The notes under the pieces: generated by a model
The model's database searches: none
Seen by the model: the letters and a program-made list of their open reading frames with translations, nothing else
What the model was told of the DNA's origin: nothing
Assembly: GCA_903883945.1 (NCBI GenBank)
Contig: CAISCV010000284.1
Coordinates: 1 to 35,191, forward strand
DNA length: 35,191 nucleotides
Direction of reading: 5' to 3'
Source: an uncultured Chitinophagaceae bacterium
Lineage (GTDB): Bacteria; Bacteroidota; Bacteroidia; Chitinophagales; Chitinophagaceae
Shown: piece after piece, positions 1-35,191 of the stretch
Layout of the letters: each line of letters opens with the position of its first letter
Position numbering within the stretch: the first letter of the stretch is position 1
Position numbers and translations under genes: made by a program

Positions 1-207
1 ATAAAACATCCAACTGTTATTAGTCACTTGGAACGCATAGTAGAAACTTATAATGCAGGATTTAATCAAGTAGAAAGAGTAAAAAGGTTTGCACTATTAC
101 CTAAAGAATGGGGCATAGAATCTGGCGAGTTAACGCCCAAGCTCAGCTTAAAAAGAAAGGTAATTGCAGATAGATATAGAGATTTAATTGAGGGGTTGTA
201 TGTTTAG
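1..207 (+). CDS. Long-chain acyl-CoA ligase (AMP-binding), C-terminal fragment
   Basis: The first 207 bases are open in frame 1 and end at TAG (205-207), giving 68 residues of a protein that starts outside the window. The segment reads RFALLPKEW, then GELTPKLSLKRK, then a short tail ending YRDLIEGLYV. This is the typical C-terminus of AMP-forming long-chain fatty-acid:CoA ligases of the FadD15 type; the lysine after LTP-x-LK-x-KR is in the region of the family's catalytic lysine. The full enzyme would activate fatty acids with ATP and CoA. It is followed by a fatty acid desaturase gene, so both neighbours act on fatty acids, but the repeat array between them argues against simple read-through. 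Family assignment is fairly sure; substrate range cannot be seen. Confidence 0.8.
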   Translation: MKHPTVISHLERIVETYNAGFNQVERVKRFALLPKEWGIESGELTPKLSLKRKVIADRYRDLIEGLYV

Positions 208-253
208 AATTGATTATAAGTAAAATTATCTATTGCCTTTCTATTTATTTATG

Positions 254-484
254 CAGCACAACCATTTAGAAAAGATGACATACCTTTTTGGATATTCGAC
301 TAACCATTGTCAATATATGACATACCTTTTTGGATATTCGACCAACCTTTTTGAAAAGATGACATACCTTTTTGGAAAGTTGACATACCTTTTTGGAAAG
401 ATGGTATGCCATTTTGAAAGGATGGTATGCCTTTTTGAAAATATGACTACCCTTTTTAAAAGTTCGGTATCCCTGTTAAATAAT
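254..484. repeat. Repeat array 1: eleven degenerate 21-bp units
   Basis: Similar units begin every 21 bases at 254, 275, 296, 317, 338, 359, 380, 401, 422, 443 and 464. The best-kept unit is ATGACATACCTTTTTGGAAAG (for example at 359). At 275-358 the units alternate as two 42-bp composites. At 401 and 422 the core CATACC is replaced by its inverse GGTATG. Because 21 is divisible by 3, one frame stays open (233-526) and reads as heptapeptides like MTYLFGK; I regard this as a by-product. The array fills the gap between the acyl-CoA ligase and the desaturase and ends about 90 bases before the likely desaturase promoter. Confidence 0.85.
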
Positions 485-572
485 GATACCTTATTGGAAA
501 TTCAACATTATACAAACCACATTTAGGGTTATACAAAAAGGGTTAAAAAATAATTTATTTACTTTATTACCA

Positions 573-580
573 TATCTTTC
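573..580 (+). promoter_or_regulatory. Candidate -7 element for the desaturase
   Basis: TATCTTTC resembles the Bacteroidetes TAnnTTTG element, with the last base different. It lies 28 bases before the ATG at 609 and downstream of the longer ORF start at 483, so it supports the shorter protein. No clear -33 element is visible. Confidence 0.3.
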
Positions 581-608
581 CAGCCAACATTCAACTAACC
601 GCTTACTG

Positions 609-1379
609 ATGCTTATTATTTTATTGTTCTTTTTTGGACATTGGTTTTTGTCTCTATTTTTCCATTCCTTCTTCTTACATCGTTTTGCTTCTCACAAAAT
701 GTATACAACTAGCAAAAATTGGGAACGTGTTTTTTATCTTACAACTTGGTTTGTTCAGGGCAGTTCATTCTTGGTACCAAGAGCTTATGGCGTAATGCAT
801 CGCATGCACCATGTTTATAGCGATACAGAGAAGGATCCGCATTCCCCTCATTTCTTTAAGGACATTTATCAGATGATGAGAAGCACCATTCTTATTTTCA
901 GAAGTTTCCTTACAGGTAAGAATATTCCGGAAGCCCAGTTTACCAAAGACTATTTACCAGTCTGGACGCGCTTAGATAAGTTTGGTCACCATATTCTTAC
1001 TCGGGTTGCTTTTATGATTGCTTATACCGCTTTCTATTTGGTTTTTGCACCCAACTATTGGTGGTTTCTTTTATTGCCTATTCATTTTTTAATGGGTCCA
1101 ATTCAGGGTGCCGTTGTAAATTGGTGTGGTCACAAATATGGCTACAGTAATTTTGATAATGGAGACCATAGCAAAAACTCCACTCCCTTTGGCGTTCTAT
1201 TGATGGGTGAATTGTTTCAAAACAATCATCACTATGCCAAAGACGATGCAAACTTTGCAAAACGTTGGTTTGAGTTCGACCTTACCTATCAGATAATGCG
1301 CGGAATGAATAGTGTAGGTATAATCAAAATAATTAATAGCCCCCTTACCCAAGAACAAGCGGTAGACTTAGCTGCATAA
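609..1379 (+). CDS. Acyl-CoA/acyl-lipid delta-9-type fatty acid desaturase
   Basis: A 256-residue membrane di-iron desaturase that would introduce a cis double bond into acyl chains. All three histidine clusters are present: HRFASH at residues 24-29, HRMHH at 64-68 and NNHH at 205-208, plus NWCGHKYG near 172-179. Hydrophobic segments lie before box 1 and around residues 127-170. The frame is open upstream to an ATG at 483, which would add 42 residues. I chose 609 because relatives of this family begin a few residues before an HW-x-LSLF motif, as here, and because the 483 start lies in the repeat array. The protein is at the short end for the family but complete through box 3. Acting next to an acyl-CoA ligase fits membrane lipid remodelling; regiospecificity is inferred. 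Confidence 0.88.
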   Translation: MLIILLFFFGHWFLSLFFHSFFLHRFASHKMYTTSKNWERVFYLTTWFVQGSSFLVPRAYGVMHRMHHVYSDTEKDPHSPHFFKDIYQMMRSTILIFRSFLTGKNIPEAQFTKDYLPVWTRLDKFGHHILTRVAFMIAYTAFYLVFAPNYWWFLLLPIHFLMGPIQGAVVNWCGHKYGYSNFDNGDHSKNSTPFGVLLMGELFQNNHHYAKDDANFAKRWFEFDLTYQIMRGMNSVGIIKIINSPLTQEQAVDLAA

Positions 1380-1697
1380 CTGTAGTAATGATTAGGATTA
1401 ATTTGCTTGAGTAAATGAAGTATCCCGATTTGTTTATCCTATTTTGAAAAAAGAAAGGACTAAGTATAATACGCTCAAATCTGAATTGAAAAAAACTACT
1501 TCCATACTTTGAAATAAAGAATGGAAGTAGTGCTATTTTTAAACCATAGTAAGCTAGCATCTGAAGTAGTTTGTACACACCCTTGTCAACGATGTGTATT
1601 TATCCCCTCAAAAAGATTAGTTGTTAACCTTTGGCCAATTGGGAAGGCTTAGGATTTGTAAAGACGTATTTTTGATTATTAACTAATAAGTATTATC
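1380..1697. other. Intergenic stretch with weak promoter signal
   Basis: No credible gene is visible on either strand; the minus-strand reading frame at 1345-1578 has no family features and overlaps the desaturase end. TATTTTTG at 1667-1674 matches the Bacteroidetes -7 pattern and lies 23 bases before the deacetylase ATG, so it may be that gene's promoter. No hairpin terminator for the desaturase is evident. Confidence 0.4.
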
Positions 1698-2537
1698 ATG
1701 AAATTACTCACTATTACAATTGGCTGTCTCGGAATGATTTTAGCAGCTAGTTGCAAGAATCAACCAAAAGAAGAAGTAAAACCACAAGTGGTAGAAGTGC
1801 CAAAGCAAATACCCGGTACACCCATTAAATTTGATAGCAGCAAACGCTATATTTATCTTACATGGGATGATTCTCCTCAGCCTCCAGGCACAATGGTTTG
1901 TAAAGATATTTTTCATAAAGAAGGCGTAAAAGCCACGTTCTTTTCGGTAGGTATGCACGCTTTTGATATTCGTCGTAAAAGATTGGTAGATGAGATTAGA
2001 AATAGTTATCCCGAGTTTCTGGTAGCAAATCACAGCTATACGCATGGGTTTCAGGATAAATACAAGAGTTTTTATAATTTGCCAGATAGTGCTGTTAACG
2101 ACTTTTTGCGCAATGAACAAGAACTTAAAGTACCTGTAAAGATAATTAGGCTTCCTGGCTGTAATTCTTGGGTATTGGATGGTGAAATGAAAGGACAACC
2201 TTCTACAAAAAAGGTTTATGAAAAACTTGATGCACTTGGGTATAGTGTTATTGGTTGGGATGTTGAATGGCGTTTTCTTCATGGCAATGTTCCTGTACAA
2301 GGTGCAGAACAAATGGCTAAAGAAGTAAATGAAAAGTTTGAAGATGCCCTTACAGTTGCGCCAAATGCAGTTGTGATATTGGCTCACGACCGTATGTTTG
2401 CCAAACCCCAATACGCAGATTCTTTATCTCGTTTTATAGAGATATTAAAGAAAGACCCAAAAAATGTGTTTGAAACGATAGACCATTATCCTTTGATAAA
2501 ATATGCCGTAAAAGACACGATCAACAAAAAGAAATAA
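1698..2537 (+). CDS. Polysaccharide deacetylase-family (NodB-like) lipoprotein
   Basis: A 279-residue secreted carbohydrate esterase 4-type protein. The N-terminus is a lipoprotein signal peptide with lipobox LAASC (Cys19), so it should be anchored in the envelope. The NodB core follows: TWDDSP at residues 55-60 (the TFDDGP motif; Asp57 and Asp58 supply base and metal ligand), NHSYTH at 111-116 (two metal-binding histidines), RLPGC around 151-155, and ILAHD in the last third, matching the family's final LLHD-type motif. Such enzymes remove N-acetyl groups from chitin-like oligosaccharides, peptidoglycan or exopolysaccharide; which one cannot be seen. Gly of the first motif is replaced by Ser, a tolerated change. 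It stands alone, with a strong terminator 41 bases after its stop. Confidence 0.85.
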   Translation: MKLLTITIGCLGMILAASCKNQPKEEVKPQVVEVPKQIPGTPIKFDSSKRYIYLTWDDSPQPPGTMVCKDIFHKEGVKATFFSVGMHAFDIRRKRLVDEIRNSYPEFLVANHSYTHGFQDKYKSFYNLPDSAVNDFLRNEQELKVPVKIIRLPGCNSWVLDGEMKGQPSTKKVYEKLDALGYSVIGWDVEWRFLHGNVPVQGAEQMAKEVNEKFEDALTVAPNAVVILAHDRMFAKPQYADSLSRFIEILKKDPKNVFETIDHYPLIKYAVKDTINKKK

Positions 2538-2577
2538 ACTAGATTTTAAGATTGATTAAATATAAAAGAATTAATTC

Positions 2578-2616
2578 AAACGTCGTAGATAAAGGTATTT
2601 ACGGCGTTTGCTTTTT
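2578..2616 (+). terminator. Rho-independent terminator after the deacetylase
   Basis: A 14-base arm AAACGTCGTAGATA (2578-2591) pairs with TATTTACGGCGTTT (2596-2609) through two G-U pairs, with loop AAGG and a T run at 2612-2616. Confidence 0.8.
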
Positions 2617-2712
2617 AATAGATTTATTAAAACCTAATTGGCAACGATTTTGCTTGAACATTCAATTTTAAAAGGTAATTAAGTAAATTGGCAGCAAACG
2701 CACGCTGGTTAA

Positions 2713-3108
2713 CTAATTGTTTTTAAAGAAAGGTAATTCTTTTAGTCGCTCGCAATCTGAAATAGTAAGCGGTTTCTCTATAAAGTCGATGGCATTTGAA
2801 AAGGAAAAAGATTTTATTTTGTCCTTTTCATCAACAGAGGAACTTACAATAACTACATATATATTCTTGCTGTTTTCAAGTTCTGAAAGATGTTCTAAAA
2901 GTCCAAAGCCATTCATTATGGGCATATCCAAATCTAACAACACCAAAAAGGCATCCTCACTTTGCTGCGTTTGTAACAGATAGTCAAAGGTTTCTTTGCC
3001 ATTAGAAAAGATTAGCGGATTCTGAGACAAATCAGACATTTCTAAAACCTCTTTGTGTAAAAAAAGAATCATATCATTATCATCAACAATCAATACTTTC
3101 AGTTCCAT
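2713..3108 (-). CDS. Single-domain CheY-like response regulator
   Basis: A 131-residue stand-alone receiver domain. The acidic pocket is Asp9/Asp10, the phospho-acceptor is Asp59 in LLDLDMPIMNG, the switch Ser lies in VIVSSS (87-91) and the conserved Lys is Lys112 in IEKPL. No output domain follows, so it should pass phosphate on or act through protein contacts. It lies 27 bases downstream of the histidine kinase on the same strand and is almost certainly co-transcribed with it, making the kinase its likely partner. Pairs of a soluble PAS kinase and a lone receiver of this type are common in Bacteroidetes. Confidence 0.9.
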   Translation of the reverse strand: MELKVLIVDDNDMILFLHKEVLEMSDLSQNPLIFSNGKETFDYLLQTQQSEDAFLVLLDLDMPIMNGFGLLEHLSELENSKNIYVVIVSSSVDEKDKIKSFSFSNAIDFIEKPLTISDCERLKELPFFKNN

Positions 3109-3135
3109 ATTTTATTTAAAAAGCTATAAAAATTA

Positions 3136-5046
3136 TTAAATGAGTTCAGATTCACAAACAGGTAAACTTACTATCATTTCAGTTCCTTCATTTTCTTTAC
3201 TGATACAAATTATTTTACCTCTATGCATTTCAACAAACTTCTTTGCAATGCTTAGTCCCAAGCCGGTACCTTCTGTATCTCTTACATTATCTCCTCTGAA
3301 GAAATCGGTAAAAAGTTTCTTCTTATTTTTTTCGGGAATACCAACGCCAAAGTCTTTGATTGAAATAACTACATAGCTTTCTTCATAATTGATTGAAACT
3401 ATGGGTTCGGGCTTTCCTTTAGAATATTTATAGGCATTGGAGAGTAAGTTGCTAAAAACAAGCTCGAGATATTGTGCATCGCCAAATACAAGCTTGGGGG
3501 TTCCTTTTTTATTTAGAATAATTTCTTTTCTATCTTTATGTTTTATGGCAAACCGTTGTATGATGGGCAGCATCAAGGTTTTCATTCCAATTGGTTTGCA
3601 CTGAAGTGTTACATCTCCCTTTTCTATCTTTTCAAGAATCAAGACATCGTCTATCAGGGAAGTTAGTCTATTTATTTCATTTTCTATCAATCCCAGGTCC
3701 TCTTCCAATTGCTGTTCGAGTCCTGCACCCTTAGCGTCCAATTGCATTTTAAGTAGTTCACAAATTGCTTTGATGATGGCTAGTGGTGTTCTAAATTCAT
3801 GCGATATAAGGCTTACAAAACTAGACTTCAACTTATTTAGTTTCTTCTCATTTGCCAAATCGGCTAAAAGCTTTTCTTCCTCTTGCTTCTTTTTATTTAA
3901 TGGCTGTGCAGAAATAACCGATCGCATGGCATCTTCATAAGGATCATGAAACCATCTAGCACTAAGTTCTATCCAAGTATAGTTACCATCCTTTTTGCGA
4001 TATCGTAACTCCAGGGTTTCATCATCCTGAATTTCTCCCTTAATATTTGCATTTCTATAGTTGGTTTTCCTCAAAATATCATCTGGGTGATAATAGTCAA
4101 AAGAATTTTTGCCAATGAGTTCCTCCGAGTCCCATCCTGTGAGTTCCTTAAAAGAAGGTGAGACGTATAGATAATTTCTATTTTCATCATTTAAGGAAAT
4201 CATGCCTCTTATATGTGTCGCAAGAAGTTCCTTAATGAGTAGATTTCGTTTTTTTACAGTTATATTTTTAGATATACCAGTAAACCCGATAATTTCATTT
4301 GAGGTAGAAAGAATAGGAACACTTGTGGTATTTAGCCAAACAATAGAACCATCTTTAGCAACCACACGTATATCTATATTATACGAAAGGCACAAGCCAT
4401 CTACCAAAGATTGTCGGGCAGCTTTTGCTGTTTCTATATCTGCTGGATAAAAAAAGTGATTTCCTTTTTCTGCCAATGTTTCCTCTTTACTGTACCCCAA
4501 AATATTTGTCCATGCCTCGTTTACGTCGGTTATTTTTCCGTTCTTATCTATGCTGTAAACAATGTCTGGGGTATGTTTTAATAAAAGACTGAGTCTTTTT
4601 TCGGCTTCTTCCGCTTTTTTCTCTAGTTCCTTTTTTGGGGTTATATCAGAACCATAGAGACAATATTTATCTATTTTTTTCTCACGGTTGTACAATGGTT
4701 TTAGGGTAACATCTAGCCAAATTTTACTGCCATCTTTTTTATACGCAATGTGTTCGTAGCTAACTGTTTTGCGATTTTCTACCGCATTCACTGCCTTTTC
4801 TAAAATATCAGGGGCTGTTTCGTTGCCAAAAATCAGTTCAGAGACTCTTTTGCCCATACACTCCGCTAGTGAGTAGCCAAAAGTATTAATAGCAGTATTA
4901 TTTACCCAAACAATAGCATAGTCTAGATTTATAACAGCTACAGAGCGTTTAGCATCTAACAATATTTGTTCGTACATGCCAAGAAGGTCACTATCTTCTT
5001 CAAACATACTTGCTACATCATTATTTCTTAAGTGAGTGGTTTGCAA
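3136..5046 (-). CDS. Soluble sensor histidine kinase with three PAS domains
   Basis: A 636-residue kinase without membrane segments, so it should sense a cytoplasmic signal. Three PAS/PAC units lie at about residues 25-138, 150-265 and 273-385, each ending in the usual DG-x-(I/Y)-x-W region and a PAC strand. A charged helical linker (about 385-407) leads to the HisKA dimerisation helix with the phospho-acceptor His416 in SHEFRTPLAIIK. The ATPase domain has the N box around NLLSNAYKYS (533-542), G1 DFGVGIP (565-571) and G2 GTGLGLS (593-599). All catalytic motifs are intact and there is no fused receiver. It heads a two-gene minus-strand unit with the receiver protein at 2713 and faces two further response regulators across a divergent promoter region (5047-5218). 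Ligand or redox cofactor in the PAS domains cannot be told from sequence. Confidence 0.93.
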   Translation of the reverse strand: MQTTHLRNNDVASMFEEDSDLLGMYEQILLDAKRSVAVINLDYAIVWVNNTAINTFGYSLAECMGKRVSELIFGNETAPDILEKAVNAVENRKTVSYEHIAYKKDGSKIWLDVTLKPLYNREKKIDKYCLYGSDITPKKELEKKAEEAEKRLSLLLKHTPDIVYSIDKNGKITDVNEAWTNILGYSKEETLAEKGNHFFYPADIETAKAARQSLVDGLCLSYNIDIRVVAKDGSIVWLNTTSVPILSTSNEIIGFTGISKNITVKKRNLLIKELLATHIRGMISLNDENRNYLYVSPSFKELTGWDSEELIGKNSFDYYHPDDILRKTNYRNANIKGEIQDDETLELRYRKKDGNYTWIELSARWFHDPYEDAMRSVISAQPLNKKKQEEEKLLADLANEKKLNKLKSSFVSLISHEFRTPLAIIKAICELLKMQLDAKGAGLEQQLEEDLGLIENEINRLTSLIDDVLILEKIEKGDVTLQCKPIGMKTLMLPIIQRFAIKHKDRKEIILNKKGTPKLVFGDAQYLELVFSNLLSNAYKYSKGKPEPIVSINYEESYVVISIKDFGVGIPEKNKKKLFTDFFRGDNVRDTEGTGLGLSIAKKFVEMHRGKIICISKENEGTEMIVSLPVCESELI

Positions 5047-5218
5047 CTAGTAATATTTAAATTATCAAATGGTAAAAACCCTTTTAATAAAAACTTTTGA
5101 AAAAAGAATGCAAACGTAAAGGAACTACTACAAACCGGCTATGTGATAAATGTCAATCATTGCTACAAAATCGTCATTGTTGCAATTGAGCCTTTTCTTT
5201 AATATAGATTTGCTAATA

Positions 5219-5857
5219 ATGCAGAAAATAATTTTTTTTGTAGAGGATGAGCCGGTGCTATCGCAGAAATTCAAACAGATGTTTGAGTTATCTGGGTACT
5301 TTGTATATCACCATGCTAATGGAAGAATTGCCTTAGAATTTTTACAAAAAAATAAGCCTAAAATTGACATTGTAATCTGCGATATTGTGATGCCAGAAAT
5401 GAATGGATACGACTTTCTGGACTCTTTTAGAAAAATGGGCTATGTTACTCCGTTTATATTTCTGACGGCAAATGCGAATATGTCGGATATGAGAAAAGGA
5501 ATGAATTTGGGAGCTGACGATTATTTTGCAAAGCCAGTCTCTATAAAAGATTTGTTGAAGGCAATTGAAACCAGAATAGATAAAACTAGTGAGATTGCAC
5601 AAACTTTACAAAAAGAAACTGATAAATTTAGACTAGAAATACAAAAAAGAGATAGCCTCTTGAGGGACATTGCCCAACATCAATCTCACACAATCAGAGA
5701 GCCGATAGCGGCATTAATGGCTGTTGCCAGTATGTTGGATTCTTCTAAAATGGATGATGACAACAAGCAACTTACAGACATGATTGCACCTTTGGTAGAA
5801 AAATTGGATAGGGTAATTAGAGAAAATGTATACAACATCAATAATATTGAAAATTGA
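5219..5857 (+). CDS. REC domain fused to a histidine-phosphotransfer (DHp-like) helix pair
   Basis: A 212-residue protein. Residues 1-120 form a receiver: acidic pocket Glu9/Asp10, phospho-acceptor Asp55 in CDIVMPEMNGY, Thr83 and Lys105 in AKPVS. A coiled-coil-like linker (about 123-148) leads to a segment with SHTIREPIAALM (156-167). This resembles the H box of Bacteroidetes PAS kinases, where the pattern is SH-x-(V/I)R-x-P(L/I), with His157 as candidate phospho-acceptor. No N, G1 or G2 box of a kinase ATPase follows before the stop, so it cannot phosphorylate itself with ATP. It may be a relay that moves phosphate between receiver and histidine. The frame is open from 5150, but the start at 5219 puts the receiver's first strand directly after the Met, as in its relatives. 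It is followed after 75 bases by another response regulator. Confidence 0.8.
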   Translation: MQKIIFFVEDEPVLSQKFKQMFELSGYFVYHHANGRIALEFLQKNKPKIDIVICDIVMPEMNGYDFLDSFRKMGYVTPFIFLTANANMSDMRKGMNLGADDYFAKPVSIKDLLKAIETRIDKTSEIAQTLQKETDKFRLEIQKRDSLLRDIAQHQSHTIREPIAALMAVASMLDSSKMDDDNKQLTDMIAPLVEKLDRVIRENVYNINNIEN

Positions 5858-5932
5858 CCTGTAACTTCACGCACGATTTTGTTGTATGAATATAAGGATC
5901 AAATAACTGGATGATCAATTTAAAAGAAAAAA

Positions 5933-6703
5933 ATGAAAAACTTGAACAGAATTCTAATTGTAGAAGATTCTAAGGCCTTCTCCACGGTAATTGTGCGTTT
6001 GCTAAAAGAAGAGTTTGAAACCAAGGTATTGGCTGAACTGGAAAGTGGTTTAGATGAGTGTAGAAACTTTAACCCAGATATAATTTTGTTGGATATTATG
6101 TTTCCTGGAGATGTTGATGGTTTAAGTTTTTTGAGAACCCTCAAAAACAGTAAGGATATGGCTCATATTCCCATCATTCTTATGTCTGCACTCGCAACCG
6201 AAAGTACCATCAGAAATGGATTGGAACTAGGGGCAAATGACTACTTGGTAAAACCATTCGATTTAGTACAATTGGTTTTGAAAGTAAAAAATTTATTAGA
6301 CCTTACAGGAAAAACAAAACGCAAAACGCTACTAGATACGGTGGTACAATTTGAAAATAAGCTTAGCAAAAAATCTCAAACCACCATTGAAAGGATTGAT
6401 ATGATGTTGGAACAAATGATAAATGGCGAAAGAAAAATATCAATAGAAACTTTGGCGAAAGAAATTCCTACTAGCCAAAGTACCCTCACTCGATTGATTA
6501 AAATTAAGTATGGCCTAACTACTAACAACTACATTATGAAAAGGAAGATGGAAAAAGCCACCATTTTACTTAACAGCGAAAGAGGGCTTCCCATAAAGGA
6601 AGTAGCTAATATATTGGATTTTGATTCTGTAGCCTATTTTACTAAATGTTACAAAAGATATACAGGATCCCTGCCCAAAGTAGTAAAGAAAAGCGGATTA
6701 TAA
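5933..6703 (+). CDS. Response regulator with AraC-type DNA-binding domain
   Basis: A 256-residue transcription regulator. The receiver domain covers residues 1-125: acidic pocket Glu11/Asp12, phospho-acceptor Asp54 in LLDIMFPG, MSA switch at 84-86 and Lys107 in VKPFD. After a linker, the C-terminal ~100 residues carry two helix-turn-helix motifs of the AraC/XylS fold. The first is around 170-192 (LAKEIPTSQSTLTRLIK) and the second around 219-245 (IKEVANILDFDSVAYFTKCYKRYTG); the second contains the family's F-x-K-x(2)(K/R)-x(2)G signature. It is the only DNA-binding output in this signalling cluster and is the obvious end point for signals from the PAS kinase and REC-DHp protein. Targets are unknown; the neighbouring Mg2+ transporter gene is 1.1 kb away on the same strand. 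Confidence 0.9.
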   Translation: MKNLNRILIVEDSKAFSTVIVRLLKEEFETKVLAELESGLDECRNFNPDIILLDIMFPGDVDGLSFLRTLKNSKDMAHIPIILMSALATESTIRNGLELGANDYLVKPFDLVQLVLKVKNLLDLTGKTKRKTLLDTVVQFENKLSKKSQTTIERIDMMLEQMINGERKISIETLAKEIPTSQSTLTRLIKIKYGLTTNNYIMKRKMEKATILLNSERGLPIKEVANILDFDSVAYFTKCYKRYTGSLPKVVKKSGL

Positions 6704-6881
6704 TTTAGGGGGCAGAATGAGCTAATGGTCAAAAAAGTATAAACAAACTGGTCTACTTTTCAGGATATGAACACTATCGTAACCAATAAAATAGTCGAAA
6801 AATTAGTTGACTTCCCTTTTATATTTTTTTTATAAAAAGCAGTCAACACCTGCAAACCAAATAATACACAAAAAAGTTAGA

Positions 6882-7112
6882 AATATATACTTCGGGTGCT
6901 AGAATATACATTCTGGCTTCTGAAGTGTACATTTTAGACTCTGAAGTGTACACTTTGTCTCCAGAAATGTACATTTTAACTCCTAGAATGTGCATTTTAA
7001 CTCCCAGAATGTGCGTTTTACCTCTAAGAATGAACACTTTAACACCCAGGATGTACATTTTGACTCCTGAAATGTACATTCTAGGTGCTGGGATGTACAT
7101 TCTGGGTGTTTG
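6882..7112. repeat. Repeat array 2: eleven 21-bp units built on ATGTACAT
   Basis: Units of exactly 21 bases run without a gap from 6882, with starts at 6882, 6903, 6924 and so on to 7092. A typical unit is AATGTACATTTTAACTCCTAG (6966). The core ATGTACAT is itself a palindrome, so each unit places a symmetric site two helical turns from the next. The outer units share a GGTGCT or GGCTTC variant that the inner units lack. Both strands stay open in one frame and read as MYILTPR-like or MYILGVK-like heptapeptides. Being open on both strands with a symmetric core is better explained by the repeat than by coding. The array follows the REC-AraC gene and precedes the mgtA-like gene's leader. Confidence 0.9.
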
Positions 7113-7563
7113 ATAATATATTTTGATATTGTAAGACCTTGTATTTTATCTTGTGAAGCCACTAGTAGTCCAAATTAATGTAGCAAGAAGCCCTCGTATT
7201 ACGGTTGAAACGTTGAATGTTTAATTTTTTAACCCTTTCAAGCACATCATATTTTAAAGAGGGTAATGAGAAAGAAGAAAAAATCTTTCTTACAAGAAGC
7301 AGTTTGATTTATGTAGAAAAAAGTTGTTGAAAAGTAACTCAATCTATTTTGGTCTAAATTATACTTCCCAATCTAGTTTTACATCAGTAGAATACTATTT
7401 CGTTTAAATAAAAAGCAATTAAAGTGGTCTGTATAATTCTAACTCAATTATTAACTATACAAAACCGGAGGAATGTCTTTTAAGCTATATCATGCAAAAT
7501 ATAAATTCAAGATTCTAATAAAATTCTAAGACCATCCAAGCCATTCCTTAATGCTTGCTATCT
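7113..7563. other. Gene-free AT-rich stretch between array 2 and the mgtA leader
   Basis: No reading frame with family features, no RNA gene and no convincing terminator were seen. Short A/T runs and a weak GAAAGA/TCTTTC hairpin around 7271-7290 are all that stands out. Confidence 0.4.
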
Positions 7564-7571
7564 TACATTTG
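7564..7571 (+). promoter_or_regulatory. -7 promoter element of the mgtA-like gene
   Basis: TACATTTG matches the Bacteroidetes TAnnTTTG element exactly and is followed by CACCG, a context seen at several genes in this window. Transcription should start near 7577, giving a leader of about 255 bases before the ATG at 7834. A small perfect hairpin (GCAACC 7576-7581 with GGTTGC 7588-7593) lies right at the expected 5' end. Confidence 0.55.
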
Positions 7572-7756
7572 CACCGCAACCAAAAGCGGTTGCATATTTC
7601 TCATTTAACACCACAATATGGACAGTATTCCGTCAGATAGTACATACATTATTTAATCCCCTCACTTCTGCATGGATGCCTTTGGTAAATCGCCGCAGTA
7701 GCGAGACAAAAGCAAAGGTTATGTTCAAATTCATTTTCAATAATTACAATTTATTC

Positions 7757-7815
7757 GTTACAGGATGCATCATGCCAGTAACCAGAAACTTGTATCCTGT
7801 AAATTTCTTTTTTTA
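7757..7815 (+). promoter_or_regulatory. Candidate transcription attenuator in the mgtA leader
   Basis: TTACAGGATGCA (7758-7769) pairs with TGTATCCTGTAA (7791-7802) as a 12-bp stem with one G-U pair. It is followed by TTTCTTTTTTT (7804-7814), which is an intrinsic-terminator layout only 19 bases before the start codon. The same left arm can instead form a smaller hairpin, GTTAC (7757-7761) with GTAAC (7778-7782) plus GG (7763-7764) with CC (7775-7776). The two structures exclude each other. That would suit regulation of a Mg2+ importer by premature termination. A known M-box (ykoK) riboswitch was not recognised here. Confidence 0.5.
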
Positions 7816-7833
7816 TCTTCTAAATAATTAATT

Positions 7834-10539
7834 ATGACGCAAACTTTTAAAGAGAAAATTAAAAGCAAATTGCCATTTAACCCTAGTGGTAACAATTGGG
7901 AGGAGATAGCTGCAAGCACTTTGAGGCAAGCGGGCAAAAGTGATACCGATACCTTCTTTGCTATGTGCACTAGTAACCCGGATGGCCTTACTCCAGAGGA
8001 AGTAGAGGAAAAAATTGCTACAATTGGTCTCAATGAGGTACATCATGAGCGGGCTCCTTCATGGGTTAAGCAACTGGTTGAAGCATTTATTAATCCGTTT
8101 ATTGGCGTATTGATAATTATTGCTATTGTATCATTTATTCTAGATGTATGGTTGGCTAAAAAAGGAGAAGAAGACTACAAGACTGTTATTACGGTTGGTA
8201 TCATGGTGATGATCAGTTCTTTGTTGCGGTTCTTTCAGGAGTTTAGAAGTAACCAGGCTGCCGAAAAACTAAAAAGTATGGTGAAGACCACTGCTACAGT
8301 ACTCCGTAAAGAAATTGGCAGAGTGGAAATTGATATTAAAGAATTAGTTCCTGGAGATATTATCATTATTTCTGCGGGAGATATGATTCCTGCTGATTGT
8401 CGGGTGATTCATTCTAAAGATTTATTTATCAGTCAGGCAATGCTTACTGGCGAATCGATGCCTGTTGAGAAAAGAAACCTGCCTATTCGTGACGCCGATG
8501 ATAAATCGCCATTAGAATTGGATAACATCTGTTTCATGGGTACTAATGTTGTGAGTGGTTCTGCTACTTTAATGATTGTAACTACAGGTAATCAGACCTA
8601 TTTTGGCTCTTTAAGTAAATCTATAGTAGGAAAAAGGGCAGAAACAAGTTTCGATAAAGGGGTTAATAAAGTTAGTTATCTGCTCATCTCTTTTATGCTG
8701 GTAATGGTACCATTGGTTTTTGTGTTGAATGGTATTATCAAGCACAATTGGTGGGATGCCCTGCTATTTGCCATTGCTGTTGCGGTTGGTTTGACCCCAG
8801 AAATGCTCCCGATGATTGTTACTGCCAACCTTGCAAAGGGTGCTTTGAATATGAGCAAGCGAAAAGTGATTGTAAAACGCTTAAATGCCATTCAAAACAT
8901 AGGTGCGATGGACATTTTATGTACCGATAAAACAGGTACGCTTACAATGGATAAGATTGTGTTGGAAAGGCATTTGAATATTGATGGCGATGATGACGAT
9001 GAAGTACTAAAATGGGCTTACCTGAACAGTTATCACCAGACAGGGTTGAAGAACATATTGGATCTGGCCATTCTTGAACACGTTGAGCTGAATGACTACC
9101 TGAAAGTAGAGGAACACTTCTTGAAAGTGGATGAAATACCCTTCGATTTTCAGCGCCGCCGTATGAGTGTAATCCTAAAACAACGCAATGGAAAGCATTT
9201 GTTGATTTGTAAGGGGGCTGTAGAGGAGATGCTGAACCTCTGTACTCATGCTTTCGACCCCGGTGAGGATAGGCAATTGCACATTGAGAATGATGTGATT
9301 ATTCCCATAGATGAAAAAGTAAGACAAACGGTACTAGATACTTCCAAAAGACTAAATAAAGAAGGGCTAAGGGTACTTTTGGTGGCTATTAAGGAGTTTG
9401 ACGACAGGGCATTGAACTATGCAGTAGAGGATGAAAAGGATATGGTATTAACGGGTTTCATTGGTTTCCTGGATCCTGCAAAACCTTCTGCTAAAGCATC
9501 TATTGAGTCTTTGCAAAAGCTTGGAGTAACGATGAAAGTACTCACTGGCGACAATGAAATCATCACTAAAAAGATTTGTCGCGAAGTAGGTATCCCAGTT
9601 AACAAGATTTTGATGGGGGCGGAGATAGAAAGAATGTCCGATGATGAATTGAAGGCACAAATTGATGAAGTATCCATTTTAGCAAAGCTTAGCCCGATAC
9701 AAAAATCGAGGATTGTAAAGCTATTACAGGAGATGGGGCATACCGTTGGCTTTATGGGTGATGGCATTAATGATGCAGCAGCTTTAAGGGACGCCGATGT
9801 GGGGATAAGCGTAGATACGGCTGTGGATATTGCCAAAGAAAGTGCAGATATCATCCTGCTCGAAAAGGATTTGATGGTACTTCGTAAGGGAGTAATTTAC
9901 GGACGCAGAACTTTTGGTAACATCATCAAGTATATCAAGATGACAGCCAGCAGCAACTTCGGCAATATGTTCAGTATGTTGGGAGCAAGTGTATTGTTAC
10001 CGTTTCTTCCGATGCTTCCGATACAGATATTGGTACAAAATCTATTGTACGACGTCTCTCAAACCTCCATTCCTTGGGATATGATGGACGCAGAGTTCCT
10101 GGAGAAACCCAAAAAATGGGATGCATCGGGCATATCTAGGTTTATGCTTTACATAGGGCCAATAAGTTCTATTTTCGATTATATAACTTTTGCCGTTATG
10201 TTCTTTTTCTTCAAGGCAAATGATGTGGCACATCAAAATCTGTTTCAAAGCGGTTGGTTTATAGAAGGGTTGTTGTCTCAAACACTAATCGTGCACATGA
10301 TACGTACCAGAAAAATACCATTTATTCAAAGTTGGGCTACTGCACCTGTGGTAGCGCTTACTTCGTTTATTATGTTTTTGGGTATTATCATTCCTTTTAC
10401 CCCATTTGGTTATGCCTTAAAATTAGTCCCGTTACCACTTAGTTATTTCCCTTGGTTAATTGGAATATTATTAAGCTATTGTGTGCTGACACAGTTAATA
10501 AAGAACTGGTTTGTACGTAAATTCCAGGAATGGTTGTAA
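7834..10539 (+). CDS. mgtA: Magnesium-translocating P-type ATPase (MgtA/MgtB type)
   Basis: A 901-residue P3B-type ATPase, about the same length as enterobacterial MgtA, that would import Mg2+ across the inner membrane using ATP. An N-terminal cytoplasmic region leads into membrane segments around residues 85-133. The actuator motif is TGES (205-208). The ion-path helix carries VGLTPEMLPMIV (318-329), which is the MgtA hallmark. The phosphorylation site is Asp365 in DKTGTLT, and the hinge MGDGINDAAALRDADVGIS lies near residue 640. The C-terminal membrane block includes NLLYDVSQ, another MgtA feature. It is preceded by a long leader with a possible attenuator and followed after 98 bases by an outer-membrane porin on the same strand. 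All catalytic motifs are intact. Confidence 0.93.
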   Translation: MTQTFKEKIKSKLPFNPSGNNWEEIAASTLRQAGKSDTDTFFAMCTSNPDGLTPEEVEEKIATIGLNEVHHERAPSWVKQLVEAFINPFIGVLIIIAIVSFILDVWLAKKGEEDYKTVITVGIMVMISSLLRFFQEFRSNQAAEKLKSMVKTTATVLRKEIGRVEIDIKELVPGDIIIISAGDMIPADCRVIHSKDLFISQAMLTGESMPVEKRNLPIRDADDKSPLELDNICFMGTNVVSGSATLMIVTTGNQTYFGSLSKSIVGKRAETSFDKGVNKVSYLLISFMLVMVPLVFVLNGIIKHNWWDALLFAIAVAVGLTPEMLPMIVTANLAKGALNMSKRKVIVKRLNAIQNIGAMDILCTDKTGTLTMDKIVLERHLNIDGDDDDEVLKWAYLNSYHQTGLKNILDLAILEHVELNDYLKVEEHFLKVDEIPFDFQRRRMSVILKQRNGKHLLICKGAVEEMLNLCTHAFDPGEDRQLHIENDVIIPIDEKVRQTVLDTSKRLNKEGLRVLLVAIKEFDDRALNYAVEDEKDMVLTGFIGFLDPAKPSAKASIESLQKLGVTMKVLTGDNEIITKKICREVGIPVNKILMGAEIERMSDDELKAQIDEVSILAKLSPIQKSRIVKLLQEMGHTVGFMGDGINDAAALRDADVGISVDTAVDIAKESADIILLEKDLMVLRKGVIYGRRTFGNIIKYIKMTASSNFGNMFSMLGASVLLPFLPMLPIQILVQNLLYDVSQTSIPWDMMDAEFLEKPKKWDASGISRFMLYIGPISSIFDYITFAVMFFFFKANDVAHQNLFQSGWFIEGLLSQTLIVHMIRTRKIPFIQSWATAPVVALTSFIMFLGIIIPFTPFGYALKLVPLPLSYFPWLIGILLSYCVLTQLIKNWFVRKFQEWL

Positions 10540-10548
10540 TAAATATTT

Positions 10549-10619
10549 GCCACAGCGGCACAGAAAATTAATGAAATAATCAAGCTAACTTATTTTTCAA
10601 ACTCTGTGCTGCTGTGGCA
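10549..10619. repeat. REP-like inverted repeat between mgtA and the porin gene
   Basis: GCCACAGCGGCACAGA (10549-10564) and TCTGTGCTGCTGTGGC (10604-10619) form a 16-bp stem with a single G-U pair around a 39-base loop. No T run follows, so it is not a classical terminator. It could be a dispersed palindromic element or an mRNA 3'-end stabiliser. Confidence 0.75.
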
Positions 10620-10637
10620 TATTAATTTCATATTAAA

Positions 10638-11984
10638 ATGAATAAGTTTCTATACATATTATTCTTTTTTTCCTGCTGGTTGCCTGCCATCAAGGCGCAA
10701 ACAAAAGTTGATACTTCAAAAAATGAGACTTCCAATCACTTTCAAGTCACCGTTATCTCCCAAAGTCATGCTGGCTTTCCCGTTTCGTATGCAGGAAGAA
10801 ACAGTTTAGCAGATTCCACAGAGTTAGGTGCTTCCAGTATTACGGCTACCTTGTTTTTTGGTAAGAAATTATGGAAGAATGCTGCTTTTTATTTTAATCC
10901 TGAGGTGGCAGGGGGGGCAGGACTCAGTTATTCGGTAGGGGTTGCAGGCGCACTGAACGGAGAAACGTATCGTATTGGTGATCCCGAACCTAAAACGTCT
11001 GTTGCCCGTGCCTTTTTTCAACAAAACATTCCCTTGCGAAATACAACGTATGAGGAAGTGGAGGATGACGTGAACCAAGTAAAAGATTCTCGCCCCACCA
11101 GCCGCATAACCATCTCTGTGGGTAAGTTTGCCATCAGCGATTTCTACGATAAAAACGATTATAGCCACGATCCCCGCAATCAGTTTTTTAATTGGTCGCT
11201 CATGTCCAATGGGGCTTGGGATTATCCCGCCAATACCAAAGGATATACGTTTGGTTTTGTGGTTGAATGGATAAAACCTACATGGGCTATCCGATTTTCT
11301 AGTGTTGCAGTACCCAGAATGGCCAATCAATCTGCGATGGAGTATAGTTTGGCGCATGTTCATTCCGAAAGTATAGAATTAGAGAAGAGTTGGGCAATCC
11401 ATCAACACGCAGGTACGGCAAGATTTCTCTTTACCAATACTTGTTCGCGCGCTCCGGCTTACAAAGAAGGGATAAAAGCGGTTGCCAATAACGATAGTCA
11501 TCTATTAAATGTTTTTACGGGCACAGAAGAAGGCAAAACTTTTACAGGAACTAAGTTTGGATTGGGTTTTAGTGGCAATCAGGAGCTTACGAATGAGATA
11601 GGTTTGTTTACTCGTGCCGGATGGAATGATGGTAAACACGCATCGTGGGCATTTACCGAAATAGACCAGACTGTTAGTGCCGGATTATCGGTAAAAGGAA
11701 CTAAATGGAATCGTAAAGATGATGTTTGTGGCATTGCAGGGGTAATAAATGGAATCTCCAAAGACCATCGTGCCTTTTTAGCGGCTGGTGGCAATGGTTT
11801 TATCATGGGAGATGGGGCATTAAACTATGGAACAGAGAAAATTATAGAAACTTATTACAATATAAAGCTTACAAAGACCTTAAACCTCACTTTCGATTAC
11901 CAGTTAGTCTCCAATCCGGGCTTTAATAAAGACAGAAAGGGCCCTGTACATGTACTTGGGGTTAGGGGACACGTTGCGTTTTAG
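10638..11984 (+). CDS. OprB-like carbohydrate porin (outer-membrane beta-barrel)
   Basis: A 448-residue outer-membrane protein. Residues 1-21 are a signal peptide ending AIKAQ. The rest is rich in alternating short strands with aromatic residues and ends in GVRGHVAF, with the terminal Phe typical of outer-membrane barrels. Features recalling the OprB family are the early YAGRNSL segment, KFAISDFYDKN..HDPRNQFFNWSLM (about 161-190), the SWAFTEIDQTVSAGLS stretch and the end segment that begins DYQLVSNPGFN. OprB proteins passively admit sugars. Its place 98 bases after the Mg2+ ATPase on the same strand suggests co-transcription, perhaps supplying an outer-membrane route, though that link is inference. 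No TonB-box or plug domain is seen. Confidence 0.75.
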   Translation: MNKFLYILFFFSCWLPAIKAQTKVDTSKNETSNHFQVTVISQSHAGFPVSYAGRNSLADSTELGASSITATLFFGKKLWKNAAFYFNPEVAGGAGLSYSVGVAGALNGETYRIGDPEPKTSVARAFFQQNIPLRNTTYEEVEDDVNQVKDSRPTSRITISVGKFAISDFYDKNDYSHDPRNQFFNWSLMSNGAWDYPANTKGYTFGFVVEWIKPTWAIRFSSVAVPRMANQSAMEYSLAHVHSESIELEKSWAIHQHAGTARFLFTNTCSRAPAYKEGIKAVANNDSHLLNVFTGTEEGKTFTGTKFGLGFSGNQELTNEIGLFTRAGWNDGKHASWAFTEIDQTVSAGLSVKGTKWNRKDDVCGIAGVINGISKDHRAFLAAGGNGFIMGDGALNYGTEKIIETYYNIKLTKTLNLTFDYQLVSNPGFNKDRKGPVHVLGVRGHVAF

Positions 11985-12155
11985 GATAGTTATACCTTCT
12001 ATTAACCATTCATTTAATTAATGGCTATATACATCCAAAGGCAATTTAAAAAATTAACACATAGCATTTAAGTTACTTAGAATTCATTTTGAAAACCTAA
12101 AAGGGGATTCCTAGTCACAACAACAGGTAACAACAACAATAAATTTTCTTACTCC

Positions 12156-12163
12156 TATATTTG
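12156..12163 (+). promoter_or_regulatory. -7 promoter element of lysC
   Basis: TATATTTG followed by CACC matches the Bacteroidetes -7 consensus exactly, 52 bases before the lysC ATG. The leader would be about 45 bases, too short for a lysine riboswitch. Confidence 0.5.
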
Positions 12164-12214
12164 CACCCCCAAAAGGGATTATCAGATTAATTTTAACTTG
12201 AATAAACAAGCATT

Positions 12215-13534
12215 ATGAAGATTATGAAGTTCGGCGGTACCAGCGTTGGGAAGCCAGAAAGAATGCATCAGGTAGCGCAGTTGATTACAAAGACAGACGA
12301 GCCTAAAATAGTAGTGTTGAGTGCTTTGAGCGGTACCACCAACTCATTGGTGGGCATCAGCGACTTGCTGGCAGCAAACGATAAACAGGGTGCAAAAGCA
12401 GCCATTGATAAGCTGGAAGCACACTACAGAGACTTTGTGTTGTTGTTGTCCAACACCGAAGATGGCCGCAAGAAGGCGAACGCCATTGTGAGTGAACACT
12501 TCGAGTTCTTAAATATCATCCTTCGCATTTCCTTCAGTGAAGCATTAAATAAAGACATCCTTGCCCAAGGCGAGTTGTTGAGTACCAAGCTATTTTGTGT
12601 CTTTTTGGAAGAACAAAATATTGCCCACGTATTCTTGCCAGCGTTGGACTTCATGACCATTGATGAGAACGGCGAACCGCAGTTGGCAAATATCAAAGAG
12701 AAATTATCTGAGATACTTGTAGGCTTTGCAGGAACCAAATTGTTCATCACACAGGGCTATATCTGCCGCAATGCAAAGGGCGAAGTGGATAACCTGAAAA
12801 GAGGTGGTAGCGATTACACGGCTTCGTTGGTGGCAGCAGCAATTCAAGCGACTGTTTGCGAAATCTGGACAGACATCGACGGCATGCACAACAACGATCC
12901 TAGGGTTGTCGACAAAACAATGCCTATCAAACAAATATCTTTTGACGAAGCTGCTGAGTTGGCGTATTTCGGTGCTAAGATTTTGCATCCTACCTGCATC
13001 TGGCCTGCGCAACAAACCAATGTTCCGGTGAAGTTGCTGAATACCATGCAGCCCGAAGCGGAAGGTACAGTCATTACCGAAGAAGCTGGAAGCATTGGTG
13101 TGAAAGCGGTTGCGGCTAAGGATGGTATCATCGCTATACGGATTAAGAGTAGCCGGATGTTATTGGCTTATGGTTTCTTGAGGAAGATTTTTGAAGTATT
13201 TGAGAAATATCGTACCAGCATTGATGTGGTAACAACTTCCGAAGTGGCGGTTTCTGTAACTATAGACAACGACGCGCACCTGGATGAGATTGTGGCTGAA
13301 CTAGAACAGTTTGGTAGTGTTGAGGTTGATAATAATCAGACCATCATCTCTGTAGTTGGTAATGAAATTTCTAGAACAGAACACGTGTTGCAAGAGTTCT
13401 TTACTGCCATTGCAGATGTGCCTGTGCGGATGGTTAGCTACGGTGGAAGTCACCACAACATAACCATTCTAGTGCCGAATGCGTATAAAATAAAAACACT
13501 ACAATTGTTAAATAAAGGGTTATTTGGACTATAA
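12215..13534 (+). CDS. lysC: Aspartate kinase
   Basis: A 439-residue monofunctional aspartokinase, catalysing the first step from aspartate to lysine, threonine, methionine and diaminopimelate. The N-terminal kinase domain begins with KFGGTSVG (residues 5-12) and includes RGGSDYTASL (about 200-209) and WTDIDGMHNNDPR (about 221-233), which form the aspartate and ATP sites. The C-terminal third (about 300-439) holds two ACT domains, which carry the feedback-inhibition sites in this family. There is no fused homoserine dehydrogenase. The ORF is flanked by its own promoter and a distant terminator, so it seems to be a single-gene unit. G+C content is visibly higher than in the flanking DNA, as expected for a well-expressed core gene. 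Confidence 0.95.
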   Translation: MKIMKFGGTSVGKPERMHQVAQLITKTDEPKIVVLSALSGTTNSLVGISDLLAANDKQGAKAAIDKLEAHYRDFVLLLSNTEDGRKKANAIVSEHFEFLNIILRISFSEALNKDILAQGELLSTKLFCVFLEEQNIAHVFLPALDFMTIDENGEPQLANIKEKLSEILVGFAGTKLFITQGYICRNAKGEVDNLKRGGSDYTASLVAAAIQATVCEIWTDIDGMHNNDPRVVDKTMPIKQISFDEAAELAYFGAKILHPTCIWPAQQTNVPVKLLNTMQPEAEGTVITEEAGSIGVKAVAAKDGIIAIRIKSSRMLLAYGFLRKIFEVFEKYRTSIDVVTTSEVAVSVTIDNDAHLDEIVAELEQFGSVEVDNNQTIISVVGNEISRTEHVLQEFFTAIADVPVRMVSYGGSHHNITILVPNAYKIKTLQLLNKGLFGL

Positions 13535-13682
13535 TAATATAACGAATAGTAACAGGCATTGATGGAAAGCTTAGAAAATGCATAGCTCATCTGCCCATTG
13601 TTCTTTGATGACTATGTGTTGATTGTTTTAGATAAGTAAAGTGCCGACTGTAAATAATTGTCCGAATACAAGTAGGGTGTCG

Positions 13683-13715
13683 AAGCCGAGGTAAATAAAT
13701 GCCTCGGCTTTTTTT
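13683..13715 (+). terminator. Terminator downstream of lysC
   Basis: AAGCCGAGG (13683-13691) pairs with CCTCGGCTT (13702-13710) around a 10-base loop and is followed by TTTTT. It lies about 150 bases after the lysC stop. The 13535-13682 stretch between them has no reading frame I can support, and the 13716-13855 stretch before cysM holds only a weak TATCTTCG -7-like element. Confidence 0.8.
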
Positions 13716-13855
13716 ATGTCTCTAATTCTACTATTTTACCATAGTAGTAAGTGTTAAACAATATCTTCGCGTCACTTTGGGCATAAAATAAGTTGCTGAT
13801 TACTAGTTACTAGTAACCAACTAATTTGATTATATCATTTGATAAGTAATATATT

Positions 13856-14737
13856 ATGGCTGGAATTTTAGATTTGGTGGGTAATACACCAATGGTAGAA
13901 CTAAAACACGTGATAGTAAACAAGAACGTGCAAATATTTGCGAAACTAGAAGGAAATAATCCCGGTGGTAGCGTGAAAGACAGGGCCGCTTACGGGATGA
14001 TTAAAGGGGCTTTGGACAGAGGAGATATAAAACCAGGCGATAAATTGATAGAGGCAACAAGTGGCAATACCGGAATTGCCTTGGCCATGATAGCGAGTCT
14101 TTTTAAGATTGAAATAGAATTGGTAATGCCCGAAGACGCAACAAGAGAAAGGGTTTTGACAATGGAAGCCTTTGGTGCAAAGGTTGTACTTACCCCCAAA
14201 GAAGGTTCTATGGAAGCTGCTATTGACTATGCCAACAACAAAGTTGCACAAGGTGGCTATGTGATGCTGAACCAGTTTGGCAATGAAGACAATCCCAAGA
14301 TGCACTACAATACCACCGGGCCAGAAATATGGCGCGACACCAATGGAAAAGTCACACATTTTGTATCGTCGATGGGTACTACCGGAACGATAATGGGCGT
14401 TTCAAGATATTTAAAGGAGCAAAATAAAGCAGTGCAGATTGTGGGTTGTCAACCTTCGGATGGGGCCCGTATTCCAGGAATCCGCAAGTGGCCAGAAGCC
14501 TATCTACCCACAATATTTCATCGCGAAAACATAGATAGAACCATTGAATTGGGCGAAGCAGATGCCAGAATAATGGCAAAACGCCTTGCCAAAGAAGAAG
14601 GAATATTTTCGGGGATGAGTAGCGGAGGTTGTGTACATGCGGCAGTAGAACTCAGCAAAGAACTGACAGAAGGGGTTATTGTCTGCATCATCTGTGACAG
14701 AGGAGACAGATATTTATCGTCCGATTTATTTGAGTAA
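13856..14737 (+). CDS. cysM: Cysteine synthase B (O-acetylserine sulfhydrylase)
   Basis: A 293-residue pyridoxal-phosphate enzyme that makes cysteine from O-acetylserine and a sulfide source. The PLP lysine is Lys41 in GGSVKDR, the substrate loop is TSGNTG (68-73), and the phosphate-binding glycines lie in SSMGTTGT around residue 180. The segment RIPGIRKWPEAYLP distinguishes CysM from CysK, so I favour the B isozyme, which can also accept thiosulfate in enterobacteria. Length matches CysM (about 300). It stands alone between terminators. Near-neighbours lysC and nadE are also housekeeping biosynthesis genes. Confidence 0.9.
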   Translation: MAGILDLVGNTPMVELKHVIVNKNVQIFAKLEGNNPGGSVKDRAAYGMIKGALDRGDIKPGDKLIEATSGNTGIALAMIASLFKIEIELVMPEDATRERVLTMEAFGAKVVLTPKEGSMEAAIDYANNKVAQGGYVMLNQFGNEDNPKMHYNTTGPEIWRDTNGKVTHFVSSMGTTGTIMGVSRYLKEQNKAVQIVGCQPSDGARIPGIRKWPEAYLPTIFHRENIDRTIELGEADARIMAKRLAKEEGIFSGMSSGGCVHAAVELSKELTEGVIVCIICDRGDRYLSSDLFE

Positions 14738-14759
14738 GTGTTTACTCTTTTACATAACG

Positions 14760-14804
14760 AATAAGCCTCTTAACAATTGATGTTAAGAGGCTTATTGGTT
14801 TTTT
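14760..14804 (+). terminator. Strong terminator after cysM
   Basis: A perfect 16-bp stem: AATAAGCCTCTTAACA (14760-14775), loop ATTGA, TGTTAAGAGGCTTATT (14781-14796), then GG and a T6 run. Confidence 0.9.
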
Positions 14805-14850
14805 GACTGCAGTAATCAGCTTGTCTCTTGCGGTTTTACCGCTTCTTCCT

Positions 14851-14858
14851 TACCTTCG
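14851..14858 (+). promoter_or_regulatory. -7-like element directly before nadE
   Basis: TACCTTCG fits TAnnTTTG apart from one base and ends 5 bases before the ATG at 14864. If used, transcription would start at or next to the start codon, giving a leaderless mRNA. It also makes the upstream ORF start at 14828 very unlikely. Confidence 0.4.
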
Positions 14859-14863
14859 TTTGT

Positions 14864-16546
14864 ATGAAGATTTTATTGGCACAACAGAATTATCACATCG
14901 GAAATTTTGAAAGTAATACCGAAAAAATCATTGCGACCATCAAAACAGCAAAGGATGCCAAAGCAGATTTAATTGTTTTTAGTGAGATGAGCATCTGCGG
15001 TTATCCTGCCCGTGACTTTGTGGAATTCAATGATTTCATAAACAAGTGTTATTCAGCAATTGACGAGATAAAAAAACACACGGATACAATAGGCGTCATC
15101 GTAGGCTCTCCAGCCAGAAATCCGAACCCTAAGGGTAAAGAACTATTTAATGCAGCGTTCTTTTTGTATGAACAGAAGGTTATCGCCGAAATACACAAAA
15201 CCTTATTGCCTACCTACGATGTCTTTGACGAGTACCGTTACTTCGAACCAGCTTACGAATGGAATGTGGTGGAGTTTAAAGGGAAGAAGTTGGCTATAAC
15301 CATTTGTGAAGACATCTGGAACTTGGGTAATAACCCATTATATCGTATCTGTCCGATGGATATTTTGATGGAGCATAATCCCGACATCATGATAAACCTG
15401 AGCGCGAGTCCATTCGATTACACCCACGGCGAAGAAAGGATTGGTGTTGTGCGAGACAATGTATTGAAGTATGGGTTGCCTATGTTTTACTGCAATGCAG
15501 TAGGCAGCCAGACAGAGATTGTTTTTGATGGCGCCTCGCTAATATTTGATAAGAAAGGAAATCTTTGCAAACAATTACCCTCTTTTTCTGAGGCCATTGA
15601 AGGTGTTGATTTGAATGCGGATGGAATGATAGAAGAACCAATTATTGCACGGAATAATACTTTATCAGACAGAGAATCAGGAATTTTTTCTTTTAATGAA
15701 ACACGGAATATAGATCAGATTTATAGCGCCTTAATACTTGGAATAAAGGATTATTTTGCCAAAATGGGTTTTACTAAAGCCATTTTGGGAAGTAGTGGCG
15801 GGATAGATTCAGCAGTGGTTCTGGCATTGGCTTGTGATGCACTAGGAAGCGAAAATGTGCGGGCAGTATTAATGCCATCACCCTATTCTACAACACATTC
15901 CGTAAATGATGCCGTTCAATTGAGTAAGAATTTGGACAATCCTTATGACATCATCAGGATAAATGAAGTCTATGAAAGCTTTCTTACTACGCTACAACCC
16001 ATTTTCAAAGACCTCCCTTTTTCGTTGGCAGAAGAAAATATGCAAAGTCGCACAAGAGGAAATTTGTTGATGGCTATTGCAAATAAGTTCGGCTACATAT
16101 TACTGAATACTTCAAATAAAAGTGAATTGTCTACCGGATACGGAACTTTATATGGCGATATGGCGGGAGGATTGGGTGTATTGGGGGATTGTTACAAGAT
16201 TCAGGTATATGCTTTGGCCAGATATATAAATAGAAACAGAGAAATCATTCCAGAGAATATCATAACAAAAGCACCTAGCGCCGAACTTAGACCGAATCAA
16301 AAAGACAGCGATAGTTTACCTGATTATGAAGTATTAGACAAAATCTTGTTTCAATATATCGAGAAGCGACTAGGTCCTGCGGAAATAAAAGCACAGGGCT
16401 TCGATGCAGCAACTGTGGACAGGGCAATTAAATTGGTTAATATAAACGAATACAAACGTAACCAGTTTTGTCCCATCATACGTGTAAGCCCGAAGGCTTT
16501 TGGTGTTGGAAGAAGGGTTCCTATTGTTGGTAAGTACCTTAGTTAA
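14864..16546 (+). CDS. nadE: Glutamine-dependent NAD+ synthetase
   Basis: A 560-residue two-domain enzyme that converts nicotinate adenine dinucleotide to NAD+ with ATP, using ammonia released from glutamine. The N-terminal nitrilase-like glutaminase has its catalytic triad Glu41 (FSEMSICGYPARD), Lys112 (HKTLLPTYDVFDE) and Cys148 (TICEDIWN). The C-terminal synthetase begins near residue 285, with the ATP pyrophosphatase P loop SGGIDS (311-316) and NTSNKSELSTGYGTLYGD, the NadE signature. The start at 14864 was preferred over 14828 because the family begins directly with MKI-x-LAQ-N and a -7 element lies between the two ATGs. It ends in a bidirectional terminator shared with the convergent stress-protein gene. 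Confidence 0.94.
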   Translation: MKILLAQQNYHIGNFESNTEKIIATIKTAKDAKADLIVFSEMSICGYPARDFVEFNDFINKCYSAIDEIKKHTDTIGVIVGSPARNPNPKGKELFNAAFFLYEQKVIAEIHKTLLPTYDVFDEYRYFEPAYEWNVVEFKGKKLAITICEDIWNLGNNPLYRICPMDILMEHNPDIMINLSASPFDYTHGEERIGVVRDNVLKYGLPMFYCNAVGSQTEIVFDGASLIFDKKGNLCKQLPSFSEAIEGVDLNADGMIEEPIIARNNTLSDRESGIFSFNETRNIDQIYSALILGIKDYFAKMGFTKAILGSSGGIDSAVVLALACDALGSENVRAVLMPSPYSTTHSVNDAVQLSKNLDNPYDIIRINEVYESFLTTLQPIFKDLPFSLAEENMQSRTRGNLLMAIANKFGYILLNTSNKSELSTGYGTLYGDMAGGLGVLGDCYKIQVYALARYINRNREIIPENIITKAPSAELRPNQKDSDSLPDYEVLDKILFQYIEKRLGPAEIKAQGFDAATVDRAIKLVNINEYKRNQFCPIIRVSPKAFGVGRRVPIVGKYLS

Positions 16547-16547
16547 A

Positions 16548-16590
16548 ATAAAAAGAGAGGGCTGCAATTATTGCAGCCCTCTCTTTTTAT
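16548..16590. terminator. Bidirectional terminator between nadE and the Usp gene
   Basis: A perfect 20-bp stem (16548-16567 with 16571-16590) around loop TTA. The arms are bounded by A5 and T5 runs, so it can terminate transcription from both sides of this convergent gene pair. Confidence 0.92.
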
Positions 16591-16605
16591 ACTCATTAAA
16601 TAATA

Positions 16606-17427
16606 TTAATGCAAAATCAATAATGGAACTTTACTGTGGAAAGCCAATTTCTTAGTATGATCGTTAAAGATTGTTTCAATTAGACCGTGTTCTTTCGGAA
16701 CAAGAGCTAGTATATCTGTATGGCTTTCAAATACAAAGTCTATAATGTCATCTGTATAGTGATGGCTTTCTTTATACTCGAAAGTAGGGCTATACTTCTT
16801 AAACATCTTTTCAAGTTTTTGTTTTTCGGGATGAGCAGCATCAATCTTTTCATTGTGCTTCAAAAGGTGTAGTATAGTAAACTTTGCAGTCCCATGATCT
16901 AGGAAGGTTCTTAGCCCCTCCAATGATCTATTATTTTCTACATCCTTATAATCACTCAAGAATGTAATTTTTTCACATTTATTTAGTTTAGTCATTGACG
17001 GAATAATCAAAACAGGAATAGATATGTGTCTTGCAATTGAAAGTGTATGGCTACCAATAAGTTTCTCTTTAATAACACCACCCCCCTTTATGCCCATCAC
17101 AACAATATCAGCATTTACAATTTTAGAAACTTCCTTTATACCTTCATTAACCGAGTTTGCACCTTGGTACATTTCAACTTCAATACCTACTTGTATTGTT
17201 TTCAGTGAGTCTATGAAGTCATTCAAGTCTTCAATACTCTTGTTTCTGTTCGCTTCTATAGTTGCCTCTTCATCTAGTTCCCCTGCAGGCGTATAAACTA
17301 ATGGAGTTGGGAAATAGTGATAGAATACAATTTTGGGAATACTTAATAAAGAAGCTAAACCTAGAGCGTACTCAGCTGCATTTTTTGATGTTTGCGTAAA
17401 GTCTGTTGGAACAAGAATTGTTTTCAT
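16606..17427 (-). CDS. Universal stress protein with two Usp domains
   Basis: A 273-residue tandem UspA protein. Domain 1 (residues 1-145) begins MKTILVPTDFT and has the ATP-binding pattern G-x2-G-x9-G-S (Gly112, Gly115, Gly125-Ser126), so it should bind ATP. Domain 2 (about 150-273) begins KITFLSDY and ends VPLLILH but lacks this glycine pattern, so it is probably structural. Such proteins help cells survive stress or starvation. The frame is open from 17460, but a -7-like element at 17449-17456 lies between the two possible starts and 17427 gives the standard N-terminus. It lies downstream of the cobalamin-type MerR regulator on the same strand (139-base gap) and could be one of its targets. 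Confidence 0.88.
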   Translation of the reverse strand: MKTILVPTDFTQTSKNAAEYALGLASLLSIPKIVFYHYFPTPLVYTPAGELDEEATIEANRNKSIEDLNDFIDSLKTIQVGIEVEMYQGANSVNEGIKEVSKIVNADIVVMGIKGGGVIKEKLIGSHTLSIARHISIPVLIIPSMTKLNKCEKITFLSDYKDVENNRSLEGLRTFLDHGTAKFTILHLLKHNEKIDAAHPEKQKLEKMFKKYSPTFEYKESHHYTDDIIDFVFESHTDILALVPKEHGLIETIFNDHTKKLAFHSKVPLLILH

Positions 17428-17448
17428 TATTGCCGTTTTATTTTGGGC

Positions 17449-17456
17449 TAAAGTTA
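17449..17456 (-). promoter_or_regulatory. Candidate -7 element of the Usp gene
   Basis: On the minus strand this reads TAACTTTA, one base from TAnnTTTG, 21 bases before the start at 17427. Confidence 0.35.
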
Positions 17457-17565
17457 GCAACCTTTATTCAATAATTTAAAATTGTTTTAAAATTATTTTA
17501 CAAACAATCGTATATATTAAAGTAAAATAAAAAAGCAAACGGAAAATTGCATTTTACAAAGTGGT

Positions 17566-18444
17566 TCAAATAGTTTTTATATGTTCCATTACTTCTACAA
17601 GTGATTTCATAATTTCTACATTTTGAGGAACCATCTTTTTATAATTCTGTATCATTTGTCCAGACAAAATAAATTTGCTGTCTGGTAATTTGCTAGAAAT
17701 ATTTGATAAATATTTTTCTAAATTGAAGCTATGAGCTATGGCAGTCAAATGAGTAAAAAGAAATAATGGATTCTTAATATCTACAACATATTGCACGTCT
17801 TTAAGTGAGATGTTGGTACCTAAGTATAGCACACTGATCCCTTTATTCTTTAAAATAAAATATATTAAAAGTAAACAGAGTTCATGGTGTTCTCCTTCTG
17901 GCAAATAGAGTAGAACCTTCTTTTCAATATTTATTGGAGTTCTAATATTTTCAATTCCTAGAATTAGTTTTTGTCGGATAACGTTTGTTACTAAATGTTC
18001 CTGAGCAGGATTAACGTGATTTGTCTGCCAAAGAATACCAACCCTCTCCAAGAAGATAAAAACTATATTAATTATTGTTTTTTCTATTCCTCTTACAGCA
18101 ATACACTTATCAAGTACATCTTCAAATTTCTCAATTTCAAGCTCTATCATGTGCTGAATCAACTCATTTACAAGCCTTTCTTGTTGGGCATCTGAATGTG
18201 AAAGTGCAACAATTTTCTCCTGCATTTCGACAGTGGTCATCTTGTCGATGTGAGATATTTTATATCCATACCTATTAAGCAACGAGACGTTCAGAACTAA
18301 TTTTAGTTCTTCATTGTTGTAAAACCGAATATTGGTACCCGAACGAGTAGGTTTCAAGAGACTATATCGTTGCTCCCATATACGTATTGTGTGAGCCTTT
18401 ATTCCTGATAAAAGCTCTAAATCTTTAATTGAGAATACATTCAT
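17566..18444 (-). CDS. MerR-family regulator with CarH/LitR-type B12-binding domain
   Basis: A 292-residue regulator. Residues 1-70 are a MerR winged helix (IKDLELLSGIKAHTIRIWEQRY, then the wing and GYKISHID). The middle helical bundle contains Trp139, nine residues, then Glu149-His150: the Wx9EH motif that lines the adenosylcobalamin pocket in CarH. The Rossmann-like part contains PEGEHHE (182-188) and then VLYLGTN. It matches the E-x-H motif in which CarH's His ligates cobalt. In CarH/LitR, B12 makes the protein a dark-active repressor that light disassembles. Seeing both motifs intact suggests this protein also binds cobalamin. No carotenoid or photolyase gene is in the window. An inverted repeat just upstream (18468-18498) could be its operator, but doubles as the pdhC terminator. 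Confidence 0.85.
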   Translation of the reverse strand: MNVFSIKDLELLSGIKAHTIRIWEQRYSLLKPTRSGTNIRFYNNEELKLVLNVSLLNRYGYKISHIDKMTTVEMQEKIVALSHSDAQQERLVNELIQHMIELEIEKFEDVLDKCIAVRGIEKTIINIVFIFLERVGILWQTNHVNPAQEHLVTNVIRQKLILGIENIRTPINIEKKVLLYLPEGEHHELCLLLIYFILKNKGISVLYLGTNISLKDVQYVVDIKNPLFLFTHLTAIAHSFNLEKYLSNISSKLPDSKFILSGQMIQNYKKMVPQNVEIMKSLVEVMEHIKTI

Positions 18445-18467
18445 ATTCTAACAAACAAAAGATTACT

Positions 18468-18500
18468 AAAAAGGTTGTTTAAACTTTACAACCTTTTTTT
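18468..18500. terminator. Hairpin between pdhC and the MerR gene; terminator or operator
   Basis: AAAAAGGTTGT (18468-18478) pairs with ACAACCTTTTT (18488-18498), loop of 9. On the minus strand it follows the pdhC stop (18532) and ends in T5, so it can terminate that transcript. It also lies 24-54 bases before the MerR start codon, where a repressor would bind; the symmetric AGGTTGT/ACAACCT arms make that a real alternative. Confidence 0.65.
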
Positions 18501-18531
18501 AAACAACAGATGATGTATTCTATAAAAAAAA

Positions 18532-20172
18532 TTAAACCAACATTCTCACGGGTTCTTCCAACAAGCCCTTAAGTGTTTGTAGGAAAGCTGCACCAGTTGC
18601 ACCATCAACAACTCTGTGGTCACAACTCAATGTTAATTTCATGATGTTGCCAGGAACAATTTGTCCGTTTTTTAATACTGGCTCTTGAGAAATACCACCT
18701 ACTGCCAAAATACAGGCGTCGGGGGGATTAATGATAGCTGTAAATTGATCTATTCCAAACATTCCTAAGTTTGATATAGTGAAGGTGCTTCCTTCCCAAT
18801 CGGCTGGTTGTAGCTTTTTATCCTTTGCTTTTTGTGCATAGTCTTTTACTTCTGCATTTATTTGGCTTAGTGTTTTTGTATCAGCAAAACGAACAACAGG
18901 CACCAAAAGACCATCTTCTACTGCAACAGCTACTCCAATATTAACGTGATAATTGGTACGGATTTTATCACCAAGCCAGCTACTATTAATCTTTGGATGT
19001 TGCTTAAGTGCAAGGGCAGTTGCTTTCAACACTAAATCATTGAAGCTAATCTTAGACTTAGCACCTTCATTTATTTTTGTGCGCGCTTCGATAGCTGAGT
19101 CCATATTTACGCTCATTGTCAAGAAGAAGTGCGGTGCGGTGAATAAACTTTCACTTAGTCTACGAGCAATTACTTTACGCATTTGAGATACCGGGACATC
19201 GTCAAAACTTTCTACTCCAGATATTGTAGTTGGTGCTTTTGCAGCAGCTGTAGTGGTCGAAATAGAACTGGCTGAAGCAGCAGAAGTAACTGTTGAAGCG
19301 GCTTGAGGCTTGAAATTATCTATATCTTCTTTAATAATTCTTCCATTGTCGCCACTACCCTGAACATATTTCAGGTCGATTCCTTTTTCTGCGGCTATCT
19401 TTTTAGCAAGTGGTGATGCAAATATTCTTCCTTCATTTACAACTGCCAGTTGCGAAGCAGGTGTAGCTTGTGTAATTGGTGCTGCAGTTTTAGATTCTTC
19501 TTTTATTTCTACGGCGGGGGCAGGAGGAGCTGAAGCTGTTGGATTTTTCAGGGCGGTAACAGTTCCTGCAACATCAAATCCATCTTCTCCAATAATACAC
19601 AACAAGTCATTTACTTGTATTTTTTCGCCAACTTTAGCACCTTGATAGAGTAGCTTACCATTCTTATAGCTCTCAAGCTCCATCGTAGCCTTATCAGTTT
19701 CTATTTCGGCCAGAACTTCTCCTTTCTTTACGGTATCGCCTACATTCTTTTGCCATGAAGCAATTACCCCCTCTGTCATAGTATCGCTTAGGCGAGGCAT
19801 TAAAACCACTTCTTCTAAAGCAGAGACATCAATACTTTTTGTAGCAGGAGCAGCAACTTCAGCAGAAGCAACTGATGCAGAAGGAGCCGATGTTGGAGCC
19901 ACATCAGGATTTAAAAATGCACTGATATCTTCTCCGGCAGTACCTAATATTGCCAACAAATCATCCACCTGAAGTTTCCCACCTGTCTTAGTACCAATAT
20001 GTAATAACACTCCATTTTGGTAACTTTCTAGTTCCATGGTTGCTTTGTCGGTTTCTATTTCAGCAAGTACATCTCCTTTTTTCACTGTGTCACCTACTTG
20101 CTTATGCCAAGCGGCTATTACCCCTTCAGTCATAGTATCACTTAAACGGGGCATTTTTATTACTTCTGCCAT
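18532..20172 (-). CDS. pdhC: Pyruvate dehydrogenase E2, dihydrolipoamide acetyltransferase
   Basis: A 546-residue E2 core subunit that transfers acetyl groups to CoA. Two lipoyl domains (about 1-78 and 121-200) carry ETDKATMELES with lipoylated Lys43 and Lys161. Ala/Pro/Ser-rich linkers separate them. A peripheral-subunit-binding domain follows (FASPLAKKIAAEKG to NGRIIKEDI, about 265-300), then another Ala/Ser/Thr linker and the catalytic domain, with His519 and Asp523 in the DHRVVDG motif. The doubled, nearly identical lipoyl domains resemble mitochondrial-type E2. The frame is open to 20229, but 20172 begins MAEVIKMPRLSDTM, the normal start, and a -7-like element covers 20227-20234. No E1 or E3 gene is adjacent. 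Confidence 0.92.
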   Translation of the reverse strand: MAEVIKMPRLSDTMTEGVIAAWHKQVGDTVKKGDVLAEIETDKATMELESYQNGVLLHIGTKTGGKLQVDDLLAILGTAGEDISAFLNPDVAPTSAPSASVASAEVAAPATKSIDVSALEEVVLMPRLSDTMTEGVIASWQKNVGDTVKKGEVLAEIETDKATMELESYKNGKLLYQGAKVGEKIQVNDLLCIIGEDGFDVAGTVTALKNPTASAPPAPAVEIKEESKTAAPITQATPASQLAVVNEGRIFASPLAKKIAAEKGIDLKYVQGSGDNGRIIKEDIDNFKPQAASTVTSAASASSISTTTAAAKAPTTISGVESFDDVPVSQMRKVIARRLSESLFTAPHFFLTMSVNMDSAIEARTKINEGAKSKISFNDLVLKATALALKQHPKINSSWLGDKIRTNYHVNIGVAVAVEDGLLVPVVRFADTKTLSQINAEVKDYAQKAKDKKLQPADWEGSTFTISNLGMFGIDQFTAIINPPDACILAVGGISQEPVLKNGQIVPGNIMKLTLSCDHRVVDGATGAAFLQTLKGLLEEPVRMLV

Positions 20173-20226
20173 ATAATTTAGATTATCTTTTTTGCGGCGT
20201 GAAATTAATGGAAAATGATTTAGTAG

Positions 20227-20234
20227 CAAGAATA
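20227..20234 (-). promoter_or_regulatory. Candidate -7 element of pdhC
   Basis: The minus strand reads TATTCTTG, one base off TAnnTTTG, followed by C. The leader to the ATG at 20172 would be about 48 bases. Confidence 0.35.
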
Positions 20235-20531
20235 AACCTGCATTTTATTGTTTTGTATCTATACTAAAATGATTTCGTAAGAAGATTATCTACTTTCTTA
20301 TAATACAATCTGGTGAATTCAAAGGGGTATTTATTTAATTATTGTTTCAAAAAAAGAGGGCAATCCAAATTTATTAAATTAACATAGAGAGAGTCCTGGA
20401 ATATTTCTAAACAAATTTGATTGAATAATTTTAAGACAAAGGAACATGTTATAAATATGATCTCTACAATCAAGGATTATATTAGACTTCTCAGGAAATA
20501 AATACCATAAATTAGTCGACTATACATTTAT
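20235..20531. other. AT-rich gap between purN and pdhC
   Basis: I see no gene, RNA or clear terminator here. Both flanking genes are on the minus strand, so it holds the purN 3' end and the pdhC promoter region. Confidence 0.4.
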
Positions 20532-21137
20532 TCACATGACTATCGACGCTATTATAGGTGCAAAATGAGCATGTTCCAATTGGTGAATTCTATCAGCAAG
20601 CGTCTCTGGCGTGTCATCAGGCATCACAGGGCAAGTAGCTTGAAAAATTTGTTCGCCCTCATCAAAATGTTCATTTACATAATGAATGGTAATGCCACTT
20701 TCCTTTTCTCCATTGGCAATAACGGCTTGGTGAACATGATGACCGTACATCCCTTTTCCACCATATTTAGGCAACAAGGCTGGATGAATATTGATTATTT
20801 TATTTGGGTACGCAGCAATTAATGGGAATGGAATTTTCCATAAGAACCCCGCTAATACAACCAGGTGAATGTTGTTTTCCTTAAGTGTTCTTACACAAGC
20901 ATCTCCCTTAAAAAACAATTCTTTTTCTAATAGTACTACAGGTATATTGTGGAAGGCAGCAATCTTAAGAACACATGCATTTGGTTTATTACAAACAATT
21001 AAAGAAATATTTATCTTATCATCTCCTGCAAAATAATCAATAATTTTCTGTGCATTACTACCCGCTCCCGACGCAAAAATGGCAACCCTTGTACTTTTAT
21101 CTTTAAGGAAATTTGTACCAATCGTATCCGCTTTCAT
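20532..21137 (-). CDS. purN: Phosphoribosylglycinamide formyltransferase (GART)
   Basis: A 201-residue enzyme of purine synthesis that transfers the formyl group of 10-formyl-THF to GAR. The N-terminal strand and loop RVAIFASGAGSNAQ bind the ribonucleotide phosphate. The catalytic residues are Asn116 and His118 in INIHPALLPKYGGKGMYG and Asp159 in HFDEG, matching E. coli Asn106, His108 and Asp144. The protein has about 16 extra residues before the first strand (MKADTIGTNFLKDKST); no other ATG is available, so the true start may be a non-ATG codon slightly inside. Spacing to pdhC is large, so it is probably transcribed alone. Confidence 0.92.
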   Translation of the reverse strand: MKADTIGTNFLKDKSTRVAIFASGAGSNAQKIIDYFAGDDKINISLIVCNKPNACVLKIAAFHNIPVVLLEKELFFKGDACVRTLKENNIHLVVLAGFLWKIPFPLIAAYPNKIINIHPALLPKYGGKGMYGHHVHQAVIANGEKESGITIHYVNEHFDEGEQIFQATCPVMPDDTPETLADRIHQLEHAHFAPIIASIVM

Positions 21138-21301
21138 AAAGTCTTGAAATTATATACTAAAGCTATTCTTTGGCAAATGTGCGAATTAAACAGCAATAAA
21201 ATGGGGTTCATTTTATGTGTTTGGTTTATTTGGGTACATAAGCTGCAATAAATTTAACAAAATACGTATTAATAGGCTCGCAGTATCTAAACTCCAGGTA
21301 C

Positions 21302-21410
21302 TATCTTCGCTGAAATCCTCTAGATAAAATTGTTTCATGCGTGGGGTGTGAAATTAATTTTTCTTAATCATTTACCAAAAGGCAGCCTACTAGTATGTAT
21401 GGCTGCCTTT
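21302..21410 (+). ncRNA. Possible small RNA between purN and the WecA-type gene
   Basis: A -7-like TATCTTCG (21302-21309) is followed about 70 bases later by a perfect 10-bp hairpin, AAAGGCAGCC (21378-21387) with GGCTGCCTTT (21401-21410). The T tract after the stem is only three bases before A6, so termination is weak. No known RNA family was recognised. The signal could equally be an unused promoter and a chance hairpin. The rest of 21138-21530 holds the divergent promoters of purN and the WecA-type gene. Confidence 0.2.
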
Positions 21411-21530
21411 AAAAAAGTAAAATTAAAAATATTTACTTTCAACATATTTCGTAAAATTTGTTACTTTCACACTTCTTTTTAAACCCCACTTTTCAAACAG
21501 AATTGCCAGTAGAAGAGAAAAAACAATTTT

Positions 21531-22649
21531 ATGGGAAATATTATTATTGGTATCATCATAGCTTTTATAATAAGTTTTTATGCAATACCTATCATTATTC
21601 AGCTTGCCGACCAAGTAAAATTGTATGATATCCCCGACGAAAGAAAGGTGCACAAAAAACCAATTCCTTCATTGGGTGGGCTTGGAATTTTCATTGGTTT
21701 TATGATGGCTTTGTTGCTTGCACCTACTATCCCTGCAATGGCAAATATGCTTCAGTATTATTATGCTTCCTTTTTGGTAGTGTTCTTTTTTGGCATTAAA
21801 GACGATATCCTAAAGCTTCGTCCCATGAAAAAAATTCTGGGTCAATTAATTGTTTCCGTTATTCTTATATTCAAAGCAGGGCTTGCAATCACCAATTTAT
21901 CTGGTTTTTTTGGCGTTACCTATATCATAGACTCTTTTAGTTATATGCTTACATTGATGACGATAATTGTTATCATGAATGCCTTCAACCTCATTGATGG
22001 GATTGATGGGCTTGCTGGTTCTTTGGGTATACTTACCTGCTCAACATTTGGGCTTTTCTTCTATCTCAATGGAGATATATTCTTTGCGATGGTTGGTTTT
22101 GTGGTTTCTTCTAGTCTGTTTGCCTTCCTTATTTATAATTATTCTCCAGCCAAGATATTTATGGGCGATACAGGTTCTATGCTAATTGGGCTAATAAATG
22201 CCATATTAGCTATTCATTTTATTGAGACTGCAGCAACATCCAATACGTTTCTTGTTAATGCAAAACTCAACCCGCCTGCTATGGCTTTTGGTGTGTTGGC
22301 GGTACCCTTGTTAGATACCTTACGTGTTTTTTCGATCCGAATATTACATGGGCATTCTCCTTTTTTCCCCGATAGAAAACACTTGCACCACCTGCTTTTA
22401 GACCGCGGTTTTAACCATAAACAAATACTCTTTTCATTGGTAAGTGTTGCTTTCATATTTATTTTTACCACCTATTACCTGCTTCCTTTGGGTACAACAC
22501 CTGTTATATTTATACAAGGGGTCGTTTTCTTTACAGGCGTATTTGCTTTAACAAAATTTAGGAAACAAACGAAGCATCTTGCAGTTGTCCGGAATGACAT
22601 TCATATAATAAAGGAGATAGATTCTACAATTAAAAACAATGCTTTATAA
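21531..22649 (+). CDS. Undecaprenyl-phosphate GlcNAc-1-phosphate transferase (WecA/TagO type)
   Basis: A 372-residue multi-pass membrane enzyme of the MraY/WecA superfamily. It would attach a sugar-1-phosphate, probably GlcNAc-1-P, to undecaprenyl phosphate and so start a surface polysaccharide. Diagnostic loops are all present: IPSLGG (45-50), DD at 91-92 in IKDDILKLRP, NAFNLIDGIDGLAG (150-163) with catalytic Asp residues, FMGDTGSM, and PDRKHLHHLLLDRG, the His-rich loop that separates WecA/TagO enzymes from MraY. About ten hydrophobic helices can be picked out. It uses the lipid carrier made by UppS, encoded 7 kb away. No other polysaccharide genes flank it. Confidence 0.9.
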   Translation: MGNIIIGIIIAFIISFYAIPIIIQLADQVKLYDIPDERKVHKKPIPSLGGLGIFIGFMMALLLAPTIPAMANMLQYYYASFLVVFFFGIKDDILKLRPMKKILGQLIVSVILIFKAGLAITNLSGFFGVTYIIDSFSYMLTLMTIIVIMNAFNLIDGIDGLAGSLGILTCSTFGLFFYLNGDIFFAMVGFVVSSSLFAFLIYNYSPAKIFMGDTGSMLIGLINAILAIHFIETAATSNTFLVNAKLNPPAMAFGVLAVPLLDTLRVFSIRILHGHSPFFPDRKHLHHLLLDRGFNHKQILFSLVSVAFIFIFTTYYLLPLGTTPVIFIQGVVFFTGVFALTKFRKQTKHLAVVRNDIHIIKEIDSTIKNNAL

Positions 22650-23250
22650 TAGTTAGCTGTTTGATCATACTTTTAATCTTTAATTTGATGCTGATGTATT
22701 TGGTGCAGAATACCCAACAATGTATAAGTGTGTTTTCGGAATACTAACAGGGGCGAAATAAATGCTTGTTTCTTGTGTGCAATTATCCCATATTCGCTTT
22801 AATATCATTAAAACTCCCTTTATCTTTTGATTCAGCACATCTTGGTAGTTCCAATACTACACCTAACCTTTGTGGCGTATTTCTCGCCAACATCTATAAA
22901 TAAAAATAAATCCGAGGCTATCTATAAAAATTCTGAAAAGTTTGAATAAATTCATAAGAGTCTAAGCCTCATTTCGAATGATTCTGCTTTTGCACTTGCG
23001 CAACTTGCTACCCCACATACAAACAATTACAATATACCTAAATGGTCATCTTTGCGCCATATTGTCTTTTATTCGACTTCTTTTTGATACTTCAAACAGT
23101 CCCCGACTATTTGTCCTTACAATTCAAACAAGTATATATGAAAAAATAAAAACATTAACATTTGGTACCCTTTTACGCAAAAAGACTATTTCAACCCTTA
23201 AAAGGGTTCAAAGGCAGCCTATTTAGCCTAAAAACGTACATTTTGCCAAT
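22650..23250. other. Long gene-free stretch before array 3
   Basis: The only longer frame (22978-23226, 82 codons) has no recognisable domain and no sensible upstream signals. A short GGCG/CGCC hairpin near 22873-22887 and a palindrome-like AACCCTTAAAAGGGTT near 23196-23211 were noticed, with no clear role. ACGTACATTTTG just before the array recalls the units of array 2. Confidence 0.4.
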
Positions 23251-23470
23251 ACGAGGTATGTTTTCAAATTAAAAAACACACCTCGTATATATCCGATGCC
23301 ACCTTCTTCATTACAAAACACACCTCGTATATATCTGATGCCACTTTCTTCATTAAAAAACATACCTCGTATATATCCGATGCCACTTTCTTCATTACAA
23401 AACATACCTCGTATATATCCGATGCCACTTTCTTCATTACAAAACACACCTCGTATATATACGAGGTATG
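23251..23470. repeat. Repeat array 3: five 42-bp units bounded by inverted half-units
   Basis: CCTCGTATATAT recurs at 23281, 23323, 23365, 23407 and 23449, exactly 42 bases apart. The intervening 30 bases (CCGATGCCACTTTCTTCATT and an A-rich tail) are almost as well conserved. The array is flanked at both ends by ACGAGGTATG (23251-23260 and 23461-23470). The first copy forms a 14-bp hairpin with unit 1 (23251-23264 with 23273-23286, one mismatch). The last fuses with unit 5 into the 20-bp perfect palindrome ACCTCGTATATATACGAGGT (23448-23467). CATACC/GGTATG cores are shared with array 1. Confidence 0.93.
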
Positions 23471-23915
23471 CTCTTTTCTGCAATATTTAGATACAAATTA
23501 AAAAGAGAGGCAATATAATTTATAAATTATAGCGAATTACAAAAGGTGGCACCCTAATTGAGCCCGCCTGCATCATAATTGTCGTTTCTTATAAGGTTAC
23601 CACTCCAGTCAAGCAAAGGTTAGCCGCAGCAAGGATTGATGGAATCGATTTTAGTAAATCACTTTTCATTAAAATAAAATTACCAACGTCACTTTTGTAC
23701 TTCTCAATTTAGATTTTGCCAATCATAGGACAGATATCACTGCCCTTAGACTCACTAAAGATAGGTAACACAGTTAATAACACTTCCCTCACATACCTTC
23801 AATAACACCTAGCCATACCAAGTACTTACTTCAACCCACTATGCACTTTACCTAATTGGTATAGCTCAATATGCATTAAGATTCAACTTATGACCAATGA
23901 CTAATACCTCCTGCT
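23471..23915. other. Gene-free stretch between array 3 and asnS
   Basis: No coding frame, tRNA or hairpin terminator could be supported. It ends in the asnS promoter. Confidence 0.4.
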
Positions 23916-23923
23916 TATATTTG
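23916..23923 (+). promoter_or_regulatory. -7 promoter element of asnS
   Basis: TATATTTG followed by CC matches the Bacteroidetes consensus and is the same octamer seen before lysC. It ends 20 bases before the ATG, so the leader is very short and no T-box-like element fits. Confidence 0.5.
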
Positions 23924-23943
23924 CCGCTGCTAAAAAAAGAATC

Positions 23944-25392
23944 ATGTTCAACACAAGGGTAAAGATTAAGCAATTGCTGGCTAGTGAGCAAACAGGGCAA
24001 GAGGTGACCGTAATGGGGTGGATACGTACGTTTCGTAACAACCAGTTTATTGCATTAAACGATGGGAGTACCAACAACAACCTGCAAGTAGTAGTAGAAC
24101 TGGGTTTGTTGGAGGATGCTACCTTGAAACGGTTAACAACAGGTGCATCTATAAAAGTACTTGGTGAGGTTGTTGCTAGCCAGGGAAAAGGACAGAAAGT
24201 AGAAGTAAAAGCTAAGACGCTTGAGGTATTGGGCGATAGCGATGCGGAGAAATATCCACTTCAACCAAAGAAACATAGCCTGGAGTTTTTGAGAGAAAAG
24301 GCTCATTTACGTTTTCGTACCAATACCTTTGGCTCTGTTTTCCGTTTAAGGCACTCATTAGCTTTTGCAGTACACCAGTTTTTTAATGAGAAGGGCTTTG
24401 TTTATTTAAATACACCTATCATCACTGCAAGTGATGCCGAAGGTGCAGGAGAAATGTTTAGAGTTACCACATTGCCCTTTGATAATCCTCCTCGCAAAGA
24501 GGATGGCTCGATAGATTTTACCGAAGATTTCTTTGGCAAAAGTACCAATCTCACCGTAAGTGGTCAACTGGAAGGAGAACTAGGTGCCATGGCATTTAGT
24601 GAGATTTATACTTTCGGACCAACATTCAGAGCAGAGAATTCTAATACGACCCGTCATTTAGCTGAGTTCTGGATGATAGAACCGGAGATGGCGTTTCATG
24701 ATATTGAAGACAATATGAATCTGGCTGAAGAATTTATTCAATACCTGATTCGCTATGCGATGAAGCATAATTTGGAAGATCTGGAATTTTTAGACGCACG
24801 TTTGGCAGAAGAGGAGAAAGCGAAACCTGTTGCAGAGAGAAATGAGTTTGGGTTGATAGAGAAGTTGAAAATGGTGGTAGATAATCAATTCGAACGCATT
24901 ACCTACACCGAAGCCATTCAGATTTTATTAGATAGCCCTGCTTATAAAAAGAAGAAATTTAAGTATGAAGTAGGTTGGGGTATTGATATGCAAAGCGAAC
25001 ACGAGCGTTATCTGGTAGAGAAACATTTTAAGAAGCCGGTAATTGTTACAGGTTATCCTGCGGCAATAAAAGCATTTTATATGCGTTTGAACGACAACTG
25101 CGAAGAAGGCAGACAAACAGTTGCGGCAATGGATATTTTGGCGCCTGGTATTGGAGAGATTGTTGGTGGAAGCCAAAGGGAGGAACGGCTGGATAAACTA
25201 GAAAAAAGAATGACCGAAATGCATATTCCGCTAGAGGAAATGAGTTGGTATTTAGATACCCGTCGCTTTGGATCGGTGCCACACGCAGGTTTTGGTTTAG
25301 GTTTTGAGCGTATGGTGCAGTTTGTTACCGGTATGACCAATATACGCGATGTAATTGCTTTTGCAAGGACGCCTAAGAATTGCGAGTTTTAA
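23944..25392 (+). CDS. asnS: Asparaginyl-tRNA synthetase
   Basis: A 482-residue class IIb aminoacyl-tRNA synthetase that charges tRNA-Asn. The N-terminal OB fold (about 15-105) begins [21 protein letters not shown] and binds the anticodon. Catalytic-core motifs are [13 protein letters not shown] (motif 1), [24 protein letters not shown] (motif 2) and [27 protein letters not shown] (motif 3). The motif 2 sequence with [11 protein letters not shown] marks it as AsnRS rather than AspRS. Length and completeness are normal. Its presence implies direct tRNA-Asn charging. Transcription should end at the shared hairpin at 25478. Confidence 0.95.
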
Positions 25393-25477
25393 TAGTACTC
25401 GTAAATCGAGCTGCTAGGGAATCACAGGTTTTGTGCAGTCACTATTACATGTTAGGTTTATTGCTTCTGCTAAATAT

Positions 25478-25515
25478 AAAATGCCTTCAACTTTAAGTAG
25501 TTGAAGGCATTTTTT
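25478..25515. terminator. Bidirectional terminator between asnS and the ompH genes
   Basis: AAAATGCCTTCAACT (25478-25492) pairs with AGTTGAAGGCATTTT (25499-25513), loop of six, flanked by A and T runs. It separates two convergent transcription units. Confidence 0.88.
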
Positions 25516-25536
25516 ATGTCAATTAGTTAAAATCAC

Positions 25537-26157
25537 TTATGGTTTAGTCGCAGTTGCTGGTTTTGGCTTTGGCTTTGGAGCTGTTGCAGGTGATGGGCTG
25601 CTATCCAACAAACCTTGCGCTCTCAACTGATCTTCCACATCTTTAGGGAATTTCAATTTTAAATCCAATGCAACTTTGATAACCAAGTTGTCTGAAGGTG
25701 GTGCAACTAATAGTTGGTCTCCTTTGAAAACGTGCGTATACTTTTGTTCTTTAATAATCTTCTCTAAAGAAGCATATATCTTTTGCTTGTATGGATACAA
25801 CAATTCTTCTTCCTTCTGTTGAACCATTTGATTTTGATATTGCTGCCAGTTTACAATTTTGTATTTGTGCTGATTAATTTCTTTTTGAACAATTCCACGT
25901 GTGCTAGCTTGCATTGTAGCTGAATCCTTTTTAAAAGAACTATCCAAACGCATCAATTCACTCATTTCATAATCGTATTCAGGTTTCAAAGAATCATTAA
26001 CATATTTCTGTAATACAGTATCTACTTTTTGTATTCCCGGCATCAAGCCCAATACACTTTGTTCATCGAAGGTTCCGATTTTAATTTGTGCAGTAGTCTT
26101 GGAACTAAAGAATAAACTTGCTGCCAAAACGATACAGCCTACTAAACATTTTTTCAT
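25537..26157 (-). CDS. OmpH/Skp-family periplasmic chaperone, copy 2
   Basis: A 206-residue secreted protein. Residues 1-24 are a signal peptide ending TTAQ. The mature part begins IKIGTFDEQSVLGLMPG, the strand-and-loop start of the OmpH/Skp fold, and continues as long charged helices (about 50-145) that would form the tentacle-like coiled coil. It then returns to a strand (YTHVFKGDQLLVA). It ends in a Pro/Lys/Ala-rich tail (PKPKPKPATATKP) that the neighbouring copy lacks. Skp proteins hold unfolded outer-membrane proteins for delivery to BamA. It is the last gene of the uppS-bamA-ompH-ompH unit, 43 bases after its paralogue. Confidence 0.85.
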   Translation of the reverse strand: MKKCLVGCIVLAASLFFSSKTTAQIKIGTFDEQSVLGLMPGIQKVDTVLQKYVNDSLKPEYDYEMSELMRLDSSFKKDSATMQASTRGIVQKEINQHKYKIVNWQQYQNQMVQQKEEELLYPYKQKIYASLEKIIKEQKYTHVFKGDQLLVAPPSDNLVIKVALDLKLKFPKDVEDQLRAQGLLDSSPSPATAPKPKPKPATATKP

Positions 26158-26200
26158 TTACTTGTTTTTTTGTTATTATTATTTAATGATAGAAACCTAT

Positions 26201-26722
26201 TTAATTCGTCACTTTAATACCCAACTCTCTCAATACATCATCGCTCTTATCCAATTTGGGGTCGGCAAATATAACGGTAATGCCTTCACTTTTATCTAGT
26301 ATGAAATCGTAGCTTCTTGCGACGGCTAATTTCGAAATAGCATTGTATACTTTATCCTGAATGGGCTTTACTAAGTTTTCTCTTTCTTTAAAGAGGTCAC
26401 CCTGATAACCAAATCTTTTCTTTTGTAACTCTCGAATTTCTTTCTCTTTATTTGTTATCTCCAACTGCCTCGACTTCTTCAATTCGTCTGTAAGCATATA
26501 TTGTTCGGCATCATAATCCTTGTACATCCTGTCGAGAACAGCTTGTTTGGCATCTATGTCTTTTTGCCAGCTTTCACTGATGTTCTGCATGCGCTTATCA
26601 AGCGCTTTATATTCTGGCATATTGCTCAGAATATACTTTGTATCTATGATAGCATACCGCTGTGCCGAGACCCTTATTGACAAAAGAGAAAGCACCATTA
26701 TTAAAGTTAAAAACCTATTCAT
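26201..26722 (-). CDS. OmpH/Skp-family periplasmic chaperone, copy 1
   Basis: A 173-residue secreted chaperone. The signal peptide covers residues 1-20 (ending VSAQ). The mature protein begins RYAIIDTKYILSNMPEYKALDKRM, very close to the Skp/OmpH consensus, followed by a long charged helical hairpin (about 45-125) and the closing segment YDFILDKSEGITVIFADPKLDKSDDVL. It is closer to the family norm than the next gene. It lies 47 bases downstream of bamA, and this order is conserved across Bacteroidetes, so a role in carrying outer-membrane proteins to BamA is well supported. Confidence 0.9.
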   Translation of the reverse strand: MNRFLTLIMVLSLLSIRVSAQRYAIIDTKYILSNMPEYKALDKRMQNISESWQKDIDAKQAVLDRMYKDYDAEQYMLTDELKKSRQLEITNKEKEIRELQKKRFGYQGDLFKERENLVKPIQDKVYNAISKLAVARSYDFILDKSEGITVIFADPKLDKSDDVLRELGIKVTN

Positions 26723-26769
26723 AACTGAGCGTATTATTCAAATAATTGAATTCCTGTAAAACCAATCAA

Positions 26770-29556
26770 CTATTCTGGTTCGTAGCCAAGCATAAAGGTA
26801 AATCTAGCTGCATCTTTCAAACTTCCACCTGGAGTCATTCTATCTAACCCAATACCATAATCAAATCCTAACAAACCAAACATAGGTAGGAAGAAACGCA
26901 TACCTACGCCCACAGATCTACGTAATTGGAATGGATTATAGTCTTGTACCGAATACCAACCATTTGCTGCTTCGAAAAAGGTTAAAGCATAGATGGTACT
27001 ACTCGCACTTAAACTTAATGGGTATCTGACCTCTAGGCTATACTTATTAAATATGGTAAAGTATTCCGAAGCACCAGATTGCTCGGGGTTGATGGATGGA
27101 TTGGAGGACTGGTACACCGGATATCCTCTTTGAGAAATTATTTCATACCCTAATAGAGCCGATTGATTTGCTAAACCAGCATCCCCCACCTGAAAGCGTT
27201 CGAAAGGGGATATTTTTAGAGAGCTGTTATATCTACCCAAGAAACCATATTTGGCTGCCGCTTTTAAAACAAACATTTGGTTTCTATCTGCACCGGTTGG
27301 CTTACTCAGTGGAACATACCATTCACCATTGAAACGCCACTTATAGTATTCAATCCATTTGTATGGATTAGACTGATTGGCCGTTCCTTTCCATATTGAA
27401 GAGTATGGAGGCGTTAAAGCTAAACTCAACAGAAGATTGGATCCACTACTTGGAAACTGTGGTTGATTGATAGAGTTACGTTCTATAGCAGCTTTGAAGT
27501 TAAGATTGTAAGAATCACCATTATCATAACCTGGCAAATTGACCCGGTCTATAAAGTAGTTACTCAACTTATATCGAGACAAGTTTAAACCCAAAGAAGC
27601 AGAGAAATAATCATCCGGCCAAGTCAATTGCTTACCAAAGTTGATACCACCTCCCGTAGTTCTGATATAGCTATCAGAGGTATTAGAATAAGTTCCTGTA
27701 ACTGGGTTATAAGAGTTTGAGAATTTAGTGTCAAACAAGGAGAAAGACAAGGTATTTCTTTTTTTACCCCCCACCCAAGGTTCTGTGAAGGAGAAGTTGT
27801 AAGATCTAAATGCCCTACCATTACTTTGTACACGTATGCTCAACTTCTCCCCATCACCCATTGGCAAAGGATCCCAAGCTTTTTTGTGAAATAAGTTCTT
27901 AGTTGAGAAGTTATTGAATGTTACACCTAATGTACCTGTCAAACCAATATTTCCGCCCCATCCTGCACTCAATTCTAATTGGTCGCTAGATTTTTCTTCA
28001 ACAGTATAATTGATATCAACTGTTCCGTCATCAGGATTTGGCACAGGGTTAATACCTATTTTCTCTGGATTAAAGAAATTCAATTGGGCTATTTCGCGCT
28101 GAGAGCGTATCAGATTTGTTTTGCTAAACTTATCCCCAGGCACAGTTCTCAATTCCCTTCTCACAATGTATTCCTTTGTTTTCTCATTCCCCGAGATACG
28201 GATATTCTTAATGGTTGCTTGTGGCCCTTCTACTATTCTTATTTCATAGTCGATGGTATCATTATACACTGCAACTTCCACAGGATCCGTACGGAAGAAC
28301 AAGTATCCTTCATCCTGATATAAAGTACTGATGTCTGTTCCTTCTGGTGCACCCTTTCCAAGTCTTTTATTTAGCAGGTCGGCATTGTATATATCACCCT
28401 TTTGTATCCCTAATACAACAGTAAGAAGCGAATCGTTGTATTTTGTATTTCCTCTCCAAACAATATTGCCAAAGTAATATTTATGCCCTTCATTTATTTT
28501 AATATCAATATTAAAGGATCCCTTAGAGTTCTTAAATACCTTGTCTTTTACTATAGCTGCATCCCTGTAACCAAGGCTGTTGTAGTAATCAATCAATTTG
28601 TCCTTATCATCCGCATATTTCTTTTCATTAAATTTGGCTGATGTAAAGAACTTTAAACGAACATAAGGATCTAACAATTTCTTGGTATATGAAAACGTAA
28701 GATACCCATGATCTTTAAGATAGTCATCAAAAGTGTAATGCTTGGGTGTTATAAAACCACCACTATTATCTGGAGGATAAAGCGTTAACCTTGATTGCTC
28801 TTTTGTGTCTTTTAGTTTGCCTTTAAGTTTAGCTTCATCAATGGTATTTCCATCAAAGCTAATATTGTTAATACGTGTTTTAGATCCTTTATCTATGTTG
28901 AAAACAATGGAAAGAGAGTTTTGCAAAGTCTTATCTTTCTGTTCTTCAATTTTGGTTTTTACGTCCTGGTAGCCCTTTTCTGCATAAAATTTATTTATCG
29001 CATCAATGGCAGAACGTTTCATATTTTCAGTAACTACCCTTCCTACAACCAATCCCGATTTGGTTTTTAAATCATCTGCATCCCCTTTAGAAACACCAAT
29101 AAAAGAATATTTGGCAAGACGGGGGCGCTCTGTAACGGCTATCTCTACGGTAATATTTTTTCCTTCAAGCTTGGTGATGTTGATAGCAATATTACTAAAA
29201 TAGTTCTGACCCCATAATTTAGTAATTGCTTTAGAGAAATTATCTCCTCCGGGAATAGTAACCTCATCTCCAACATTTAAACTAGAAACAGAAACAAGTA
29301 GATTCTCATCAAAAAAATGATTGCCAATTACTTTTATTGCAGCAATTTTATACTTTTTAGGAACTTTTTGAGTAAAAATATTTAATAAGTCGGCATCTAT
29401 AGAGGTGATAGACGTATCCTTAAGGTTCTCTTGGGCGTGAACATTAATAGAAAAAGAGGTAATTATGAAAGCTAAAAATAATAATCTATAAACTAACTGC
29501 ATCCAGTTGGGGGTTTGTAATTGACCTGAAGACTGTTTTAAAACGAGAGCTTTCAA
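26770..29556 (-). CDS. bamA: Outer-membrane protein assembly factor BamA
   Basis: A 928-residue Omp85-family protein that folds and inserts beta-barrel proteins into the outer membrane. The signal peptide covers about residues 19-42 (ending HAQ). The start could be 29556, or Met19 at 29502 with a cleaner signal peptide; I keep the longer frame. POTRA domains follow to about residue 530, with typical elements such as IAAIKVIGNHFFDENLL, ITVEIAVTERPRLAKYSFIG, and IKNIRISGNEKTKEYIVRREL. The barrel begins around ELSAGWGGNIG and ends FTFMLGYEPE. The lid motif region GYPVYQSS lies near residue 815. It is longer than E. coli BamA (about 810), usual for Bacteroidetes. It lies between uppS and two ompH genes, its usual partners. 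Confidence 0.93.
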   Translation of the reverse strand: MKALVLKQSSGQLQTPNWMQLVYRLLFLAFIITSFSINVHAQENLKDTSITSIDADLLNIFTQKVPKKYKIAAIKVIGNHFFDENLLVSVSSLNVGDEVTIPGGDNFSKAITKLWGQNYFSNIAINITKLEGKNITVEIAVTERPRLAKYSFIGVSKGDADDLKTKSGLVVGRVVTENMKRSAIDAINKFYAEKGYQDVKTKIEEQKDKTLQNSLSIVFNIDKGSKTRINNISFDGNTIDEAKLKGKLKDTKEQSRLTLYPPDNSGGFITPKHYTFDDYLKDHGYLTFSYTKKLLDPYVRLKFFTSAKFNEKKYADDKDKLIDYYNSLGYRDAAIVKDKVFKNSKGSFNIDIKINEGHKYYFGNIVWRGNTKYNDSLLTVVLGIQKGDIYNADLLNKRLGKGAPEGTDISTLYQDEGYLFFRTDPVEVAVYNDTIDYEIRIVEGPQATIKNIRISGNEKTKEYIVRRELRTVPGDKFSKTNLIRSQREIAQLNFFNPEKIGINPVPNPDDGTVDINYTVEEKSSDQLELSAGWGGNIGLTGTLGVTFNNFSTKNLFHKKAWDPLPMGDGEKLSIRVQSNGRAFRSYNFSFTEPWVGGKKRNTLSFSLFDTKFSNSYNPVTGTYSNTSDSYIRTTGGGINFGKQLTWPDDYFSASLGLNLSRYKLSNYFIDRVNLPGYDNGDSYNLNFKAAIERNSINQPQFPSSGSNLLLSLALTPPYSSIWKGTANQSNPYKWIEYYKWRFNGEWYVPLSKPTGADRNQMFVLKAAAKYGFLGRYNSSLKISPFERFQVGDAGLANQSALLGYEIISQRGYPVYQSSNPSINPEQSGASEYFTIFNKYSLEVRYPLSLSASSTIYALTFFEAANGWYSVQDYNPFQLRRSVGVGMRFFLPMFGLLGFDYGIGLDRMTPGGSLKDAARFTFMLGYEPE

Positions 29557-29640
29557 TAATTATCAATTTGCTTTAAAAGTGGCAAATTAAAGGCATATTT
29601 TAAAAGTCTTTGTTAAATAAGAAGTTAAACAAATCACACT

Positions 29641-30414
29641 TTAAGAGATTAGGGTACTTGTGGTCTCTTCTTCTTCAATTTGTTTACTTGTTTTGCCAAA
29701 GCGTCTTTGTCTGTTTTGGAAGTCAATGATGGCTTCATACAGGTTTTCTTTTCTAAAGTCTGGCCAGCGGGTATTCGTGAAATAAAGCTCAGCATAAGCT
29801 AGTTGATATAACAAAAAGTTACTGATTCGATACTCGCCACTGGTACGAATCATCAGCTCAGGATCGGGAAAATCACTTGTGCTCAAATATTGTTGTAATG
29901 TATCCTGGTTAATATCGTCCGCTTTTATTTTCCCACTCTCTACATCATGCCCAATTCTTTTCACGGCGTCTGTCAGTTCCCAACGGCTGCTATAGCTTAG
30001 TGCCATCACAAGGTTCAATCCTGTATTTTGACTTGTAAGAAAAATAGATTCTTCCAAAGCCTTCACCGCAAAAGGTGGCAGCATGTTCATATCTCCAATA
30101 ATGTGTAGCTTGATATTGTTTTTATTCAGAATCGGCACTTCCTTTCGAACGGTTTCAGCCAATAATGCCATCAAGCCATTCACTTCTGGTTCTGGCCTAT
30201 CCCAATTTTCTGTGCTGAAAGCATAAAGAGTAAGGTAACCAACACCCAAATCGGAGCAGCCTTCTACAATATTCCGCACGCTTTCAACGCCGTGATAATG
30301 CCCGTACAAACGCTCTTGCCCTTTCTCGGCAGCCCATCTACCATTGCCATCCATAATGATTGCAATGTGTTTGGGCAATTTATGTAAGTCTATTTGTTCT
30401 ATGATTGAAGACAT
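29641..30414 (-). CDS. uppS: Isoprenyl transferase (undecaprenyl diphosphate synthase)
   Basis: A 257-residue cis-prenyltransferase that builds the C55 lipid carrier used for peptidoglycan and polysaccharide synthesis. Signature motifs are HIAIIMDGNGRWA (around 18-30, with the catalytic Asp), GHYHGVESVR, TLYAFSTENWDRP, and the C-terminal DPELMIRTSGEYRISNFLLYQLAYAELYF, followed by WPDF. Everything needed is present. The frame is open to 30489, but a -7 element at 30446-30453 lies inside that extension and 30414 gives the standard N-terminus. It is the first gene of the envelope unit; bamA follows on the same strand after an 84-base gap. Confidence 0.94.
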   Translation of the reverse strand: MSSIIEQIDLHKLPKHIAIIMDGNGRWAAEKGQERLYGHYHGVESVRNIVEGCSDLGVGYLTLYAFSTENWDRPEPEVNGLMALLAETVRKEVPILNKNNIKLHIIGDMNMLPPFAVKALEESIFLTSQNTGLNLVMALSYSSRWELTDAVKRIGHDVESGKIKADDINQDTLQQYLSTSDFPDPELMIRTSGEYRISNFLLYQLAYAELYFTNTRWPDFRKENLYEAIIDFQNRQRRFGKTSKQIEEEETTSTLIS

Positions 30415-30445
30415 AATGTATAAATAACTTCTTGAGAAGATGTCG

Positions 30446-30453
30446 CAAAAGTA
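30446..30453 (-). promoter_or_regulatory. -7 promoter element of the uppS-bamA unit
   Basis: The minus strand reads TACTTTTG followed by CG, an exact TAnnTTTG match, 32 bases before the uppS start codon. It decides the uppS start at 30414. Confidence 0.5.
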
Positions 30454-30632
30454 ATAAAATGGTAATAAGCAATAGGTTAAAATAAACAAAGAACATTTTG
30501 CAGCTTTCTGGAATCAATTTTATGGCGTTGCCATTTAGTTTCTACTGCACAATTATCGCTAAATTAAATTGCCATAAAAGCCCTCATTACCTCCCATCAA
30601 CTGCTCAAATTAAAACATTACCTATTTTCCTT

Positions 30633-30640
30633 TAGTTTCG
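30633..30640 (+). promoter_or_regulatory. -7-like element of the PfkB kinase gene
   Basis: TAGTTTCG, one base from the consensus, 25 bases before the ATG at 30665. Confidence 0.4.
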
Positions 30641-30664
30641 CCGTCAAATTATAAAACAATAAGT

Positions 30665-31585
30665 ATGTCTTTAGTAGTAGTAGGTTCTATGGCTTTCGAT
30701 CAGATAGAAACGCCATTTGGAAAAACTGATAAAATAATTGGTGGTGCAGGTACTTTCATCGCTTGGTGTGCTAGCAACTTTACAGGAGTAAAGCAAATCT
30801 CTGTTGTTGGTGGCGATTTCCCTCAGTCAGAATTAGATACACTCACCGCTCGTGGAGTAGCTTTGGAAGGAGTACAAATCAAAAAAGATGAAAAGACCTT
30901 CTTCTGGAGCGGCCGTTACCACATGGACATGAATACGCGCGATACCTTAGTTACAGAACTAAATGTATTGGGCGATTTTAAACCCGTTGTGCCAGATAGT
31001 TATCAGGATTGCGAGTTCTTGATGTTGGGTAATCTTGCACCTTCTGTACAGAGCAGCGTAATTGAACAGTTGAAAACAAAGCCTAAGTTGATTGTAATGG
31101 ATACCATGAACTTCTGGATGGATATTGCACTCGACGACCTCAAACATACCCTTAGTTTGGTAGATGTGTTGATGGTAAATGATAGCGAAGCCCGTCAGTT
31201 GAGTGGGGACTATTCATTGGTTCGTGCTGCACAAAAGATTTCTGCTATGGGGCCTAAGTTTGTAATCATCAAAAAAGGAGAACATGGTGCATTGTTGTTC
31301 CACGACAACCAGATTTTCTCCGCACCAGCTTTACCACTAGAAGAAGTTTTCGATCCAACAGGAGCAGGAGATACTTTCGCAGGTGGATTTATTGCACACT
31401 TGGCAAAGACAAAAGACATCAGCTTCAACAATATGAAAACCGCCATCATTGTAGGTAGCGCAATGGCTAGTTTTGCTGTAGAGAAGTTTGGAACAGAAAG
31501 ATTAAGGTCTCTTACTAAAGAAGAAATCCACGAGAGAATAGGACAATTTGTACAACTATCAACTTTTGATATAAACCTAGTTTAG
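30665..31585 (+). CDS. PfkB-family sugar or nucleoside kinase
   Basis: A 306-residue ribokinase-fold kinase. The N-terminal GGAGTFIAWCASNF (26-39) holds the substrate-binding glycines, and DPTGAGDTFAGGF (230-242) is the anion hole with catalytic base Asp236. The lid segment around 75-95 (FFWSGRYHMDMN) is unlike ribokinase and recalls the adenosine-kinase-like branch. Substrate cannot be read from sequence; adenosine, inosine or a sugar are all possible. It is the plus-strand partner of a convergent deoxyhypusine-synthase-like gene, with a palindromic heptamer repeat between them. Confidence 0.87.
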   Translation: MSLVVVGSMAFDQIETPFGKTDKIIGGAGTFIAWCASNFTGVKQISVVGGDFPQSELDTLTARGVALEGVQIKKDEKTFFWSGRYHMDMNTRDTLVTELNVLGDFKPVVPDSYQDCEFLMLGNLAPSVQSSVIEQLKTKPKLIVMDTMNFWMDIALDDLKHTLSLVDVLMVNDSEARQLSGDYSLVRAAQKISAMGPKFVIIKKGEHGALLFHDNQIFSAPALPLEEVFDPTGAGDTFAGGFIAHLAKTKDISFNNMKTAIIVGSAMASFAVEKFGTERLRSLTKEEIHERIGQFVQLSTFDINLV

Positions 31586-31645
31586 TGGTTAGTTATTAGT
31601 GATTAGTGGTTAGTATGTATTAAACTAACCACTAATCACTAACCA
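31583..31645. repeat. Palindromic heptamer repeat between convergent genes
   Basis: Five imperfect heptamers of the type TTAGTGG/TTAGTTA/TTAGTGA begin at the PfkB stop. Their mirror copies follow after ATGTATTAA. The innermost 19 bp (31596-31614 with 31624-31642) pair perfectly. There is no strong T run on either side, so it may be a dispersed intergenic palindrome that also blocks read-through. Confidence 0.8.
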
Positions 31646-31652
31646 CTGATAA

Positions 31653-32627
31653 CTAAAGTCCTAGTATCCACGCAAAAATTAATGGCGCTACAATCGTAGC
31701 ATCACTTTCTACGATGAATTTAGGTGTATGAATATCTAGCTTACCCCAGGTTATTTTCTCATTAGGCACAGCACCACTATACGAACCATAAGAAGTAGTA
31801 CTATCGCTTATCTGACAGAAATAACTCCAGAACGGCACATCATGCCACTCCAGATCCTGATACATCATCGGCACCACACAAATAGGAAAATCACCCGCAA
31901 TGCCACCACCAATCTGGAAGAATCCAACGCCTTTTCCACCACTGTTAGCACGGTACCATTCAGTCAAAAAAACCATGTATTCAATACCATTCTTCACAGT
32001 ACTAGCTTTCATTTCGCCCTTTATCACATAGCTCGCAAAGATGTTTCCTGTGGTGCTATCCTCCCAACCCGGAACGATGATAGGAATATTCTTTTCTGCG
32101 GCGGCTAATATCCAACTGTTTTTTGGGTCAATTTCATAGTACTGCTCCAACTCACCACTCAACACTGTTTTGTACAAAAACTCATGCGGAAAATACCTTT
32201 CCCCCTTCTCTTCTGCGTCTTTCCATTGTTTTACCAGGTGCTTTTGCAAGCGACGAAAAGCTTCTTCTTCCGGAATACAAGTATCTGTTACACGGTTGTA
32301 ATGATTCTCCAGCAAATCCCACTCATCTTGTGGCGTAAGGTCGCGGTAGTTAGGCACACGTTTGTAGTGGCTGTGTGCTACTAAGTTCATCACGTCTTCT
32401 TCCAGGTTAGCACCGGTACAACTGATGATATCCACTTTTCCCTGGCGAATCATTTCGGCAAAAGAAATACCCAACTCTGCTGTACTCATGGCACCAGCAA
32501 GGGTAACCATCATTTTACCCCCTTCAGTAAGGTGTGTTTCGTAGCCTTTGGCTGCATCCACCAATGCCGCTGCATTAAAGTGGCGATAGTGGTGTTCTAT
32601 AAATTGAGAAACCGGTCCTTTATTCAT
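31653..32627 (-). CDS. Deoxyhypusine synthase-like enzyme
   Basis: A 324-residue protein of the deoxyhypusine synthase (DHS) family. Conserved parts are TLAGAMSTAELG (42-53), ISCTGANLEEDV (68-79), IPIIVPGWEDSTTGN (181-195) and FFQIGGGIAGDFPICV (236-251), which form the NAD- and spermidine-binding sites. WGK at 294-296 corresponds to the lysine that carries the butylamine intermediate in DHS. In eukaryotes the acceptor is eIF5A, which bacteria lack, so this bacterial branch more likely transfers the aminobutyl group to a small amine, as homospermidine synthase does, or to an unknown acceptor. No other polyamine gene is next to it. The catalytic lysine and NAD site appear intact. Confidence 0.85.
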   Translation of the reverse strand: MNKGPVSQFIEHHYRHFNAAALVDAAKGYETHLTEGGKMMVTLAGAMSTAELGISFAEMIRQGKVDIISCTGANLEEDVMNLVAHSHYKRVPNYRDLTPQDEWDLLENHYNRVTDTCIPEEEAFRRLQKHLVKQWKDAEEKGERYFPHEFLYKTVLSGELEQYYEIDPKNSWILAAAEKNIPIIVPGWEDSTTGNIFASYVIKGEMKASTVKNGIEYMVFLTEWYRANSGGKGVGFFQIGGGIAGDFPICVVPMMYQDLEWHDVPFWSYFCQISDSTTSYGSYSGAVPNEKITWGKLDIHTPKFIVESDATIVAPLIFAWILGL

Positions 32628-32648
32628 TATTTTCTATTTTAGAGGCGG

Positions 32649-32656
32649 CGAAAATA
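32649..32656 (-). promoter_or_regulatory. -7-like element of the DHS-like gene
   Basis: The minus strand reads TATTTTCG followed by CC, one base from consensus, 22 bases before the start codon at 32627. Confidence 0.4.
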
Positions 32657-32949
32657 GTTTTTTTGGGCGTTAGTAGTCGGTAATTTTTAAAACAAAATAG
32701 CAAACTGATTCTCTTTTAGATTTTAGCGAGTGGTGTGGAATAACGAGGAATATATTGATTGATAAGGATACAACCAATAACCACAAGCAGATGAATGGAT
32801 GTTTCGAAAGAGTATTTTTGCTTTAGAAAGCTAATCATAATGCCATCCACGAATTATATCTTTCTTTTCCCTCGAATTATATGCGGTTGTTTTTGTCTAT
32901 CTCTATAAACTAAATGATGAATAATTTGTAGTTGTTGAAAATTATAACA
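32657..32949. other. Intergenic region before the DUF2911 gene
   Basis: Divergent promoters for the DHS-like and DUF2911 genes must lie here. Apart from the -7 element of the former I see no defined structure. Confidence 0.35.
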
Positions 32950-33510
32950 ATGAAAAAATTTATCTTCTCCCTCGCTTTATTGAGTTTTATTGTTGCCTGT
33001 TCGGCACAAAAGAATAAAACTAGTTTAGCTCCAAGTCCGATGGCTATGAGCTATTTGCCCGACAATTATCCGCTGTTAAAAATTGATGGTAAAACAAAAG
33101 AAGACCCTATTGCAAGGGTAATTTACTGCCGACCACAAAAGAAAGGTAGAACCACTTTTGGTGGAATAGTCCCCTACAATGAAAATTGGAGATTAGGTGC
33201 CAACGAAGCGACCGAAATTGAGTTCTTTAAACCAATTACCATTGCAGGAACTGCTGTAGCTACTGGTCGATACACCCTCTATTGCGTTCCTACGCCCACC
33301 AAATGGACAATTATTTTAAGTAAAGACAATTACACTTGGGGTAGTTATGGCTATGATGCGAAAAAAGATGTTTTACGCACTGATATCCCTGTAACTAAAA
33401 ATGATAAAGTAACCGAAGCATTTACTATGTATTTTGAGGATGCAAAGCCCGGCGCCAACCTCATTATGCTTTGGGATGATGTGAAAACAAGTTTGCCCAT
33501 TGGTTTATAA
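32950..33510 (+). CDS. DUF2911-family lipoprotein
   Basis: A 186-residue exported protein with a lipoprotein signal (MKKFIFSLALLSFIVACSAQ, Cys17), so it is probably anchored in the envelope. The mature part has the pattern of the DUF2911 family: ARVIYCRPQKKGRTTFGGIVPYNENWRLGANEATEIEFFKPITIAG, then GRYTLYCVP and WTIILSKDNYTWGSYGYD, ending with a W-D-D segment. The family has no established function and is common in Bacteroidetes. A TTG 18 bases earlier (32932) would extend the frame but gives a poorer signal peptide, so ATG at 32950 is chosen. It ends in a strong terminator and forms a single-gene unit. Confidence 0.85.
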   Translation: MKKFIFSLALLSFIVACSAQKNKTSLAPSPMAMSYLPDNYPLLKIDGKTKEDPIARVIYCRPQKKGRTTFGGIVPYNENWRLGANEATEIEFFKPITIAGTAVATGRYTLYCVPTPTKWTIILSKDNYTWGSYGYDAKKDVLRTDIPVTKNDKVTEAFTMYFEDAKPGANLIMLWDDVKTSLPIGL

Positions 33511-33527
33511 GCAGATACAAAATACTG

Positions 33528-33558
33528 AAAAGCCCCGAACGATTCGTTTGGGGCTTTT
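33528..33558 (+). terminator. Terminator after the DUF2911 gene
   Basis: AAAAGCCCCGAACG pairs with CGTTTGGGGCTTTT (14 bp with one G-U), loop ATT. It can act in both directions, since the nuclease fragment converges on it. Confidence 0.88.
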
Positions 33559-33586
33559 AGTTTAGACAGGTTGCATCAAAGTACTA

Positions 33587-33985
33587 TTACTCTTCCCCCA
33601 ATTCAAAATGCAGTCTATCTTGTTCTATCAGTTGTTTAAGTTCTTCCTCTTTGGGTAAATAAAGCAGGTAATTGCTTGCAAACAGATTGTTTTTATCATC
33701 AAGTACCGAATACTTTACAATAGTTTCATCTTTTTCTGAACAAAGCAGTATGCCAATAGTAGGGTTGTCATTTTCGGTACGTTTCATATCATCATACATT
33801 CGAACATACATATCTATTTGTCCAATATCCTGATGACTCAAAGAACCTGTTTTCAGGTCGATGATTACAAAACATTTCAGAATATAATTATAAAATACTA
33901 GGTCAATAAAAAAGTCGGATGTATCAGCCTTCAGTCTCTCAACCTCCAACTCTTGACCTCTCTTTATGCTCTTGTTAGTGCCAAC
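33587..33985 (-). pseudogene. DUF1016 (YhcG-type) PDDEXK nuclease, C-terminal remnant
   Basis: The open frame after the in-frame TGA at 33986-33988 encodes about 132 residues, with TTG at 33949 as the first plausible start (120 residues). It contains the C-terminal nuclease core of the DUF1016/YhcG family: DFFIDLVFYN, VIIDLKTGSLSHQDIGQIDMYV, NPTIGILLC and the final YLPKEEEL. The D...D-x-K residues of a PD-(D/E)xK site are there. Full members have roughly 330-380 residues, with an N-terminal winged-helix part and further PDDEXK elements; here these are missing. The sequence upstream of about residue Glu-Leu-Glu-Val no longer resembles the family. This is therefore a 5'-deleted remnant, probably cut when the neighbouring gene or mobile DNA arrived. 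Confidence 0.75.
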
Positions 33986-33997
33986 TCATAATTGGGT

Positions 33998-34639
33998 CTA
34001 GCAAGTAATGCTAAATACAGCGCTTTCTATGCCTACCATCACATCAGCCACCATAAAGAATGCCCGGTATTGCCTTTTTTCGGCTTGCCCAACTACTTCG
34101 TTGGGGCGGGTATCTATAAAAGTGGTTTTTGTAACCGTAGCCAAAAGCATAAACACCGTTTCTGTGCCGCGCATACTATACAACAAGAGTCCATCTGCAT
34201 GACCTCTTATGTATTTAATATGAACATGATTACCTTCAAACCAAAGGGTCAACACTGGTTGCGCCGTAGAGAAATCGATTACAATGTCTGAACCGATAAT
34301 CTTCAAAGCTTTACCAACGGTTACTGTATACAAGGCATTCTTTTTCAATTGACCCACAAAAAGGGTTACTCTCTGAAAAATACCTGGCAGCACAGGCGTT
34401 GGCGCACCAGCAGGAGGTGTAAACACAGGAAAAGCCTGAAGCGTAACCGTTTGGGGACCATTTCGCAACGCATCTTTGGAGGATGAACTGGTTTTACTAA
34501 AAGCTTTTGCAGCTTCCAAAAACACAAGGCTATACCTAAAGGCGTTTGCATCGTTCAGCAACGAAAGCTGTTGTGGCGCACCAATACCCCAACCATTGGG
34601 CAATAGCGCAACCGCTGCTTGAAAATTGGTTAACCACAC
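33998..34639 (-). CDS. Uncharacterised protein, start probably lost at IS boundary
   Basis: A 213-residue protein if the GTG at 34639 is used. Without a start-codon requirement the frame stays open to 34687 and adds YYLPDGDNEREVWLTNF-like sequence. The N-terminal ~50 residues (WLTNFQAAV and so on) are helical. The C-terminal half (about 110-213) is strand-rich and ends VGQAEKRQYRAFFMVADVMVGIESAVFSITC, resembling a fibronectin type III-like sandwich. I recall Bacteroidetes proteins with this WL-x-NF start, PLG/PGIF middle and closing fold, but cannot name a function. There is no signal peptide. The upstream in-frame stop is the very TGA that ends the transposase, so the original ATG seems to have been displaced by insertion. 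Confidence 0.6.
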   Translation of the reverse strand: MWLTNFQAAVALLPNGWGIGAPQQLSLLNDANAFRYSLVFLEAAKAFSKTSSSSKDALRNGPQTVTLQAFPVFTPPAGAPTPVLPGIFQRVTLFVGQLKKNALYTVTVGKALKIIGSDIVIDFSTAQPVLTLWFEGNHVHIKYIRGHADGLLLYSMRGTETVFMLLATVTKTTFIDTRPNEVVGQAEKRQYRAFFMVADVMVGIESAVFSITC

Positions 34640-34687
34640 TTCCCTTTCATTGTCGCCATCTGGCAGATAATAGACCTCTTCGGAAAT

Positions 34688-35191
34688 TCATTTTTTAAGT
34701 TTCAATTCAATTGAGCGGTTGTAGAATGCTGCGATTAAGTTTATCCTCAGTCCAAATCTTTTTCTTCGGTTTCTATATTTCTCAGCAGCCACCCTGAATA
34801 TTTTCACCTCCCTGATGATGTGTTCCACCAATACTCGCTCGGATGAGATTTCCCTGTTTCTTTTCTTTGCTTCTTTGTCCAATGGGTTTTTCTTTGACTT
34901 TTTTTTAGGGATGTCCGTGTTATCGTGCAACTTCTGCATCCCTTGATAGCCCGTGTCAACTTTTGCCTTCTTGCTTGGGTGGAGGTGGACACCACTTTCC
35001 TTGAACAGCTTGAAGTCATGCTTTCGGCCCTTTGCGAATGCAGTACAGACAATCTTCTTGCTTTTCCTGTCAGCTACGAATTGGGTCTTGTTGGAATGCT
35101 TTTTCTTTTTGCCTGAATAGTATCCCCGTTGCTTTTTTTTGGTCTTTCCACTGGGCTTTCACTAACATCCACCAATACGACTTCAATAGGG
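34688..35191 (-). CDS. IS5-family transposase, C-terminal part (frameshifted, runs off the edge)
   Basis: A DDE transposase continuing past the right edge. The upstream frame encodes PIEVVLVDVSESPVERP with the first catalytic Asp. It then reaches an A8 run and would hit a stop soon after. A -1 shift on that run restores KKKQRGYYSGKKKKH, then the second Asp in VDTGYQGMQ and the Glu in RVLVEHIIREVKIFRVAAE, ending NRRKRFGLRINLIAAFYN and a Lys-rich tail. These are IS5-group landmarks. The zero-frame context (A-AAA-AAA) is a classic slippery heptamer, so programmed frameshifting is likelier than decay. The two short reading frames seen in this stretch are parts of this one gene. The element's near end should be close to 34670-34690; its inverted repeat cannot be identified from one end. 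Confidence 0.85.
35133..35140 (-). other. Slippery A8 site for -1 frameshifting in the transposase
   Basis: T8 on the plus strand is A8 on the coding strand. The incoming frame reads CCA AAA AAA AGC, giving the slippery pattern A-AAA-AAA. Slipping back one base joins the two transposase halves without loss of conserved residues. Confidence 0.7.

Follow-up and report, generated by a model that had tools for sequence, protein, structure and literature searches.

A putative leader-peptide-controlled switch upstream of mgtA in Bacteroidota, with a layout resembling MgtL and mgtQ

The window analysed here, a stretch of 35,191 nucleotides from an uncultured Chitinophagaceae bacterium, carries on its forward strand the gene mgtA for a Mg2+-importing P-type ATPase (7834-10539; TIGR01524, 1274.8 bits against a cut-off of 610.75). 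The question raised by this locus is whether the DNA ahead of the gene controls it, and by what means. Leader peptides and RNAs of Mg2+ genes are known from enterobacteria (MgtL, mgtQ, mgtM/mgtP) and from the bacteria that bear an M-box. In the draft genome of this organism (99.24% estimated completeness) neither CorA nor MgtE was found at E up to 1e-5, nor MgtC at E up to 1e-10; with these three families not found there, MgtA may be a main Mg2+ importer of the genome, and its leader could matter greatly to it. The comparison of leaders described below suggests that this one is probably a translation-controlled attenuator built on a leader peptide, of the MgtL or mgtQ kind. That some switch controlled by a leader peptide operates here is a claim that we make with considerable confidence; that its signal would be Mg2+, read through destabilisation of the ribosome as in the enterobacterial systems, is a view toward which we lean slightly.

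As regards the surroundings, mgtA is followed by a gene for an OprB-family porin (10638-11984; PF04966, 120.4 bits). Two intergenic arrays of degenerate tandem repeats with a 21-nt period (259-464 and 6907-7080) are both open as short repetitive ORFs, and the second of them sits between a response-regulator gene and the mgtA leader. In addition, a 42-nt unit forms a tandem array of 4.7 copies with 94% matches at 23268-23464.

A preliminary description of the locus had predicted, from a consensus -7 element, a leader of about 255 nt. The element TACATTTG is indeed present at 7564-7571 on the forward strand and is of the Bacteroidota type TAnnTTTG; because TACATTTG or TACATTCG is kept in six of the six same-genus leaders of the genus alignment, the predicted length of about 255 nt is reasonable. 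The predicted transcript start coincides with a 5' hairpin, GCAACC/GGTTGC (7576-7593, forward strand, 6 pairs), whose GCAAC and GTTG parts are kept in the genus alignment. Taken as a whole, the leader (7580-7833) is of ordinary stability (z -0.33; 66 of 200 shuffles as good). The same description had proposed that mgtA is regulated by a leader in which hairpins compete. This logic is upheld by the comparison across Bacteroidota, and the stems that it named are replaced by two others, here called A and B. The conserved device lies at 7564-7723, upstream of the terminator described before, and consists of the -7 element, a leader ORF and these two mutually exclusive stems.

Five mgtA genes of the same genus served for the closest comparison (L002-L005 and the partial L008; 87-90% protein identity). 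Apart from the promoter element, the window and these five loci have in common a block at 7616-7730, whose 115 columns are on average 88% identical; the block is absent from L006, a congener with 83% protein identity. It opens with uORF1, a 12-codon leader ORF on the forward strand (7618-7656) that encodes MDSIPSDSTYII and is recognised by translation and by an ORF in the same phase in relatives, and it ends at ATGTTCAA, the start of uORF2. A covariance model of the block, run on 244 genomes of the family, matched 12 of them at E up to 1, three being in the genus. Matches in other genera were L038 (E 1e-6), L039 (3e-6) and L040 (0.02), each upstream of mgtA and on the same strand, and there were six further weak ones (E 0.3-0.9), of which L041 was aligned. 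All nine leaders of the first comparison contain a short ORF that keeps the same phase; the peptides are MDSIPSDSTYII (window), MDSHPSGSKHNS, MDSHPSDSKLIS (twice), MDSIPSDSKNIR, MDSIPSDSKYII, MDTYPSGNKNY, METHHPVCKQIS and MDTHPPSSKQNYSQACC.

To see how far this ORF extends, DNA upstream of MgtA was gathered from the family (394 genomes, 136 with a match, the loci of the top-scoring ones being taken) and from named genomes (the best 80 of 585 confirmed stretches). It should be noted that both rules applied to these regions were written after some leaders had already been seen. The first rule demanded ATGGAN, 7-30 codons and the promoter motif, and it was satisfied in 66 of 147 regions in the forward direction against 4 of 147 reversed. 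The final rule demanded an acidic residue at codon 2 or 4, P or S at codon 5, and the promoter motif TAnnTT[TC]G 18-60 nt before uORF1. The final count leaves aside 11 duplicate loci as well as 4 short regions, and it treats 13 regions from outside the Bacteroidota separately. Of the 122 Bacteroidota regions, 64 have upstream of mgtA a uORF1-type ORF, short and acidic early on, as in the window, and 1 of 122 has one on the reverse strand; these regions are not independent, because several come from the same genus. In the other phyla such an ORF was found in none of 13. The sole reversed match, L058, is itself such a leader, facing the other way before a gene for a 64-aa protein. The remaining 58 of the 122 regions fail the rule, among them the same-genus L006; four others (L039, L107, L121 and L130) have a leader by eye and were counted as misses for failing the promoter rule, and some matches may be false or of another type (L119, MEQYSLR; L087, MDYHSCPRQPFT). 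When no residue was required, 43 of the 82 short ORFs linked to the promoter motif had D or E as their second residue, and on the reverse strand 1 of 40 had it. An ORF of the uORF1 type was absent before the other mgtC genes of relatives (0 of 22 loci; L230 starts inside the gene and has no upstream DNA). A pattern scan for further leaders over 395 genomes of the class (136 with a match) was left unused, because the control pattern also matched many genomes and the places listed looked mostly like chance. As a separate observation, L087 and L093, from two genomes of one genus, have upstream of mgtA another type of short ORF (MDYHSCPRQPFT and MDSYHSCPRQHIIQ), which may be a further class of leader peptide.

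The peptides vary around M-[DE]-[STA]-[GD]-[PS]. The commonest feature is D or E at codon 2 (57 of the 64 final-rule matches); S, T or A occupies position 3 in 57 of 64, and G or D occupies position 4 in 48 of 64, while codon 5 encodes Pro in 49 and Ser in 15, as the rule itself mostly demands. Many of them have a single acidic residue, fewer than MgtL. Ser at residue 3 is written with AGY 13 times and with TCN 17 times, and therefore it is the peptide, rather than the RNA, that is kept. According to the record titles, the peptides come from Mucilaginibacter (MDTGPSRSFQLLTTLR), Pedobacter (MDAGPYFKNTTIHVLTAP, MDSGPSYYKKSNF), Chitinophaga (MDTGPARITRYPI), Sphingobacterium (MDSGPHSKRQEIII), Chryseobacterium (MDTDPSHYIN, MDSDPYSNYQS), Elizabethkingia (MDTDPHYYNN) and Bacteroidales (MNDDPYPSCKK..., MKDDPGHSIVH...), and three more are given here without organism (MDSGPSRNKIIISL, MEADSRLRLFISMV and MKSDSHSRNVHII).

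The region that follows uORF1 can fold in two ways. Stem A pairs 7661-7671 with 7695-7705 on the forward strand (9 pairs, -9.0 kcal/mol) and begins 5 nt after the uORF1 stop; stem B pairs 7678-7684 with 7713-7719 (forward strand, 7 pairs, -6.4 kcal/mol) and ends 1 nt before the start codon of uORF2. As the two stems cross, they are mutually exclusive, A being the anti-B stem. In a hand alignment of the genus whose gaps were placed so as to favour pairing, 52 of 54 cells of stem A are paired and one pair has a compensatory change, and in stem B 47 of 48 cells over 8 pair columns are paired, again with one compensatory pair. A third stem, P2, was obtained at the level of the genus with RNAalifold on 6 sequences, and it joins uORF1 codons 4-7 (7629-7631 and 7634-7637) to 7667-7670 and 7674-7676 (7629-7676, forward strand). 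Six of its seven pairs are invariant and the other is A-U in five sequences and G-U in one; because these six never vary, P2 offers almost no covariation for testing.

Beyond the genus, the stems recur in the 57 leaders that were folded, taken from the 64 matches and from similar leaders. The set used for spacing, folding and energies comprised 58 leaders hand-picked from the scans, with L166 kept out of the folding for its distance, and the next start was set by hand in about ten of them. With the start chosen automatically, 36-69 nt separate the uORF1 stop from the next start in 50 of the 58. In the recurring layout, stem A leaves from the region of the uORF1 stop and the 3' strand of B lies at the next start, so that the exclusive stems are placed where translation of the ORF could choose between them. 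In L053, for instance, A is CCGACTG/CAGTTGG and B is TGCAATTTTAAGC/GCTTAAAATTGCA; in L149, A is CATTCAG/CTGAATG and B is ACTTTTCTGT/ACAGAAAAGT; and L109 has a B of 17 bp that ends 2 nt before the start of mgtC. The stop-to-start regions fold better than their dinucleotide shuffles (57 leaders, mean z -2.6, 37 below -2), and so do the folds made without the 3' strand of B (49 leaders, mean z -2.16, 22 below -2). The alternative folds conflict with B in 45 of 49, a count made without shuffle control. In 49 of 57 leaders, some with hand-set starts, the best fold pairs over the next start or within 14 nt of it; in the remaining 8, one of which is the window, the region near the start is unpaired in the best fold, and B occurs only as an alternative.

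Both stems were also examined by exchanging strands among 37 representatives, hand-chosen and differing in G+C, an effect that the permutation keeps. The observed energy was -13.1 against -7.3 +- 0.41 kcal/mol for B and -13.7 against -8.7 +- 0.45 kcal/mol for A, and in either case none of 5000 permutations was as good. The window itself is mid-ranked (B 14th and 10th, A 21st and 34th of 37), with -9.8 for B and -5.1 for A, whose strand was partly cut off. Covariation, which the preliminary description had asked of its own hairpins, is thus seen in A and B instead, in the compensatory pairs of the genus and in this permutation. From genus to genus the sequences of the stems are replaced, yet their pairing is retained.

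What lies behind stem B differs among the leaders. In the window it is uORF2, of 36 codons (MFKFIFNNYNLFVTGCIMPVTRNLYPVNFFFYLLNN; 7721-7831, forward strand), which by translation stops 2 nt before mgtA; within the genus, conservation is limited to its MF[KN] start, which makes uORF2 a probable remnant whose present role would be to couple translation to mgtA. A small MF-type ORF comes next in the genus of the window and in several others. The next ORF is mgtA itself in L117, L120, L121, L127, L130, L134 and L139 (46-52 nt), and by translation it is mgtC in twelve leaders; the ten of these that were scanned all match PF02308. In other genera it often encodes a 64-68-aa MF protein with a basic tail such as KRRRDQRH or KKRRRIRH (L038, L040, L107, L110, L122), and in Pedobacter and Sphingobacterium loci the first protein has 77-82 aa and is of the type MFNFSKTQTKYT. 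At E up to 1, Pfam gave no match for three such small proteins and for uORF2 of the window. Small proteins of this kind, which come first behind the leader in several genera, are possible Mg2+-stress small proteins. Two side observations concern them. In L122 (reverse strand, upstream of mgtA) and L058, the leader MDTEPPGWNYHY precedes not mgtA but a divergent 64-aa protein, MFSFSFKKSNKQQ...KRRRDQRHRIM. In L038 and L040 a second small ORF of about 65 aa (MRKNISWLNAIIILTIAVYL...) is placed between the MF-type ORF and mgtA; its product is likely a membrane protein, and the L038 copy has only a weak Tetraspanin match (E 0.085).

Apparently, then, we are dealing with a switch run by translation of uORF1 that closes the next start codon. 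The anatomy comes from the comparison of leaders, and it is from the likeness to MgtL and mgtQ that we infer the sensing of Mg2+. At normal Mg2+ the ribosome would complete uORF1 and, standing at its stop, would cover the 5' strand of stem A; with A blocked, B would form and close the next start, and uORF2 and the closely coupled mgtA would be off, and the untranslated RNA might be terminated prematurely. At low Mg2+ the ribosome would pause or fall off on the early acidic codons of uORF1, by intrinsic ribosome destabilisation as for MgtL; with the ribosome lost early, A would form, B could not, and the opened start would allow mgtA to be made. In the genus of the window, P2 inside uORF1 would also close the untranslated RNA, and we therefore propose that the signal for opening is given there by a ribosome at an early position in uORF1.

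An energy model in which ribosome-sized gaps were forced into the RNA gives the cost of opening the next start. In the window this cost is 5.8 kcal/mol for the free RNA, 2.4 with a ribosome at uORF1 codon 5 and 7.2 with one at the stop. Of the 57 leaders, 40 have a start that is harder to open with the ribosome at the stop than with the early ribosome, and 11 have one that is easier to open (mean +2.3; Wilcoxon p 6e-5, though related leaders are not independent). The contrast between stop-occupied and ribosome-free RNA is weak, the start being harder to open in 30 and easier in 16 (p 0.03). Where the gap is very short, as in L109, L116, L054 and L170, a ribosome that has reached the stop would disrupt B, which is the opposite of the model, and such leaders may work by another balance.

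Several other explanations were weighed against this one. The preliminary description had taken the 12-bp stem 7758-7769/7791-7802, with its loop of 21 nt and a T-rich tail that runs to about 7820, for an intrinsic terminator that a smaller overlapping stem prevents in answer to Mg2+. The stem and the tail exist as sequence on the forward strand, inside uORF2, and the region 7740-7833 folds well (z -2.83), beating 199 of 200 shuffles locally, with one that folds as well; moreover, translation of uORF2 would cross the stem, which makes a second stage possible. However, it lies outside the block conserved in the genus, it has only four G-C pairs, and a scan of the uORF2-to-mgtA interval for perfect stems of 7-14 bp with a T-rich tail found such a hairpin in the window and another in L008; L002, L003, L004 and L005, four of the five same-genus relatives having the leader, gave none. 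The hairpin of L008 is another 12-bp stem in the same place, which shares with that of the window its outer six pairs, CAGGAT/ATCCTG. The covariation expected of this stem thus failed to appear, the stem being missing in four relatives and altered in the fifth; besides, in other genera B lies directly at the start of mgtA or mgtC and leaves no room for a terminator. After this check in relatives the terminator was rejected as the core device, in spite of the related hairpin of L008, and we consider transcription attenuation of this form very improbable. The switch does not need an intrinsic terminator, which would be at most a lineage-specific second stage; the hairpin inside uORF2 may be a recent one.

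The leader peptide could also answer to the supply of an amino acid (proline, serine or aspartate) or to the general rate of translation instead of Mg2+. The Pro or Ser at codon 5, though mostly imposed by the rule, would agree with this, as does the response of Salmonella mgtP and mgtL to proline and EF-P described in passages of PMC3641672 and PMC6460261. Nevertheless, one Pro or Ser codon says little about supply, ribosomes are not known to be stalled by a lone Pro codon according to PMC8092293, the commonest feature of the peptides is the early acidic residue, and the genes regulated are Mg2+ genes, so we regard this signal as unlikely. The identity within the genus had also been read as a metal-binding RNA aptamer, that is, a riboswitch at 7616-7730 in direct control of mgtA, with a possible multi-stem fold and a block that the covariance model finds in other genera. 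This reading was dropped because the conserved blocks begin at the start codons of two ORFs and hold the two stems. Furthermore, distant genera replace the RNA sequence and keep the ORF, the promoter spacing and the two stems, the codons of conserved residues are exchanged synonymously, and Rfam gives no match; an aptamer seems to us highly implausible. Finally, the uORF1 peptide might act after its release, for example on MgtA, the hairpins merely tuning basal translation; the conservation of its N-terminal residues, against a variable remainder, would fit this. Short peptides (10-20 residues) whose C-terminal halves vary and whose cis architecture is tight look like cis leader peptides, though, and we give this explanation hardly any credence.

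Should the leader-peptide switch respond to Mg2+ as proposed, a large phylum that includes soil, water and gut bacteria would use the ribosome as a gauge of Mg2+, destabilisation by early acidic nascent chains would be a widespread sensing principle, and dozens of natural variants would be at hand for testing which residues and stems matter. In the open-licence literature, no title or abstract among the matches listed concerned an mgtA or mgtC leader peptide in Bacteroidota, and a text search of PMC10219788 for Mg2+ terms gave none; an MgtL-like layout before the Mg2+-pump genes of this phylum, as deduced here from sequence, is apparently undescribed in print.

With respect to the known systems, the preliminary description had recognised neither the enterobacterial mgtA leader nor the M-box in this DNA, and the searches agree with it. 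No Rfam family, RF01056 and the M-box included, reaches its threshold in the window, and at E up to 10 the region 7100-7900 yields seven unrelated families, among which are neither the M-box nor Magnesium-II; as a positive control, the E. coli mgtA leader matches RF01056 with 125.8 bits. Neither was RF01056 matched, at gathering, in the six Bacteroidota leader loci scanned. The feature is accordingly filed under leader-peptide control of Mg2+ genes and not under RF01056 or the M-box. The M-box (ykoK) is alike in controlling Mg2+ genes in cis, and in M. tuberculosis it appears as a translational platform with a small ORF, according to PMC12810186; it differs in that the window has no match to it at E up to 10 and in that no aptamer sequence is conserved here beyond the genus of the window and its nearest relatives. 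The mgtM/mgtP leader of Salmonella mgtCBR also has two small ORFs and alternative stems before mgtC, one of which covers the mgtC start, whereas mgtM senses ATP and mgtP proline, and further translation of mgtP favours the ON stem (cited passages of PMC3641672).

A further comparison is with mgtQ, the uORF between Salmonella mgtC and mgtB. As described in PMC8092293, this uORF has Asp2, requires Asp2 and Glu5, and is followed by stems 1:2 and 3:4 as alternatives to 2:3, one stem hiding the start region of the next gene until early loss of the ribosome opens it. P2, A and B of the window can be read as 1:2, 2:3 and 3:4 of mgtQ, and unlike mgtQ, which lies within an operon, the Bacteroidota version leads the whole transcript. 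MgtL of E. coli and Salmonella likewise precedes mgtA as a short ORF whose early codons include acidic ones and Pro; its translation chooses between alternative RNA structures, and its completion keeps mgtA off (PMC11282234 and PMC6460261, in the passages cited); the acidic codons of E. coli MgtL cause ribosome drop-off at low Mg2+ (PMC11282234, same passage). In Bacteroidota, B stands at the start codon, some 36-69 nt past the ORF, whereas mgtL acts on transcription, at a distant Rho-dependent step, and RF01056 has no match to the RNA sequence in the window or in the six loci scanned. We are evenly divided on the widest reading, in which many Bacteroidota would gauge cytoplasmic Mg2+ with the ribosome for the synthesis of MgtA and MgtC, drop-off from a leader peptide and exclusive hairpins, the latter retained although their sequence has been almost wholly replaced, opening the next start, be it a separate invention from that of the enterobacteria or an ancient shared one. 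The core of the peptide in this reading is an early acidic-x-(Gly/acidic)-Pro/Ser, with the rest changing fast. By eye, MEADSRLRLFISMV and MESDSTRLRMYIFLT are MgtL lookalikes among the Bacteroidota peptides, and MEADSRLRLF is the one set beside E. coli MgtL if the device is ancient and shared.
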